Origin: Candidatus Binatota bacterium
GTDB lineage: Bacteria; Desulfobacterota; Binatia; UBA1149
Length of the DNA: 64,000 bases
Direction: 5' to 3'
Assembly (NCBI GenBank): GCA_012960245.1
Contig: DUBO01000051.1
Location: forward strand, 124,887 to 188,886
Shown here: positions 1 to 64,000 of the stretch, in pieces
Position numbering within the stretch: position 1 is the first letter of the stretch
Layout of the letters: every line of letters begins with the position of its first letter
Position numbers and translations under genes: made by a program
Notes under the pieces: model-generated
Told to the model about the DNA's origin: nothing
Seen by the model: only the letters and a program-made list of their open reading frames with translations
The model's database searches: none

Positions 1-2
1 CG

Positions 3-2258
3 CCGGATGGTCATGTCACTGGTTTGCTCAAGGGCAGATCCCGCAGCATCGGGGCGCAGGCATTCGAGGCCGACGTGGTTTCGGTCAAGGACAGCGCTTC
101 TGGTGGAAGCCGGCTGCTGCTCGACGCCGTAGAGACCGCTGCCAGCGGACGGCTGGCCGGTCGCGTGGTGCTCTACCTGCGTCACGGCGGTGAGGATTCG
201 CTCGCGGGAAGGCGCATTGCCTTGTCATCCACTCTCAGGAGGATAAGCGACTTCGGCAACCCGGGGGAAAGCAGCTGGCGCGACTGGAACGGCAGGCGGG
301 GCGTTTTTGTAAGCGCCTGGTCCTGGAGCTCCGAGGGCCTGGCGGACCTGGGTCCAGCGTACGGTTTCGATGCTGCCCTCGCGCGCGCGCGGGCCGAGCT
401 GGCCGCTGACATCAGGCGCGGGCGTGGCCCCGGAGCGGGACTGGTGGCGGCGCTGGTCACCGGTCATCGCGATGGAATAAGCCCGGACGACCTCGCGGCC
501 ATCCGCGACTCGGGACTCGGCCACCTGTTGGCCATCTCGGGATTGCACATAGGCCTGGTCGCCGGCGTGGTGTACGCACTGCTGCACGGGTTGTTGCTGG
601 CGCTACCGCGCTTGCCGGTGCTGTACGACGTCAGGCGTCCGGCGTTGCTCGCGGCGCTTGCCGCGGCAGGTGCTTACGGGCTCATGGCCGGTGGCCGGGT
701 GCCGGTGCTACGGGCGGTGATCATGCTCGCGCTGCCATCGCTGTTGTTGTGGGCAGGGCGGCGGACAGCGGCTGGTTACGGCCTGGCGCTGGCCTGCGTG
801 TCGTTGCTATTGTGGCGTGGCGGAATGGCGGCCGAGGCTGGTTTTCAACTATCGTTCTCCGCCGTCTGCGGGCTGATGCTGCTGGGCTCGGCGCGCCGCC
901 TGCCCGAAGGGCAACCGCGCACCTGGGCCCGCCGGGCCGTCGACTACCTGGCTGTCTGCCTGGTTGCCTGGTACTGCACCGCTCCACTGGCCGCGCAGCA
1001 CTTCGGCAGACTCAGCCTGGTGGCGCCGCTGGTCAACCTTCCGGCCTTGCCGCTGGTGGCCGTCACGGTGACATCAGCTCTGGCGTTGGTGCTTTGTTGG
1101 CTCTTTCTGCCGCTGCTGTTTTCCCCGCTGCTGGGCTTGGCCGTATTTTTTGCCGAACTGTTACTCGGCCTTGCCCGCCTGGGCGCGGGCATTCCGGGAG
1201 CCGGGCTGAACGTTGTTGCGCCGGGCTGGCCACTGCTGATGCTGCTGCTCGCAGGTCCACCTCTCCTGCTGTTTTCAAAACGCCGTCGACTGACGGCCGG
1301 CATCCTGCTGGTTGCAACCACTGCCTGCCTGTCGCTGGCCTGGCAGCAGCGCTGGACGCAGGACAGCCTCGAAATCGTATTTGCCTCGGTGGGGCAGGGG
1401 GACTCCACGCTGGTCAGGCTTCCCGGTGGCAGGGTGCTGCTCGTGGATGGTGGCCCGCCCGGCCGCGGAAACCTGGTACTGAGTCCGCTGCTCAGGCGCA
1501 TGCAGATAGGACGCGTAGACACGATGCTGGCCACGCACGTGCAGAGCGACCACTGGGGAGGTTTCGATGATCTGGTCGAGCGTGTCGAGGCAGGCCGGTT
1601 CGTGTGGCCCGGGGGCCGCTGTGAGAGTTCTTCCTTCGGCCGTTTTCTCGAGCGCCTGGATCGAGCGGGCGTACCCGTGGTTGCAATGCATGGTAAGGGG
1701 CGTTTCTCGGTCGAAGGGCGGGAGGGTGCAGGGAGGGAGGGTGCAGGTCGCTTGCGCCTGCGGATTCTCAATCCGCCCGACGGCAGCGGCGAGTGCGCGT
1801 CCAATGACCGTTCGCTGGTGTTGCTTCTGGCCTGGGGGGGGCGACGCGTGTTGCTCACCGGCGACATTGAATCCAAGGCCGAAAGCCGCGTGTTGCAAGG
1901 CCTGCAGCGAGGTCGCCGCCTGGACGTAGTCAAGGTGCCCCACCACGGCAGCTCGAGCTCTTCAACGGCCGGCCTGGTCAGCAGGGCCTGCCCGGCGCTG
2001 GCGGTGGCATCGGCAGGGCGCGACAATCACTGGGGCTTTCCGCGGCCCGAGGTCGTGGAGCGTTGGCAGCGCGGGGGCTGTAGCTTCCTGTCAACATCCC
2101 AACAGGGCGCAGTCCGCGTGCTGCTGGAACGCGTGCCGGGCAGGCGGCGCGCGGCGATGACTGTTTATAACGGCAATGGGCGCGTTGACTATTCGGGGGG
2201 TCGACCCGATAAAGGGCCGCGCCGGGCCGGACACGACGGGCCTCGAGGGCGTCGATGA
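3..2258 (+). CDS. comEC: ComEC/Rec2-type DNA uptake channel, 5' truncated by window edge
   Basis: Inner-membrane channel protein that in competent bacteria carries single-stranded DNA into the cytoplasm. The frame is open to the first base of the window, so the true start lies upstream; about 750 residues are visible. In order: the end of the N-terminal DUF4131 region, the competence-domain signature SGLGHLLAISGLHIGLVAG (near residue 170), several hydrophobic segments to about residue 440, and a C-terminal metallo-beta-lactamase-like domain with VGQGDS, a THVQSDHWGG motif and KVPHHGS. The motif normally reads HxHxDH or HxDxDH; here the third position is Gln. The stop overlaps hisS by four bases (ATGA). 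Many non-competent bacteria keep comEC, so natural transformation is not implied. Confidence 0.9.
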   Translation, partial: PDGHVTGLLKGRSRSIGAQAFEADVVSVKDSASGGSRLLLDAVETAASGRLAGRVVLYLRHGGEDSLAGRRIALSSTLRRISDFGNPGESSWRDWNGRRGVFVSAWSWSSEGLADLGPAYGFDAALARARAELAADIRRGRGPGAGLVAALVTGHRDGISPDDLAAIRDSGLGHLLAISGLHIGLVAGVVYALLHGLLLALPRLPVLYDVRRPALLAALAAAGAYGLMAGGRVPVLRAVIMLALPSLLLWAGRRTAAGYGLALACVSLLLWRGGMAAEAGFQLSFSAVCGLMLLGSARRLPEGQPRTWARRAVDYLAVCLVAWYCTAPLAAQHFGRLSLVAPLVNLPALPLVAVTVTSALALVLCWLFLPLLFSPLLGLAVFFAELLLGLARLGAGIPGAGLNVVAPGWPLLMLLLAGPPLLLFSKRRRLTAGILLVATTACLSLAWQQRWTQDSLEIVFASVGQGDSTLVRLPGGRVLLVDGGPPGRGNLVLSPLLRRMQIGRVDTMLATHVQSDHWGGFDDLVERVEAGRFVWPGGRCESSSFGRFLERLDRAGVPVVAMHGKGRFSVEGREGAGREGAGRLRLRILNPPDGSGECASNDRSLVLLLAWGGRRVLLTGDIESKAESRVLQGLQRGRRLDVVKVPHHGSSSSSTAGLVSRACPALAVASAGRDNHWGFPRPEVVERWQRGGCSFLSTSQQGAVRVLLERVPGRRRAAMTVYNGNGRVDYSGGRPDKGPRRAGHDGPRGRR
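1721..1750 (+). repeat. Two-copy 15-bp in-frame tandem repeat inside comEC
   Basis: Two adjacent 15-base units, identical over their first 12 bases, encode a duplicated REGAG pentapeptide in the linker before the last strands of the beta-lactamase-like domain of ComEC. Period 15 keeps the frame. It is probably a slippage product in a flexible loop. Confidence 0.6.
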
Positions 2259-3535
2259 AACTGGCAGCAGTCAAGGGATTTCGCGACATTCAGGCTGGCG
2301 AAGTGCTGGCGCGACGAGCTGTGCTCGAAGCAAGCTGTGAGGTCCTCGAAAACTACGGCTTCCAGGAACTCGAACTGCCACTGCTCGAAAAGGTCGAGCT
2401 CTTCAAGCGGACCGTGGGCGACACTTCCGACATAGTCGAAAAAGAAATGTATACCTTCGAGGATCGAGACGGCTCCACGCTGGCGTTGAGACCCGAGGGA
2501 ACCGCTTCGCTGGTGCGCGCCTACCTGGCCGCCGGCATGGCTCGATCGCAGCCCGAGGGTCGGTTCTACTACCGGGGGCCCATGTTCAGGAGGGAACGCC
2601 CTCAGAAGGGGCGCTTTCGTCAGTTCAGCCAGATCGGAGCCGAAATGCTTGGTCGCAGCGACCCCGCGGCCGATGCCGAGGCCGTGACGCTGGTGGCCGA
2701 CATCTGCGAAGCCGTCGGCTTGAGGGAGTACCGTGTCGAGCTCAACAGCCTGGGCGACGAGGCTTGCCGCCCCGCTTACAGGAAGGCACTTGCGGCCTGG
2801 GGCGAGGAACGAATAGATTCGCTGTGCGACGACTGTCGCTCGCGCTTGAAGCGTAACCCGCTGCGCCTGCTCGATTGCAAGGTCGAGGCTTGCAAGGAGG
2901 CGATGCAGGGAGCGCCGATGATGGTGGACTCTCTGTGCGATGACTGTGAGAGCCACCACGGCAGGGTCAAGGAGCTCCTGGCCGAGTCGGGGGTCGAGGT
3001 CACCGCCAATCCCCGCATGGTACGCGGCCTGGACTACTATTGTCGCACAGCATTCGAAGTGACGGCAGCCGGCCTGGGTTCGCAGGACGCCGTGGGCGGG
3101 GGCGGTCGCTATGATGGCCTGGCCGCTTCGCTGGGCGGGCCCGATATCGCCGGTGTCGGCTTCGCTTTCGGGCTGGAGCGCATGGTGCTGGCGGCGGCAG
3201 GCCAGGAGCCCGGCGCGCCGCCTGTCGATATAGTGGTTGCCCCACTCGAAGAGCGTGCCCTGGGCGCGGTGCTGGGCCTGGCCCGACGCCTGAGGCGGGC
3301 CGGCAAGCGCGTGGAAGTCGAAAGTCCTTCGCGCAGTCTCAAGGCACAGATGAAGCGGGCCGACCGTTCGGGGGCAGCCTGCGTGTTGCTGGTCGGCGAG
3401 GCTGAGCTGGAAGCCGGTAAGGCTACGCTGCGCGACATGGTTAACAAGGCCGATCACGCGCAGCTTATCGAGATTGATGGCGACGCGGAACAGATGATCA
3501 AGTGCATAGGGGAGGCGGTAAAAAGTGGAGCGTAG
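2255..3535 (+). CDS. hisS: Histidyl-tRNA synthetase
   Basis: Cytoplasmic class II aminoacyl-tRNA synthetase that charges tRNA-His; 426 residues, the usual bacterial length. It opens with the typical AVKGFRDI segment. Visible signatures include the LRPEGT stretch (near residue 80), the histidine-binding motif RGLDYYCRTAFEV, GGGGRYDGL and the motif 3 stretch GVGFAFGLERM. The C-terminal anticodon-binding domain starts near PVDIVVAPLEE. The ATG overlaps the comEC stop (ATGA), and the 3' end overlaps aspS by 11 bases, so hisS and aspS are very likely cotranscribed and translationally coupled. The hisS-aspS pairing is common in bacteria. Confidence 0.97.
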   Translation: MKLAAVKGFRDIQAGEVLARRAVLEASCEVLENYGFQELELPLLEKVELFKRTVGDTSDIVEKEMYTFEDRDGSTLALRPEGTASLVRAYLAAGMARSQPEGRFYYRGPMFRRERPQKGRFRQFSQIGAEMLGRSDPAADAEAVTLVADICEAVGLREYRVELNSLGDEACRPAYRKALAAWGEERIDSLCDDCRSRLKRNPLRLLDCKVEACKEAMQGAPMMVDSLCDDCESHHGRVKELLAESGVEVTANPRMVRGLDYYCRTAFEVTAAGLGSQDAVGGGGRYDGLAASLGGPDIAGVGFAFGLERMVLAAAGQEPGAPPVDIVVAPLEERALGAVLGLARRLRRAGKRVEVESPSRSLKAQMKRADRSGAACVLLVGEAELEAGKATLRDMVNKADHAQLIEIDGDAEQMIKCIGEAVKSGA

Positions 3536-5282
3536 CTGTTATTGCAGTGAACCGCGCGCGGGGCAGGCAGGCGAAACCCTGCTGGTCGCGGGTTGGGTTC
3601 ATTCGAGGCGGGATCACGGGGGAATAATCTTCGTAGACCTGCGCGATCATACGGGCTTGTTGCAGGTGGTGTTTGATCCCCAGGAAAACGCGACCGCGCA
3701 CGAGCTGGCCGGTCAACTACGTGGGGAGTTCGTTATCGCCGTCGAAGGTCACCTGCGCGAGCGCAGCGAGGAGACAGTTAACCCCGAGCTGCCGACCGGT
3801 TCGGTTGAAATCATGGTCGACAGGCTCGAGATACTCAACAGCGCCAAGCCAAGCCCTTTTCCGATCGAGGACGACGCTCGCATTACCGAGAACGTGAGGT
3901 TGAGTTACCGTTACCTCGACCTGCGCCGCCCCGTTATGCAGCGTAACCTGCGCTTGAGGCACGAAGTCGTATCGATAACGCGGCGCTGGTTTGACGAATC
4001 GGGATTCATCGAGGTGGAGACCCCGATGCTCACACGCAGCACTCCCGAGGGCGCGCGCGATTACCTTGTGCCCAGTCGTGTGTATCCGGGCAGCTTTTTT
4101 GCCCTGCCGCAGTCACCGCAGTTGTTCAAGCAGCTTCTCATGGTCTCGGGCGTGGACCGCTACTACCAGGTGGCCCGCTGCTTTCGCGACGAAGACCTCA
4201 GGGCCGACCGGCAGCCCGAGTTCACGCAGATTGATATAGAGATGGCTTTTGCCGATTCCGACCAGGTGATGGCCGGTGTCGAGGGGCTTTTGAAGAAATT
4301 GTTCACCGAGCTGGCGGGGCAGTCCTTCGACGCACCGTTTCCGCGCTTGACCTGGCACGACTCGATGGATCGCTACGGCAGCGACCGCCCCGACACCCGT
4401 TTCGGGATGGAGCTGGTCGATCTCAGCGACGTCTTCGCGCAGAGCGAGTTCAAAGTGTTTCGCTCGGTGGTGGAAGGCGGCGGCGTGGTGAAGGCCATTG
4501 TCGTGCGCGGTGGCGCCGAAATGTCGCGCAAGGAACTCGACAACCTCGGCGAGGTTGCAAAAACCCACGGCGCGGGTGGCCTGGCGTGGATAAAGATCAA
4601 CACTGACGGGTGGCAATCGCCGGTGGTCAAGTTTTTCTCGGACGCAGAGAAAGAGGCACTCTCGGAGCGTTGCCAACCGGCCGACGGAGACCTGGTTCTT
4701 TTTGGTGCAGACAGCTACCGGGTGGTCTGCGACGTGCTCGGCAACCTGCGTTGTCACGTGGCTGAGCTCAGGGGGCTCGCTGATCCCGAACGCTTTGATT
4801 TCCTCTGGGTGGTCGACTTCCCGCTGGTGGAATACAATGAAGGCGACAAGCGTTGGCAGGCGCTGCACCACCCGTTTACGGCCCCGCGGCCTGACCACGT
4901 GGACAAGCTGGACGAGTCCCCGGGCTCGGTGCTGGCAGACGCCTACGACGTGGTTCTCAACGGGGTCGAGCTGGGTGGTGGCTCGGTTCGTATTCACAGC
5001 CCCGAATTGCAGCAGCAGGTGCTGGGCGTGCTCGGCATCGACAAGGAAGAAGCGGGGGAGAAGTTCGGTTTTCTGCTCGAGGCGCTTTCTTTCGGCGCGC
5101 CACCGCACGCCGGACTCGCCCTGGGGCTGGACAGGCTGGTGGGCATGCTTACCGGTTGCGACTCTATCCGCGATGTCATCGCGTTTCCCAAAACCCAGCG
5201 AGCGGCCTGTCCGCTGACCGACGCGCCGTCGCCCGTCGATCTCGCCCAGCTGAGAGGGCTGGGCTTGAGGAAAGACGCGTGA
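3525..5282 (+). CDS. aspS: Aspartyl-tRNA synthetase, bacterial type
   Basis: Class II synthetase for tRNA-Asp; 585 residues, full length for the bacterial form with its extra GAD insertion domain. The N-terminal OB-fold anticodon domain contains GWVHSRRDHGGIIFVDLRD (about residues 23-41), followed by the catalytic core with FRDEDLRADRQPEFTQID and the C-terminal GLDRLVGMLTG plus RDVIAFPKTQ signatures. The GTG start sits inside the hisS 3' end, preceded by a good GGGGAGG Shine-Dalgarno about 8 bases upstream. Whether it also charges tRNA-Asn (a non-discriminating enzyme) cannot be judged here, because no gatCAB or asnS gene lies in the window. Confidence 0.97.
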   Translation: MERSCYCSEPRAGQAGETLLVAGWVHSRRDHGGIIFVDLRDHTGLLQVVFDPQENATAHELAGQLRGEFVIAVEGHLRERSEETVNPELPTGSVEIMVDRLEILNSAKPSPFPIEDDARITENVRLSYRYLDLRRPVMQRNLRLRHEVVSITRRWFDESGFIEVETPMLTRSTPEGARDYLVPSRVYPGSFFALPQSPQLFKQLLMVSGVDRYYQVARCFRDEDLRADRQPEFTQIDIEMAFADSDQVMAGVEGLLKKLFTELAGQSFDAPFPRLTWHDSMDRYGSDRPDTRFGMELVDLSDVFAQSEFKVFRSVVEGGGVVKAIVVRGGAEMSRKELDNLGEVAKTHGAGGLAWIKINTDGWQSPVVKFFSDAEKEALSERCQPADGDLVLFGADSYRVVCDVLGNLRCHVAELRGLADPERFDFLWVVDFPLVEYNEGDKRWQALHHPFTAPRPDHVDKLDESPGSVLADAYDVVLNGVELGGGSVRIHSPELQQQVLGVLGIDKEEAGEKFGFLLEALSFGAPPHAGLALGLDRLVGMLTGCDSIRDVIAFPKTQRAACPLTDAPSPVDLAQLRGLGLRKDA

Positions 5283-5932
5283 AGCTGCGCGCAGTCACGG
5301 CGGTTATGGCCCTGGCCCTGGCATCGATCACGGCCCTGGGTGGCTGCTCGGGCAAGGAAGAACTCTCCATGGACCTGGTCGACGGCCGCGAGGGCGTGGT
5401 AGCCATAGCCGTGCTGCCGGCAGCCTGGAGCGATGGCAAAACCAGCAACTCCTGCGAGCTCTGCCCGGACGCCTTGGTGCTCAAGCCGGTTGCCGGCGGC
5501 GACGCGGAGCTGGTTACCGCTTTTTTCTACGAGGCCCTGGCCCGCCATCCCGCCTACCGCACCCTGTCCCGGAACTCCGTTTCGTCCCGCAAGGGTGAGA
5601 GCAAGCAACAGTTGGTCGAACGGCTCGTGGCCCAGGGCGAGATCGATGTCTTTCTCGTCCCGGCCCTGGCCGAGACCGTGCAGCGCGTGGGGACGGCAAG
5701 GACGGCCACCGTTTCGGGGGAGGCCACGGTTTACGCGGCCTTACTCGGCGCCGATGGGCTCGAACGCAGGTGGAGCGGTACAGAGTACGGCGGCCAGGAA
5801 ATGCCGGGGATGTATGGCCGGATTTCGATGATGGCCACGGGAGAAGAACTCCGATTAAACAGCGCCATGGAGCAGGCCGACCTTCATGTCCGTGAGCTGG
5901 TGGCCCGCATGGTGAAGGCCGCGGGGCGCTGA
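5279..5932 (+). CDS. Lipoprotein of unknown function
   Basis: A 217-residue protein starting at a GTG that overlaps the aspS stop (GTGA). The N-terminus is a classical type II signal peptide: basic residues, a hydrophobic run, then the lipobox ALGGC with the acylated Cys near residue 23. The mature part starts SGKEELSMDLVDGREGVVAIAVLP and looks soluble and mixed alpha/beta. Two cysteines (SCELC, near residues 58-62) form a CxxC-like pair. I do not recognise the family; the phrase VAIAVLP followed by an alternating pattern resembles lipoproteins of the FlgO/GNA1162/LptE-like kind, but that is only an impression. It sits between a tRNA synthetase and folD, a context that gives no functional hint. 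Confidence 0.75.
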   Translation: MKLRAVTAVMALALASITALGGCSGKEELSMDLVDGREGVVAIAVLPAAWSDGKTSNSCELCPDALVLKPVAGGDAELVTAFFYEALARHPAYRTLSRNSVSSRKGESKQQLVERLVAQGEIDVFLVPALAETVQRVGTARTATVSGEATVYAALLGADGLERRWSGTEYGGQEMPGMYGRISMMATGEELRLNSAMEQADLHVRELVARMVKAAGR

Positions 5933-5933
5933 C

Positions 5934-6848
5934 GTGAGCGGTGGCGGTGCGACAGCGGGCGGCGCTTCCGACGGAGAAGCCGCGGGCGCGAAGCTTATAG
6001 ACGGCAAGGCCGAGTCGGCGGCTGTAAGGGCCGAGGTGGCAGCCGACGTTGAGAGCCGGGTGGCCGCCGGTGCAAGAAAACCGGGGCTGGCCACTATACT
6101 GGTCGGCGACGACCCCGCGTCGGCGGTTTACGTGGCGCGTAAGATTCGCGAGGCCGGCGAGGTGGGCATGAACTCCGAGCACCGAGCGTTGCCCGCGGAC
6201 GTGAGCATGCAGGAGCTGTTGGCCGTCATCGAAGACTGCAACCGCGACGAGGGCATCGATGGCATTATCGTGCAGCTTCCGCTGCCGGCCCAACTCGACG
6301 AAGACGCGGCCGTGGCAGCCGTGGATCCGGTCAAGGACGTGGACGGCCTGCACCCCGTAAACCAGGGCGCTTTGTTTACCGGCCGGCCCGGACTGCGGCC
6401 TTGCACGCCGGTGAGCTGCGTGCACCTCATGGATACCACGGGCGTTGATCTCACCGGCCTGCACGCGGTCGTCGTAGGTCGCTCGGCACTGGTGGGCAAG
6501 CCGGTGGCAATGCTGCTGCTCGAGCGCCACGCCACGGTGGTGCTGTGTCACTCGCGCACCGCCGACCTGCAACGGCAGGTAGAAAGCGCCGACGTACTGG
6601 TGGTGGCCATAGGCAGCCCCCGCGTCATTCCCGGCGAGTGGGTAAAGCCCGGCTCGGTCGTGATCGATGTGGGCATCAACCGTGTAGACGGCCGCCTCGT
6701 GGGCGATATCGGTTTTGACGCAGCCAGGCAGCGAGCTGCCCACATAACTCCTGTTCCGGGCGGCGTCGGCCCGATGACGGTGGCGGTACTGCTGCGCAAT
6801 ACGCGCGACGCGTGGCTTGCTTCTCTCGCGGCAGAGAGCGCAGCGTGA
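5934..6848 (+). CDS. folD: Bifunctional methylenetetrahydrofolate dehydrogenase/cyclohydrolase
   Basis: Interconverts 5,10-methylene-, methenyl- and 10-formyl-tetrahydrofolate using NADP. It is 304 residues, of which the first 19 or so are a Gly/Ala-rich extension before the usual start of the family (KLIDGKAES). The catalytic YVARK motif (Lys70), DGIIVQLPLP, the Rossmann signature VVGRSALVGKPVA and TPVPGGVGPMT are intact. The GTG start at 5934 is the only initiation codon before the conserved domain. The gene ends in a GTGA overlap with gcvT, so methylene-THF made by the glycine cleavage system is placed directly with the enzyme that oxidises it. Confidence 0.96.
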   Translation: MSGGGATAGGASDGEAAGAKLIDGKAESAAVRAEVAADVESRVAAGARKPGLATILVGDDPASAVYVARKIREAGEVGMNSEHRALPADVSMQELLAVIEDCNRDEGIDGIIVQLPLPAQLDEDAAVAAVDPVKDVDGLHPVNQGALFTGRPGLRPCTPVSCVHLMDTTGVDLTGLHAVVVGRSALVGKPVAMLLLERHATVVLCHSRTADLQRQVESADVLVVAIGSPRVIPGEWVKPGSVVIDVGINRVDGRLVGDIGFDAARQRAAHITPVPGGVGPMTVAVLLRNTRDAWLASLAAESAA

Positions 6849-7930
6849 GTGACGGTGCTGCGCGTACACCGCTATACGCGACTCACCTGGACGCCAGTGC
6901 CCGCATGGTCGAATTCTCGGGCTGGAGCATGCCGCTCCAATACAGCTCGATTGTAAAAGAACACAATGCCGTCAGGACTGCGGGCGGCATGTTCGATGCC
7001 AGCCACATGGGCGAAGTCGAACTGCGGGGGCCGGCTGCGATCGACGCCTGTGAGCACCTGTTTACCAGCGAGCTGAGAAAACTTTCGGTAGGCAGGGCAA
7101 AGTACGGGCTCATGTGTGAACCCTCGGGTGGCGTCATGGACGATGTCATCGTCTATCGTGTCGAGGAACAACGCTACATGGTGTGTCTAAACGCCGGTAA
7201 CGTAGAGGGGGACCTGGCCTGGATAAACGAGCACGCCGGCTCGCGCTGCGAGGTCGAGGACAGGAGCGCCGATACGGCCTTGATCGCGCTACAGGGACCC
7301 GCGGCGGCGACCGTGCTGGGCGAGCTTGTCGAGGGCGCCGCGGATCTGCCGCGCTTCGCCTGTCGCGAAATAATACTGGAGGGTGAAACGGCGCTGATGG
7401 CGAGAACCGGCTACACGGGCGAGGACGGTTTTGAATTGTTCCTCCCCTCGGCACGGGCCGAGGGCGTGTGGGACGCCCTTGCTGCCACTGGCGGGCCACT
7501 GGGGATAGTACCTGCCGGCCTTGGGGCCAGGGATACCCTGAGGCTCGAAGCCGGCTTGCCACTCTACGGCCACGAACTGGGTCTCGACATAAGTCCTCTC
7601 GAGGCGGGCCTTGGAAGGTTTGTGAGGGACGATATTGCAACGGCCATCGGGGGAGAGGCGCTGGCCGCCGAGCGTGAGCGCGGCCCCGCGCGCTGTCTGC
7701 TGGGCCTTCTGCCCAACGGTGCCATAGCCCGGCAGGGCCACGAGGTCCTGGCCGGGGACAAGGTGGTAGGCCGGGTCACGAGCGGAACGCATTCGCCCAG
7801 CCTGGGCCGGCCCGTGGCGATGGCCCTGGTCGACGCCGAGTCGTCAGCAGCCGGGCTCAGCGTCGACGTGAGGGGGCGTATCAAGCCCGCCGATGTGACG
7901 GCCCTGCCTTTTTATGTTAGGCAGCGCTGA
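6845..7930 (+). CDS. gcvT: Glycine cleavage system T protein (aminomethyltransferase)
   Basis: Transfers the methylene group from the aminomethyl-lipoyl arm of GcvH to tetrahydrofolate, releasing ammonia. The frame is open further upstream, but the GTG at 6845 overlaps the folD stop (GTGA) and gives 361 residues, the normal length, beginning just before TPLYATHLDASARMVEFSGW. Family signatures seen are MPLQYSSIVKEHNAVR, GMFDASHMGE, the folate-binding region with ALQGPAAATV, and RTGYTGEDGFEL. Next are a hairpin and gcvH, so the T and H subunits are cotranscribed unless the hairpin attenuates. Confidence 0.96.
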   Translation: MSDGAARTPLYATHLDASARMVEFSGWSMPLQYSSIVKEHNAVRTAGGMFDASHMGEVELRGPAAIDACEHLFTSELRKLSVGRAKYGLMCEPSGGVMDDVIVYRVEEQRYMVCLNAGNVEGDLAWINEHAGSRCEVEDRSADTALIALQGPAAATVLGELVEGAADLPRFACREIILEGETALMARTGYTGEDGFELFLPSARAEGVWDALAATGGPLGIVPAGLGARDTLRLEAGLPLYGHELGLDISPLEAGLGRFVRDDIATAIGGEALAAERERGPARCLLGLLPNGAIARQGHEVLAGDKVVGRVTSGTHSPSLGRPVAMALVDAESSAAGLSVDVRGRIKPADVTALPFYVRQR

Positions 7931-7932
7931 GT

Positions 7933-7956
7933 CACAGGTGTTTTTCAACACCCGTG
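7933..7956 (+). other. Stem-loop between gcvT and gcvH
   Basis: GGTGTT (7937-7942) and AACACC (7947-7952) form a perfect six-base stem over a TTTC loop, and CAC (7933-7935) with GTG (7954-7956) extend it past one mismatch. No T-run follows, so it is not an intrinsic terminator. It could be an RNA-processing or stability element separating gcvT from gcvH. The rest of this 62-base gap holds only the gcvH Shine-Dalgarno (AGAGGAGAGGA). Confidence 0.35.
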
Positions 7957-7992
7957 AATGGTTGAATCAAGGCTAAGGGTAGAGGAGAGGAC

Positions 7993-8385
7993 ATGGAGTT
8001 TCCTGATGACGTTCATTACACGGCGGAGCACGAGTGGCTGCGACTGGAAGACGACGGACTGGTCGTGGTAGGCATCACCGACTACGCGCAGGACCAGCTG
8101 GGCGACATCGTATTTGTACAGCTGCCCGACGTGGCCGACACTGTTATTTCCAAGGACGAGCAGCTGGCCGAAATCGAATCGGTAAAGACCGTATCTGAGG
8201 TCTACGCGCCTATCAGCGGCAAGGTGGTCAAGGTGAACACGGACTTGGCGGACGGCCCCGAGGTGCTCAACGAAGACCCCTACGGCTATGGCTGGCTGGT
8301 GCACATGGAGCCCAGCGGAGACGACCCGACCGCCGGTCTGATGTCGGCTGACGAGTACCGGGCCCTGGTCAGCGAGGGAGATTGA
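7993..8385 (+). CDS. gcvH: Glycine cleavage system H protein (lipoyl carrier)
   Basis: Small carrier (130 residues) whose lipoylated lysine shuttles the aminomethyl group between the P, T and L proteins. The lipoyl site is in ESVKTVSEVYAP, with Lys65 as the attachment residue. The N-terminus HYTAEHEWLRLEDDG and the C-terminal GYGWLVHMEP are typical. ATG start with a strong upstream AGAGGAGAGGA ribosome site. Part of the folD-gcvT-gcvH-gcvPA-gcvPB block. Confidence 0.97.
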   Translation: MEFPDDVHYTAEHEWLRLEDDGLVVVGITDYAQDQLGDIVFVQLPDVADTVISKDEQLAEIESVKTVSEVYAPISGKVVKVNTDLADGPEVLNEDPYGYGWLVHMEPSGDDPTAGLMSADEYRALVSEGD

Positions 8386-8388
8386 CGG

Positions 8389-9747
8389 TTGCGCTACCTG
8401 CCGCATACAGCGACCGACATCAGCCAGATGCTGGCCACCGTGGGGGTGGAGTCCGTAGACGAGTTGCTCGAACAGGTGCCCGCGAATCTTCGCGCGCAAC
8501 AGGCCCTCGGACTGCCCGATGGCTGCCCTGAAGCCGAGGTCCTGGAGCGGGCCAGCGAGTTGGCCGCGAGCAACAGTATCCTGCCTTCCTTCCAGGGGGC
8601 AGGCTGCTACCGGCGGCACGTGCCCTCGGTGGTTTCTGCTGTTTTGTCCCGTGCCGAGTTTGCGACCGCCTACACCCCTTACCAGCCCGAGGTCAGCCAG
8701 GGAACGCTGCAGGCCTGTTTCGAGTTCCAGACTTACGTGGCGCGCTTGTGCGGACTCGACGTGGCCAACGCTAGTCTCTACGACGGGGCTTCGGCCCTGG
8801 CGGAGGCCGTGCTGCTGGCGGTCAGGGTCGGCCGTGGCCGCCGCCGCGTGCTCATGTCTGCCGGTGTTCACCCCGCCTACCGCGCCGTGACCGAGACCTA
8901 CCTGCGTGGCTCGGGTGACTCGGAAGTAGAGCTGATCGGGTTGGATGACAACGGGCGCACCGACGCCGAGCTGCTAGAGAAAGCGCTGGGCGATGACGTA
9001 GCGGCCATCTGCACGGGCTACCCCAATTTTTACGGCGTAATCGACGATCTCGCCACGGCTTCACGGCTGGCGCGGCGTTGCGGTGCCTTGTCGTTGAGCG
9101 TTACCAGCGAGCCCCTGGCCCTGGGCCTGCTGAGGTCTCCCGGCGAACTCGGGGCCGACGTGGCCGTGGCCGAGGGGCAGGGGCTGGGCTTGCCCCTCTC
9201 TTACGGCGGACCAGGGGTCGGCCTGTTCGCCGCGAGGCAGCAATACCTGCGCCAGGTTCCCGGTCGCCTCGTGGGCGAGACCCTCGACAGCAACGGGAGG
9301 AGGGGCTACGTTCTCACCCTGGCCACCCGCGAGCAACACATACGCAGGGAACGCGCGACGTCCAACATCTGCACTAACCAGGGATTGGCGGCGCTGGCGG
9401 TCACCACCTTCCTGGGTGTGGCCGGGCGCAAGGGACTGAGAAAACTTGCGGCTCTCAATACCGTGCGGGCCCACCAGTTGGCCGAGCGCCTGGCGTCCGA
9501 AGCCGGCCTCGCCCCGGTTTTCAGTGCGCCGTTTTTTAACGAGTTCGCCATCGAGGTGCCCGACAGCAAGCGCTGGTTCGATGACTGCGTGCAGCGTGGT
9601 GTTATTCCCGGGGTGCGCGTGGCTGATCTCGAAGACAGCTGCGCGGATGACGGCGATAACCGGGTGCTGGTGACTGTGACCGAGGTCAACAGCGACGCGG
9701 ACTTTGACCTGCTGGTTTCGACAGCTCGGCAGAGCATGGCGGCTTGA
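8389..9747 (+). CDS. gcvPA: Glycine dehydrogenase (decarboxylating) subunit 1
   Basis: N-terminal half of the two-gene form of the P protein, which with GcvPB decarboxylates glycine and loads the aminomethyl group on GcvH. It is 452 residues, the usual size, with MRYLPHTATDISQML at the start, FQGAGCYRRHVPSVV and TAYTPYQPEVSQGTLQ. It starts with a TTG only three bases after gcvH. This subunit lacks the PLP lysine, which lies in the partner. The split P protein is typical of many deltaproteobacteria, Firmicutes and archaea, unlike the fused gammaproteobacterial GcvP. Confidence 0.95.
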   Translation: MRYLPHTATDISQMLATVGVESVDELLEQVPANLRAQQALGLPDGCPEAEVLERASELAASNSILPSFQGAGCYRRHVPSVVSAVLSRAEFATAYTPYQPEVSQGTLQACFEFQTYVARLCGLDVANASLYDGASALAEAVLLAVRVGRGRRRVLMSAGVHPAYRAVTETYLRGSGDSEVELIGLDDNGRTDAELLEKALGDDVAAICTGYPNFYGVIDDLATASRLARRCGALSLSVTSEPLALGLLRSPGELGADVAVAEGQGLGLPLSYGGPGVGLFAARQQYLRQVPGRLVGETLDSNGRRGYVLTLATREQHIRRERATSNICTNQGLAALAVTTFLGVAGRKGLRKLAALNTVRAHQLAERLASEAGLAPVFSAPFFNEFAIEVPDSKRWFDDCVQRGVIPGVRVADLEDSCADDGDNRVLVTVTEVNSDADFDLLVSTARQSMAA

Positions 9748-9785
9748 GGCAGGCGTGGTGAGGTGGGGGACATGAGGTTATTGGC

Positions 9786-11243
9786 GTGAGTGCTGGAGTA
9801 GACAGGGGTCCGGAGAAGACCGTGTTCGAGAAGGGCAGTCCGGGCCGCTGTGGGTTGGACCTGCCCGAACCGGGGCCGTTGCCCCTGGATCCGAAACTGC
9901 TGAGAGCCGACCTTGAGGGCTTTCCAGAAATGAGCGAGCCGGAGGTCCTGCGCCACTATCTACGCCTTTCGCAGCTCAACTATTCGGCTGCTGCCGATTT
10001 TTATCCACTGGGTTCGTGCACGATGAAGTACAACCCGGTCGTGAACGACAAGGTAGCGGGGCTCGAAGGTTTCGTGGCGTCGCACCCCTATGCACCGGTT
10101 GAACTCGTGCAGGGCAACCTGCGCCTGATGCGCGAGCTGGAAGAATGGCTGGTCGAAATCAGCGGCCTTTCCTCGGTGTCGTTGCAGCCGGCCGCCGGAG
10201 CGCAGGGCGAACTGGCCGGTATCAAGATAATGCGCGCCTGGCATGAAGAGCAGGGCAAGCCGCGCAGCAAGGTGCTCATTCCCGCCAGTGCGCACGGCAC
10301 CAACCCCGCCAGTGCTGCCCTCTGCGGTTACGACAGCGTCGTCGTGCCGGTAGGCGACGACGGGCTGGTGTCGGTCGACGCGGTAAGGGAACTGCTCGAC
10401 GACGAGGTCGCCGGGCTGATGATCACCAATCCCAATACGCTGGGTCTGTTCGAGCCGGCGATGGGCGAGATCACGGCCGCGGTGCACGAGTTCGGCGGAC
10501 TGGTTTACATGGACGGCGCCAACATGAACGCGCTCATGGGCGTGGCTCGACCGGGCGACATGGGCGCCGACATTCTCCACGTGAACCTGCACAAGACTTT
10601 TTCTACTCCGCACGGTGGCGGTGGCCCGGGGGCCGGGCCACTGGCGGTGACCGAGCAGCTGGAAAAATACCTTCCGTCGCCGCGCATGGTTGAAAAAGAC
10701 GGCAAACTCGATTGGGACTACGACCGGCCCGATTCTATCGGTCCGGTGCGGTCGTTTTACGGCAACTTCGGGATACTCGTTCGTGCCTGGGCTTATATGA
10801 AAGCTTGCGGAGGCGACGGCCTGACCGAGGTGACACGCATGGCGGTGCTGGCTGCCAATTACCTCAAGGCGCGCCTCGAGCAGGAGTATCATCTCCCCTG
10901 CGATGGCCCGTGTATGCACGAGGTTGTCTTTACGGACAAGAAACTGGAAGGGGGAGTAAAGACCCTCGATCTGGCCAAGCGCTTGCTCGATTACGGCTTT
11001 CACGCGCCCACTATTTATTTCCCCTTGGTGGTGGAGGGCGCCATCATGATCGAGCCCACCGAGAGCGAGCCCCTGGAAACCCTTGACGAATTTGCCGACG
11101 CGATGCTCGCTATTGCCCGCGAGGCGCGGGAGGATCCGGGCAAGGTAAAAAACGCCCCGTTCAACACCCCGGTGGCCCGGCTCGACGAAACCAGGGCAGC
11201 CAGGCACCCGCGCCTGGTGTGGACGGCCGAGGAATCGGCCTGA
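9786..11243 (+). CDS. gcvPB: Glycine dehydrogenase (decarboxylating) subunit 2
   Basis: PLP-binding half of the two-gene glycine decarboxylase; 485 residues. The cofactor lysine is Lys270 in HVNLHKTFSTPHGGGGPG. Other signatures are FYPLGSCTMKYNP (near residue 77), AHGTNPASAALCGY and MTNPNTLGLFEP-like sequence (MITNPNTLGLFEP). GTG start; the preceding 38-base gap has a weak purine-rich stretch rather than a clear Shine-Dalgarno. It completes the glycine cleavage genes except the shared lipoamide dehydrogenase (L protein), which is not in the window. Confidence 0.96.
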   Translation: MSAGVDRGPEKTVFEKGSPGRCGLDLPEPGPLPLDPKLLRADLEGFPEMSEPEVLRHYLRLSQLNYSAAADFYPLGSCTMKYNPVVNDKVAGLEGFVASHPYAPVELVQGNLRLMRELEEWLVEISGLSSVSLQPAAGAQGELAGIKIMRAWHEEQGKPRSKVLIPASAHGTNPASAALCGYDSVVVPVGDDGLVSVDAVRELLDDEVAGLMITNPNTLGLFEPAMGEITAAVHEFGGLVYMDGANMNALMGVARPGDMGADILHVNLHKTFSTPHGGGGPGAGPLAVTEQLEKYLPSPRMVEKDGKLDWDYDRPDSIGPVRSFYGNFGILVRAWAYMKACGGDGLTEVTRMAVLAANYLKARLEQEYHLPCDGPCMHEVVFTDKKLEGGVKTLDLAKRLLDYGFHAPTIYFPLVVEGAIMIEPTESEPLETLDEFADAMLAIAREAREDPGKVKNAPFNTPVARLDETRAARHPRLVWTAEESA

Positions 11244-11311
11244 CAATGGTTTTCTCGGAGCGGTCCTTGGAGTATTATCAATTACATTGCGACGACTGCT
11301 TGGAGGTCTAA

Positions 11312-11560
11312 ATGTTCGGACTGGGTGTTACCGAGCTCATAATCATACTCGTGATCATCCTGATCATGTTCGGTGCCGGCAAGTTGCCGGAAATCGGCGA
11401 AGGATTGGGTAGGGGGATCAAGAATTTCCGGCGGGCCACCCGGCAGTCCGACGAGATTGACGTCACCCCGGCATCGGAATCCGAACAGGGTGATGACGAT
11501 AACGGCGATGTCAGCGGTGGTGGCCAGGCAGGGGGCGGGCCGACACAACCCGGTAGCTGA
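11312..11560 (+). CDS. tatA: Sec-independent (Tat) translocase subunit TatA
   Basis: 82-residue TatA/TatE-type protein that oligomerises to form the twin-arginine export pore. Residues 3-20 form the single transmembrane helix ([18 protein letters not shown]), followed by the hinge [20 protein letters not shown] and a polar tail rich in Glu, Asp and Gly. ATG start with a TTGGAGGT ribosome site. No tatB or tatC is adjacent. Its last 50 bases overlap, in antisense, the 3' end of the minus-strand gene that follows, so the two transcripts converge within coding sequence. Confidence 0.92.
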
Positions 11561-12101
11561 CGTTCTCCACGCTGCGTCGCAGTGCGGGAAACGTCGCCTG
11601 GCACCTGGTCTTATCCTGCGGATGCAGGAGGAAGCCCGTGCCGGGATCGAGATCGCGAAGAACGAGCAGCTGGTCCGTGGTTAATCTTCTCAGTAATCGA
11701 GGCGACACGTTTCGTCCGCAGGGCGTCGTGGACACGGCCTGTGTTTTGTTGCCCAGCGACGCGCGCGCTTCGATGACCACGGATTCAAGTGCCACCGAAC
11801 CGTGGTTGGTCACCGAGGTTTCGAGTACCAGGGCACGCCGGTGATCGCTGGAAACTATGAAATATGCTTTCGCGTCGTCGACGCGGAGCTGGCGCAGAAG
11901 GGCCGGGTCGGAAGCCAGGCTGCGTGCCGGACCCGGTGCGGGGATAGCGGCGAGTACCGAGTCGGCCAGTGCGTGATTGAAGGCCAGGGCCAGGGTTATC
12001 ATACCGTATGCACTGCACAGGGCAGTGAGGAGCACGAAGGCCGTGGCGATCGGAGTGCGCTGCTTGCGCTTGAGAATAACTGTTCTGGAACGAGTAGCCA
12101 C
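11511..12101 (-). CDS. DUF3426-like single-pass membrane protein
   Basis: 196 residues from a GTG start. A basic N-terminus is followed by one transmembrane helix (about residues 17-42), then a periplasmic domain. That domain resembles DUF3426: a strand region [22 protein letters not shown], a lone CGRNV cysteine, [13 protein letters not shown] and a final beta region [13 protein letters not shown]. Unlike many DUF3426 proteins it has no N-terminal MJ0042 zinc ribbon. A sigma-70-like promoter on the same strand lies just upstream (TTGCCG, 17 bases, TAGAAT), which supports the reading. The family has no firm function. Competing plus-strand frames here are short and featureless. Confidence 0.62.
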
Positions 12102-12121
12102 GGGGAGTTACGACGCCACCC

Positions 12122-12150
12122 ATTCTACGGCGGCCAGTGGCTGGCGGCAA
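12122..12150 (-). promoter_or_regulatory. Sigma-70-like promoter for the DUF3426-like gene
   Basis: Read on the minus strand: -35 TTGCCG (12150-12145), 17-base spacer, -10 TAGAAT (12127-12122). The expected start of transcription near 12115 leaves a 14-base leader before the GTG at 12101. The rest of the 124-base gap up to the glycosyltransferase start contains a GGGAGGAGAGGG purine run (about 12200-12210) but no convincing plus-strand promoter. Confidence 0.5.
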
Positions 12151-12225
12151 TCACCTCGTGGCCGATAGTGGGGCAAAATTGTCAGGGGATGCGGCGATGG
12201 GAGGAGAGGGTAGTGGGGCAATACA

Positions 12226-13035
12226 GTGGAATGTGAATTAACGGTGGTTCTGCCCGCGTACAACGAGGCGGGCAATATTGGCGAGGTGGTCGCCGAGACC
12301 GAGCGGGTGCTCAGTGAGCAGCAGATAGACTACGAAATACGCGTGGTTGACGATGGCAGTACCGACGGTACCGCGCTGGTGCTCGATGCTTTGCAGCGCA
12401 ACAACGCGAGGGTGAGCATCAGTACCCATCCGCTCAACCGGGGTTATGGCGCGGCGGTAAAGAGTGGTCTGCGCGGCGCGAGGGGCGCCCACGTTCTCGT
12501 GAGTGATGGGGACGGGCAGTTTTCGATGATGGGCTTTGATTCGCTGTGGAAGGCCCGCCGCGAGGCCGACCTCGTGCTGGGCTTTCGCCTGACCAGGCGT
12601 GATCCGGCCCACCGGCGTGCCGCTGGGTGGATCTACAGTCGCCTGGTAGTGCCGCTGTTGTTCGGTCTGCGGGTCCGCGACGTGAATTGCGGCTACAAGC
12701 TGTTTTCACGTGCTGCTATTGATGGCCTTGAGCCCCACGCGAATGGCGCGTTGGTTTACGCGGAGTTGTTGGCCCGCGCGCTCAAGCGAGGCGCGAGTTT
12801 GACCGAGGTTGGGGTCGAGCATCTTCCCCGCGGATCGGGCACCTCCACCGGCCTCAAGCCCTCGGTGGTGTTTCGGGCCCTACGGGAGTTGTCGCGCGTG
12901 AGGGCTGCCATCAACCGCGAAGGGCCTGTGCCGGGCGGCGTCTTTACGGCTGCGGTACGCGACGGTGAAGCGCTGCTCGGCAGCCAGGCAGGCTTGCGGC
13001 CGGGCGACGATGCGTTACAATCCCCGCCTTCCTAG
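12226..13035 (+). CDS. Family 2 glycosyltransferase, DPM1/polyprenyl-phosphate type
   Basis: 269 residues. GT-A fold motifs: VVLPAYNEAGNIGEVV at the N-terminus, DDGSTDGT (near residue 41), the DGDGQ metal/nucleotide motif, and a conserved DVNCGYKLFSR region as in dolichol-phosphate-mannose-synthase-like enzymes that transfer a sugar to a polyprenyl phosphate. No membrane helices follow the catalytic domain. GTG start at 12226. The stop is only three bases before the mature tRNA-Leu, and the last 15-20 codons overlap a plausible tRNA promoter, so the extreme C-terminus is probably unconstrained by protein function. Sugar and acceptor are unknown. Confidence 0.88.
   Translation: MECELTVVLPAYNEAGNIGEVVAETERVLSEQQIDYEIRVVDDGSTDGTALVLDALQRNNARVSISTHPLNRGYGAAVKSGLRGARGAHVLVSDGDGQFSMMGFDSLWKARREADLVLGFRLTRRDPAHRRAAGWIYSRLVVPLLFGLRVRDVNCGYKLFSRAAIDGLEPHANGALVYAELLARALKRGASLTEVGVEHLPRGSGTSTGLKPSVVFRALRELSRVRAAINREGPVPGGVFTAAVRDGEALLGSQAGLRPGDDALQSPPS
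12994..13021 (+). promoter_or_regulatory. Promoter for tRNA-Leu, inside the glycosyltransferase 3' end
   Basis: -35 TTGCGG (12994-12999), 16-base spacer, -10 TACAAT (13016-13021), followed by a GC-only discriminator CCCCGCC, the kind found at stringently controlled stable-RNA promoters. The expected start is near 13028, giving a leader of about ten bases before the tRNA 5' end. Confidence 0.6.
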
Positions 13036-13038
13036 CTG

Positions 13039-13125
13039 GCGAAAGTGGCGGAACTGGTAGACGCGCAGGATTCAGGTTCCTGTGGCCGCGAGGTCGTGGG
13101 GGTTCGAGTCCCCCCTTTCGCACCA
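13039..13125 (+). tRNA. tRNA-Leu (anticodon CAG), CCA encoded
   Basis: 87 bases including an encoded CCA. Acceptor arms GCGAAAG (13039-13045) and CTTTCGC (13115-13121) pair fully, with discriminator A. The anticodon stem CAGGA/TCCTG frames the loop TTCAGGT, so the anticodon is CAG (reads CUG). A long type II variable arm (GGCC/GGTC stem) and the GGTTCGAGTC T-loop region confirm tRNA-Leu. Only 27 bases separate it from the flavin reductase start, without a terminator, so the two may be cotranscribed. Confidence 0.97.
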
Positions 13126-13152
13126 GCAAGGAAACCCGGGGGAGTCGCGCGC

Positions 13153-13638
13153 ATGGACAGCAATAGCTTCAGAGACATCATGGGCGGCTTTGCCACGGGA
13201 GTTACCGTGGTCACGACTTGCGTAGACGGGCTCTACCACGGGTTTACGGCCAACGCCGTGAGCTCTGTGTCCCTGGATCCTCCCCTGCTGCTCGTCTGTG
13301 CCGACAAGGGTGGTATAGCCCACGGCCAGCTTGCGCGCGCCGAGAGCTTTGGCGTCAGCATCCTGTCGGCCGAACAGGAAGCGGTGTCCAACCTTTTTGC
13401 GTCCAGGGGTGAGCCCGGAGCAGGGGGCATGCGGGATCTGCCGTTTCGCGTGGGCGAATCGGGGGCTCCACTGCTCGACGGCGCCTTGGCCTGGCTGGAA
13501 TGCCGAAGCCACTCCCAGGCCGAGGGGGGCGACCACACGATATTTTTCGGTGAAGCGGTCGATGGCGGCAGCAATGCCGAACAGGGCCCGTTGCTGTTTT
13601 TCCGCGGCGGCTACCGCTTCGTCTCACCCGCCGGCTAA
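13153..13638 (+). CDS. Flavin reductase-like domain protein
   Basis: 161 residues, about the size of the NADH:FMN oxidoreductase components of two-component flavin monooxygenases. Family features are the N-terminal RDIMGGFATGVTVVTT, GFTANAVSSVSLDPPLLLVC and the late ALAWLECRSHS strand before HTIFFGEAV. The frame is open back into the tRNA, but the ATG at 13153 has a CGGGGGAG ribosome site and starts at the usual family position. No monooxygenase partner gene is adjacent, so the substrate system is unknown. It may be read from the tRNA-Leu promoter. Confidence 0.88.
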   Translation: MDSNSFRDIMGGFATGVTVVTTCVDGLYHGFTANAVSSVSLDPPLLLVCADKGGIAHGQLARAESFGVSILSAEQEAVSNLFASRGEPGAGGMRDLPFRVGESGAPLLDGALAWLECRSHSQAEGGDHTIFFGEAVDGGSNAEQGPLLFFRGGYRFVSPAG

Positions 13639-13682
13639 GCCTGGGCTGCCAGCTGAACGGGGCCTGGTGAGCCCGCCACTCG

Positions 13683-14162
13683 CTACAGCGAGGCGACTTT
13701 CTTGAAGGCCTCGATCACCGCTTCGGGAGCCTGAACGAGCTCGATGAGCACGCCTTCGCCGCTTATGGGTGATTCCTCGTTGCCCTTGGGGTGAATAAAG
13801 CAGACGTCAAAACCGGCAGCTCCCTTGCGTATGCCGCCGGGTGTAAAGCGCATTCCCTGTTCCCCGAGCCAGGTCACGGCGGCCGCGAGGTCATCGATCC
13901 ACAAGCCGATGTGGTTGAGCGGGGGGTTATGAACGGCCGGGCGCTTTTCGGGGTCAATCGGCTGCATGAGGTCGACTTCCACCTTGAGCGGGCCGCTGCC
14001 GGCCACGGTAATGTCTTCGTCGACGTTTTCCTTTTCGCTTCGAAAATCGCCGGTAACGGTGAGGCCCAGGGTGTCTACCCACAGTCTTCGCAGGGCGCCC
14101 TTGTCCAGGCTTCCCACTGCTATCTGTTGTATACCCAGTACGCTGAACGGTCTGTCACTCAT
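13683..14162 (-). CDS. VOC-superfamily protein, methylmalonyl-CoA-epimerase/glyoxalase-like
   Basis: 159 residues with two beta-alpha-beta-beta-beta modules. The second half ([11 protein letters not shown], then FIHPKGNEE and [10 protein letters not shown]) closely resembles methylmalonyl-CoA epimerase. Of the epimerase metal ligands (His, Gln, His, Glu), the third (His in LNHIG) and fourth (Glu in LIEL) are present, but the first His is Gln (GIQQIAV) and the second position appears to be Glu or Asp in VEVDL. It may therefore be an epimerase, a glyoxalase/lactoylglutathione-lyase-like enzyme, or something else; database annotations of similar proteins are often lactoylglutathione lyase. ATG start with an AGGGAGGAA ribosome site. 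Divergent from valS. Confidence 0.85.
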
Positions 14163-14239
14163 GTTCTTCCTCCCTCGTCGGTCGAGGCGTCGGGACTCTA
14201 GCCCCCGTGGCTCTCAAGCTCAACAACGACCGGGCCTCT

Positions 14240-14268
14240 TTGACCGTTGCCCCGGCCTGCTGTATTTC
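14240..14268 (+). promoter_or_regulatory. Possible valS promoter placing the transcript start at the GTG
   Basis: -35 TTGACC (14240-14245, five of six consensus bases), 17-base spacer, -10 TATTTC (14263-14268, only the first three bases fit well). The expected start near 14275 falls within two or three bases of the GTG at 14277, and there is no Shine-Dalgarno, so a leaderless message is possible. The remainder of the 84 to 114 base divergent gap holds the ribosome site of the VOC gene. Confidence 0.35.
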
Positions 14269-14276
14269 CGGGTTCC

Positions 14277-16907
14277 GTGGCCGGTTACGATCCAACAAGT
14301 TTTGAAGAAAAGTGGTACGAACGCTGGGCGGGCGAAGGCGCGTTCGAGCCGTCGGCCGACGGCGAACCCTATTCGATAGTCATACCGCCTCCCAACATCA
14401 CGGGGTCGCTGCACATGGGGCACGCCCTGAACAACACCCTGCAGGACATACTCGTGCGCTACCAGCGCATGAAGGGGCGTTCGGTGCTGTGGGTGCCGGG
14501 TACCGATCACGCCGGCATTGCCACCCAGAACGTGGTCGAGCGGCAGTTGCTCGAAGAGAAAATCGACCGCAATGAATTGGGCCGCGAGGGTTTCGAGGAA
14601 CGGACCTGGAAGTGGAAAGCCGAGTCGGGGGGAACCATCACGCGGCAGCTGCGGCGGCTGGGCGTGTCCTGCGACTGGAGCCGCGAGCGCTTTACCCTCG
14701 ACGAGGGCCTTTCGCAGGCGGTTCGCGAAGTCTTCGTGACCCTGTACGAGCGCGGGCTCATCAAGCGCGATCGCTACCTGACCAACTGGTGTCCGCGTTG
14801 TGGCACGGCGCTTTCCGACATCGAAGTAGAGCACGAAGAACGCGATGGGCACCTGTGGCATATTCGTTATCCGCTTGAGAAGGGCGACGGCGCGCTCGAG
14901 GTGGCCACCACCAGGCCCGAGACCATGCTCGGCGACACGGCGGTGGCGGTGCACCCCGACGACGAGCGTTACTCCAAGCTTATCGGCAGCGGTGTGGTGT
15001 TGCCGATTACCGGCCGCGTTATACCGGTCATTGCCGACACCTATGTTGACCGGGAGTTCGGCACAGGCGCGCTCAAGGTCACGCCAGCGCATCACCACGA
15101 TGACTACGAGATGGGACGGCGCCACGATCTCGAGATGATAACGGTGATGAACAACGAGGGCTGCATGTCCGAAGAGGCCGGCGATTTTGCCGGTATGGAT
15201 ATTGCCAGCTGCCGCGAGGCCGTGGTGGAGAGGCTCAAGGACGAGGGCGTGCTGGTCAAGATTGACGAACACCGCCTCTCGGTGGGAACCTGCTACCGCT
15301 GCCACGAGACGGTTGAGCCCCTGCTGTCGGAGCAGTGGTTCATGGAAGTCCGCGACCTGGCCGACCGGACCCTGCAGGCACTTGACCGTGGAGAAACCCG
15401 CTTCGTGCCCGCCCACTGGGAGAAAACTTACCGCTCCTGGATGGAAAACATTCGCCCCTGGTGCGTTTCGAGGCAGCTGTGGTGGGGGCATCGTATCCCC
15501 GCCTGGTATTGCGACGGCTGCGGCGAGATCACGGTTGCACGTGAAGATCCCACGCATTGCCCGGCCTGCAAGGGTGAGCTGCGCCGGGACGAGGACGTGC
15601 TCGACACCTGGTTCTCCTCGGCCCTGTGGCCGTTCAGCACCCTGGGCTGGCCTGAGTCGAGCGAAGACCTTGCTCGTTTTTACCCGACCAGCACCCTGGT
15701 TACCGGCTTCGACATCATATTTTTCTGGGTCGCGCGCATGATGATGATGGGCCTGGCCTTCATGGACGAGGTGCCGTTCGCCGACGTGTACATCCACGCG
15801 TTGGTGAGGGATGAGCAGGGACGCAAGATGTCGAAGTCGGTGGGCAACGTGATCGACCCACTCGCGATCATCGACGAGTACGGTGCCGACGCGCTTCGTT
15901 TTACCCTGACCGCGCTCGCGGCCATGGGGAGAGATGTACGCCTGGCCGACGACCGCATAACCGGCTACCGGAACTTCATCAACAAGGTATGGAACGCGGC
16001 CCGCTTCGTTGAGATCAACCGCGGCGAAGGCGAAGCGACTTCCTGCCTGCCCGAATCGCCACGGTTGGTGGCCAATCGCTGGATACGCTCGCGGCTGGCG
16101 GCGGCGGTGCGCGAGGTGGAGGAAGCGCTTGACAGCTACAGGTTCAACGACGTTGCGTCGGCCTTGTACCGCTTTACCTGGCACGAGTTCTGCGACTGGT
16201 ACATCGAGATATCCAAGGTGCTGCTGGCGGGTGACGAGGCCGACCGGGCGGAGACCTCGGCAACCTTGAACGGTGTTTTTGAGCAGGTGCTACGCCTGCT
16301 GCACCCGGTGGTTCCCTTTGTCACCGAGGAGCTGTGGCAGGGGCTGCCCGCCGACGGCCGTGGGAGCGCGGATTTCGTGATGCAGGCGGCGTGGCCCGAA
16401 CCGCAGCCGTCCTGGGATGATCCCGAGGCCGACCACGAGATCGGTACCATCATAGAGGTCCTGAGGGCGGTGCGTAATATCCGGGCTGAAATGAACATCT
16501 CCCCCGCGGTCGAACTCGGGCTGTACCTGCAGCCGGGCGAGGTCGCGGAGCTCGTAGAGAGCAACTCGGCCTTGGTGCAAAGGCTGGGCCGGGTGGCTTC
16601 GATTACCGTGGCAGCCGACCCGCCCCCCGGCGTTGCCACCGCGGTGGCGGCTGGCTGTGAGCTTTCGGTGCCGGTGCTTGACCACGTGGACATCGGAGCC
16701 GAAGTGGACAGGCTCACCCGCGAGATTTCACGCGTGGAGAAAGACCTGCAGGTTACCGAACGCAAGCTGGCCAACGAATCGTTCATGGCCAAGGCCCCTC
16801 CCGAAGTAATCGACAAGACCCGGGCACGGGCGGATTCCGATCGGCTCGAACGCGACACGCTGCAACGCGGGCTCGAGCGCATGCGCGGCCTGGGGGATTC
16901 ACCCTGA
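14277..16907 (+). CDS. valS: Valyl-tRNA synthetase
   Basis: Class I synthetase for tRNA-Val with an editing domain; 876 residues from the GTG at 14277 (a TTG at 14247 would add ten). I prefer 14277 because the product then begins AGYDPTSFEEKWYERW, the normal ValRS start. Signatures: PPPNITGSLHMGHA (HIGH class), WVPGTDHAGIATQ, the zinc-ribbon-like CPRCG and CPAC sites, TTRPETMLGDTAVAVHP in the editing domain, and GRKMSKSVGNVIDP (KMSKS). The C-terminal 65 residues form the tRNA-binding coiled coil (VDRLTREISRVEKDLQVTER). Neither candidate start has a clear ribosome site. Confidence 0.96.
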   Translation: MAGYDPTSFEEKWYERWAGEGAFEPSADGEPYSIVIPPPNITGSLHMGHALNNTLQDILVRYQRMKGRSVLWVPGTDHAGIATQNVVERQLLEEKIDRNELGREGFEERTWKWKAESGGTITRQLRRLGVSCDWSRERFTLDEGLSQAVREVFVTLYERGLIKRDRYLTNWCPRCGTALSDIEVEHEERDGHLWHIRYPLEKGDGALEVATTRPETMLGDTAVAVHPDDERYSKLIGSGVVLPITGRVIPVIADTYVDREFGTGALKVTPAHHHDDYEMGRRHDLEMITVMNNEGCMSEEAGDFAGMDIASCREAVVERLKDEGVLVKIDEHRLSVGTCYRCHETVEPLLSEQWFMEVRDLADRTLQALDRGETRFVPAHWEKTYRSWMENIRPWCVSRQLWWGHRIPAWYCDGCGEITVAREDPTHCPACKGELRRDEDVLDTWFSSALWPFSTLGWPESSEDLARFYPTSTLVTGFDIIFFWVARMMMMGLAFMDEVPFADVYIHALVRDEQGRKMSKSVGNVIDPLAIIDEYGADALRFTLTALAAMGRDVRLADDRITGYRNFINKVWNAARFVEINRGEGEATSCLPESPRLVANRWIRSRLAAAVREVEEALDSYRFNDVASALYRFTWHEFCDWYIEISKVLLAGDEADRAETSATLNGVFEQVLRLLHPVVPFVTEELWQGLPADGRGSADFVMQAAWPEPQPSWDDPEADHEIGTIIEVLRAVRNIRAEMNISPAVELGLYLQPGEVAELVESNSALVQRLGRVASITVAADPPPGVATAVAAGCELSVPVLDHVDIGAEVDRLTREISRVEKDLQVTERKLANESFMAKAPPEVIDKTRARADSDRLERDTLQRGLERMRGLGDSP

Positions 16908-16933
16908 ACTTTGAGCCTCCGCTGGGTGACCCC

Positions 16934-17803
16934 GTGGTGCTGGCGCTGCTGCGCCTGGCCTTCGAAGAAGACCTCGGCAGCGGAGACATCAGCAGCGAGG
17001 CCACGGTGCCCGTTGCTTGCGCCGCGACGGCGCTGGTGGTTGCACGGCAGCCGCTGGTGGCCGCCGGGGTATCGCTGCTCGATAGTGTTTTCTCGGTCAT
17101 GGCCGAGCGCGGGCGCGCAGAAGAAGAAGCCTCAACCTTGTCGCTGCTTGAACAGGTCGCCGACGGTGCGCGGCTACAGCCGGGCGACCTGCTGTGCCGC
17201 ATTGATGGTTCGGCGCGGGCGCTGCTCGCCGTCGAACGCACGCTGCTCAACCTTCTCGGTCACCTCTGCGGCGTGGCCAGCGCGACCAGCGCCGTGCTAG
17301 CCCGTGTGGAGGCGGTGTCGTCGTCCTGCCGGGTGCTCGACACCCGAAAGACCACTACCGGGCAGAGGGCGCTGGAGAAGTACGCAGTGCGTTGCGGCGG
17401 TGGGCACAACCACCGCATGGGGCTGTACGACGCGGTGTTGATCAAGGACAATCACGTAGTCGCAGCGGGCGGCGTAGGAGCAGCCGTCAGGGCGGCCACC
17501 AAGCGGGCGCCGGCCGGGGTGGTCATAGAAGTTGAGTGCGATGACCTCGGGCAGGTCGAGGAAGCTCTGCTGGCGGGCGCGAGTCACCTTCTGCTGGATA
17601 ATTTTTCGCCCGCCCAGGTGAAGCTGGCGGTAAAACTCGTAGCCGGGAGGGCGCGGCTGGAGGCTTCGGGTGGTCTCGGGCTGGACGACGTGGCCGACTA
17701 CGCTGCCGCCGGGGCCGACGACCTGTCAGTGGGCGCGCTCACTCACTCGGTCAAGCAGGCTGACCTGTCAATGGAACTGGAAATCAAGACGGGCGACGAA
17801 TGA
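16934..17803 (+). CDS. nadC: Nicotinate-nucleotide pyrophosphorylase (quinolinate phosphoribosyltransferase)
   Basis: Makes nicotinate mononucleotide from quinolinate and PRPP in de novo NAD synthesis. About 289 residues from the GTG at 16934. Family features: FEEDLGSGDIS near the N-terminus, LDTRKTTTGQRALEKYAV, the GGGHNHRMGLYD and LIKDNH active-site segments, and VEVECDDLGQ. The conserved region starts unusually close to this GTG. In the same frame, a CTG at 16904 lies six bases after GGGGGA and forms a CTGA overlap with the valS stop; it would add ten residues (NFEPPLGDP region) and may be the true start. The gene ends in an ATGA overlap with birA. Confidence 0.94.
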   Translation: MVLALLRLAFEEDLGSGDISSEATVPVACAATALVVARQPLVAAGVSLLDSVFSVMAERGRAEEEASTLSLLEQVADGARLQPGDLLCRIDGSARALLAVERTLLNLLGHLCGVASATSAVLARVEAVSSSCRVLDTRKTTTGQRALEKYAVRCGGGHNHRMGLYDAVLIKDNHVVAAGGVGAAVRAATKRAPAGVVIEVECDDLGQVEEALLAGASHLLLDNFSPAQVKLAVKLVAGRARLEASGGLGLDDVADYAAAGADDLSVGALTHSVKQADLSMELEIKTGDE

Positions 17804-18795
17804 AAGGCGACGATCTCGTGCTGGCCGCGCTCCGTGAAGCCGAGGGCTTTCTTTCAGGTCAACAACTCGGTGGCGATCTAGGCATGAGCAGGGCCGCCGT
17901 ATGGAAACACGTGGCGGCGCTCAGGAAAGCCGGCTGCCGTATCGAGAGTCGCCCCGGGCTGGGCTACCGGCTGCTGCAATCACCCGAACGCTTGCAGGCC
18001 GTCGACGTTACTTCGCGCTTGACGTGCCGCGTGTTCGGGCGCGAGCTGCTGTGCCTGTCTTGCACGGGTTCGACCAACGACGAACTTCGTCGCCTGGCTC
18101 GCGAGGGGAGGGCCGAGGGCCTGGCCGTTGTTGCCGATGAGCAGACAGCCGGGCGTGGGCGCCTGGGCAGGCAGTGGGTGTCGACGGCCGGGGTCAACCT
18201 CTACCTGTCGTTGCTGTTGCGGCCGGGCGTTGCCCCGGCCGAGGCTCCGCAGCTGGCCCTGCTGGCCGCAGTGGCGGTGGCCCTGGGCCTCGAAAACCTC
18301 GGCCTCGAGCCCGAAATCAAGTGGCCTAACGACGTACTGCTCAAGGGGGCAAAAGTCTGTGGTATTCTCACCGAGATGGAGGCAGAGGCCGACCGCGTGG
18401 ATTTTGTCGTGGTGGGGGTGGGCGTCAACCTCAACAGCCGGGCTTCTGATTTTCCACCCGAGCTGCAGGACAAGGCTACCTCGGTGCTCATGCACAGCGG
18501 TGCGAAGGTTGACCGGGCGGCCTTTCTCGCCGACCTGCTGTCGCGCTTTGAGCTGCTCTACGAGCAGTACACTGCAGGTGGTTTCGCTGCCATCCGCGGC
18601 CAGTGGGAGATGCGCTGCGTCATGATCGGCCGCAAAATAAACGTCAATGCAGGGGGCCGTATCATTGGCGGAATCTGCGAGGGTATTGACACGGATGGTG
18701 CACTTCTGGTCAAAGGTAGGAAGGACGAGCCTGTGCAGCGTGTGCTGGCAGGGGATGTCACGGTGCTGGATGGCTATATGAAGGCAGGGAATTGA
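17800..18795 (+). CDS. birA: Bifunctional biotin-protein ligase and biotin operon repressor
   Basis: 331 residues. An N-terminal winged helix (SGQQLGGDLGMSRAAVWKHV, near residues 18-37) precedes the ligase domain, so this is the DNA-binding class II BirA rather than the ligase-only form. Active-site signatures are GRGRLGRQW (from residue 118) and KWPNDVLL (from residue 174), followed by the small C-terminal SH3-like domain. It activates biotin to biotinyl-AMP and attaches it to acetyl-CoA carboxylase and similar enzymes. No biotin operon or obvious BirA operator is in the window. It is embedded in a cofactor cluster nadC-birA-coaX. Confidence 0.95.
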   Translation: MKGDDLVLAALREAEGFLSGQQLGGDLGMSRAAVWKHVAALRKAGCRIESRPGLGYRLLQSPERLQAVDVTSRLTCRVFGRELLCLSCTGSTNDELRRLAREGRAEGLAVVADEQTAGRGRLGRQWVSTAGVNLYLSLLLRPGVAPAEAPQLALLAAVAVALGLENLGLEPEIKWPNDVLLKGAKVCGILTEMEAEADRVDFVVVGVGVNLNSRASDFPPELQDKATSVLMHSGAKVDRAAFLADLLSRFELLYEQYTAGGFAAIRGQWEMRCVMIGRKINVNAGGRIIGGICEGIDTDGALLVKGRKDEPVQRVLAGDVTVLDGYMKAGN

Positions 18796-18796
18796 G

Positions 18797-19603
18797 ATGA
18801 CTCCGGGTACGAGCGGCGACCAACTATTGATGGCCATCGACGTGGGCAACACCCACACGGTCATTGGTTTGTACCGCGGCGCAGCGCTGGAAAAACACTG
18901 GAGGATCGTCACCGAGGCCGAACGTACTGCCGACGAATACGGCATGCTCTTCTGGAACCTGTTCCAGGCATCGGGCATGGAGTCTCCAGGAATCGCCGAG
19001 GTAATTCTCTCGAGCGTGGTTCCCCCGATGACCGGCGTCGTCGTGTCCCTGTGTCGCGATTACTTTCACGCCGACCCATTGGTGGTCGGGCCCGGCGTAA
19101 AAACCGGGATGCCCATACTCTACGACAACCCCAGGGAAGTGGGCGCCGACCGTATCGCCAACGCCGTGGCCGGTTATGAGCGCAGCGGCGGAGCGACCAT
19201 AGTCGTCGACTTCGGAACCGCCACGACCCTCGACTACGTGACCGCCGACGGCGAGTACGTGGGCGGCGTCATCACCCCCGGCATCGGTATAAGCCTCGAC
19301 GCACTTTACCAGCGCACGGCCAAACTGCCCCGGGTTGAGCTCGTCAAACCGCGCCGTGTTGTCGGGCGCAGCACGGTCAACGCCATACAATCAGGCGTCG
19401 TCTACGGCTATGTCGAAATGGTGGACGGACTCGTCCGTCACGTCATAAGGGACGAAGAACTCGGAGACGTCTACGTCGTCGCGACGGGAGGGCTGGCTTC
19501 GCTCATCGCCGCCGAGTCGTCGACCATTCGCGAGGTAGACGAGTTTCTCACTCTCGACGGACTCAGAATCATCAACGAAAGAACCCGGGGTGACATGGGT
19601 TAA
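18797..19603 (+). CDS. coaX: Type III pantothenate kinase
   Basis: First enzyme of coenzyme A synthesis, ATP-dependent phosphorylation of pantothenate, ASKHA fold. 268 residues with the nucleotide-binding DVGNTHTVIGLY (from Asp15), the DNPREVGADRIANAV pantothenate-binding region, DFGTATTLDYV and GGVITPGIGIS. The start codon is one base beyond the birA stop. The birA-coaX pairing is widespread in bacteria that lack CoaA. Confidence 0.96.
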   Translation: MTPGTSGDQLLMAIDVGNTHTVIGLYRGAALEKHWRIVTEAERTADEYGMLFWNLFQASGMESPGIAEVILSSVVPPMTGVVVSLCRDYFHADPLVVGPGVKTGMPILYDNPREVGADRIANAVAGYERSGGATIVVDFGTATTLDYVTADGEYVGGVITPGIGISLDALYQRTAKLPRVELVKPRRVVGRSTVNAIQSGVVYGYVEMVDGLVRHVIRDEELGDVYVVATGGLASLIAAESSTIREVDEFLTLDGLRIINERTRGDMG

Positions 19604-19662
19604 AACGCGGGCAAAGGGGCCGGCCCGGCAGTTGTGTCATTGCAGGGCCCCGGGAGGATCAC

Positions 19663-21747
19663 GTGGCATCTTCATCTTCAGACGTACGTACCGTTGCTAT
19701 CATGGGGCAGGGGGGCACGGGGAAGACCTCGGTGGCCGACGCCCTTGTTTTTGCCGCCGGTGGCAACAACCGCCTGGGCCGGGTCGACGAAGAGAACTCC
19801 CTCTTCGATACCGAGCCCGAAGAAATCAAGCACCGTTGTTCGATTTCGGCTTCGATGTTCAACGTTGACTGGAAGAACCACGCGGTCACCATCGTCGACA
19901 CCCCGGGGCAGGGTAATTTTGTGCATGAACTCAAGCCGGCGTTGCGCGGCGTTTCGGCGGCGGTAATGGTGCTCGACGCCAGCTCGGGAGCCAGTGCCGA
20001 AGCGGGACGGGTTGGTTCCTGGGCCAGCGCGGAAGGCATTCCCGTACTGGCCTTCATCAACCGCCTCGACAAGGGCGGGAGCGATTATGAAGCGCAGGCT
20101 GCGATCATCAACAACGTATTGTGTGGCAAGGCGGTGATGGTGCAGCTGCCCATGCTGGGCGATGACGGCATAACCGGCGTGGTTGATCTCCTGCGGGCGC
20201 GGGCGCTGGCCTACGACGGTGACACCGGAAATTTCAGCGAGACTGGTGTGGGCGCCGACGAACTGGGCGCCGATATGGCAGAGAAGGTTCAACTGGCCCG
20301 GAATACGCTGGTAGAAGACGCGGCCGAGTGTGATGATGAACTGCTGGAAAAATACCTGGAGAACGGTCAGCTGAGCGACGACGACCTGCTGGCGGGACTG
20401 CGGGCCGGGGTCGCGTCGGCAGCGTTGGTGCCGATGCTGTGCGGGTCGGTAGCCCGCAACCTGGGTTTTGCGCCCCTGCTTGATGCTATAGCCGACCTGC
20501 TCCCACCGCCCTGCGACGCCCAGCCGGTGGACGGCATCGACGACAAGGGCGAGGCCTGCAGTATCAGCCCCGACCCGGACGCACCCTTTGTTGCACAGGT
20601 GTTCAAGACCCTCATTGACCCCCACGCGGGTAAGCTGTCGGTGATGCGAATTCTGTCGGGCACCGCGACCTCCGACCTGCACGTGGTTAACACCTCGAAG
20701 GACAGCAAGGAGAGGCTTGGCCACCTGCTGCATGTAAATGGACGCAAGACCGAGCAGGTCGAAACCGCGGGGCCGGGTGAAATCATAGCGGTGGCCAAGC
20801 TCAAGGATACGCATACGGGCAACACCCTTGCCGACTCGACGCATCGCGTGAAAGTGCGCACGCTGGAACCGGAGCACCCCGCGATATCCTTCGCCATCAC
20901 GCCCGAGAAGACCGGCGAAGAGGACAAGGCCGTGCAGGGCCTGCTGCGGGTTGCCGAAGAAGACGTATACCTGCAGGTGGAGAGGGACGAAGACACCGGC
21001 GAGATTCTTCTCTCTGGTGCCGGCCAGCTTCACGTGGAGGTGGCCTGCGAAAAGCTTGCCCGCAAGTACGGCACCTCGGTCGTTCTGCATGCACCCAAGG
21101 TTCCCTACCGCGAGACGGTGCGTAAAAAGGTAAAGGCACACGGAAGATTAAAAAAACAGACCGGTGGTCATGGCCAGTTTGCCGACTGCAGGATCGAGAT
21201 AGAGCCGCAGCTATCGGGGGCCGGGTTTACTTTCGTCAACAAGGTAGTCGGCGGCGCCATTCCGCGGGGCTTTATCCCCGCTGTTGAGAAAGGTGTCAAG
21301 GAGGCCATGAAGAAGGGCACCTTGGCTGGCTTTCCCGTGGTTGATGTCAAAGTGACCCTCTACGACGGCCAGTACCACGACGTGGATTCCTCGGAAATGG
21401 CTTTCAAGATGGCTGGCAGCATGGCCTTCAAGGAGGGCGTGGAGCAGGCCAAGCCGATACTTCTGGAGCCCTTCGTGTCTCTCGTGATCAGGGTGCCCGA
21501 TGAGTGCATGGGCGACGTACTCGGCGATCTGAACTCGCGCAGGGCCAAGGTTGAGGGAATGGACCAGGAGGGCAGCACCGAGGAGATCAGGGCCAAGGTG
21601 CCGCTGGCCGAAGTGCTGCGCTACCAACCCGACCTCACCAGTATGACCAGCGGGCGCGGTTCTTTTGAAATGAGCCCTTCTCACTACGAGCAGCTGCCCG
21701 ACCATCTGACCAAGTCGGTGGTGACAGCTACTGGATCGGGGACGTGA
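19663..21747 (+). CDS. fusA2: Elongation factor G paralogue (FusA2-like translational GTPase)
   Basis: 694 residues with all EF-G domains: G domain, OB-fold domain II, and domains III-V with a HGRLKKQTGGHGQFADC loop in domain IV. The G1 loop is GQGGTGKTS (residues 15-23) instead of the canonical GHIDAGKTT, and G3 is DTPGQGNF with Gln83 where EF-G has the catalytic His. G4 is NRLD (133-136). Such diverged paralogues exist in several deltaproteobacteria and others beside a canonical EF-G; roles proposed include ribosome recycling-type or stress functions, unproven here. GTG start with a CCGGGAGGA ribosome site. A rpsL-rpsG-type context is absent, which also argues against the housekeeping fusA. 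Confidence 0.9.
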   Translation: MASSSSDVRTVAIMGQGGTGKTSVADALVFAAGGNNRLGRVDEENSLFDTEPEEIKHRCSISASMFNVDWKNHAVTIVDTPGQGNFVHELKPALRGVSAAVMVLDASSGASAEAGRVGSWASAEGIPVLAFINRLDKGGSDYEAQAAIINNVLCGKAVMVQLPMLGDDGITGVVDLLRARALAYDGDTGNFSETGVGADELGADMAEKVQLARNTLVEDAAECDDELLEKYLENGQLSDDDLLAGLRAGVASAALVPMLCGSVARNLGFAPLLDAIADLLPPPCDAQPVDGIDDKGEACSISPDPDAPFVAQVFKTLIDPHAGKLSVMRILSGTATSDLHVVNTSKDSKERLGHLLHVNGRKTEQVETAGPGEIIAVAKLKDTHTGNTLADSTHRVKVRTLEPEHPAISFAITPEKTGEEDKAVQGLLRVAEEDVYLQVERDEDTGEILLSGAGQLHVEVACEKLARKYGTSVVLHAPKVPYRETVRKKVKAHGRLKKQTGGHGQFADCRIEIEPQLSGAGFTFVNKVVGGAIPRGFIPAVEKGVKEAMKKGTLAGFPVVDVKVTLYDGQYHDVDSSEMAFKMAGSMAFKEGVEQAKPILLEPFVSLVIRVPDECMGDVLGDLNSRRAKVEGMDQEGSTEEIRAKVPLAEVLRYQPDLTSMTSGRGSFEMSPSHYEQLPDHLTKSVVTATGSGT

Positions 21748-21805
21748 TCAGCATAAGGACGGCTTAAGAGACTCGGTAACAAAATTAAGTCAGGCTTCTG
21801 TCTTT

Positions 21806-21834
21806 TTGACTCGTGAGCAGGGCTTGGATAGGTT
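21806..21834 (+). promoter_or_regulatory. Promoter of the icd-mdh-sdh-suc TCA block
   Basis: -35 TTGACT (21806-21811), exactly 17 bases, -10 TAGGTT (21829-21834). The predicted start near 21841 is about three bases before the GTG at 21844. The preceding part of the gap (21748-21805) is AT-richer than its surroundings but shows no terminator hairpin with a T-run. Confidence 0.45.
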
Positions 21835-21843
21835 CGGGCGGCT

Positions 21844-23130
21844 GTGCGGGGCTTCGCGCGGCGCAAAACATTGCCGGACTACGAGCACATACGCGTTCCA
21901 GACCAGGGCGAGCCACTGTCGGTGGCGGCCGACGGCTCGTTGCAGGTGCCCGACAAGCCGATCATTCCCTTTATCGAGGGTGACGGCACGGGACCTGATA
22001 TCTGGAAGGCCGCTGTGGGGGTATTCGACGCAGCCGTAGAGCAAACTTACGGTGGCGAACGTCGCCTTCAGTGGATGGAAGTCTTTGCCGGCGAGAAAGC
22101 CAACGGTGTTTACGGACCCGACACCTGGCTGCCCGAGGAAACCAACCAGGCCATTCGCGATTTCCGCGTGGCAATAAAGGGGCCGCTCACAACCCCGGTC
22201 GGCGGCGGAATACGCTCGATCAACGTGGCGCTCAGGCAGATACACGATCTGTACTCCTGCGTGCGCCCGGTCAGGTGGTTCCAGGGGGTGCCGGCGCCCG
22301 TAAAGGAACCCGGCCTGCTCGACATAGTGCTGTTCAGGGAAAACACCGAGGACGTGTACTCCGGGCTGGAGTTCAGCGAGGGATCCGACGATGCCGGGAA
22401 AATAATCAGCCTGGTCGAAGAGCTCACGGGCCGTAAATTGAGGCCCGACTCGGGCGTCGGCATCAAGCCGGTTTCGCGTACGGCCACGCGGCGCCTGGTA
22501 CGCGCGGCGCTACGCTACGCCCTCGAGAAGAACAGGAAATCCGTGACCCTGGTGCACAAGGGGAACATCCAGAAATTCACCGAGGGAGCGTTTCGCGACT
22601 GGGGCTACGAGCTGGCCGTCGAAGAGTTTCGCGACCATGTGATCACCGAACAGGAGATGTGGGACAACCACGACGGCAAATGCCCCGAGGGCAAGCTGCT
22701 GGTCCAGGACCGCATAGCCGACGCGATGTTCCAACAGCTCTTGCTCAGGCCCGACGAGTACGACGTCATAGCGACGACCAATTTGAACGGGGATTACCTG
22801 TCTGACGCGGCAGCCGCGCAGGTGGGCGGGCTGGGCCTCGCCCCTGGCGCGAACATAGGCGACGGCGTTGCCGTGTTCGAAGCGACCCACGGCACCGCCC
22901 CCAAGTACGCCGGCCAGGACAAGGTAAACCCCGGCTCAGTGATCCTGTCGGGCGTGCTGATGCTCGAGTACCTCGGCTGGGACGAGGCGGCGCGCAACAT
23001 CACTGTGGCGATAGAAAAAACAATAGGCGACGGCGACGTAACCTACGACCTGCACCGGCAGATGAAGGGAGCAACCCTGAAGAGTTGTTCCGGATTTGCC
23101 GCTGCCATCATCGACAACCTCGCCAATTGA
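21844..23130 (+). CDS. icd: Isocitrate dehydrogenase, NADP-dependent
   Basis: Oxidises isocitrate to 2-oxoglutarate and CO2. 428 residues in the E. coli-type subfamily: [16 protein letters not shown], the substrate phosphate-site region [21 protein letters not shown], and [17 protein letters not shown] whose Lys-Tyr pair marks NADP preference. The first 25 or so residues from this GTG are basic and not conserved; a TTG at 21871 would start closer to the family N-terminus. There is no ribosome site for either, and a promoter predicted just upstream would make the message nearly leaderless. First gene of the TCA block. Confidence 0.95.
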
Positions 23131-23170
23131 GACAGTCAATCCCGGTGGGTCGGAAATAGAGGAGAGCAAC

Positions 23171-24112
23171 GTGGCACGTAAAAAAATTGCCCTAATAGGG
23201 GCTGGCAACATAGGGGCGACCGCGGCCCACCTGGCACTCATCAGGGGGCTGGGCGACGTGGTCCTGTTCGACGTTGTCGAAGGCATGCCGCAGGGCAAGG
23301 CGCTCGACCTCATGGAGGCCGGGCCCATAGAGCCTTTTGACGCGGCGGTGAGCGGCACCAACGACTACGGCGACATAGCGGGTGCCGATGTCTGCATCGT
23401 GACCGCCGGCCTGGCCCGGAAGCCGGGCATGAGCCGCGACGATCTGCTTACCACCAACGCGGGCATCATGACGCAGGTGAGCGAGGGCATACGCGAGAAC
23501 GCCCCCGACGCACTGGTAATCATCGTTTCCAACCCGCTCGACGCCATGGTTACCCTGGCCCACCGGGTCACTGGTTTTTCCAAGGGCAAGGTCGTCGGCA
23601 TGGCCGGGGTTCTGGACTCGGCGCGCTACAGGAGTTTTATAGCCGAGGAACTCCAGGTGTCGGTAGAAAGCGTGTCGGCTGTGGTCCTGGGCGGCCACGG
23701 CGACGACATGGTCCCGGTCAGGTCGAGCTGCACGGCGGGCGGTGCTCCGGTGACCGATTTTATTGCCGAGGCGAGGCTTTCCGAGATCGAGCAGCGGGTA
23801 AGGGGCGCGGGTGGCGAAGTCGTCGCGTTGCTCAAGACGGGGTCGGCCTACTACTCGCCGGCCACCGCGGCCATACGTATGGCCGAGGCCTATCTCTCCG
23901 ACAAGAAAGAGATCCTTCCCTGCGCTGCCTACCTGGAGGGCGAGTACGGGTACTCGGGCTTCTACCTCGGGGTGCCGGCGCAGATCGGCGCCGGAGGTGT
24001 CGAAAAGATTATCGAGTACAAGTTGACCGCCGACGAGATTTCGCAGCTGGAGGTGTCGGCCGGGCACGTCCGCGAGCTGGTCGAAGCGCTCGACAAGATC
24101 CTGGATTCCTGA
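23171..24112 (+). CDS. mdh: Malate dehydrogenase, LDH-like type
   Basis: NAD-dependent oxidation of malate to oxaloacetate. 313 residues from the GTG at 23171, which has an AGAGGAGAG ribosome site and places the dinucleotide motif GAGNIG at residues 10-15; the frame is open upstream but that stretch is not family sequence. GVLDSARYRSFIAEEL and the catalytic His in GGHGDDMVP are present. Belongs to the MDH group related to lactate dehydrogenase, common in deltaproteobacteria, alphaproteobacteria and Firmicutes. Confidence 0.95.
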   Translation: MARKKIALIGAGNIGATAAHLALIRGLGDVVLFDVVEGMPQGKALDLMEAGPIEPFDAAVSGTNDYGDIAGADVCIVTAGLARKPGMSRDDLLTTNAGIMTQVSEGIRENAPDALVIIVSNPLDAMVTLAHRVTGFSKGKVVGMAGVLDSARYRSFIAEELQVSVESVSAVVLGGHGDDMVPVRSSCTAGGAPVTDFIAEARLSEIEQRVRGAGGEVVALLKTGSAYYSPATAAIRMAEAYLSDKKEILPCAAYLEGEYGYSGFYLGVPAQIGAGGVEKIIEYKLTADEISQLEVSAGHVRELVEALDKILDS

Positions 24113-24130
24113 GGAAGGGGAGGTCGGGCA

Positions 24131-24760
24131 ATGGCCATGACAGCTGACCGAAAGCATTTTCTCCTGCGGCGCCTGCACTCATTGTCGGGGCTCGCGCCGA
24201 TAGGTGGATTCCTGCTGTTCCATTTCTACGAGAACGGCAAGGTGCTGCAAGGCCCCGAGGTCTGGACTGAAAGCGCGGAGGCGATCGCAGCGATCCCGCT
24301 ACCCCTGTTGTTGTCTGTAGAGGTCCTGGTGCTCTACATCCCGATTCTTTTTCATGCTCTTTACGGCCTGTACATCGTCAGGACGGGTAAGCCGAATTTT
24401 TCGTCTTATCCCTACATGCATAACTACTTCTATACCCTGCAGCGCTTGAGTGGGGTGCTCGCTTTTCTGTTCATCGGCTTTCACGTTGGCTCTACCCGCC
24501 TGCGCTATTACTTCACCGGCGCACACGCGGATTTTGAGTATATGCAACAGACCATGGCCAACCCTTTGTTGCTCGGGGTCTACTTGCTCGGCGTGGTGGC
24601 ATCAGTGTTTCATTTTACCAACGGTGTGTGGGGCTTTTCTGTCACCTGGGGGATTACCGTGGGCCCGCGGGCCCAGCGCGTACTGCACGCTGCGTGCATG
24701 GCTGTTTTTGCCGGGATGTCGCTGCTGGGCGTAAACATTCTCCTGGCCTTCAAGGGATGA
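24131..24760 (+). CDS. sdhC: Succinate dehydrogenase cytochrome b558 subunit
   Basis: 209-residue membrane anchor of the single-subunit, di-haem (B-type) kind found with menaquinone-reactive enzymes. Five hydrophobic helices are visible, with conserved histidines in RRLHSLSGL, FHALYGL, FIGFHVG and FHFTNGVW suited to bind two haems b. There is no sdhD gene; sdhA follows directly. Two in-frame ATG codons (24131 and 24137) are possible starts. Confidence 0.93.
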   Translation: MAMTADRKHFLLRRLHSLSGLAPIGGFLLFHFYENGKVLQGPEVWTESAEAIAAIPLPLLLSVEVLVLYIPILFHALYGLYIVRTGKPNFSSYPYMHNYFYTLQRLSGVLAFLFIGFHVGSTRLRYYFTGAHADFEYMQQTMANPLLLGVYLLGVVASVFHFTNGVWGFSVTWGITVGPRAQRVLHAACMAVFAGMSLLGVNILLAFKG

Positions 24761-24772
24761 GGAGAGACGACG

Positions 24773-26509
24773 GTGGCTGAACAGAGACTTATCGTCGTCG
24801 GCGGCGGGCTCGCGGGTTTGATGGCTACCATCAAGATCGCAGAAGCCGGTGTCGGCGTGGACCTTTTCTCGGTAGTGCCGGTCAAGCGCAGCCACTCGGT
24901 CTGTGCCCAGGGCGGCATCAACGCGGCGGTCAACCTCAAGGGTGAAGGCGACTCGCCGGCTATTCACTTTGACGACACCGTTTATGGCGGCGATTTTCTC
25001 GCCAACCAGACCCCGGTGCGCAACATGTGCGACAAGGCGCCCGAGATCATTTACCTGCTCGACCGCATGGGCGTGCCGTTCAGTCGCACGCCGGAGGGCA
25101 ACCTCGATTTCAGGCGCTTCGGTGGCACCAAGCATCACCGCACCGCGTTTGCCGGAGCGACCACCGGTCAGCAACTGCTATACGCGCTCGACGAGCAGGT
25201 TCGCCGTTACGAGGCTGAAGGCCTGGTGCGCAAGTTTGAGAACTGGGAGTTCCTTTCGGCCGTAGTCAACGAGGCTGGCACCTGTACGGGCATAACAGCC
25301 CTGGACCTGCTCAGTATGCAGATCGAAGTGTTCGAAGCGCCGTCCGTGCTGTTGGCTACCGGTGGCCCGGGCATTGTCTACGGTCGTTCGACAAACTCCA
25401 TGGTAAACACTGGTACGGCGGCTGCCGCCGTTTACCGACAAGGCGCGAGTTACGCCAACGGCGAGTTCATACAGGTACACCCGACCGCGATTCCCGGACA
25501 GGACAAGCTGCGGCTTATCTCCGAGTCGGTGCGCGGGGAGGGCGGCCGGGTGTGGACCGTTCGCGACGGCAAGCCCTGGTACTTCCTCGAAGAATGGTAC
25601 CCGGCTTACGGCAACCTCGTGCCGCGTGACATAGCCAGCCGGGCGATCCACAAGGTGGTCTTCGAGCACGGTATAAAGATTGACGACCAGAACTGCGTGT
25701 ACCTCGATGTTACGCACCTCGACCCCGATATGCTCACTCGAAAACTGGGTGGTGTGCTCGAGATCTACGAAAAGTTCATGGGCATCGACCCGCGTTATAC
25801 ACCCATGAAGGTGTTTCCCGCTATGCACTATTCGATGGGTGGCCTGTGGGTCGACGCGGAGCAGAAAACCGATATCCCTGGTCTCTTTGCCGCCGGCGAG
25901 TGCGAGTACCAGTACCACGGTGCGAACAGGCTGGGCGCCAACTCGCTGCTCTCGTGCATCTACGGGGGCATGCTCGTCGGTCCCAACATGCTCGCCCGCT
26001 CGGCCGATACCGAGGGGGAGGGAGGCAGCGCGGCTGCCGACGAGAAAGCCCGCATGGAAAACCATTTTGCCAAACTGAGGTCCATGGACGGCACCGAGAA
26101 CGCCTACGCGTTGTGGAACGAGCTGGGTGATTGGATGACCCGGAACGTGACAGTGGAGCGCCACAACGATCGCCTCAAGGAAACCGACGACAAGCTGCAG
26201 GAACTCATGGAACGATGGCAGAACATCGGCATGAACGATCACGGCCAGCGCGCTAACCAGGAGTTGAGCTTTACCAACCAGCTGTGGAACATGCTCGAAC
26301 TTGCCCGGGTCATCACGCTGGGCGCGCTTGCCCGCGATGAGAGTCGGGGCGCGCATTTTAAGCCGGACTTTCCGGAACGCGACGACGAGAACTTTCTCAA
26401 GACCACCAAGGCGACGTGGACCGCCGACGGACCGCAATTGGATTACGAGGACGTGGAGACCGAGCACATCGTGCCGCGACCCCGCGTTTACAACGTGGAT
26501 ATCCGCTGA
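24773..26509 (+). CDS. sdhA: Succinate dehydrogenase flavoprotein subunit
   Basis: 578 residues. GGGLAGLMATIKIAEAG is the FAD-binding dinucleotide fold; the His in RSHSVCAQGG is the expected covalent FAD site. HPTAIPGQDKLRLISESVRGEGG and MHYSMGGLWVD are active-site regions, and RLGANSLLSC closes the FAD domain. The C-terminal helical domain is complete. The sequence style (HSVCAQGG, followed by GINAAVN) fits the Bacillus/epsilonproteobacterial B-type enzymes, matching the single b558 anchor. GTG start, 12 bases after sdhC, with a GAGGAGAGA ribosome site. Confidence 0.96.
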   Translation: MAEQRLIVVGGGLAGLMATIKIAEAGVGVDLFSVVPVKRSHSVCAQGGINAAVNLKGEGDSPAIHFDDTVYGGDFLANQTPVRNMCDKAPEIIYLLDRMGVPFSRTPEGNLDFRRFGGTKHHRTAFAGATTGQQLLYALDEQVRRYEAEGLVRKFENWEFLSAVVNEAGTCTGITALDLLSMQIEVFEAPSVLLATGGPGIVYGRSTNSMVNTGTAAAAVYRQGASYANGEFIQVHPTAIPGQDKLRLISESVRGEGGRVWTVRDGKPWYFLEEWYPAYGNLVPRDIASRAIHKVVFEHGIKIDDQNCVYLDVTHLDPDMLTRKLGGVLEIYEKFMGIDPRYTPMKVFPAMHYSMGGLWVDAEQKTDIPGLFAAGECEYQYHGANRLGANSLLSCIYGGMLVGPNMLARSADTEGEGGSAAADEKARMENHFAKLRSMDGTENAYALWNELGDWMTRNVTVERHNDRLKETDDKLQELMERWQNIGMNDHGQRANQELSFTNQLWNMLELARVITLGALARDESRGAHFKPDFPERDDENFLKTTKATWTADGPQLDYEDVETEHIVPRPRVYNVDIR

Positions 26510-26519
26510 GGGGATGGGC

Positions 26520-27302
26520 ATGGCTGACGAACAGAACCACGAACTTAACAAGGCCGAACCTAAGAAGATCGAGATCCGGGTGCGTCGACAGGACGGCCCC
26601 GGCGGCGACGCTTCCTGGGAGGAGTTTTCGCTTCCGTGGAAGGCCCAGCACAACGTTATATCGTTGTTGATGGCCATACAGGCCGAACCCGTCAACGCGG
26701 CTGGACAGGCCACGCGGCCGGTGGTCTGGGACTGCAACTGCCTCGAAGAGGTCTGCGGTGCCTGCACAATGATCGTTAACGGGCGCGTGCGGCAGGCCTG
26801 CACGGCGTTGGCAGATGATCTCGAGCAACCGATACAGCTCGAACCCATGTCCAAGTTTCCGGTTCTGCGTGACCTCTCGGTAGACCGTTCGAGGATGTTC
26901 GAAAAACTCAAGGACGTTCACGCCTGGGTACAACTCGACGGTAGCCACGACCTCGGCCCGGGCCCGCGCCAGTCTGCGGCCACCCAGGAGCAGACCTACG
27001 CCTTCTCGCGCTGCATGACCTGCGGCTGCTGCCTGGAGGCCTGCCCCCAGTACAACGACGATTCGGAGTTCATGGGTGCCAACGCGCTCGGGCAGGTATT
27101 CCTGTTTAACTTGAACCCCATCGGCGCCGTCCAGTCGGAGGAAAGGCTGGATACCATCATGGGCCGCGGCGGTTTGTCTGATTGCGGCAACGCGCAGAAC
27201 TGTGTCGAAGCCTGTCCCAAGGATATACCGCTGACTAAAGCTATAGCCTCGCTGGGACGCGACGTGACCGTGAAGTCACTGCGCGATCTGCTCGGGCGCT
27301 AG
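26520..27302 (+). CDS. sdhB: Succinate dehydrogenase iron-sulfur subunit
   Basis: 260 residues from the ATG at 26520, six bases after GAGGGG; a second in-frame ATG at 26514 lies too close to it. The N-terminal ferredoxin domain carries the 2Fe-2S ligands in CLEEVCGACTMIVNGRVRQAC. The C-terminal domain has CMTCGCCLEACP and CGNAQNCVEACP for the 4Fe-4S and 3Fe-4S clusters. Electrons pass from the flavin in SdhA through these to the haems and quinone in SdhC. Confidence 0.96.
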   Translation: MADEQNHELNKAEPKKIEIRVRRQDGPGGDASWEEFSLPWKAQHNVISLLMAIQAEPVNAAGQATRPVVWDCNCLEEVCGACTMIVNGRVRQACTALADDLEQPIQLEPMSKFPVLRDLSVDRSRMFEKLKDVHAWVQLDGSHDLGPGPRQSAATQEQTYAFSRCMTCGCCLEACPQYNDDSEFMGANALGQVFLFNLNPIGAVQSEERLDTIMGRGGLSDCGNAQNCVEACPKDIPLTKAIASLGRDVTVKSLRDLLGR

Positions 27303-27337
27303 GCCGGTAAGAAAGCAGCGGAGAGGAAGCAGAAAGG

Positions 27338-28591
27338 ATGAACGTACACGAATACCAGGGCAAGGAACTGCTCGCACGCTACGGCGTGGCCGTGCCCACG
27401 GGCAAGGTCGCCGGCAGCGCACAAGAGGCTCGCGAAGCGGCGGCTGCACTGGGAAGCGAAGTGCTGGTCGTAAAGGCGCAGATCCACGCCGGTGGACGCG
27501 GTGCTGGAGCGGTCGTGGACAACGCCGAAGAAGCTGGCCGGTTGTTTGCCGATCACCTGGAGAAGGAAGGGCTCCCGGCCCACGATCTCTCCGGCGGAGT
27601 GCGCCTGGTCCGCTCCGCAGATGAGGCCGCTGACGCGGCCGAGGGTATGCTTGGTAAGCTGCTCGTCACGAGGCAGACGGGGGCAGCGGGTCGCCGGGTG
27701 AGCCGGGTCCTGGTCGAGGAAGGCTGCGATATCGCGCGCGAACTCTATATGAGCCTGTTGCTCGATCGCGCGACCGGTAGACCCGTGATGATGGCCAGCA
27801 CAGAGGGCGGTATGGAGATCGAAAAGGTCGCCGAGGAGACCCCCGGGCGAATACTGCGGCAGGAGATCGACCCCGCCGTTGGCCTGCTCGACGGGCAGGC
27901 TCGCAAGGTTGCTTTCTGGCTGGGTATACCGGCCGAGGGCGTTGCCGAGGCGGTGGTGTTCATGCAGTCGCTGTACGCTGCCTGGCTCGAAATGGACGCG
28001 ACCATGATCGAAATAAACCCGCTGGTACAAACCGGCGCGGGCAAGTTGCTGGCGCTGGACGCCAAGGTGTCTTTTGATGACAACGCGCTTTTTCGCCACC
28101 CGGATATCGCGGCCCTGCGCGATGATGCCGAGGAAGACCCGAAGGAAACCTGGGCCGGTAAGTACGACCTGAGCTACATCGCGCTGGACGGAAACATTGG
28201 CTGCATGGTCAACGGCGCGGGCCTGGCCATGGCGACCATGGACATAATCCAGGCCGCCGGTGGTCGTCCGGCAAACTTTTGCGACGTCGGTGGCGGGGCC
28301 ACCGCGGAGAGGGTAGCCGAGGCGTTCAAGATCATACTGTCAGACGAGAACGTGGAGGCGGTGTTTATAAATATCTTCGGCGGCATCATGAAGTGCGATG
28401 TGCTGGCCCAGGGCGTGGTGGACGCTGCCCGCGATGTCGAGATTACCGTTCCCCTGGTCGTGCGCCTCGAGGGCACCAATGTTGTCCAGGGCAAGGCCAT
28501 CATCGGGGAATCGGGACTCAATATAATCGGGGCCGATGACATGGCCGATGGTGCCGCGAAAGCGGTACAGGCAGCCCAGCAGCGAGCGTGA
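27338..28591 (+). CDS. sucC: Succinyl-CoA synthetase (ADP/GDP-forming) beta subunit
   Basis: 417 residues, some 20 to 30 longer than the E. coli protein. [20 protein letters not shown], the ATP-grasp region [25 protein letters not shown], the metal/nucleotide EINPLVQT, and [17 protein letters not shown] plus [12 protein letters not shown] (power helix and CoA-interface region) are all present. The extra length lies mainly in the ATP-grasp loop around residues 85-125. Substrate-level phosphorylation step of the TCA cycle; ribosome site GGAGAGGAAG. Confidence 0.95.
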
Positions 28592-28604
28592 CGGAGAATC
28601 GAGG

Positions 28605-29480
28605 ATGAGCATACTACTGGACTCAAACAGCAGGGTTGTTACCCAGGGGCTGGGTGCTACCGGCAGGTTTCACCTCAACGGCTGCCGGGAATACGGCACC
28701 TCCATGGTCGCCGGGGTCCGCCCCGGCAAGGGCGGTCAAACAGCCGAGGACACCCCGGTTTTTGATACCGTGGCCGAGGCCGTCGACAAGGAAGGAGCCA
28801 ACGTATCGGTCATTTACGTGCCGCCGCCGGGAGCCGCCGACGCCATAATGGAAGCCGCAGACGCGGGCATACCACTGGTGGTATGCATCACCGAGGGCAT
28901 ACCGGTGGCCGACATGATACGAGTGCAGCGCTTCCTCGATGGCCGCGATACGCGCCTGATCGGCCCCAACTGTCCCGGCATCATAACTCCCGGACAGGCC
29001 AAGGTCGGTATCATGCCCGGCTACATCCACGAGCCCGGGCGCGTGGGCGTGATCTCGCGCAGCGGAACCCTGACCTACGAAGCGGTGCACCAGCTTACCC
29101 AGCTTGGCGTGGGCCAGTCGACCTGCATCGGCATTGGCGGCGACCCGATCATCGGCACCGGCTTCATAGACGCGCTCGACCTGTTCAACCGCGACCCGGA
29201 CACCGACGCCGTGATGATGATCGGCGAGATCGGCGGCAACGCCGAAGAACTGGCAGCAGCCTGGGTGCAGGAGAACATGACCAAGCCGGTAGCGGCGTTT
29301 ATCGCCGGTAAGACGGCACCACCCGGCAAACGCATGGGGCACGCCGGGGCTATTATCTCGGGAGGACAGGGTACTGCGGCCGACAAGGAAGCAGCGCTCG
29401 AAGCCGCCGGCATGCCGGTTGCGCCGAGTCCGGCCGAACTCGGCGTCACCCTGGTGGCGGCAATGCAACGGGCAGCCTGA
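28605..29480 (+). CDS. sucD: Succinyl-CoA synthetase alpha subunit
   Basis: 291 residues from the ATG at 28605; the open frame upstream overlaps sucC and is not family sequence. The CoA-binding fold contains [21 protein letters not shown], then [12 protein letters not shown]. The phosphorylated histidine is His246 in MGHAGAII. Typically Thr-Gly or Gly-Gln-Thr-type residues at the CoA site are conserved ([10 protein letters not shown]). Makes the alpha-beta pair with SucC, 13 bases upstream. Confidence 0.96.
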
Positions 29481-29508
29481 AGGGCTGCGAGGAGACAGGC
29501 GTAATAAA

Positions 29509-29937
29509 ATGAAGGAACGAACTCTTTCGATAGTAAAGCCCGACGCGGTCGCGGCGAACTCCATAGGCGGTATGCTCGGCATATTCGAAAACGGTGGCCT
29601 GCAGGTCATCGCCAGTCGAATGATCCACATGGATCGCGACAAAGCCGAGGGCTTCTACGCGGTGCACAAGGAGCGTCCGTTTTTTGGCTCGCTGGTGGAC
29701 TTCATGACCGAGGGGCCCGTTCTGGTCTCGGTACTTGAGGGTGACAACGCCATAGCGAAACATCGCGAACTATTGGGCGCCACCAATCCCGAAGAGGCCG
29801 AAGAGGGGACCGTGCGAAAGCTCTACGGCACTAACATCGAGCGAAACGCCGGGCACGGTTCAGATGCCCCGGAAACAGCAGCTTTTGAAATCGGATATTT
29901 CTTCAGTAACGACGAGCTCCACTCGCGCGGCAGCTGA
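29509..29937 (+). CDS. ndk: Nucleoside diphosphate kinase
   Basis: 142 residues. Equilibrates nucleoside di- and triphosphates by a ping-pong mechanism through the phosphohistidine His116 in [27 protein letters not shown] and [18 protein letters not shown] are diagnostic. The ATG at 29509 follows GAGGAGACAGG. Placed right behind sucCD, which suits its use of the nucleoside triphosphate produced by succinyl-CoA synthetase. The last 74 bases overlap the assigned start of rlmN in another frame. Confidence 0.96.
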
Positions 29938-30961
29938 GCGGCGTCGCGGCCTGCGGTCGCTGACGTTGCCCGAGCTGGTCGACTGGACTGACAGGCGGGG
30001 TTTCGACTCCTACCGGGCGTCGCAGCTCGCGGGTTGGTTTTACAACCGGCCCCTCACTGCCGTCGACGACATGCACAACCTGCCGTCGGACTTGCGGCAG
30101 GCCCTCGCCGAGGACTTCGACGTGACGCTGCCCGAGCGTGCCGACTGCCATGAGTCCAGCGACGGCACCCGCAAATTGCTCGTTGGCCTGGCCGACGGAG
30201 CGCGGGTGGAGAGCGTACTTATACCTCGTGGCGAGCGCCTGACCCTGTGCTTGTCGACGCAGGTTGGCTGCGGCATGGGTTGCACCTTCTGTGCTACCGC
30301 CCGCATGGGTTTGATGCGCAACCTCGAGCCCGACGAGATCATCGGCCAGGTGCTGCTGGCACGCGAGCTGGCCGGTTCGCAGCCGGTGACCAACTACGTT
30401 TTTATGGGTATGGGCGAACCCCTGGCCAACTACGAGCGCCTGGTGGCCGCGATAGGGCTTATGACGGCACGCTGGGGGCTGGGCGTGTCACCGCGGCGGA
30501 TAACCGTGTCGACCGTGGGACTGGTGCCGGCGCTGAAACGGTTGGTGACCGACACCAACGTAAACGTGGCGGTATCGCTGAACGCGACCCGCGACGAGCT
30601 GCGCGATGACATCATGCCGGTCAACCGTCGTTACCCGATTGCCGAGTTGCTGGAGGCCTGCAGGCAACTCGACCTGCCCAGGCGCAAGCGCGTGACTTTT
30701 GAGTACGTTATGCTGGCCGGCGTGAATGACTCGGACGAGGACGCCGACCGCCTCGTGTCGCTGTTCGCGCCGATGGCGGTAAAGCTTAACCTCATACCGT
30801 TCAATCCCTTCGAAGGATCCTTGTTCGAACCGCCGTCTCCCGAAAGGGTGGATGCTTTTCAGCGACGCATGTTGGACCGCGGACTGCATACAACGGTGAG
30901 GATCAGTCGCGGGCGCGATATCGCGGCTGCTTGCGGGCAGTTGGCCGCAGCGGGGAGCTGA
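29864..30961 (+). CDS. rlmN: Dual-specificity 23S rRNA A2503 / tRNA A37 C2-methyltransferase
   Basis: Radical-SAM enzyme that methylates C2 of adenine; 365 residues. The CxxxCxxC cluster motif is CGMGCTFC (Cys136, Cys140, Cys143), followed by [14 protein letters not shown] and [10 protein letters not shown]; the methyl-carrying C-terminal Cys is in AAACGQLA. The ATG at 29864 overlaps the ndk coding end by 74 bases; the first 25 or so residues are Ser/Thr/Arg-rich and not conserved, so a later start (for example the TTG near 29970, giving [12 protein letters not shown]) is possible. Confidence 0.93.
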
Positions 30962-31001
30962 ACGCGGCTGGCGGAATTTTTCGACCGTAGAAGAGCAAAC
31001 G

Positions 31002-31937
31002 ATGAAGAGGCTGGGAGTACTGGTAAACGCGAACGCTGGGCGTGGTCGCGACGTGCAGAGCAGCATCGATGGATTGCGGCGAGTGCTTGGCGATCGCGGT
31101 CGCGTGGTGGCCACGCACAGTCCTGGCGAACTCGACGCGGCCCTCGACGGGTTTAAGGCTGAGGGACTCGACCTGCTGGCCGTGCTTGGGGGAGACGGTA
31201 CTTATTCTCACCTGCTCGGCCGCCTGCTCAGTGACAGCGGACGTTGGCCCGTGCCCACGCTGCTGCCCCTGGGAGGTGGCACCATCAACAACCTCTGCCG
31301 CTCCCTTGGGGTAAGCCGCAGGGCTCCGCGCACACTACTCAAGCGGGCGTTGAAGACCCTGGGCGAGTCGGGACTCGGCCGCGTGGAAGAACTTGTCAGC
31401 ATGCGTATCAACGGCGACACCCATGGTTTTACCGTGGGCGCGGGGATGGCTGCCCGTTTTCTCGACCTCTACTACCAGGCGCGCAGCCCCGGTCCGGCCA
31501 GTGCCTTGCTGCTGCTCGCCCGGCTGTTTTTTTCCAATCTCGCTTCGGGTCCACTCATCGGCGAGGTCAACCGTGGGTTCGAGGCCTCGATAGAAGCGGA
31601 TGGGTTGGACCTGGGACGGCATGATTACAACCTGCTGCTGGCCTCCACGATAAGCCACGTGGGAATGGGAGTGCGGCCTTTCTGGCGGGTAAAGGGTGGG
31701 AAAAATGCCGTCCACCTGTTGGCCGGCAACGAGACACCCGGCGCGCTGCTGCTGCGCCTGCATCGTTTTCTGCTCGGAATGCCGTCAGGCATGGAGTTGA
31801 TGTACGACGCTGCGTTTGACAGGCTGCGCGTGGAATTTTCGACGCCGCAGCCCTTGATGATCAACGGCGAACTGCTCCCTCCGGCCAGTGAGCTGCTGGT
31901 CGAAACAGGACCGACGGTCGCCTGCATGGTCGTCTGA
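31002..31937 (+). CDS. Diacylglycerol kinase catalytic-domain (YegS/LCB5-like) lipid kinase
   Basis: 311 residues. N-terminal LVNANAGRGRD (nucleotide loop), the GGDGT motif (residues 63-67) and LPLGGGTINNLCRSLG, a variant of the usual LPLGTANDFA, define the family. The C-terminal beta-sandwich domain ends with MINGELL, a variant of the family's DGE motif. Members phosphorylate lipids such as diacylglycerol or phosphatidylglycerol; the substrate cannot be told. ATG start, 40 bases after rlmN. Confidence 0.88.
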   Translation: MKRLGVLVNANAGRGRDVQSSIDGLRRVLGDRGRVVATHSPGELDAALDGFKAEGLDLLAVLGGDGTYSHLLGRLLSDSGRWPVPTLLPLGGGTINNLCRSLGVSRRAPRTLLKRALKTLGESGLGRVEELVSMRINGDTHGFTVGAGMAARFLDLYYQARSPGPASALLLLARLFFSNLASGPLIGEVNRGFEASIEADGLDLGRHDYNLLLASTISHVGMGVRPFWRVKGGKNAVHLLAGNETPGALLLRLHRFLLGMPSGMELMYDAAFDRLRVEFSTPQPLMINGELLPPASELLVETGPTVACMVV

Positions 31938-31980
31938 CAAAAATGGCGATAACAAGGCGCAGCAGCAGAACGGTTTAATA

Positions 31981-32841
31981 ATGCTTGGTATTATTGGAGG
32001 GACGGGGCTCTACGACATGGAGGCGCTCGAGGATCGCGAAAGCGTTTCCGTCGATACGCCTTTCGGCGCGCCCTCAGACGATGTACTCACCGGAGTTCTG
32101 GCCGGTAGCAGGTTGGCATTCCTTCCCCGCCACGGACGTGGGCACAGGCTGCTGCCCTCGGAGCTTAACTCGCGGGCCAATATATGGGCGCTCAAGAAAC
32201 TCGGCGTTGATTCGTTGGTTTCTGTCTCGGCGGTGGGCAGCCTGCGGGAAGACATTGCTCCGGGTGACCTGGTGCTGCCCGACCAGTTCATCGATCGTAC
32301 CTGGGGCAGGGAGTCTACATTTTTCGGCGACGGACTGGTGGCCCACGTGGCCTTCGGAGACCCGGTGTGCGGGCAACTGTCGGCGAGGGTTTTCGCTGCG
32401 GCCGAGGCCGGCGGCGCCAGGGCACACCGCGGTGGCACTTACGTCTGCATACAGGGTCCCGCGTTTTCCACGCGGGCTGAGTCCCGACTGTTCAGGTCCT
32501 GGGGGGGCGACGTGGTAGGCATGACCAACCTGCCCGAGGCCCGCCTGGCACGGGAGGCAGAGCTCTGCTTCGCGACTCTTGCCTTGGCTACCGACTACGA
32601 CTGTTGGCGCGAGGAAGAAGCGGCCGTCGACGCCGGCTCCATAATGGAGGTGCTCGCTGCCAACGTCACCTTGGCCCGCGACGTGGTCACCCGGGTTGCC
32701 GCTTCTTACGATCCCCGGCCTGCCTGTGATTGCCAACGCGTACTCGACACCGCACTGGTCAGTGACCGTTTGATGGTGCCCGCAGAAACGAATGAGAAAC
32801 TCGCGTTGTTATTGGAGCGCGTGGACAGGGAGGCTTCATAG
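31981..32841 (+). CDS. mtnP: S-methyl-5'-thioadenosine phosphorylase family protein
   Basis: 286 residues from the ATG at 31981. Phosphorolytic cleavage of MTA, the by-product of polyamine and homoserine-lactone synthesis, gives adenine and methylthioribose-1-phosphate. Class I nucleoside phosphorylase features: IGGTGLYD (phosphate loop), FLPRHGRGH, the YVCIQGPAFSTRAES region and MTNLPEARLAREAELCF with TDYDCW, which is the MTAP rather than PNP pattern. Some close relatives prefer methylthioinosine, so MTA is probable but not certain. Its stop shares one base with the next start. Confidence 0.87.
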   Translation: MLGIIGGTGLYDMEALEDRESVSVDTPFGAPSDDVLTGVLAGSRLAFLPRHGRGHRLLPSELNSRANIWALKKLGVDSLVSVSAVGSLREDIAPGDLVLPDQFIDRTWGRESTFFGDGLVAHVAFGDPVCGQLSARVFAAAEAGGARAHRGGTYVCIQGPAFSTRAESRLFRSWGGDVVGMTNLPEARLAREAELCFATLALATDYDCWREEEAAVDAGSIMEVLAANVTLARDVVTRVAASYDPRPACDCQRVLDTALVSDRLMVPAETNEKLALLLERVDREAS

Positions 32842-33758
32842 TGAGCAACGAAGTGTGTGTGGTGGGCTCTGTGGCCCTTGATTCGGTGGAGACGCCGGGA
32901 GGCCGGGCCGACGATCAGCTGGGCGGGTCGTGTTCGTATTTTTCGCTGGCGGCGGCCTTCTTTGCCCCGGTGAACATGGTGGGCGTGGTGGGCCGTGATT
33001 TTCCCGACGAGAAAAGGGAGTTCCTGGCCTCGCGGGGTATCAACATGGATGGTCTCGACACAGTTGACGGCGATACCTTTCGCTGGTCGGGGCGCTACCA
33101 CGAAAACATGAACGTGCGTGACACGCTCGACCTGCAACTCAACGTTTTTGAGAGCTTTAATCCACGCCTTCCCGAGGCTTGCAGGAAGAGTGATTTCGTT
33201 TTCCTGGCCAACATCATTCCGTCGGTACAGGCGGGTGTTCTCGAGCAATTTGATTCGCCTCTCATCGTGGGTGCCGACACGATGGACATCTGGATAGACG
33301 ACGCTCGCGAGGACCTTGAGGCGTTGTTGAAAAACGTCGACCTGCTCAGCATAAATGATTCCGAGGCCGTGCAGCTGGCGGGCGAAGCCAACGTGGTGCG
33401 CGCAGCCCGCCGCATACTCGACATGGGGCCTGATACGCTGTTGGTCAAGCGGGGCGAGTACGGTGCCCTCCAGTTTTCAGCCGACGATATATTCGCCGTG
33501 CCGGCGTTTCCGCTCGAGACCGTGGTGGATCCTACCGGAGCTGGAGATTGTTTTGCCGGCGGCCTGTTCGGCTCCCTGGCAGAGGCGGGCGAGGTCAACA
33601 GGCGGTCATTGAGGAGAGCGGTCGTGTACGGGAGCGTCGTAGCGTCTTTCGCTGTGGAAGGCTTCGGGGTCGAGGGGTTGCGGCAGGTGGAGAGAGAAGA
33701 CGTCGAACGTCGTTTTCGAGAATTCATGGCCCTGACGGATTTTCACACGGAGGACTAG
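32841..33758 (+). CDS. PfkB-family carbohydrate or nucleoside kinase
   Basis: 305 residues, ribokinase fold. C-terminal signature DPTGAGDCFAGG with catalytic Asp and the anion hole; the N-terminal signature region is LGGSCSYFSLAAAFF. GTG start whose first G is the last base of the mtnP stop codon, so translation is surely coupled. Pairing with a phosphorylase suggests a salvage kinase, for instance adenosine-like or a sugar released by the phosphorylase, but the substrate is not shown by sequence. Confidence 0.85.
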   Translation: MSNEVCVVGSVALDSVETPGGRADDQLGGSCSYFSLAAAFFAPVNMVGVVGRDFPDEKREFLASRGINMDGLDTVDGDTFRWSGRYHENMNVRDTLDLQLNVFESFNPRLPEACRKSDFVFLANIIPSVQAGVLEQFDSPLIVGADTMDIWIDDAREDLEALLKNVDLLSINDSEAVQLAGEANVVRAARRILDMGPDTLLVKRGEYGALQFSADDIFAVPAFPLETVVDPTGAGDCFAGGLFGSLAEAGEVNRRSLRRAVVYGSVVASFAVEGFGVEGLRQVEREDVERRFREFMALTDFHTED

Positions 33759-33760
33759 AT

Positions 33761-34762
33761 ATGGATTACTCGGTAGTACTCCCGGTATTCGACGAGAAGG
33801 ACAATCTCGAACCCCTGCACGCGGAGTTGACGGTGGTGATGGAAGCACTGAAGTGCTCCTACGAGATCATCTACGTCGACGATGGTTCAGCGGATGGTTC
33901 GCTGGACGTACTGCGACGCTTACACGACGACGACGACCGTGTGAGAGTGATTTCCTTCAGGCGTAATTTCGGCCAGACTCCAGCCATCGCGGCAGGCTTT
34001 GACGCTTCTAAGGGCGACGTGGTCATCACCCTGGACGCAGACCTGCAGAACGACCCGGCCGATATCCCGCGCTTGCTCGAGAAGATGAAAGAGGGCCACC
34101 AGGTGGTCAGTGGCTGGCGACGAGAGCGCAAGGACACCCTGCTTCTGCGGCGCCTGCCCTCGGTGATTGCCAACGCGCTCATAAGATCTGCCACCAACGT
34201 GCGCGTTCACGACTACGGTTGCATGCTCAAGGTCTACGATGGCGACATAGCGCGGGGGCTGCGCCTCTACGGGGAGATGCACCGTTTCATTCCGGCCATG
34301 GCCTGGGATCTTGGCGCGTCGGTTGGCGAGGTGGTGGTCAACCACCGGCCCAGGGTGGCAGGAGTTTCCAAGTACGGCCTGTCGCGTGCCACCCGGGTGG
34401 TGCTCGACCTGCTTACGGTTAAATTTCTATCGGTGTTCTCGACTCGTCCGCTGCACGCGTTCGGCCTGTTCGGCTTTGCCCTGGGAGTGCCCGGCACGCT
34501 GATGCTGGGCTGGCTGGGTTTTGATCGCCTGGTTTTTGGCGTCGAACTTGCTGGTCGTCCCATCGTGATGCTGGCCATTCTGCTGGTGGTCATGGGCGTC
34601 CAGTTTGTTACCATGGGCCTGTTGGCCGAAATGCTGGCCCGCACTTACCACGAGAGCCAGTCAAAACCCGTGTACGTGGTGGCCGTGGACCTGCCGGCGG
34701 AGCAGGACGCTGGCGAAGCGGGGGGCTCGCTGACCGCGGTCAGTGGGACAGCAAAGGCCTGA
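33761..34762 (+). CDS. Family 2 glycosyltransferase with C-terminal membrane helices (ArnC/GtrB-like)
   Basis: 333 residues. GT-A core: DYSVVLPVFDEKDNLEPL, DDGSADGS, ADLQNDPADIP and a VSGWRRERKD segment; then two hydrophobic helices (about residues 230-255 and 265-290), the layout of enzymes that load a sugar onto undecaprenyl phosphate such as GtrB or ArnC. ATG start two bases after the kinase stop, with an ACGGAGG ribosome site. The following UDP-sugar genes suggest it may use a UDP-pentose or UDP-uronic acid product. Confidence 0.88.
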   Translation: MDYSVVLPVFDEKDNLEPLHAELTVVMEALKCSYEIIYVDDGSADGSLDVLRRLHDDDDRVRVISFRRNFGQTPAIAAGFDASKGDVVITLDADLQNDPADIPRLLEKMKEGHQVVSGWRRERKDTLLLRRLPSVIANALIRSATNVRVHDYGCMLKVYDGDIARGLRLYGEMHRFIPAMAWDLGASVGEVVVNHRPRVAGVSKYGLSRATRVVLDLLTVKFLSVFSTRPLHAFGLFGFALGVPGTLMLGWLGFDRLVFGVELAGRPIVMLAILLVVMGVQFVTMGLLAEMLARTYHESQSKPVYVVAVDLPAEQDAGEAGGSLTAVSGTAKA

Positions 34763-34784
34763 CGATTGGGCGCGGTATAGCCTG

Positions 34785-34813
34785 TTGTTGAGCGGCCCCC
34801 GGCTTGATACACT
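34785..34813 (+). promoter_or_regulatory. Possible promoter of the ugd-uxs-epimerase genes
   Basis: -35 TTGTTG (34785-34790), 17-base spacer, -10 TACACT (34808-34813). A start near 34820 would leave a 12-base leader that holds the CGGAGA ribosome site of ugd. The match is modest; read-through from the glycosyltransferase is equally possible. Confidence 0.35.
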
Positions 34814-34831
34814 CTAGGACTCGGAGACATC

Positions 34832-36151
34832 GTGAAAGTAACAGTTGTAGGAACCGGATACGTCGGCCTGGTCGCGGGTACGTGCTTTGCTGAAAGTGGC
34901 AACGACGTGATCTGCGTAGACATAGACGAGGCCAAGATAGACCGCCTCCAAAGAGGCGAGGTTCCAATCTACGAACCCGGCCTCGAGGAACTCATTCGGC
35001 GCAACGTGACCGAGGGGCGTCTCTCGTTCTCCACCGACCTGGCGGGAGCGGTTCGCCACGCGCTGGTGTGTTTCATCGCTGTGGGAACCCCCCAGGGGGA
35101 GGACGGATCTTCGGACCTTCGATACGTCATCAAGGTAGCCGAAGACATAGGCGCACTGATTGACGGCTACCGCGTGGTGGTATGCAAGAGCACGGTGCCC
35201 GTGGGTACGCACTTGAAGGTACGCGAGGCAATAGAGTCGAGAACCAACCATGAGTTTGACGTAGTCTCCAACCCCGAGTTCATGAAAGAGGGCGCCGCGA
35301 TCGATGACTTCCTCAAGCCCGACCGCGTGGTGGTGGGATGTGACAGCCCGCGAGCGGGCGAAATCATGACGGACCTCTATGATCCCTTCGTGCGCGGCGG
35401 TGCACCGATACTGGTTATGGACAACGCCAGCGCCGAGATGGTCAAGTACGCAGCTAACTCGTTGCTGGCGACCAAGATTTCGTTCATGAACGAAATTGCG
35501 AACCTCTGCGAAGGGGTCGGCGCCGACGTGTCGCTGGTGCGCCGTGGAGTAGGACTGGACGCGCGCCTGGGTATGAGTTTTTTATACCCCGGACTCGGCT
35601 ACGGCGGTTCGTGTTTTCCCAAGGACGTACGGTCGATAATCCACACGGCAGCCGAGGCGGGCCTTGAGTTTACGCTGCTCAAGGCCGTCGATGACGTTAA
35701 CAACCGTCAGAAACGAAGGTTGTTCGAGAAAATCTTTGCCTACTACGACGGCGAACTCGGCGGCAGGCACTTCGCGGTCTGGGGCCTGGCTTTCAAGCCG
35801 CGTACCGACGACATGCGTGAAGCCCCTTCGGTGGGCCTGGTAGAGGATCTTCTTGGAGCCGGCTGCACTATCAGCGTGCACGATCCCGAGGCGATGGACG
35901 TAGCGCGTGAAATATTCGGCGACCGGGTCAGCTACCACCGGCAGAATTACGAGGCGCTCGATGGTGCCGACGCGCTGCTGGTGGTCACCGAGTGGAACGA
36001 GTTCCGTCGTCCAGACTTCGAGAGAATGAGGCGTCGATTGAAAGAGCCCGTGGTATTCGATGGACGCAATCTCTGGGAACCGTCCGACATGGCTGAACTG
36101 GGATTTACTTATTTTCCCATCGGCCGTCCGGCCGTGAGCGCAGACGCCTGA
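34832..36151 (+). CDS. ugd: UDP-glucose 6-dehydrogenase
   Basis: Four-electron oxidation of UDP-glucose to UDP-glucuronate with NAD. 439 residues, usual length. [10 protein letters not shown] is the nucleotide fold; [16 protein letters not shown] and the catalytic Cys261 in [10 protein letters not shown] are intact. The C-terminal domain is complete ([18 protein letters not shown]). GTG start. Its product is the substrate of the next gene. Confidence 0.96.
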
Positions 36152-36170
36152 ACGAAGAGGGGGGACGAGC

Positions 36171-37127
36171 ATGTCGAGAATAGTCGTAACCGGGGGGGCC
36201 GGCTTCATCGGCTCCCATTTGTGTGAGCGTAACCTCGCGGATGGTCACGAGGTGGTCGCGATCGACAACCTTCTGACCGGCGACATCGACAACATAGCCC
36301 ACCTCATGGGCGACCCCGGCTTTACTTTTCAGCAGCAGGACTGCACCCACTACATCCACGTGAGCGGCCCCGTCGACGCGATCATGCACTTCGCGTCGCC
36401 GGCGAGCCCGGTGGACTACCTGGAGCTACCGATCCAGACCCTCAAGGTTGGCTCGCTGGGCACGCACAACGTGCTCGGCCTGGCCAAGGCCAAGGAGGCC
36501 CGCATCGTGGTGGCCTCCACCTCGGAGGTCTACGGCGACCCCCTGGTACACCCGCAGACGGAGGACTACTGGGGCAACGTCAATCCCATCGGCCCGCGCG
36601 GAGTGTACGACGAGGCCAAGCGTTTTCTCGAGGCCATCACGCTTGCCTATCACCGCACGCACGGGTTAGAGACCAGGATAGGGCGTATCTTCAACACCTA
36701 CGGGCCTCGCATGCGCATGCGCGACGGGCGGGTGGTGCCCAACTTTATGTGCCAGGCGCTGAGGAACGAATCGATCACGGTTTACGGCGACGGCGACCAG
36801 ACGCGCAGTTTCTGCTACGTCAGTGACCTCGTTGAAGGCATGGTGCGTTTATTGTGGTCGGAGGAAACAGGCCCGGTGAACCTGGGCAATCCAGCCGAGA
36901 TGACCATAATGCAGTTCGCCGAGAAGATCCGAGACACGGTTGGTTCAACGGCACCCATCGTGCACGAGGAGCTGCCCGTGGATGACCCCAAGGTAAGGCA
37001 GCCCGATATAAGCAAGGCCCGCCGCGTGTTGGACTGGGAACCCGTTGTCCCGTTGGAAACAGGGCTTGAATCCACGGTTGCTTACTTTCGCGAAAAGCTA
37101 GCCGCCGGTGGAGAGCTGCCGGGCTGA
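36171..37127 (+). CDS. uxs: UDP-glucuronate decarboxylase (UDP-xylose synthase)
   Basis: 318-residue extended short-chain dehydrogenase. [10 protein letters not shown] binds [39 protein letters not shown] and [19 protein letters not shown] (catalytic Tyr and Lys) are the pattern of the UXS subgroup rather than of the general epimerases. It converts UDP-glucuronate to UDP-xylose. It lacks the formyltransferase domain of ArnA. Twenty bases after ugd with an AGAGGGGGGA ribosome site, so the pair should make UDP-xylose from UDP-glucose. Confidence 0.92.
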
Positions 37128-37162
37128 AGAGCTGTCGGTCGGAAAAGCAACAGAATGATTAA

Positions 37163-38083
37163 ATGAAAATTATCGTCACTGGCGGAGCCGGGTTCATTGG
37201 CTCTCACTTGAGCGAGGCCTGCCTGGCGGCCGGCCACGAAGTCACCATCGTCGACGACCTTTCGAGCGGGCACAGTGAAAACGTGCCTTCGGCTGCCCGC
37301 TTTGAGCAGCTCGACATCCGCTCGCCCGAAGCTGCCGCGCTGGTGATCGAAACGGCGCCCGACGTTCTCATTCACCACGCCGCGCAGATGAACGTGCGGG
37401 TGTCGGTGGACAAGCCTGCCTACGATGCCGACATAAACGTCCTTGGATTCATCAACTTGCTCGAGGCCGCACGGCAGGTGGGTACCCGGCGGGTGATTTT
37501 CGCTTCGTCGGGCGGCACCGTCTACGGCGAGCCCGAGCAGCTGCCCTGCGGTGAGGATCAGCCCCTGCTGCCGGTCTGCCCCTACGGCGTGAGCAAGCTG
37601 GCGGGCGAGCAGTATCTCTACTACTACAGCCGCTGCCACGGTATTGGCTACACCGCGCTGCGCTACGCTAATGTATACGGCCCGAGGCAGGACCCGCACG
37701 GAGAGGCGGGTGTAGTAGCGATTTTCTGTCGCAAGCTGATCGCGGGTGATGATCCGGTGATATACGGCGACGGCGAGCAGACCAGGGACTACGTTTACGT
37801 GGGTGACGTGGTGCGTGCCAACATGGCGGCCATCGAAAAGAACCATGACGGCGGCATCAACATAGGCACCGGCAAGGAAACCAGCGTCAACTACCTCGCC
37901 GAGAGGATGATAGCCTCGCTGGGCTCTGACAACACGCCCAGGCGCGAGGACGCCCGCCCGGGGGAGGTCCAGCGTTCGGCGCTCGACGTGACCCTCGCCG
38001 GTAAGGTGCTGGACTGGGAGCCCCTGACCTCGCTCGATGAGGGACTCGCGGCGACGATAGAGTTCTTTCGCTCGCGTTCTTAG
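37163..38083 (+). CDS. NAD-dependent nucleotide-sugar epimerase/dehydratase
   Basis: 306 residues, GalE-like extended [18 protein letters not shown] at the N-terminus, [12 protein letters not shown], the SSGGTVYGE active-site Ser/Thr region and the YGVSK catalytic pair. A 4-epimerase is likely; next to a UDP-xylose synthase it could make UDP-arabinose, or it could be an ordinary UDP-glucose 4-epimerase. ATG start 36 bases after uxs; no ribosome site of note. Confidence 0.88.
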
Positions 38084-38130
38084 GCGACACCCCGTATTTA
38101 TTCTCTGGCCCCGCCGTACTCTCGCGCTCG

Positions 38131-39927
38131 ATGAAAGAATCTCACATACGAAACTTCTGCATCGTGGCCCACATAGACCACGGTAAGTCGACGCTGGCGG
38201 ACCGCTTGCTCGAGGCTACGGGCACCGTCGCCGAGCGCGATATGTCGGAACAGCTGCTCGACGACATGGAGCTGGAGCGCGAACGGGGCATAACCATAAA
38301 GGCCCGCGCGGTGCGCATGAACTGGGTTGCGGCCAATGGCGAGGAGTACGAGTTCAACCTGATTGATACTCCGGGGCATGTAGATTTCAGCTACGAGGTG
38401 TCGCGGTCGCTGGCCGCCTGCGAGGGCGCGCTGCTGGTGGTCGATGCGACCCAGGGAGTCGAGGCCCAGACACTCGCCAATGCCTACCTTGCCATAGACC
38501 ACGACCTTGAAGTGATGCCCGTGCTCAACAAGATAGACCTCGTGAGCGCGGAACCGGCGCGGGTCAAAGAAGAAATTGAAGAAGTTGTCGGGCTTGATAC
38601 CTCGGACGCGCTCGAGATAAGCGCCAAGACCGGCGTGGGAGTACCGGCACTGCTGCAGGCTATCGTCGACCGTGTGCCGCCACCGAAAAAGGGCAGGGCC
38701 AAGCTCCGCGGGCTTCTCTTTGACAGTTGGTTCGACCCCTACCACGGCGCGATGATCATCTTGCGTATCTTCGATGGGCGCCTCCGCAAGGGCGACCGCG
38801 TGAGGCTGATGCGGCAAGGTGGGGTCCACGAAATCACCAAGGTTGGCGTATTCGCACCCGAGGCCGTTGACGTTGATTCGTTGGGGCCGGGCGAAGTCGG
38901 ATTCGTGGCCGCGGGGATAAAGGATATCCACGAAGCCCGGGTTGGTGACACCATAACCCATCGGGACGATCCCTGTGAGGCCGCGCTCGAGGGCTTCGTC
39001 GCGGTCAAGCCGATGGTATTTGTCGGGCTCTACCCCGTAGACAGTAACCAGTACGAAGCGTTGCGTGACGCGATCGAGAAACTCAAGCTCAATGACTCTT
39101 CGTTCTCGAGTGAACCCGAGACATCAGCCGCGCTGGGTTTTGGTTTTCGATGCGGTTTTCTCGGGCTGCTGCATATCGAGATTACCCAGGAGCGGCTGGA
39201 GAGGGAATTCGGCCTCGAGCTGGTTACCACCGCACCCACGGTTGCCTACCTCGTTACCCGCAAGGATGGCAGTACGCTGACCATAGATAGTCCTGCGCAG
39301 CTGCCCGATCCCGTGGACGTGGAGAACATCGCCGAGCCGTGGATTGCTGCGACCATACATGTACCGGCCGACCACCTCGGCGGGGTGCTGGGGTTGTGCG
39401 AGGATCGCCGCGGCGTTCAGTCGGGTATGGACATACACGGCGGTAACCGGGCCGTGGTTCGCTACGACCTGCCCATGGCCGAGGTGGTGTACGATTTTTA
39501 CGACCGACTGAAATCAGTGTCCCGCGGCTATGCGTCGCTGGACTACGAGCCGCTGGATTTCAGGGTTTCCAAGCTCGGCAGGCTCGATCTGCTACTCAAT
39601 GGCGAGAGGGTGGACGCCCTGTCAGTCATATGTCACTCCGACCGTGCGTATCGTCTGGGCAAGGAGCTGGCCCTCAAGCTCAAGAAGATTATCCCCAGGC
39701 AGATGTACGAAGTTGTTATACAGGCGGCGACCGGCAGTCGCGTAATAGCGAGGGAAACCGTGAAGGCCCTGCGTAAAAATGTGACCGCTAAGTGTTACGG
39801 CGGCGACATAACCCGCAAGCGCAAGTTGCTTGAGAAGCAGAAAGAAGGGAAAAAGAGAATGAAGCAGGTTGGCAGGGTAGAGATTCCGCAGGAGGCTTTT
39901 CTCGCGGTGCTCAAGATCGACGGATAG
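38131..39927 (+). CDS. lepA: Elongation factor 4 (LepA), back-translocating GTPase
   Basis: 598 residues, the normal length. G1 [14 protein letters not shown], the switch region [11 protein letters not shown], and G3 DTPGHVDF with the catalytic His all canonical, in contrast to the EF-G paralogue at 19.7 kb. The LepA-specific C-terminal domain is present ([16 protein letters not shown], then [20 protein letters not shown]). The 47-base gap upstream shows no convincing promoter. It forms the classical lepA-lepB pair with the next gene. Confidence 0.97.
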
Positions 39928-39935
39928 GACTGGGC

Positions 39936-40574
39936 GTGTCTTCCAGAAAAGATAAAACCGAAACGGAAGCCGCGAAACCTGCCGCGTGGCGCGAGTATGC
40001 CGAGGCGCTGCTGGTCGCGGTACTGCTGGCGTTCTTCATCCGCAGCTTCGTCGTTCAGGCCTTCAAGATTCCCAGCGGCTCGATGCTGCCGACCCTGGAG
40101 ATTGGCGACCACCTACTGGTGAACAAGTTTCTCTATGGGATACGGGTTCCTTTTATCGGCGGCCGTATCCTCGACTTCAAGGATCCCGAGCGCAACGACG
40201 TCGTGGTGTTTATATACCCGCGTGATCGCTCCAAGGATTTTATAAAGCGAGTTGTCGCCCTTGGCGGGGACACCATCGAAGTGCGCAACAAGCGCTTGTT
40301 CATCAACGGCGAGAGAGCAGAGGACCCTTTTGGTGTCTACGGTCCTGACATCATATCGCGACGCCGCGGCCCGCGAGACAATTTCGGGCCGTTCACGGTT
40401 CCCGAGGGCGAAGTGTTCGTGATGGGCGACAACCGTGACGCCAGCCACGACAGCCGTTTCTGGGGTACCGTGCCCGTCACAGAGATCCTGGGAAAAGCCT
40501 TCGTGCTCTACTGGTCCTGGGACGCACATGCTTTCAGCCCCCGTTGGTCGCGCATAGGCGACCGTATCCCCTGA
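39936..40574 (+). CDS. lepB: Signal peptidase I
   Basis: 212 residues. One N-terminal transmembrane helix (about residues 22-40), then the catalytic Ser49 in IPSGSMLPTL, the lysine general base in RDRSKDFIKRVVALGGD, and the late MGDNRDASHDSRFWG box. The single anchor differs from the two-helix E. coli enzyme. GTG start eight bases after lepA. A Rho-independent terminator follows the stop. Confidence 0.96.
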   Translation: MSSRKDKTETEAAKPAAWREYAEALLVAVLLAFFIRSFVVQAFKIPSGSMLPTLEIGDHLLVNKFLYGIRVPFIGGRILDFKDPERNDVVVFIYPRDRSKDFIKRVVALGGDTIEVRNKRLFINGERAEDPFGVYGPDIISRRRGPRDNFGPFTVPEGEVFVMGDNRDASHDSRFWGTVPVTEILGKAFVLYWSWDAHAFSPRWSRIGDRIP

Positions 40575-40584
40575 GTTGGTCCGT

Positions 40585-40610
40585 CACCCGCTGCGCCGGG
40601 TGGTCTTTTT
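40585..40610 (+). terminator. Rho-independent terminator after lepB
   Basis: CACCCG (40585-40590) pairs with CGGGTG (40597-40602) over a six-base loop, followed by the T-rich run TCTTTTT (40604-40610). The last two T bases double as the start of a perfect TTGACA box for the next operon. Confidence 0.78.
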
Positions 40611-40638
40611 GACATGCCGCGGCGCTGGCGGTAACCAT
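40609..40638 (+). promoter_or_regulatory. Promoter of the pyr operon
   Basis: Perfect -35 TTGACA (40609-40614), then 17 to 18 bases and a poor -10 (TAACCAT, 40632-40638). The expected transcript start near 40645 falls ten bases before the PyrR-type hairpin, which is the right geometry for a leader-controlled operon. The -10 match is weak, so the promoter is a proposal. Confidence 0.45.
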
Positions 40639-40654
40639 GCGGACGCCTTTTAAT

Positions 40655-40672
40655 CCGGTCCCGCGAGGCCGG
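40655..40672 (+). promoter_or_regulatory. PyrR-binding loop in the pyr leader RNA
   Basis: Hairpin CCGGTC (40655-40660) with GGCCGG (40667-40672, one U-G pair) over the loop CCGCGA. The segment GGUCCCGCGAGGCC (40657-40670) fits the published PyrR-binding consensus ARUCCNGNGAGGYU at all but its two end positions. PyrR bound with UMP would hold this hairpin. Immediately downstream is the AAGGG ribosome site of the leader ORF, so binding could also block translation. Confidence 0.75.
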
Positions 40673-40683
40673 CAAGGGTGGCC

Positions 40684-40809
40684 ATGAAAGCAGCAACTAC
40701 GTTTTATCTGACCGCGGGTGCGTTCGCGCATCCGATCAAGGGCTCGCCCCGGGGTATTTTTACCTGCGGGGCTTTTGTTTGTGGGCCGCGATGGGGCCTC
40801 GCACTGTGA
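40684..40809 (+). CDS. Predicted 41-residue pyr leader peptide
   Basis: ATG with AAGGG five bases upstream opens a 41-codon frame beginning [12 protein letters not shown] that runs straight through the attenuator hairpin and ends in TGA at 40807-40809, overlapping the pyrR GTG as GTGA. That coupling overlap is the same device used by many gene pairs in this window. A TTTTAT stretch (40701-40706) in the early codons recalls the U-rich pause sites of the E. coli pyrBI leader. The peptide has no known fold; the act of translation is the probable function. Confidence 0.5.
40746..40780 (+). terminator. Intrinsic attenuator of the pyr operon, with a possible antiterminator
   Basis: GCCCC (40746-40750) pairs with GGGGC (40768-40772), with an inner GGTA/TACC helix (40753-40756, 40761-40764), followed by TTTTGTTT (40773-40780). 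The upstream CCGCGGGT (40712-40719) can pair with ACCTGCGG (40762-40769, one G-U), which would compete with the terminator as an antiterminator. It lies inside the leader ORF, so passing ribosomes would also open it. Confidence 0.75.
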
Positions 40810-41336
40810 GCGCCAGGCCGGTGCTCGATTCGGGTAGCGTGGGACGCGTGCTGTTGCGCATCGCCCACGAAATTCTCGAACGCAACGGAGGCGCTGACCT
40901 GGCCCTGGTAGGTATCCGGACCACCGGCGTGCCACTGGCCGGCAGGCTGGCCGCTACCATGAAATCGATTGAGGGGCGCGCGCCCGACCTTGGAAGCGTG
41001 GACGTGACCATGTACCGCGATGACCAGGGCCGCCTGGGGACGGCCGCGGTTGTCGGGCAGACAGACATTCCCTTCGATATAACTGACCGCACTGTTGTGC
41101 TGGTGGACGACGTCCTGTTCACGGGGCGGACAATTCGCTCGGCGCTGGACGCGCTGATGGACTTCGGCCGCCCCGCGGCCGTGCAGTTGGCCGTGCTGGT
41201 AGACCGCGGACACCGAGAGCTGCCGATACGTGCCGACTACGTCGGCAAAAACATCCCTACGTCGATAGACCAGACGGTGCAGGTACGCCTCGCCGAGCTC
41301 GATGGTGAAGACGCGGTCTACCTGGAGGGAGACTGA
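40806..41336 (+). CDS. pyrR: PyrR bifunctional pyr operon regulator / uracil phosphoribosyltransferase
   Basis: 176 residues from the GTG at 40806; an in-frame ATG at 40791 and a TTG at 40779 also exist, but 40806 gives the family length and overlaps the leader ORF stop. The PRPP-binding loop [18 protein letters not shown] and VDVTMYRDD are diagnostic. PyrR binds pyr leader RNA when UMP is high and also has weak UPRTase activity. Position as first structural gene of its own regulated operon is typical. Confidence 0.94.
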
Positions 41337-41337
41337 T

Positions 41338-42366
41338 ATGGCACAGGAAGTCAGGCATCTGCTGGGTATGGAAGGCTTATCGTCCGAGGACATTACGCTC
41401 TTGCTCGACACGGCGGAGTCGCTCGCCGAAGTCTGCGAACGCGACGTCAAAAAAGTGCCCACGCTCAGGGGCAAGACGGTGGTCAACCTGTTCCTCGAGA
41501 ACAGCACGCGCACGCGAATTTCGTTTGAGATCGCGGCCAAGAGATTGTCCGCCGATTCGATAAACATATCTGGCTCGGGTTCGAGCATGTCCAAGGGGGA
41601 AACCCTGGCCGACACGGCGCGAAACCTGGCTGCCATGGCGCCCGACGCGATAGTGGTACGCCATCCGTCCGCCGGAGCCGCGCGCCTTCTCGCCGACATA
41701 GTGGGTTGCCACATCATCAACGCCGGCGACGGCAGTCATGAGCACCCCACACAGGCGCTGCTGGATATACTCACCATAAGGCAGCACAAGCCCCGACTGG
41801 CCGGCCTCAAGGTGGCCATAGTCGGCGATATCCTGCACTCGCGTGTCGCGCGGTCCAACCTCTTTGCGCTGCGTACGCTGGGTGCAGAGTTGCGACTCGC
41901 GGGTCCACCTACACTGCTGCCTCGGGCCTTCGAGCAGTTCGGGGCGAGTATTCATTACGACCTCACCGAGGCGGTAGAAGGGGCCGACGTCATCATGATG
42001 CTCAGGGTTCAACGCGAGCGGCAGGAAGGGAATTACTTTCCTGATCTCGATGAGTATGCGCGGTACTTCTGCCTCACCGAGGAGGTAGTGAGCCGCGCCG
42101 CCGACGACGTAATCATCTTGCATCCCGGGCCGATGAATCGCGGCATAGAGATCTCCAGCGGTGTGGCCGACGGTCCCTGGTCGGTGATGATGAACCAGGT
42201 TACGAACGGGGTGGCCCTGCGTATGGCGGTGCTTTACCAGCTTATCGTTCCGGGTGCCGACGGTATAAGGGGCAGCGAGACGGACGAGGCGACTGGCGTG
42301 CGGGGAAGCGGCGACTCGGTGTTGCCGCCAAGACAGGCGGGCGGTGCATCCGGGGGAGGGGCCTGA
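41338..42366 (+). CDS. pyrB: Aspartate carbamoyltransferase catalytic subunit
   Basis: Carbamoyl phosphate plus aspartate gives carbamoyl aspartate. 342 residues; the catalytic core has the carbamoyl phosphate site STRTRISFE, the [14 protein letters not shown] loop, and [12 protein letters not shown]. The last 35 residues or so, after [11 protein letters not shown], are a polar Gly/Ser-rich tail ([19 protein letters not shown]) not part of the fold. No pyrI regulatory chain is present. ATG start one base after the pyrR stop, with a GGAGGGA site; its stop shares a base with pyrC. Confidence 0.96.
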
Positions 42367-43676
42367 TGGGCACTGACGAGAAATTGCTGGTACGCGGGGG
42401 ACGGCTTCTTGACCCGGCCTCGGGTCGCGACGAGCCGGCCGACCTGCTGATCGAGGACGGAAAAATAGCCGGCAGTGCCGCCCCGGGCTCGATTGAGGCC
42501 AACGGCCACCGGGTGATAGACGCCGAGGGCAAGATCGTTTGTCCCGGTTTTATCGATATCCACGTGCATTTGAGGGAGCCCGGCTACGAGTACCGCGAGA
42601 CGGTGGCTTCGGGCTGCAGGTCGGCTGTGACCGGCGGCGTGACCTCGGTGGCGTGCATGGCCAACACCAAGCCAGTGAACGACAACGCGGCCGTCACCCG
42701 GCTGATACTTGATCGGGCCCGCGAGACGGGCCTCGCAAACGTGTTCCCCATAGGCGCGGTTTCGGTGGGCCTGCAGGGCAAGGAGCTGGCCCGGGCGGGC
42801 GAAATGCACGAAGCCGGCTGCGTGGCTCTTTCTGACGACGGTATGCCGGTAATGAACTCGGGCTTGATGAGGCGCGCCCTGGAGTACTCGAGCATGTTCG
42901 GCATTCCGGTCATCGCCCACGAAGAAGACTGCGCGCTCACCGAGGGCGGCGTGATGAACGAGGGCTTGACCTCGGTACGCCTGGGGCTGGGAGGTATGCC
43001 GGCCGCGGCCGAGTCGGGCATGGTGGCGCGCGATATCGAGCTCTTACGCATGACGGGAGGGCACCTTCACATAGCCCACGTATCAACTGCCGAATCAGTG
43101 GCTATGATACGCGAAGCGCGGCGGCAGGGGCTGAATATAAGTTCGGAAGTAACTCCGCACCACTTCATGCTTGACGAGACAGCGGTCGAGGGCTACGAGA
43201 CGCGCGCCAAGATGAACCCACCCCTGCGCACCAGTCGCGACATCGAGGCCCTGCGCGAAGGCCTCGCCGACGGCACCTTCGATTGCATAGCCACCGATCA
43301 TGCCCCTCATCATCGGGACGAGAAAGCCCTGGAAATGGACAGCGCACCCTTTGGCATAGTGGGCCTCGAGACACTGTTGCCGCTTTCGCTGTCGCTTGTG
43401 CGCGATGGGGTGATAGACCTCAACCGCATGATCGAACTGATGACCGCGGGGCCCGACCGCGTGATAGGCGTGGACAGGGGAACCCTGGCCGTGGGTGCGC
43501 CCGCCGACGTGACCGTGTTTGATCCCGAGAGGGAGTGGACCTTCAGCGCGATTGAAGCCAGTTCGGCTGCGAGCAACAGCCCGTTTGACGGGTGGAAAAT
43601 GACCGGACGAGCCGAGTACACGGTGGTAGCGGGAAAAGTGGTCTGGGATAGCGAACAAGAAGGAGCAGGAAAGTGA
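42366..43676 (+). CDS. pyrC: Dihydroorotase, type I
   Basis: 436 residues. Cyclises carbamoyl aspartate to dihydroorotate. The metal-binding [41 protein letters not shown] and [12 protein letters not shown] are present, so this looks like an active zinc enzyme rather than the inactive pyrC' type that associates with ATCase. The ATG begins on the last base of the pyrB stop (TGATG), and the end overlaps carA (GTGA). Confidence 0.95.
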
Positions 43677-44848
43677 GCGAGCGGGCGACGCTGGCCTTGG
43701 CCGACGGCCGGGTGTTTTACGGAAAATCGTTCGGCGCGCCCGGAAAGCGCGACGGCGAGGTGGTTTTCAATACCTCGATGGCTGGCTACCAGGAGATCAT
43801 CACCGATCCGAGTTACGCGGGCCAGATAGTGGTCATGACCTGCACCGAGATCGGCAACGTGGGCGTGAACCCCGAAGACGACGAGAGTTTCGGTGTCCGC
43901 CTGTCCGGGTTTGCCGTGAGGGAATACTGGAGTACTCCGAGCAACTGGCGGTCGGTGCAGTCGCTTGGCGACTGGATGCTGGAGCGGGAGATCGTCGGTA
44001 TCCACGACATCGATACCCGCGCACTGGTGAGACACATCCGCGATCACGGCGCCCAGCAGGGAGTCATTGCCAGTGGCGAAGTAGACGAGCGCGCCCTGGT
44101 GGAAGAGGCCGCGGCCTTGCCACCCATGGAAGGCCAGGATCTCGCCAGCGTGGTGACCTGCGCGCAACCCTATTCCTGGCGACGGGGAACGTGGTCTCTG
44201 GCCGACGGACACGCCAATCCCAGTCTAGAAGGTCCACTGGTCGCTGTCCTCGACTTCGGCGTTAAGCTCAACATCCTGCGCAACCTCTGCGACCTGGGTT
44301 GTCGGGTGGCGGTGCTTCCCTCGGGCAGTGATGCCGAGAGCGTGCGAGCGTTGAACCCCGACGGCCTGTTCCTGAGCAACGGGCCGGGTGACCCCGACGC
44401 CGTCGAAGGAGCGGTGGAGTTGGTGAGGCAGCTGCTGCCCGACTATCCGACCTTCGGCATCTGCCTGGGCCACCAGGTGCTCGCACTTGCCCTGGGCGCA
44501 AAGACTTACAAGATGAAGTTCGGCCATCACGGTGGCAACCAACCGGTGCAGGAAATAGACACGGGCGTCATCGACATTACTTCGCAGAACCACGGCTTCG
44601 CGGTGGACGCTGATTCGCTTCCGGACACAGCAAGGGTGACCCACATCAATCTAAACGACGGGACGGTGGAGGGGCTCGCGCATCGCGGGCTCCCGGTATT
44701 CAGCGTGCAATATCACCCCGAGTCATCGCCCGGCCCGCACGAGGCGCGCCACTTGTTCGATCGTTTTATTGACAGCATGGCGATCGGCACGTCGGCGGCT
44801 GCGACCGAGGGCCTGTTGCAACGCGATCTCGTGGCAGGGAGGGGCTGA
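43673..44848 (+). CDS. carA: Carbamoyl-phosphate synthase small (glutaminase) subunit
   Basis: 391 residues. N-terminal CarA-specific domain, then a class I glutamine amidotransferase with the nucleophile Cys264 in [12 protein letters not shown] and the His/Glu pair in [11 protein letters not shown]. It supplies ammonia through a tunnel to CarB. GTG start in a GTGA overlap with pyrC. Confidence 0.96.
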
Positions 44849-44850
44849 AG

Positions 44851-47800
44851 GTGCCGCGACGCGATGACATCTCGACGGTGATGATAATAGGGGCCGGCCC
44901 CATAGTGATTGGCCAGGCCTGCGAATTTGATTACTCGGGCACCCAGGCCTGCAAGGCGCTCAAGGAGGAGGGCTACCGGGTCGTCCTCATCAACTCCAAC
45001 CCCGCCACCGTCATGACCGACCCCGGCTTTGCGGATCGCACCTACATAGAACCGGTTTCACTCGAGGCTGCGACTGCGATCATTGAAATCGAACGTCCGG
45101 ACGCGATCCTGCCCACCATGGGAGGGCAGACCGCGCTCAACCTCGCCATTGAACTAGACGCTGCCGGCGTGTTTGAACGCTACGGGGTCGAAATGATAGG
45201 CGCGGGCATAGCGGCGGTGCGTAAGGCCGAGGACCGCGATCAATTCAAGGCGGCAATGGAAAAGCTGGGGCTCGACCTGCCCGGCAGTGGCTACGCTCGT
45301 TCGGTAGAAGAGGGCCTCGCTGTTCGCCGCGAGCTGGGCCTGCCCCTCATTCTCAGGCCGTCACGTACGCTGGGCGGCAGTGGTGCCGACATTGCCTACG
45401 GCGATGACGATTTTGAAACCAAGCTGCGCGCGGCCCTCGACGCGTCGCCGGTTGGGGAGTGCCTGGTGGAAGAGTCGGTGGAGGGTTGGAAGGAGTTCGA
45501 GCTCGAAGTCATGCGCGACTCTCGCGACAATGTCGTCATTATCTGCTCCATCGAAAACTTTGACGCCATGGGTGTGCACACGGGTGACAGCATCACGGTG
45601 GCCCCGGCGCAGACGCTGACCGACAAGGAGTACCAGCTCATGCGCGACGCGTCGATCGCTATTATCCGCGAGATCGGCGTCGACACAGGCGGTTCGAACA
45701 TCCAGTTCGGGGTAAACCCCCGCGACGGTCGGCTCATTATCATCGAAATGAACCCCAGGGTTTCGCGTAGTTCGGCTCTGGCCAGTAAGGCCACCGGTTT
45801 TCCGATCGCGAAGATGGCAGCCAAGCTGGCGGTGGGTTTTACCCTCGACGAGATACGCAACGACATTACCAGGGAAACCCCGGCGAGCTTTGAACCATCG
45901 ATCGACTACGTCGTCACCAAGGTCCCGCGTTTTACCTTCGAGAAGTTCAAGGACGCAGACGACAGGCTCACCAGCCAGATGAAATCCGTGGGTGAGGCCA
46001 TGGCCATAGGCCGAACCTTCAGGGAGAGCCTTCACAAGGCCCTGCGTTCGCTGGAGACGGGTAGCTTTGGTTTCGAGGGCAGGGACGAAGAGGACATCGA
46101 AAGCCGTATCGCCGTGGCCAACAGCCAGAGGCCCTGGTATCTAGCCGAGGCCTTGCGGCGTGGCTGGAGCGTAGAAAAAATTCACGACCTGAGCGGTATA
46201 GACCCCTGGTTTTTGCGCAACATCGAAATGATCGTTGCGGTTGAGGGCGAGTTGACGGCGGCGGGCGACAAGCTCGACCGTGACCTGCTGGCGAGGGCGA
46301 GGCGCGATGGTTTTGCCGATGCGAGGGTCGCCGCGCTGACTGGCCTGTCCGAAAAAGAAGTCGCGGCGATGCGTTCCCGCTGGGGCCTCAAGCCCGTGTA
46401 CAAGACAGTGGATACCTGCGCCGCCGAGTTCGAGGCCTTTACGCCCTATCTTTACTCGACCAGCGAAGAAGAAGACGAATCTTCACCGAGTGACAGGCGC
46501 AAGATCGTCATCCTCGGCGGTGGCCCCAACCGTATAGGCCAGGGCATCGAGTTTGATTACTGCTGTGTGCACGCATCCTTCGCCCTGAAAGAGGCGGGCT
46601 ACGAAACAATAATGATCAACTGCAACCCCGAGACGGTGTCCACGGACTACGACACTTCGGACAGGTTGTACTTTGAACCACTGACACACGAGGACGTGCT
46701 CGCCATCGTGCAGCGCGAGAAGCCCGATGGCGTGATAGTGCAGTTCGGTGGACAGACCCCGCTCGGCCTGGCGCGGGGCTTGGAAGCCGCCGGGGTGCCG
46801 GTGATCGGTACTTCTCCCGACTCGATAGATCTCGCCGAGGACCGCGAGCGCTTCCAGGCGCTGCTCGAAAAACTCGAACTAAAGCAGCCGCCGGGTGGCA
46901 TCGCGCGCAGCGTGGACGAAGCCGAGAAGGTTGCGCTGTCACTGGGCCTGCCGGTGTTGGTCAGGCCGTCCTACGTTCTCGGCGGTCGCGGAATGCAGAT
47001 CGTTTACGAGGAGAGCCAATTACGGGAATTCGCGGCTCGGGCAATGGAGAGTTCGCCGGGACATCCGCTGTTGATAGACAAGTTTCTCAACCAGGCCATC
47101 GAGGTCGATGTCGACTCGGTGTGCGACGGCGAGCGCGTAGTCATCGGCGGCATAATGGAGCACATCGAGCAAGCCGGGGTGCATTCGGGAGACAGCGCCT
47201 GCTCGCTGCCTCCGTGGTCGTTGGCCGCCGATGTCATCGAAGAGATTTCACGGCAGACCCGCCTGCTCGCCCTCGAGATAGGCGTGCTTGGCCTCATGAA
47301 CGTACAGTTCGCCGTGGTGGGCAGCGAGGTGTTCATACTCGAGGTAAACCCCCGCGCGTCGCGGACCGTGCCTTTCGTGTCGAAAGCAACTGGCGTGCAG
47401 CTGGCCAAGATCGCCGCGAGGGTTATGGCTGGAGAGTCCCTGGTCGAGCTGGGTTTTACCGAGCAGGTATTACCGCCCTACGTATCGGTCAAAGAAGCAG
47501 TGTTTCCCTTTCTCAAGTTTGCTGGCGTTGATACCTTGCTGGGACCGGAGATGAAGTCGACCGGCGAAGTAATGGGCATCGCGCCTACTTTTGGCGAGGC
47601 CTTTGCCAAGGCCCAGCTCGCGGGTGGCACTCGCTTGCCCACCGCCGGCACGGCGCTGGTGAGCGTGCGTAGTGAAGACAAGGTCTTCCTCGAGCCGGTG
47701 GCAAGGAGCCTGGTCGAATCGGGCTTGGACCTCGTGGCTACTTCTGGCACGGCCGACTACCTGCGCGGTCTCGGCATAGACTGCGCAGGCATCAACAAGG

Positions 47801-48069
47801 TCTACGAGGGCTCCCCCCACACGGTCGATATCATTGAGGAGGGCCGTGTTCAGCTGGTGGTAAATACCTCGAGCACCCCGCAAAGCGTCAAGGATTCCTA
47901 CTCGCTGAGGCGGTCGGCCCTGGAGCTCGGCGTGCCGTACTTCACTACCCCGGCCGGGGCCGCCGCGGCCGCCGATGCGATCGCCGTTCTCAAGACCAAG
48001 AGTACGCCGACGGTTTATGCGTTGCAGGACCTCCACGCGGAGCTCCCTGGACGGGGAGAAGCCGGCTGA
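44851..48069 (+). CDS. carB: Carbamoyl-phosphate synthase large subunit
   Basis: 1072 residues with the duplicated ATP-grasp architecture: first synthetase half (residues 1-400), oligomerisation region, second half starting near [22 protein letters not shown], and a C-terminal MGS-like allosteric domain that binds UMP or ornithine. [15 protein letters not shown] and [15 protein letters not shown] mark the two nucleotide loops. GTG start two bases after carA. It feeds both pyrimidine and arginine synthesis, so UMP control through PyrR must be shared with arginine demand. Confidence 0.97.
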
Positions 48070-48071
48070 CG

Positions 48072-50165
48072 GTGAAACTCGAAGACTCGTTGCAGTACTT
48101 CAAGGGGGTAGGCCCCAAGCGGGCCGAGCACCTCGCCGCGTCGGGATTCCAGACTCTCGAAGATCTTCTCTATCACCTGCCGTTTCGTTACGAGGACCGC
48201 CGCGTCGTAAGCCGGGTGACCGAACTGGTGGCGGGCAGGGACGTGACCCTGGTGGGTGCGATAAGCTCGATCAAGCTCAACAGCTGGGGAGGGAGGTCGC
48301 GGCGGCAGGTACTGAGGGCCACCTTTGTTGACGAGACCGGGCGCCTGCCCCTGGTCTGGTTTCACCAAGGTGACTGGTTTCGTAAGAAGCTCGAGGGTGC
48401 ATCGAGCTGGTTGGTGCACGGCAGGGTGGAGGCCTCGAAGAAAGGCCCCTTGCAGATTGTCCACCCCGAGCTCGAAGCGCTTTCCAGCGACGATGATGCC
48501 GCGGAGGCTGCCAGGGTGGTGCCCGTGTACCAGAAGCCCGGCGAGATACCCGTGGCCACCATGCGGTCGATGGTTGAGCGCGCGGTGGTAGAGTGCTCGG
48601 ATCTCGCGAAGAGCGTGCTGCCGGCTCCCGTAGAAGCCGACCTGTCGCTGTTGCCCCTTGCCGATGCGCTGCGGCAGGTCCATATGCCGGGTAGCTCTAT
48701 AGACCCGGTGCAGTTGGCTGCGTTTGCCACCGATGGGCACCGCCGGCTGATACTCGAGGAACTTTTTGCCCTGCAGGTTGGTGTAAACCTGCGCCGCGTG
48801 GCCCGGGAGGCCGAGACCGGCCGAGCGCTGCCCCGCGCTGACCAGCTCGTGTCAGGCTTTCTTGAGGCGCTGCCCTTCAACGCTACTTCTGCCCAGTTGA
48901 GGGTGATCGATGAGATCGCCGAGGACATGGCCAGGCCGCGCCCGATGAATCGCCTTGTGCAGGGCGACGTGGGCAGCGGTAAGACGGTGGTGGCCTTCGC
49001 AGCTGCCTTGCAGGCTGTCGATGCCGGTACTCAGGTGGCGGTGATGGCACCGACAGAGCTGTTGGCCGAGCAGCACTTTCGCACAATGGAAACCTGGGCC
49101 GTTGAGCGGGGGGTTCGCATCGAACTCCTGACCGGTAGTCTTTCTTCGGGCCGTGCCGCTGCGACGAGAGAGCGGTTGCAGGCGGGCGATGTCGACCTCG
49201 TGGTCGGGACCCACGCGCTGTTGCAGTCCGGCACCGGGTTCGCCGCATTGGGCCTGGCAGTGATCGACGAGCAGCACAGGTTCGGCGTGCTCCAGCGTGC
49301 CGTGCTCAAGGAGGCTGCCGCTGACACGCTACTGTTGTCGGCCACGCCCATTCCCCGCACGATGGCGCTTACTCTATACGGCGATGTGGACTTGTCTCTG
49401 CTCGATGAAATGCCGCCGGGGCGTAAAACGATTGTCACCCGTGTGCTTCGACAACACGACGTAGGGCATCTTTTCGAGCGTATGGCCGCGCAGATGAAGG
49501 AAGGTCGCCAGTGTTACATTGTGTACCCGCTGGTCGAAGAGTCCGAGAACGTCGATCTCGAAGACGCCAGCGGCATGGCCGAGAAACTTCGCACCGGGGT
49601 TTTTCGTGATTTTGAGGTTGGCCTGCTGCACGGACGGATGAAGGCAGACGAGAAGAACGAAGTCATGAGGGGCTTCCAACGTGGCGATATCAAAGTGCTG
49701 GTCGCGACCACGGTCATCGAGGTGGGCATAGACGTTCCCAACGCCGGCATCATGGTAGTAATGCACGCCGATCGTTTTGGCCTGGCCCAGCTGCACCAGC
49801 TCCGCGGCCGGGTGGGGCGGGACAACGAGCAGGCTTACTGCTGCCTGGTGACCGACGAGCGCCTGGGCCGGGATGCCTGGGAACGGCTCAAAGTGATGGA
49901 AAACAGCAGCGATGGTTTCGAGATAGCCGAGGCCGATCTGCGCATCAGGGGCCCCGGCGAGTACCTTGGCACCAGGCAGGCCGGGGTCCCTGCTTTCAGG
50001 GCAGCCAACCTGGCCAGGGACGAGGAACTGCTGCTGTTGGCGCGCGATAAGGCCCGGCAGTGGCTCGAGCAGGATCCGGGGCTCAGCGATCCGCGCTCGT
50101 CTGAACTACGAAAATCATTGACTAACCGCTGGGGAGACAGCCTCGCACTGGCCGAGGTCGGTTGA
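48072..50165 (+). CDS. recG: ATP-dependent DNA helicase RecG
   Basis: 697 residues. N-terminal OB-fold wedge domain for branched DNA, then a superfamily 2 motor: Walker A GDVGSGKTVVAF (from Gly298), VIDEQHRFGV (motif II), SATPIPRTMALTLYGDVD and the RecG-type motif VI region HQLRGRVGRD. It reverses stalled forks. The GTG start is two bases after carB, so it lies at the tail of the pyrimidine operon, an unusual but not unique neighbour. Confidence 0.96.
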   Translation: MKLEDSLQYFKGVGPKRAEHLAASGFQTLEDLLYHLPFRYEDRRVVSRVTELVAGRDVTLVGAISSIKLNSWGGRSRRQVLRATFVDETGRLPLVWFHQGDWFRKKLEGASSWLVHGRVEASKKGPLQIVHPELEALSSDDDAAEAARVVPVYQKPGEIPVATMRSMVERAVVECSDLAKSVLPAPVEADLSLLPLADALRQVHMPGSSIDPVQLAAFATDGHRRLILEELFALQVGVNLRRVAREAETGRALPRADQLVSGFLEALPFNATSAQLRVIDEIAEDMARPRPMNRLVQGDVGSGKTVVAFAAALQAVDAGTQVAVMAPTELLAEQHFRTMETWAVERGVRIELLTGSLSSGRAAATRERLQAGDVDLVVGTHALLQSGTGFAALGLAVIDEQHRFGVLQRAVLKEAAADTLLLSATPIPRTMALTLYGDVDLSLLDEMPPGRKTIVTRVLRQHDVGHLFERMAAQMKEGRQCYIVYPLVEESENVDLEDASGMAEKLRTGVFRDFEVGLLHGRMKADEKNEVMRGFQRGDIKVLVATTVIEVGIDVPNAGIMVVMHADRFGLAQLHQLRGRVGRDNEQAYCCLVTDERLGRDAWERLKVMENSSDGFEIAEADLRIRGPGEYLGTRQAGVPAFRAANLARDEELLLLARDKARQWLEQDPGLSDPRSSELRKSLTNRWGDSLALAEVG

Positions 50166-50191
50166 ACCCACCCCCCTTTGAACTATAAAAT
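50162..50191 (+). promoter_or_regulatory. Possible promoter upstream of the aminotransferase-hom-thrC operon
   Basis: -35 TTGAAC (50162-50167), 16-base spacer, -10 TATAAA (50184-50189). The remainder of the 94-base gap is a GC-rich leader of about 65 bases. I looked for a terminator/antiterminator or threonine leader peptide and saw none. Confidence 0.42.
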
Positions 50192-50259
50192 CCTTTCAGC
50201 GTCTATTTAAAGAGGCGCGGGGCGGGCGAGCGGCGCTGCGGCTGGGACGGGCATTTACG

Positions 50260-51462
50260 GTGAACTACGATTTTAAGAGAATAGAGAGGCTCCCACCCTA
50301 CGTTTTTAACGCGGTGGGTGAGCTCAAGGCCCAGGCCCGCAGCCGCGGTGAGGACATCATCGACTTCGGCATGGGCAACCCTGACCAGGGCACACCAGCG
50401 CATATCGTCGAGAAGGCCATAGAAGCCATCGCTAAACCTGCCAATCACCGTTACTCGGTTTCGAGGGGGCTGTACAAGCTGCGCCTCGCCGCCTGCGCCT
50501 GGTACAAGCGCAAGTGGGACGTTGAGCTGGACGCGGACAGCGAGATGATCTGTACCATGGGGGCCAAGGAGGGCCTGGGCCACCTCGTCTTGAGCATTGC
50601 CGGACCGGGGGACGTGGTACTGTGCCCGTCACCCACCTATCCCATACACCAGTACTCGGTGATCATTGCAGGTGCCGATCTCAGGCACGTGCCGCTCATT
50701 CCCGGGCAGGATTTTTTCGAGGCACTGACGGAGGCCATCAGGGAGACCTGGCCACGGCCGAAAGCACTGATCGTCAGTTTTCCGTCCAACCCGACCACCG
50801 AGGTGGTCGAGCTGGATTTCTTTGAAAAGCTTGTCGAGCTGGCCCGGGAGTATAATTTCCTGGTCATTCACGACAACGCTTATGCCGAACTCACCTTCGA
50901 CGGCTACGAGGCCCCCAGCTTTCTGCAGGTGCCGGGTGCCCGTGAAGTGGGGGTGGAGTGCTACACGCTGTCGAAGACATACAACATGCCGGGCTGGCGC
51001 GTTGGTTTCGTGGCCGGCAACCAGCAGATGGTGGCAGCCCTGACCAGGCTCAAGTCCTACTACGACTACGGGATGTTTGCTCCCATCCAGGTAGCGGCGA
51101 TACAAGCACTCAACGGGCCACAGGACTGCGTGGAAGACATCCGCCAGCTTTACAAGCAGCGGCGAGATTCGCTCTGCCGTGGGCTTTCGCGCATCGGCTG
51201 GGAGGTGCCGCCGCCGCAGGCGACCATGTTCGTGTGGGCGCACATCCCCGAGGAGTTCAGGCACCTGGGTTCGATGGAGTTTTCAAAGTACCTCCTGGCG
51301 GAGGGCAAGGTAGCCGTGTCGCCGGGCATAGGCTTTGGCCCCTACGGGGACGAGTACGTGCGCTTTGCTCTGATCGAAAACGAGCAGCGTACGCGCCAGG
51401 CCATGCGAGGAATCAAGAAGGCGCTCGACCAGGGGCCCGACAAGGCAGGGAGGGGGTCATGA
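50260..51462 (+). CDS. alaC: Class I aminotransferase, AlaC-like
   Basis: 400 residues, PLP fold type I. The cofactor lysine is Lys239 in [26 protein letters not shown] and [14 protein letters not shown] (the Asp and Tyr that hold PLP) fit glutamate-pyruvate transaminases of the AlaC/YfdZ group, often found ahead of homoserine dehydrogenase. GTG start; the stop overlaps hom (ATGA). The exact donor and acceptor are not proved by sequence. Confidence 0.9.
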
Positions 51463-52781
51463 AACGAGGAGTCGGCGTAGGCGTAATCGGTTACGGGACC
51501 ATAGGTGCCGGTGTCGTGAGGCTGCTGCGGCAGCGTGCGAAGGCCCATGAGGACAGGCTGGGGTATCCCGTTCGACTGGCCCGCGTCGCCGACCTCGACA
51601 CCAGCAGCGACCGCGGCATCAAGCTGCCCAAGGGAGTTCTCATAGACGACGCGAGGGCTCTCATCGACGACCCCTCGGTGAACGTCGTCGTTGAGCTCGT
51701 GGGCGGCGTGGAGCCAGCGCGCACTTTTATCCTCGAGGCCCTGCGCGCCGGCAAGCACGTGGTCACCGCTAACAAGGCCCTGCTCTCGGAGCACGGGGTC
51801 GCACTGTCCAGGGAAGCCGAGAAACGTGGCCTGCTTCTTGGCTTCGAAGCCAGTGTGGGCGGTGGTATTCCCATCGTCAGGACGATCAAGGAGTCACTAG
51901 CGGGCGATACCAACGAGGAGGTCTACGGCATCCTCAACGGCACGGCCAACTACATTCTCAGTGCCATGAGCGACGGCGAAGGTGAGTTCGACGAGGTACT
52001 GGCCAGGGCCCAGGCAATGGGACTTGCCGAGGCTGATCCCAGCTACGACGTTGACGGCATAGACTCGGTGCACAAGCTGGTGATCCTCGTTGGCCTGGCT
52101 TTCGGCAAAAAGATCAAGGCACGTTCGGTTCACGTGGAAGGAATACGCAGCGTGAGCAGCAAGGAGATCGCCTACGCCCGCGAGTTCGGCTACCGCGTAA
52201 AACTTCTGGCTGTCGCGCGCGATACACCGGCGGGAGTGGAGGCCAGGGTTCACCCGGCGATGGTGCCCGAGTCCCACCTGCTCGCCCAGGTGTCGGGAGC
52301 CTACAACGCGGTCTGCATCAAGGGGCGCGCACTGGGCAACTCGGTTTACTACGGGCAGGGGGCCGGCATGATGCCGACCGCCACGGCGGTGCTCGGTGAT
52401 GTTCTCGAGGCCGCGCGTTCACTGCGCGATGAAAGACCGCCTTCGAGTGAGCCCTGGGGACAGCCGCTGGCCCGACTATCGTCGGCGCGGGTTATACCGA
52501 TGGGGGATACCGCCCACGAACACTACCTGCGCTTGACGGTGGTGGATAAACCCGGCGCCCTGGCCCGTATATCCAGTATACTGGCAGACGAGGGTATCGG
52601 TATTGCTACCTTGTCCCAGCACGAAATCGAGACCAGGGGCGCGGTGCCGGTAGTCCTCAGGACCCACCGTTCTGCCGAGTCGGCGATGAAGCGGGCCTTG
52701 GCCAGGGTGGGGCGCCTGCGCGATAATCGCGCGAAACCGGTACTACTGAGGGTGGAAGAGGGCCTGGGCGGCCGCGAATAA
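51459..52781 (+). CDS. hom: Homoserine dehydrogenase with C-terminal ACT domain
   Basis: 440 residues. [10 protein letters not shown] (nucleotide fold), the [11 protein letters not shown] segment and [18 protein letters not shown] are standard; the C-terminal ACT domain ([21 protein letters not shown]) should bind threonine for feedback control. Converts aspartate semialdehyde to homoserine. The frame is open upstream through the aminotransferase, but the ATG at 51459 is the family start and has an AGGGGG ribosome site. Confidence 0.96.
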
Positions 52782-52783
52782 CA

Positions 52784-53851
52784 ATGGCTTGGAACGGATT
52801 GGTTGATCGTTATCGCGACAGGTTGCCTGTAGGCGATGCACCCGCGGTAACCCTGCTCGAGGGGAACACTCCCTTGATCGAGGCTCCGCGGCTCGCCTCG
52901 GCTCTCGGGCTGGGCAAGGACGGCCTCGATGTCAGGGTGCTGCTCAAGTACGAGGGGCTCAACCCTACCGGCTCATTCAAGGATCGCGGCATGTGCGTGG
53001 CCATGACCGTGGCCGTTGCCCAGGGGGCCACGGCCGTCATTTGCGCGTCCACGGGCAACACCTCGGCAGCGGCCGCTGCCTACGCAGCACGAGCGGGGTT
53101 GAGCGCTTTTGTTATCGTTCCCGAGGGCAACATTGCCCTTGGTAAGCTCAGCCAGGCCGTTATCCATGGCGCCACCGTGCTGGCCGTCGATGGCAACTTT
53201 GACGATGCCTACAGGGTCGTTTCGGGCGTGGCGGAGCTTCGCGATGTAACCGTGGTGAATTCTATCAACCCCGACAGGTTGCAGGGGCAGAAAACGGCGG
53301 CGTTCGAAATATGCGAGGTGCTGGACGCTGCGCCCGATTATCACTTTCTGCCGGTGGGCAACGCGGGTAACATCACTGCCTACTGGATGGGCTACCGCGA
53401 GTACTACGAGGCGGGGATTTCTGCTGGCCTGCCGCGCATGATGGGCTTCCAGGCTGCTGGTGCTGCACCGATAGTTGAAGGCCATCCGGTGGCAGATCCC
53501 AGCACCCTGGCTTCGGCCATACGCATCGGTAACCCGGTTAGTTGGAAAAAAGCTGAGGCAGCGCGCGATGAATCGGGCGGCGTTATAGAAGCCGTCACCG
53601 ACGACGAGATACTCGAAGCCTACAGCCTGCTGGCTTCAAGTGAAGGGGTGTTCGCCGAGCCGGCTTCGGCGGCTTCGGTGGCGGGCCTTCGTAAGCTCGC
53701 CCAGGAAGGCCGGATTGATGAAAAAACTACGGTAGTCTGCACACTTACGGGGCACGGTCTGAAGGACCCCGATAACGCTATAGCCGTTTGTCCGACTCCC
53801 CTGCGGGTTCCGGCAGACGTCGATAAGGCCTTGGTGGCGATGGGCCTGTAG
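52784..53851 (+). CDS. thrC: Threonine synthase
   Basis: 355 residues, short (class II-like) form. PLP lysine Lys66 in PTGSFKDRGM; STGNTSAAAAAYAARAG and the glycine-rich PLP phosphate loop PVGNAGNITAYWMGY. Converts O-phosphohomoserine to threonine. ATG start two bases after hom. No homoserine kinase (thrB) is in the operon or window. Confidence 0.96.
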   Translation: MAWNGLVDRYRDRLPVGDAPAVTLLEGNTPLIEAPRLASALGLGKDGLDVRVLLKYEGLNPTGSFKDRGMCVAMTVAVAQGATAVICASTGNTSAAAAAYAARAGLSAFVIVPEGNIALGKLSQAVIHGATVLAVDGNFDDAYRVVSGVAELRDVTVVNSINPDRLQGQKTAAFEICEVLDAAPDYHFLPVGNAGNITAYWMGYREYYEAGISAGLPRMMGFQAAGAAPIVEGHPVADPSTLASAIRIGNPVSWKKAEAARDESGGVIEAVTDDEILEAYSLLASSEGVFAEPASAASVAGLRKLAQEGRIDEKTTVVCTLTGHGLKDPDNAIAVCPTPLRVPADVDKALVAMGL

Positions 53852-53867
53852 TTCAGCCCCCCGGCTC

Positions 53868-53896
53868 TTCAGGCACGGAGGTCGGGCGGCTATAAT
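53868..53896 (+). promoter_or_regulatory. Promoter of the GlpX-like gene
   Basis: Perfect -10 TATAAT (53891-53896) with a weak -35 TTCAGG (53868-53873) 17 bases upstream. The start near 53903 leaves a 20-base leader containing GGGGAA as ribosome site. GGCTA/TAGCC (53888-53892, 53902-53906) form an inverted repeat around the -10, which could be an operator. Confidence 0.5.
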
Positions 53897-53923
53897 AACT
53901 GTAGCCATAATTCCGGGGAACAC

Positions 53924-54856
53924 ATGGAACGTAATCTTGCACTTGAACTCGTCCGCTTGACGGAAGCTGCGGCGCTGGCGGCTGCGCGCGAAAACGGGCG
54001 CGGCGACGAGATGGCGCCCGAACGTCTCGCGGCCACGGCCATCGAGACCAACTTTTCTGCGCTGGGGGTTAAGGGCGAAATCGTCGTGGGCAGCGGCCAG
54101 GGCGGGGTGTTGGCCACGGGTTCTACCCTCGGTGAAGAGGGCGAAGAAGTAGACGTTGCCGTCAATCCCCTTGAGGGCGGAATCAGTTGTGCGCTGGGCG
54201 GCCCGAACGCAATGTCGGTTGTGGCGATAGCCAGTCGGGGCGGCTTTCTGCGGACTCCGCCTAACAGCTACATGGAAAAGATCGCCACCTCTGCCGATGG
54301 CGCCGGCGTCGTCAGCCTCGACCAGGCGCCCGCTGTTAACCTGGGTCGTCTTGCCGAGCGTAGGGGGGTGTACGTAGAAGACCTCACGGTCGTAATTCTA
54401 GATAGACCACGTCACGACGACCTCATCGAGGAAGTGAGAGCGGCCGGGGCCAGGGTCAAGCTCATACCACACGGCGACGTGGCAGCCGCCATGGCAGCGG
54501 CGGGACCGCTTGGCGAGTCAGGCGTCGACATTCTCATGGGCGAGGGCGGCGCGGCGCAGGGAGTTCTCTCGGCTGCTGCAATTCGCTGCATGGGAGGCGT
54601 GATGCAGTGCCGTTTTCGTGTGCGTGGACCGGGTGAAGCCGAGCAATTGAGACAGGCGGGGGTTAAGGATCCCGGCCGCCTGCTCGACCTTGAAGACATG
54701 GCGGGGGGAACGGTCATGTTTGCTGCCAGCGGCGTGACCGACGGCGAGTATCTCAAGGGCGTCGCGATCAGCCACTCGGTCGTCATGAGAAGCGAGAGCA
54801 GCACCATACGGCAGTTGCAGACCAGCCACCGTTTCGATTACCGTCCCGACTACTAA
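53924..54856 (+). CDS. GlpX-like (class II fructose-1,6-bisphosphatase family) protein with substituted metal ligands
   Basis: 310 residues, clearly homologous to E. coli GlpX along its length: matching starts (LALELVRLTEAAALA), GRGD (25-28), VDVAVNPLEGG, the YMEKI and RPRHD segments, DILMGEGGAAQGV. In E. coli GlpX the metals are held by Asp33, Glu57, Asp85, Glu88 and Glu213. By my alignment these are Glu33, Ser57, Asn81, Glu84 and Gln212, so three of five ligands are no longer acidic; Lys29 is Glu and Thr90 is Gly. It is intact (no frameshift), has its own promoter and ATG, so a retained non-FBPase function is more likely than decay. The alignment is by eye. Confidence 0.85.
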   Translation: MERNLALELVRLTEAAALAAARENGRGDEMAPERLAATAIETNFSALGVKGEIVVGSGQGGVLATGSTLGEEGEEVDVAVNPLEGGISCALGGPNAMSVVAIASRGGFLRTPPNSYMEKIATSADGAGVVSLDQAPAVNLGRLAERRGVYVEDLTVVILDRPRHDDLIEEVRAAGARVKLIPHGDVAAAMAAAGPLGESGVDILMGEGGAAQGVLSAAAIRCMGGVMQCRFRVRGPGEAEQLRQAGVKDPGRLLDLEDMAGGTVMFAASGVTDGEYLKGVAISHSVVMRSESSTIRQLQTSHRFDYRPDY

Positions 54857-54915
54857 ACTCCTCGGAACCGGCGCCTGGGCGAGGACCTTTTTCTCGCTAG
54901 CTACACGAGCGGTTC

Positions 54916-56559
54916 GTGGCTATAGTGCGCGCTGTTTCAGAGGTGGGTATTAAAGAAGACAGTGAGTTAACGAGTCCGTCCTGCGGCGAAGCTGGCGCGA
55001 GCCTGCTCTCGGGTATAGGGGTCCACGCCGAGTACACTGCTGACGACGTCGATGCGCCGGGCGAAGGTCCAGGCGAGTATCCGTTTACGCGCGGTATACA
55101 CCGCGACATGTACCGTGGACGCACCTGGACCATGCGCCAGTTTGCTGGATTCGGTTCAGCCCGCGATACCAACCGACGTTTTCATTACCTGTTGGCCCAG
55201 GGACAGCAGGGACTTTCTACCGCTTTCGATATGCCCACCTTGATGGGCTACGACCCCGATTCTCCGCGTTCGCTGGGCGAGGTCGGCCGTGAGGGCGTTT
55301 CGGTGGCTACGATCGACGACCTGGATCTTCTGTTCGAGGGCATCGACCTGGGCGCTGTCACCACCTCGATGACGGTAAATTGTACGGCTCCGATACTGCT
55401 GGCGATGTACGTTGCCTTGGCCGATAGGCGTGGCATCCCGAGGGCCCGACTCGGTGGCACCCTGCAGAACGACATGCTCAAGGAATTCATTGCCCAGAAG
55501 GAGTGGATTTCTCCGCCCGCGCCTTCCATGCGACTGGTAACCGACGTGATCGAGTTCTGTTCGAACGAACTCCCTCGTTGGAACCCGGTGTCGATCTCGG
55601 GCTACCACATCAGGGAGGCCGGGGCGACGGCCGTGCAGGAGCTGGCATTTACCCTCGCCGACGGAATCGGTTACGTGCAGGCGGCCGTTGACAGGGGATT
55701 GGACCCCGAGGTTTTCGGCCCGCGCCTGTCCTTCTTTTTCAATGTCCACAATGACTTCCTGCAGGAGATAGCCAAGATCCGCGCGGCGCGACGCATGTGG
55801 GCTTCGATCATGCGTGACCGCTTTGGTGCCAGCAGCGACCGTGCCTGCCTCATGCGCACACACGCACAGACTTCGGGAGTTTCGCTCACCGCCCAGCAGC
55901 CGCTGAACAACGTCGCGCGCGTGGCCTTGCAGGCACTCGCCGCGGTACTGGCCGGAGTGCAATCGCTGCACACCAACTCGCTGGACGAAACCCTGGCCTT
56001 GCCCAGCGAGGAAGCCGCCACAGTGGCACTGCGTACCCAGCAGATCATAGCCGAGGAAACCGGCGTGGCGGCAACGGTAGATCCTTTTGGCGGTAGCTAC
56101 GCAATGGAAGCCATGACCGACGCGATGGAAAGCGAGGCGAACGCGATAATAGAGCGCATAGACCAGGCCGGTGGAATCCTGGCCGCGGTAGAGGCCGGCT
56201 ATCCACAACAGGAAATTGCTGAATCGGCCTGGAAATTTCAGAAAGCCATGGAACGGGGCGAGTATGTCACGGTGGGGGTCAACGCGTACTCCGGCGAATC
56301 AGCCGGATCGCCGGTAGAAACCCTGGACCTGGGCAGCGAAGTGGAAAAAAACCAGGTAGAGCGCGTGATCGCTACGCGGGCCTCTCGAGATGCTTCAAGG
56401 GCTGCTTCGGCACTGGCCGAGCTGGGCCAGGCTGCGCGTTCCGAGCGTAACATGATGCCCCCGATGGTCGAGGCAGTGGACGCGTGTTGTTCTATTGGGG
56501 AAATATCGGATATCTTCCGTTGCGAGTTCGGGGTCTACAGCGACCCCGCTTGGACCTGA
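54916..56559 (+). CDS. mcmA: Methylmalonyl-CoA mutase, large (catalytic) subunit of split type
   Basis: 547 residues, the TIM-barrel substrate domain without the C-terminal B12 domain, which is a separate gene. [20 protein letters not shown] and [15 protein letters not shown] are family hallmarks. Tyr66 and Arg206 correspond to the Propionibacterium Tyr89 and Arg207 that select methylmalonyl-CoA over isobutyryl- or 2-hydroxyisobutyryl-CoA, where these positions become Phe/Ile and Gln. GTG start at 54916; alternative in-frame GTG codons at 54925 and 54943 exist. The 59-base gap upstream has no good promoter. Confidence 0.88.
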
Positions 56560-56575
56560 GGAAAACGGAACGCCA

Positions 56576-56980
56576 TTGGCAGAACGACGTCATCGCATAC
56601 TTGTAGCCAAGCCCGGCCTGGACGGACACGACCGTGGGGCAAAGATAATCGCGCGAGCCCTTCGCGACGGGGGGTTCGAAGTCATTTACACGGGCTTGCA
56701 CCAGACACCTGAAATGATCGCTGAGACCGCAGTGCAGGAAGACGTGGACGGCATAGGCTTGTCGATACTTTCGGGCGCTCACATGACCTTGTTCCCGCAG
56801 CTTCTCAAGGAACTCGAAAAACGCGGGGCGGGCGAAGTCGTTGTGTTCGGCGGGGGAATCGTCCCCGATTCGGATATCGAAGAATTGAAGAAAATGGGCG
56901 TCAAGGCCGTGTTCACACCGGGTGAGAGCACGGAGAACATAGTCGAATGGGTACGGGCCAACGTGGCCGACGCCGCTTAG
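56576..56980 (+). CDS. mcmB: Methylmalonyl-CoA mutase, small (cobalamin-binding) subunit
   Basis: 134 residues, B12-binding Rossmann-like domain. DGHDRG gives the axial ligand His18 (DxHxxG), then SILSGAH and [10 protein letters not shown] line the corrinoid tail pocket. The TTG at 56576 with a GAGGAAAACGG site is a better start than the earlier frame opening inside the large subunit. Forms the enzyme with the preceding gene. Confidence 0.92.
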
Positions 56981-57014
56981 GCGGGCCGTCCCCTCAATCA
57001 GAACGGAGGACCAA

Positions 57015-58199
57015 GTGTCGAGAACAGTTATCGTCAGCGCGGCGCGTACCGCGATAGGAACTTTTGGTGGAGCATTGGCTAATACCAGTGCCACTGACCT
57101 GGGTGGGCTTGCCTGCGCCGAGGCCCTGAAAAGGGCCGGTGTAGATGCCGGCGCCGTTGACGAGGTAATACTCGGCAACGTACTCGCAGCCGGGCTGGGG
57201 CTCAACCCCGCCAGGGTCGCCGCGCTCAACTCGGGCATTCCCCGGGAGGTCCCCAGCTTCGGGGTCAACAAGGCTTGTGGTTCGGGCCTCAAGGCCGTGC
57301 ACCTGGCCGCGCAGTCGATCGCCTGTGGTGATGCCGAGGTGGTTGTAGCCGGTGGCATGGAAAACATGACGCTGACTCCCTATATGCTTCCCAAGGCACG
57401 CTTCGGCTATAGGCTGCAGAACGGGGCGGTCGTGGATTCGATGATCAACGACGGGCTCACCTGCCCGATAACTAATGTTCACATGGGTATCACGGCCGAG
57501 AACGTCGCCGAGAAATACGGTATTTCGCGTGAGGCCCAGGACGAGTTTGCCGCGGCCAGCCAGAATAAAGCGGGAAAGGCCCAGTCATCGGGTGCTTTTG
57601 ACGACGAGATATTCGGTGTGGAGCTGGTGCAGAAGAAAGGCGAGCCGATAGTCTTTGACAAGGATGAGCACCCGCGGCCTGAGACCACTGCTGAATCCCT
57701 GGGTCGCCTGCGAGCGGCCTTCAAGCCCGACGGGGGTACGGTGACGGCGGGTAACGCGTCGGGTATCAACGACGGAGCGGCGGCGCTGGTCGTCATGTCC
57801 GAAGAACGCGCCAAGGCCGATGGGTTGGAGCCGCTGGCGGTCATACGTTCAGCAGCCTCGGCGGGCGTGGATCCGGCCATCATGGGCATGGGGCCCTGGC
57901 CCGCCAGCGAGAAGGCGCTCGAAAAAGCCGGCCTCGCCGTTGGCGATATCGGCCTGTGGGAGCTCAACGAGGCTTTCGCGGCCCAGTCGTTGGGAGTTCT
58001 GGCCGAGCTCAAGATCGACGCCGAGCTGGTCAACGTCAACGGTGGAGCGGTGGCGCTGGGACATCCCATCGGGGCCAGCGGGGCGAGGGTGCTCGTGACC
58101 CTGCTGCACGCCATGAAGAACAGGGATGTCGCGCTTGGGCTGGCCTCGTTGTGTATTGGCGGTGGACAGGGCATCGCCATGATAGTTGAGCGGGTCTGA
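57015..58199 (+). CDS. atoB: Acetyl-CoA acetyltransferase (thiolase II)
   Basis: 394 residues. Catalytic Cys88 in [10 protein letters not shown], the [19 protein letters not shown] His and the second Cys in CIGGGQGIA are present. Condenses two acetyl-CoA or cleaves acetoacetyl-CoA. GTG start with GGAGGACCAA. Downstream of the mutase, so the block handles short-chain acyl-CoA; the VOC epimerase candidate is 40 kb away, and no propionyl-CoA carboxylase gene is visible. Confidence 0.94.
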
Positions 58200-58893
58200 C
58201 AAACAGCCCGGCCCGCCCTCGAAGGCGGTAGCCTTTTTTGACGTGGACGGGACACTGCTGGTGTCCCAGTCGGCGACTCTCTTTATTCGTTATCTCTGGC
58301 GGGAGGGCCTGATCGGGGTTGTCGATCTCGTCCGCATGGGCTGGGGATATGTGACCTACAGGTTCGGTTTCTTCAACCTGACCCTCGCGGCTGATTTTGC
58401 TTCCAACCTGCTGCGCGGTCTCGAAGAAACCGACATCATCAAGAGGTGCCAGGCTTGGTACCAGGACGATGTTCGACAGCATTACAACCAGGCGGTGTTG
58501 GCTCGACTCAAGTGGCACCAACAGCGGGGTCATAGGGTCGTGTTACTATCGGGTGCGAGCACCTACCTGTGCGGCCTCGTGAGTGACGATATCGACGCCG
58601 ACGACTACATAGCCAACGAGTTCGAGATAAGCGACGGTGTATTTACCGGGAAGGCCAAGCGCCCGTTCTGTTACGGTGAAGGCAAGCTGACGCGTGCCCG
58701 GCAGTGGGCCGACGAAGAGGGTGTAAACCTGGCGGACTGTTATTACTACGGTGACTCGATAGGGGATCTGCCGGTATTGAGCGAAGTGGCGCATCCCTGC
58801 GTCGTCAACCCCGACCCCAGGCTCAGGGTCGAAGCTCGCCGCCGGGGCTGGCAGGCCATCGACGACAGCACCCGCTGTCTACCCACCCAGTGA
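58186..58893 (+). CDS. HAD-IB family phosphatase
   Basis: 235 residues. Motif [10 protein letters not shown], motif II LLSGAS, a conserved lysine ([13 protein letters not shown]) and motif [15 protein letters not shown] define the SerB/CicA-like group that takes phosphoserine-like or lipid-linked phosphates. Two lengthy hydrophobic stretches in the cap region ([16 protein letters not shown]) suggest a membrane-near substrate. TTG start 14 bases inside the thiolase end; overlaps the next gene as GTGA. Confidence 0.85.
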
Positions 58894-59651
58894 CCCGCGA
58901 AACGCCGAACCGGGTGGTAAGCCTGGTACCCAGCCTGACGGAATCCGTCGTCTTCCTGGGCGCTGGCGAACGGCTGATCGGCCGCACACGCTACTGCGTG
59001 GAACCGGCCGGAGCCCTGGCCCACGTACCCACCCTCGGTGGAACCAAGGATCCGGCGGTGGAGGACATAGTGGCCCTGTGCCCGGACCTGGTGCTCGTGA
59101 GCGCCGAAGAAAACCGTATCGAAGATGTTGAGCGACTGTCCTCGGCGGGGCTCAGGATAGAGAACTACCATCCGCGAAGCGTTGACGACGCTGCTGCTGC
59201 GATGCAGCGGCTGGGCGAGAGCCTGGGCAGGCCAGAGCCGGCCATGGAGCTTGCGCGGAGCTGCCGAAAGGCTGCGGCGCTGGTCCGTGACGGATTTAAA
59301 CGAAGAGGGGTCAGGACTTTCTGTCCCGTGTGGAGACGCCCGTGGATGACTTTTGGAAAGGCCGTGTACGTTGCTGACCTGCTCAGGACCGTGGGCTGCG
59401 AGAATATTTTTGACGATGTAGAAAGCGACTGGTTCGAGGTCTCCCTCGAGGACGTTGTCGAGCGCCGGCCGGACCTGGTCCTGCTGCCCGATGAGCCTTA
59501 CGCTTTCAGCTCCGCCCACGCCGACGAACTGAGCCTGGCGGGATTAGAGCTGCCGGTCGTCTTCATAGACGGCAAGGACCTGTCGTGGTACGGGCCTCGG
59601 CTGCCCGGCGCTCTGCAGCGCCTGGCAGGCCTGGTCGCGGGGGCCGTCTGA
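58890..59651 (+). CDS. Cytosolic helical-backbone metal receptor, BtuF-like
   Basis: 253 residues of the two-lobe BtuF/FhuD fold: RVVSLVPSLTESVVFLGAGERL, LGGTKDPAVEDIVALCPDLVL, and a C-terminal lobe ending with WYGPRLPGALQRLAGL. There is no signal peptide or lipobox, and no permease or ATPase gene adjoins, so it is not a transport receptor in the ordinary sense. Cytosolic forms are widespread and often called cobalamin-binding proteins. Its place two genes downstream of a B12-dependent mutase fits a cobalamin role, without proof. Confidence 0.82.
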   Translation: MTRETPNRVVSLVPSLTESVVFLGAGERLIGRTRYCVEPAGALAHVPTLGGTKDPAVEDIVALCPDLVLVSAEENRIEDVERLSSAGLRIENYHPRSVDDAAAAMQRLGESLGRPEPAMELARSCRKAAALVRDGFKRRGVRTFCPVWRRPWMTFGKAVYVADLLRTVGCENIFDDVESDWFEVSLEDVVERRPDLVLLPDEPYAFSSAHADELSLAGLELPVVFIDGKDLSWYGPRLPGALQRLAGLVAGAV

Positions 59652-59742
59652 GTGACCAGCTGCTCGAGACAGTGGGGATGCGCACAGAAACCGCACAAGG
59701 GCCATTGCTTGCGACGTCCGCTGGTTGAAAAGGTAGGGTAGT

Positions 59743-61131
59743 ATGAGTCGAAACGAACAGCCATTTCTGAGGGTTCCCCCTCACAGCCTGGAGGCCGAGG
59801 AATCGGTCGTCGGCGGTATCCTGATTGACAACGAGGCCTTTGACCGCGTCGCTGACGTCATTACCCACGAGGATTTTTACGTCGAGCGCCTCGCGCTGAT
59901 CTATTCGGCCATGGTTCATCTCAGCCACGAAGGCAGGCCTATGGACATGGTGACGGTCTCCGACGTGCTCAAGCAACGCGGATCACTGATCAAGGTGGGT
60001 GGCGTGGCTTACCTTGCCGAGCTCACTGAGAAGGTTCCTAGCGCGGCCAACGTAGAGTACTACGGCAAGATCGTGGCCGAGAAATACACAACCCGAAGGT
60101 TGATACGGGTCGCAGCCCAGATCAGCGAAGACGGCTACTCTGATCAAGGAGATACCGCCAACTTTCTCGACCAGGCCGAGCAATCAATATTCGAAGTCTC
60201 CAGTGCCGGGTTCAAATCTATTCCTGAACGCATTGACACCCTGCTGGCTGACGCGGTCGAGCGGGTCGACATGTTGCAGAATCGTGACGACGACGTGACA
60301 GGTGTTGGCAGCGGGTTTGCAGAACTCGATCGCCTGACAGCAGGATTCCAGCCTTCTGACCTGATTATCATCGCCGGCCGCCCCAGCATGGGAAAGACTG
60401 CATTCTGTCTCAACATTGCCGAGTACGCCGCCCTGGAGCGACAGACTGGCGTGGTTGTTTTCTCCATGGAGATGTCAAAGGAACAGATCGCCATGCGCAT
60501 GTTGTGCTCGGCGGCAGAAATTGACCTGGGCGCCGCGCGTACCGGGCGGCTGAAGGATAGTGACTTCAAGAAGGTGGCCCTGGCGGCGGGTCGGCTCGGG
60601 ACTGCCCCGATTTACATCGACGATACCGCGGGCATGACCGTTACCGAGCTGCGTGCGAAGGCCCGGCGCCTGGCGCGGACGCCGGAGTTGAATCTCGGGC
60701 TCGTCATTGTTGACTACTTGCAGCTCATGCACGGGGTAGGTGGAGAGGACAGCCGGGAGCAGGAAATATCGGCGATATCCCGGGCACTGAAGGGACTCGC
60801 AAAGGAGCTTTCCCTACCGGTCATAGCGCTTTCACAACTCAACCGGCAGGTAGAAACCAGGCAGGACAAGCGTCCGTTGATGGCCGACCTCAGGGAATCG
60901 GGAGCTATCGAGCAGGACGCCGACGTGATCGGTTTCATCTACCGGGACGAGCAGTATCACCCTGATTCGCCGGACGTGGGTACCGCCGAAGTGATAATCG
61001 GTAAACAGAGAAACGGCCCCACCGGAGTAGTGAGGGTGGCGTTCAGGAAGGAGTGCGCCCGCTTCAGTAACCTGTCGCGCAGAGATGCTCCGGCTGGTTA
61101 CTACACCGAGGATGCTCAATACCCGCAATAG
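59743..61131 (+). CDS. dnaB: Replicative DNA helicase DnaB
   Basis: 462 residues. N-terminal helical domain (PHSLEAEESVVGGILID), linker, and RecA-like motor with Walker A GRPSMGKTA (from Gly212), VIVDYLQLM (Walker B region) and MADLRESGAIEQDADV. No intein. ATG start. The 91-base gap upstream has weak promoter-like elements only (a TTGCGA, then TAGGGT 19 bases on). Confidence 0.97.
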   Translation: MSRNEQPFLRVPPHSLEAEESVVGGILIDNEAFDRVADVITHEDFYVERLALIYSAMVHLSHEGRPMDMVTVSDVLKQRGSLIKVGGVAYLAELTEKVPSAANVEYYGKIVAEKYTTRRLIRVAAQISEDGYSDQGDTANFLDQAEQSIFEVSSAGFKSIPERIDTLLADAVERVDMLQNRDDDVTGVGSGFAELDRLTAGFQPSDLIIIAGRPSMGKTAFCLNIAEYAALERQTGVVVFSMEMSKEQIAMRMLCSAAEIDLGAARTGRLKDSDFKKVALAAGRLGTAPIYIDDTAGMTVTELRAKARRLARTPELNLGLVIVDYLQLMHGVGGEDSREQEISAISRALKGLAKELSLPVIALSQLNRQVETRQDKRPLMADLRESGAIEQDADVIGFIYRDEQYHPDSPDVGTAEVIIGKQRNGPTGVVRVAFRKECARFSNLSRRDAPAGYYTEDAQYPQ

Positions 61132-61154
61132 TAAGCCGCTTCCAGGCTACCTTC

Positions 61155-61790
61155 TCAGGAGGAAAGCTCAGCGAGCCACCGCCTGGCGAGCTGGCCAGGG
61201 GCACGAGCTTGTTCGAGCTCGCTGATGACCGCTGACGCTACGGCTCCGGCCGAGCGTATCGAGGGTGCGAGTTCCAGGGTGATACCGCCGATGGCGACGA
61301 CCGGCAATGGACTCAGCTTGCAGACCCGGGCGAGCGCGTCGATGCCCCTCGCACTACGTACGCCCGCCTTGGTGGGGCTCTCGAAGACGGGACCGAAGGC
61401 GAGGTAGTCGGGTCTCGCATCGGCAGCTGCAGACCAGCCGCGTTCGGCCTCGGCGAGCTCGTGGCTCGAAAGGCCTATGATGGCCTCGGTGCCGAGGATG
61501 GCGCGGGCTTCCTCCACCGGCAGGTCATCCTGCCCCAGGTGTACGCCTGCTGCGCCCGAGGCCAGGGCGACGTCAACGCGGTCGTTGATGAGCAGGCTGC
61601 AACCCAACGGTTGCAGTGCCTCAACCAGTTGCGAGGCCAGTCTGCTGTAGTTCCCCGTGCCGGCGGTTTTACAGCGCAGCTGCATCAGCGTTACCCCGGC
61701 TTCGGCCAGTGCGACGGCCAGTGATAGTGAGGTAGCGCCGTCGCCGTCGTCGAGCAGGTTGACGACTGGGTAGAGACAGGCGAGTTTCAA
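61155..61790 (-). CDS. thiE: Thiamine-phosphate synthase
   Basis: 211 residues, TIM barrel joining HMP-PP and thiazole phosphate. LMQLRCKTAG (normally QLRxK), LLINDRVDVAL, GVHLGQDDLPVEEAR, GLSSHE and FGPVFESPTKAG are the expected active-site loops. TTG start seven bases after the NtrC-type gene, so it is likely read with that operon, an odd partner. No other thi genes nearby. Confidence 0.92.
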   Translation of the reverse strand: MKLACLYPVVNLLDDGDGATSLSLAVALAEAGVTLMQLRCKTAGTGNYSRLASQLVEALQPLGCSLLINDRVDVALASGAAGVHLGQDDLPVEEARAILGTEAIIGLSSHELAEAERGWSAAADARPDYLAFGPVFESPTKAGVRSARGIDALARVCKLSPLPVVAIGGITLELAPSIRSAGAVASAVISELEQARAPGQLARRWLAELSS

Positions 61791-61796
61791 CGGGTA

Positions 61797-63260
61797 TCAG
61801 TTCCTGTCGCCGAAAGAGCGCAGGTCAATGCCGAGGTCGGTGATTTTTTTACGCAGGGTATTCCGGTTTATACCCAGCATCCTGGCCGCGTGCAGTTGGT
61901 TTCCGCCCACTCGTTCGAGGACGACCTCTATCAGCGGTTTTTCTACCAACTCAAGGACCCGTGGGTGCAGGTCACCGGGTGGCGATTCGCCCTGACGGTC
62001 GAGATACTCGCGTAACTTGACGACCATTATTTCATCGAGCGACAACGAATGGTAGTCGTTGGTCTCGCGGCGGCCGCTGAAGGGCAGGTCTTCAGTCGTG
62101 AGTAACCGTGAAGGAGCCATGGCCGCTGCGCGCACGAGCACGTTCTCAAGTTCGCGCACGTTGCCAGGCCAGTCGTGGGCGATCAGGCTTGAGAGTGCGT
62201 CGGGAGACAGGCCGCGGATCGCGAATCCATGTTCCCGGTTGATGTTGTCCAGGAAATAGTCGACCAGGCTGGGAATGTCTTCGCTGCGCTCACGCAGGGG
62301 GGGGACGTCGATGACAACGACATTGAGCCGGTAGTACAGGTCCTCGCGAAATCGGCCCTGGCTTACGGTTTTTTTGAGAACCTGGTTGGTGGCGGCCACT
62401 ATACGACAGTCGGCCGCGATGGTTTCGTGTCCACCAACGCGATTGAACTCTTTCTCCTGCAGTACGCGTAGTAACTTGGACTGGAGGGCGAGCGGCATCT
62501 CGCCGATTTCGTCGAGCAACAGCGTGCCGCCACGAGCCTGCTCGAACTTGCCCCGGCGCAGTTCGGATGCCCCTGTGAAAGCCCCTCTCTCGTGGCCGAA
62601 CATCTCGCTTTCCAGCAGATCGTCGGGAATGGCACTGCAGTTCACCGCTATAAAAGGCCCCAGCCAGCGGTTGGACCAAGCGTGAATCGCCCGAGCTATA
62701 CGCTCCTTCCCGGTTCCGCTCTCTCCTTGCAGGAGCACCACGGCGCTGCTGTCGGCTACCCTTCCAATGGTCTTGTAAACTTCCTGCATGGGCGGCGACT
62801 GGCCCACTATTTCGACACCCGGTTCGTGCTGGGAGCGCTCGCGGTTGCGCAGACTGTCGAGTTCGGACTGCAGGGCGCGTCGCTGCATTACGTTGCGGGT
62901 GAGCAGGCGAATCTTGTCAAGGTCAAAGGGCTTGGTTACGTACTCGTAGGCGCCGGCTCGGGTTGCCTCGATGGCGTTGGCCACTGTCGCCCGCCCGGTG
63001 ATGATGACAACCGCGAGGTCGGATTCTCTCTCGACAATTTTTGCCAGCACGTCGAAGCCGTCGATACCGGGCAGGTTTATGTCGATAAAGGCTATGTCGA
63101 ACGAAGTTTCGAGTATCGCGGCGAGGCCGCTTTCGCCGTCACCGAAGGCCAGTACTTCGTGGCCGTCAGCGGTCAGAGCGTCGGTGATGACGAGCCGGAT
63201 ATCGGGCTCGTCATCTATGACAGCGATTCGCGCGGGTTTTGTAGTCGTGGCGCTATCCAT
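61797..63260 (-). CDS. NtrC-family sigma-54-dependent response regulator
   Basis: 487 residues from the ATG at 63260 (a TTG just before adds one residue). Receiver domain with phosphorylated Asp60 in FIDINLPG; central AAA+ domain with GESGTGKE, the sigma-54 contact loop GAFTGA and GGTLLLDEIGEMP; C-terminal Fis-type helix-turn-helix (GGNQLHAARMLGINRNTLRKK). Overlaps the histidine kinase by eight bases. NtrX/NtrC is the nearest known type. The genes it controls are not shown here, and I found no clear sigma-54 promoter in the window. Confidence 0.95.
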   Translation of the reverse strand: MDSATTTKPARIAVIDDEPDIRLVITDALTADGHEVLAFGDGESGLAAILETSFDIAFIDINLPGIDGFDVLAKIVERESDLAVVIITGRATVANAIEATRAGAYEYVTKPFDLDKIRLLTRNVMQRRALQSELDSLRNRERSQHEPGVEIVGQSPPMQEVYKTIGRVADSSAVVLLQGESGTGKERIARAIHAWSNRWLGPFIAVNCSAIPDDLLESEMFGHERGAFTGASELRRGKFEQARGGTLLLDEIGEMPLALQSKLLRVLQEKEFNRVGGHETIAADCRIVAATNQVLKKTVSQGRFREDLYYRLNVVVIDVPPLRERSEDIPSLVDYFLDNINREHGFAIRGLSPDALSSLIAHDWPGNVRELENVLVRAAAMAPSRLLTTEDLPFSGRRETNDYHSLSLDEIMVVKLREYLDRQGESPPGDLHPRVLELVEKPLIEVVLERVGGNQLHAARMLGINRNTLRKKITDLGIDLRSFGDRN

Positions 63261-64000
63261 CAATTGAGTTTACCGCTACAGGCAGGTGAACAGTGAAGCA
63301 GGCACCCCCGGTCGGCCGGTTGTCAGCCCTTATTGTCCCGCCGTGGGCAGCGACGATGTTGCGGGTTATGGCCAAGCCGAGGCCGTGGCCGTCTTTTCGT
63401 CCGCTATAAAAGGGGGTGAACATGTTTTGCTGGGTTTGTTCGTCCAGCCCGCAGCCGTCGTCAATTACGTCCACTTTTACGTAATGCAATTTTCCGCTGT
63501 CGTTGGCAACGTAGAAGCTGTTGTCGATGGCCGTCTTCACGGTTACGTGGCCGGCGCCGGGCTGGCAGGCAGAGACCGCGTTGGACACCAGGTTGAGAAA
63601 CAATACCTGTAGATGCTCGGCATCTCCAAGGACGTCGGGAAGGCTGGGGTCAAAGAGGCGTTCGATGGTCAGCTGTCGTCCGGATAGCGCCATTTCCTGC
63701 AGCTCGATGACCTGGTTCAGCACCCGGTGGATGTTGGTAGCCCGTGGCTTGGGCACCGGGGCTTCGAGCTCCATGAGGATTTGCGAGAGTTCGCCCATGC
63801 GGTCCACCTGCCGGAGTATGATGTCGCAGTATCCCGCAATTCTCTCGTCACCGGCTGCCCGGTCTTTTACCAACTGCGCGGCGCCGCGTATGCCCGAGAG
63901 CGGGTTGTTAAGTTCGTGTCCGATGGAGGCCACGAGGCGGTCCATTTCGGCCATCCTGTTTTTTTCATGGTTGGTGCTCTCAAGCGCCGCGCTGGCGGCG
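63253..64000 (-). CDS. NtrB-like sensor histidine kinase, N-terminus beyond the window
   Basis: About 249 residues visible; the frame is open to the window edge (ALESTNHEKNR before the first Met), so a PAS or other sensor domain lies outside. HisKA motif ASIGHELNNPLSGI with the phospho-accepting His, N-box LVSNAVSACQ, DDGCGL and GLGLAITRNIV. The short DHp plus HATPase arrangement and coupling to an NtrC-type regulator fit the NtrB group. Stop TAG overlaps the regulator start. Confidence 0.93.
   Translation of the reverse strand, partial: AASAALESTNHEKNRMAEMDRLVASIGHELNNPLSGIRGAAQLVKDRAAGDERIAGYCDIILRQVDRMGELSQILMELEAPVPKPRATNIHRVLNQVIELQEMALSGRQLTIERLFDPSLPDVLGDAEHLQVLFLNLVSNAVSACQPGAGHVTVKTAIDNSFYVANDSGKLHYVKVDVIDDGCGLDEQTQQNMFTPFYSGRKDGHGLGLAITRNIVAAHGGTIRADNRPTGGACFTVHLPVAVNSIDG

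Follow-up and report, generated by a model that had tools for sequence, protein, structure and literature searches.

A GlpX homologue of Binatia without key catalytic residues: a probable pseudo-FBPase retained under purifying selection

What does a GlpX homologue do once it has lost three of the five acids that bind metal in class II FBPases? This question is raised by a gene in a stretch of 64,000 nucleotides of contig DUBO01000051.1 (Candidatus Binatota bacterium, assembly GCA_012960245.1), hereafter the window. A sequence-only reading of this DNA took the product for a pseudoenzyme or a repurposed member of the family, not for a decaying gene. We find that the dead-site GlpX seen here is a larger, class-wide family. 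To describe it, the glpX locus was collected from 122 genomes of the class Binatia, with kinship groups given as codes (e.g. f6, f7, f116, f117). Gln occupies the position of E. coli Glu213 in 98 of the 122 locus proteins (the Gln type), and the remaining 24, from families f7 and f116, are canonical at all the active-site positions considered below.

Identity and active site of the window protein

The open reading frame, the position of its start codon and the residue changes are as the sequence-only reading gave them. The gene and its signals are as follows.

53924..54856, + strand: GlpX-like gene, putative pseudo-FBPase, 310 aa (PF03320, E=1.3e-96)
53891..53896, + strand: TATAAT, conserved in two sister species, without a recognizable -35
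53915..53919, + strand: GGGGA, possible ribosome-binding site 4 nt 5' of the start (from the sequence; identical in both sister species)
54761..54766, + strand: position at which QFHKGG, present in the sister species, is missing through an in-frame 18-bp deletion (from the alignment)

The TATAAT that had been noted upstream of the gene is thus real, and a promoter scan returned no -35 matching it. The protein matches PF03320 from end to end with 323.5 bits (curated cut-off 27), but reaches only 229.3 bits against TIGR00330, the NCBIfam equivalog for class II FBPase, for which the cut-off is 259.3. HMMER aligned it to the solved GlpX structures of Francisella tularensis (7js3, 8.8e-69), Mycobacterium tuberculosis (6ayu) and E. 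coli (3d1r/2r8t). The AlphaFold model has a mean pLDDT of 91.9 and a pTM of 0.91, and its nearest structures in Foldseek are GlpX proteins (F. tularensis and E. coli, TM 0.92-0.93), so that a GlpX fold is predicted with high confidence. The earlier statement that the rest of the fold is well kept agrees with this model and is nevertheless slightly too strong, given that six residues (QFHKGG) are missing after V280 in comparison with two sister species that are 97% identical; the deletion may be genuine or an error of assembly.

At the active site, HMMER and MAFFT alignments place E. coli D33, E57, D85, E88 and E213 opposite E33, S57, N81, E84 and Q212 of the window protein, bearing out the assignment that the sequence-only reading had made against E. 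coli. Three of the acids are therefore gone, one is swapped from Asp to Glu and one is retained, leaving the protein without the ligand set of the enzyme. The positions concerned are listed here with their distribution in the 13 genomes of the window's order and in the Gln-type clade.

54020..54022, + strand: Glu33, in place of metal ligand Asp33 (alignment; Glu in 12 of the order's 13 genomes, whereas almost all other clade members have Asp)
54092..54094, + strand: Ser57, in place of metal ligand Glu57, with the following DEAP motif absent (alignment; Ser confined to the window's genus)
54164..54166, + strand: Asn81, in place of metal ligand Asp85 (alignment; Asn in 6/13 genomes of the order)
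54179..54181, + strand: Gly86, in place of the proposed nucleophile Thr90 (alignment)
54404..54415, + strand: Arg161-Pro-Arg163-His164, kept 6-phosphate clamp (E. coli K164-x-R166-H167)
54470..54472, + strand: His183, in place of Asp186 of the DGD motif, a sugar hydroxyl contact (His in 13/13 genomes of the order)
54557..54559, + strand: Gln212, in place of metal ligand Glu213, the signature of the clade (Gln in 98/98 members, 0/44 other GlpX compared)

In GlpX, Asp85 and Glu213 hold the metal beside the cleaved phosphate, and Asp33 and Glu57 hold a second one (PMC5892879). Replacement of the threonine at the Thr90 site by Ala abolishes the activity of the F. tularensis and M. tuberculosis enzymes, while Ser leaves part of it (PMC10289334, PMC5892879). 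The window protein, in which the reported change at Thr90 proves to be to Gly, also has an alignment gap at the DEAP loop and lacks the D61-E62-A63-P64 motif, and elsewhere in its order the Glu57 position holds Asp, Arg or Gly. The profile alignment to GlpX does not place the acidic ligands elsewhere in the protein, and the same substitutions recur in independent assemblies, which rules out sequencing errors. Lys29 is likewise changed, as had been claimed, to Glu; but fully canonical GlpX proteins of the same class also carry Glu there, and we rejected this change as a marker of loss or decay.

The substrate side of the pocket is preserved. The 6-phosphate clamp of GlpX is formed by a Tyr and two Arg, and the DGD motif contacts the sugar hydroxyls (PMC5892879, PMC10289334). 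Y119, K/R164 and R166, together with H167 and D188, correspond to Y116, R161, R163, H164 and D185 in the window protein; across the 98 Gln-type proteins, the residues at 164 and 166 are invariably Arg, and H167 and D188 are each present in 97. Compared with the canonical GlpX of E. coli, M. tuberculosis and F. tularensis, the window protein thus shares full-length homology, the predicted fold and the phosphate clamp, and differs in having lost metal ligands, the Thr nucleophile and the DEAP loop. Judged from its residues, it has very likely lost FBPase activity.

Ancestry and selection in class Binatia

In a maximum-likelihood tree of 107 rows, the Gln type forms a single clade with 100/100 support, adjoining the canonical group of f7 and f116, and the second, canonical GlpX found in some genomes falls on a different branch from the locus copy. 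On this tree, Gln213 appears to have arisen once, long ago, in the ancestor of most of Binatia. At Thr90, 97 of the 98 Gln-type proteins have another residue, usually Ala, Ser, Pro or Gly; in family f6, many members have Ser. Most Gln-type proteins outside the window's order retain D33, E57, D85 and E88. The changes differ in reach: the Gln and the loss of Thr90 are old and class-wide, Asn81 is seen in part of the order and Ser57 in the genus alone. Among the three residues whose fixation in a clade was in question, Gln212 is the one that all 98 Gln-type proteins share. In family f117 (G489-G497), no GlpX match was found at all, and seven of the nine genomes have a class I FBPase.

The GlpX-like gene has an open frame throughout the class, including each of the order's 13 genomes. 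Within the genus, 3-5 nonsynonymous differences stand against 37-49 synonymous ones (dN/dS 0.024-0.035); values within the order are 0.06-0.17, and those of canonical f7 pairs are 0.033-0.075. Purifying selection has therefore continued after the loss of the catalytic residues, and the protein shows what is expected of a pseudoenzyme: catalytic residues lost, the loss fixed in a clade, and purifying selection afterwards. On the strength of this selection, it probably has a different, non-phosphatase job.

Replacement FBPases, gene neighborhoods and a second dead-site clade

If the locus copy is inactive, another enzyme would have to carry out the FBPase reaction. The content of the window's genome (2.8 Mb, rated 96% complete) was assessed through the protein families searched, and the gene at the locus is its sole PF03320 match; the second canonical FBPase looked for in this genome is hence not another GlpX, but an intact-looking class I FBPase is present; its score exceeds an NCBI equivalog cut-off, and its alignment with the E. 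coli enzyme is good and spans the metal-site motifs. A class I FBPase occurs in each of the 13 genomes of the order. A search for phosphofructokinase PF00365 gave no match in any of the genus's three genomes (G000-G002), in contrast to the rest of the order.

Across the class, 93 of 98 Gln-type genomes hold another FBPase (class I, class V or a second canonical GlpX), compared with 2 of 24 canonical-type genomes, an association that, the Gln type having one origin, is a pattern on one branch and not 98 independent points. A canonical GlpX is also present in 35 of the 98, a count based on eight second copies that were read (8/8 canonical) and, for the remainder, on their lower-scoring match; 41 genomes have class I instead. 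In five Gln-type genomes, the assemblies of which are in part fragmented or incomplete, we found no other FBPase, and class III FBPase (PF06874) was not found in these few either. The presence of three different replacement FBPases within the Gln clade argues that the locus copy has given up this reaction.

The surroundings of the gene distinguish what was inherited with it from what is specific to its clade.

50260..51462, + strand: aminotransferase (alanine / LL-diaminopimelate type), ancestral neighbor, conserved upstream of canonical and Gln-type glpX
51453..52781, + strand: homoserine dehydrogenase, ancestral neighbor (locus comparison)
52784..53851, + strand: threonine synthase, ancestral neighbor (locus comparison)
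54916..56559, + strand: methylmalonyl-CoA mutase type large subunit (TIGR00641, E=3.1e-208), adjacency conserved only in the Gln-type clade
56495..56980, + strand: B12-binding small subunit of the mutase (TIGR00640, E=3.4e-52)

The upstream order of aminotransferase, homoserine dehydrogenase and threonine synthase, often with a phosphoglycerate-mutase-like gene, is common to both types, so the Gln-type gene is the original glpX, still at the ancestral locus that the class's canonical glpX also occupies. On the 3' side, a crotonase and both subunits of the methylmalonyl-CoA mutase type follow the Gln-type gene in many families. Where 4.7 kb or more of sequence was available downstream, the mutase genes occur in 20 of 23 Gln-type loci and 0 of 4 canonical ones; the proximity to methylmalonyl-CoA mutase that the sequence-only reading had remarked on is accordingly real and old in this clade. 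A functional tie between the pseudo-FBPase and the mutase is possible, with both traits marking the same branch. The neighborhood as a whole was rejected as evidence of a new function, since canonical glpX has the threonine genes beside it too and the mutase side alone is clade-specific. Separately, the mutase large subunit reads RQF at a motif that is RQY in methylmalonyl-CoA mutases and RQI in 2-hydroxyisobutyryl-CoA mutase; with Phe at this position, its substrate may not be methylmalonyl-CoA.

Another class of the phylum holds a second clade of dead-site GlpX (L206:1147-3939, L212-L241), with D33L, E57R, D85V/I and T90H/Q/Y, and with E213 kept. Canonical proteins separate it from the Gln type in the tree, pointing to an independent origin. 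About 77 genomes of that class have a match of at least 70% identity to this GlpX, and 29 of the 30 loci examined have a class III FBPase gene (PF06874) immediately upstream, in the same orientation. Both clades are conserved members of the GlpX family, without catalytic residues and with another FBPase present, but they differ in origin, in the residues changed, and in the operon-like arrangement with class III FBPase that marks the second. That a dead GlpX should be paired, independently, with a different class of FBPase is the strongest indication that proteins of this kind turn into regulatory partners.

Other unusual GlpX relatives were also observed. Proteins of about 560 aa (L207 in G162, L208 in G137, also G255, G351 and G314) match GlpX weakly in their central part (PF03320, 60 bits in L207), retain D85, T90 and E213, and have Ser at E57; they possibly form a long divergent GlpX family. 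In L209 (G249), an otherwise canonical GlpX has Pro at the Thr90 position.

Proposed role, alternatives and implications

We propose, with a probability of about 60%, that the window protein is a vertically inherited pseudo-FBPase that keeps its sugar-phosphate pocket and acts as a binding or regulatory protein. The ancestral glpX of the class would have been passed down vertically at its ancestral locus, and in the ancestor of most of Binatia, the change of Glu213 to Gln and the loss of Thr90 and the DEAP loop would have ended FBPase catalysis, a step strongly suggested by the residues together with the published mutants. Gluconeogenesis would then have been handed, depending on the lineage, to the class I FBPase, class V FBPase or second canonical GlpX seen in the genomes. 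The metal site would have eroded further in the window's order, with the window's genus as the extreme case, while the predicted fold, the clamp residues and Asp188 were retained. The protein would most likely bind F6P, FBP or a similar sugar phosphate without cleaving it, as a sensor or a regulatory partner of other enzymes; to sugar-phosphate sensing or regulation specifically, based on the kept clamp and the parallel clade, we give roughly even odds. The single fixed origin of Gln213, the low dN/dS, the predicted fold and the class I FBPase all fit the original view of a pseudoenzyme or repurposed protein, the function being one that we infer. Several observations weigh against a pseudo-FBPase: the four acids kept by most Gln types outside the order may allow metal binding and chemistry to persist, Ser replaces Thr90 in many f6 members and Ser mutants of other GlpX are partly active, five Gln-type genomes have no other FBPase seen, family f117 shows that the protein is not universally needed, and the FBPase association rests on a single origin.

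Some of these points would suit an enzyme with a new reaction, in which the pocket binds a phosphorylated compound and Gln213 acts with the remaining acids, perhaps in a reaction linked to threonine or acyl-CoA. Gln213 is fixed and not drifting, D33, E57, D85 and E88 persist in most families outside the window's order, and the neighborhood of threonine genes and methylmalonyl-CoA mutase is stable. In the window's order, however, strong selection persists although most of the remaining acids are gone, a combination that fits a binding protein more readily, and the threonine genes were inherited with canonical glpX, not acquired. We consider such repurposing unlikely.

Alternatively, the protein could be a regulatory subunit in mixed tetramers with canonical GlpX, as trypanosome prozymes are with their active paralogues. 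The AdoMetDC prozyme (PMC5201418) and the DHS paralogue (PMC3663545) resemble the present case in being dead paralogues beside an active enzyme, but they partner their own active homologue, whereas the FBPase of the window's order belongs to another class. The canonical GlpX in 35 Gln-type genomes would permit such tetramers; in contrast, the 41 genomes with class I instead, and the order mates of the window's genome, which have no second GlpX apart from a second match in G469, make them improbable. As a general mechanism they are ruled out for the window's genome by its single PF03320 match, and the protein cannot be classed as a prozyme there.

Continued FBPase activity, with Glu33 and Glu84 and with water as the nucleophile, would agree with the modelled fold and the retained substrate clamp, but it is very improbable given that the Thr nucleophile, Glu57, Asp85 and Glu213 are missing, that Thr-to-Ala mutants of known enzymes are inactive, and that a class I FBPase occurs throughout the order. 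A decaying, non-functional gene, to which the 18-bp deletion might point, is scarcely credible when that deletion is in frame, the reading frame is open in the order and class-wide, and dN/dS in the genus is so low.

Pseudoenzymes are already known as a kind, but we found no class II FBPase example, nor any description of dead-site GlpX families, in the literature searched, and the main Binatota paper makes no mention of FBPase. The nearest case, the GlpX of Brucella suis biovar 5 (PMC11005471), is likewise of an inactive type in a genome with other FBPases, as the residues of the window protein suggest for it; there, however, the loss is recent, due to point changes, and the protein is insoluble, whereas the change described here appears ancient, lies in the active site and leaves the predicted fold intact. 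More broadly, dead GlpX proteins could be recurrent sugar-phosphate-sensing regulators of gluconeogenesis, at least two lineages having independently lost class II FBPase activity, moved catalysis to another class, and retained the old protein as a ligand-binding partner to adjust the new enzyme or the pathway; we offer this generalization tentatively, as a somewhat doubtful one.

Some Gln-type proteins (L129, L092, L097) exceed the TIGR00330 cut-off with 295-319 bits although they are without catalytic residues, so that misannotation as class II FBPase is likely, and metabolic models of Binatia may credit Gln-type GlpX with an activity that is absent. The parallel clade beside class III FBPase opens a direct test of regulation. 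It appears that a core enzyme of gluconeogenesis was converted a single time into a conserved protein without enzymatic function, now present in most of a bacterial class; the three FBPase types standing in for it make this a natural experiment on how enzymes are replaced and why a dead one is kept.
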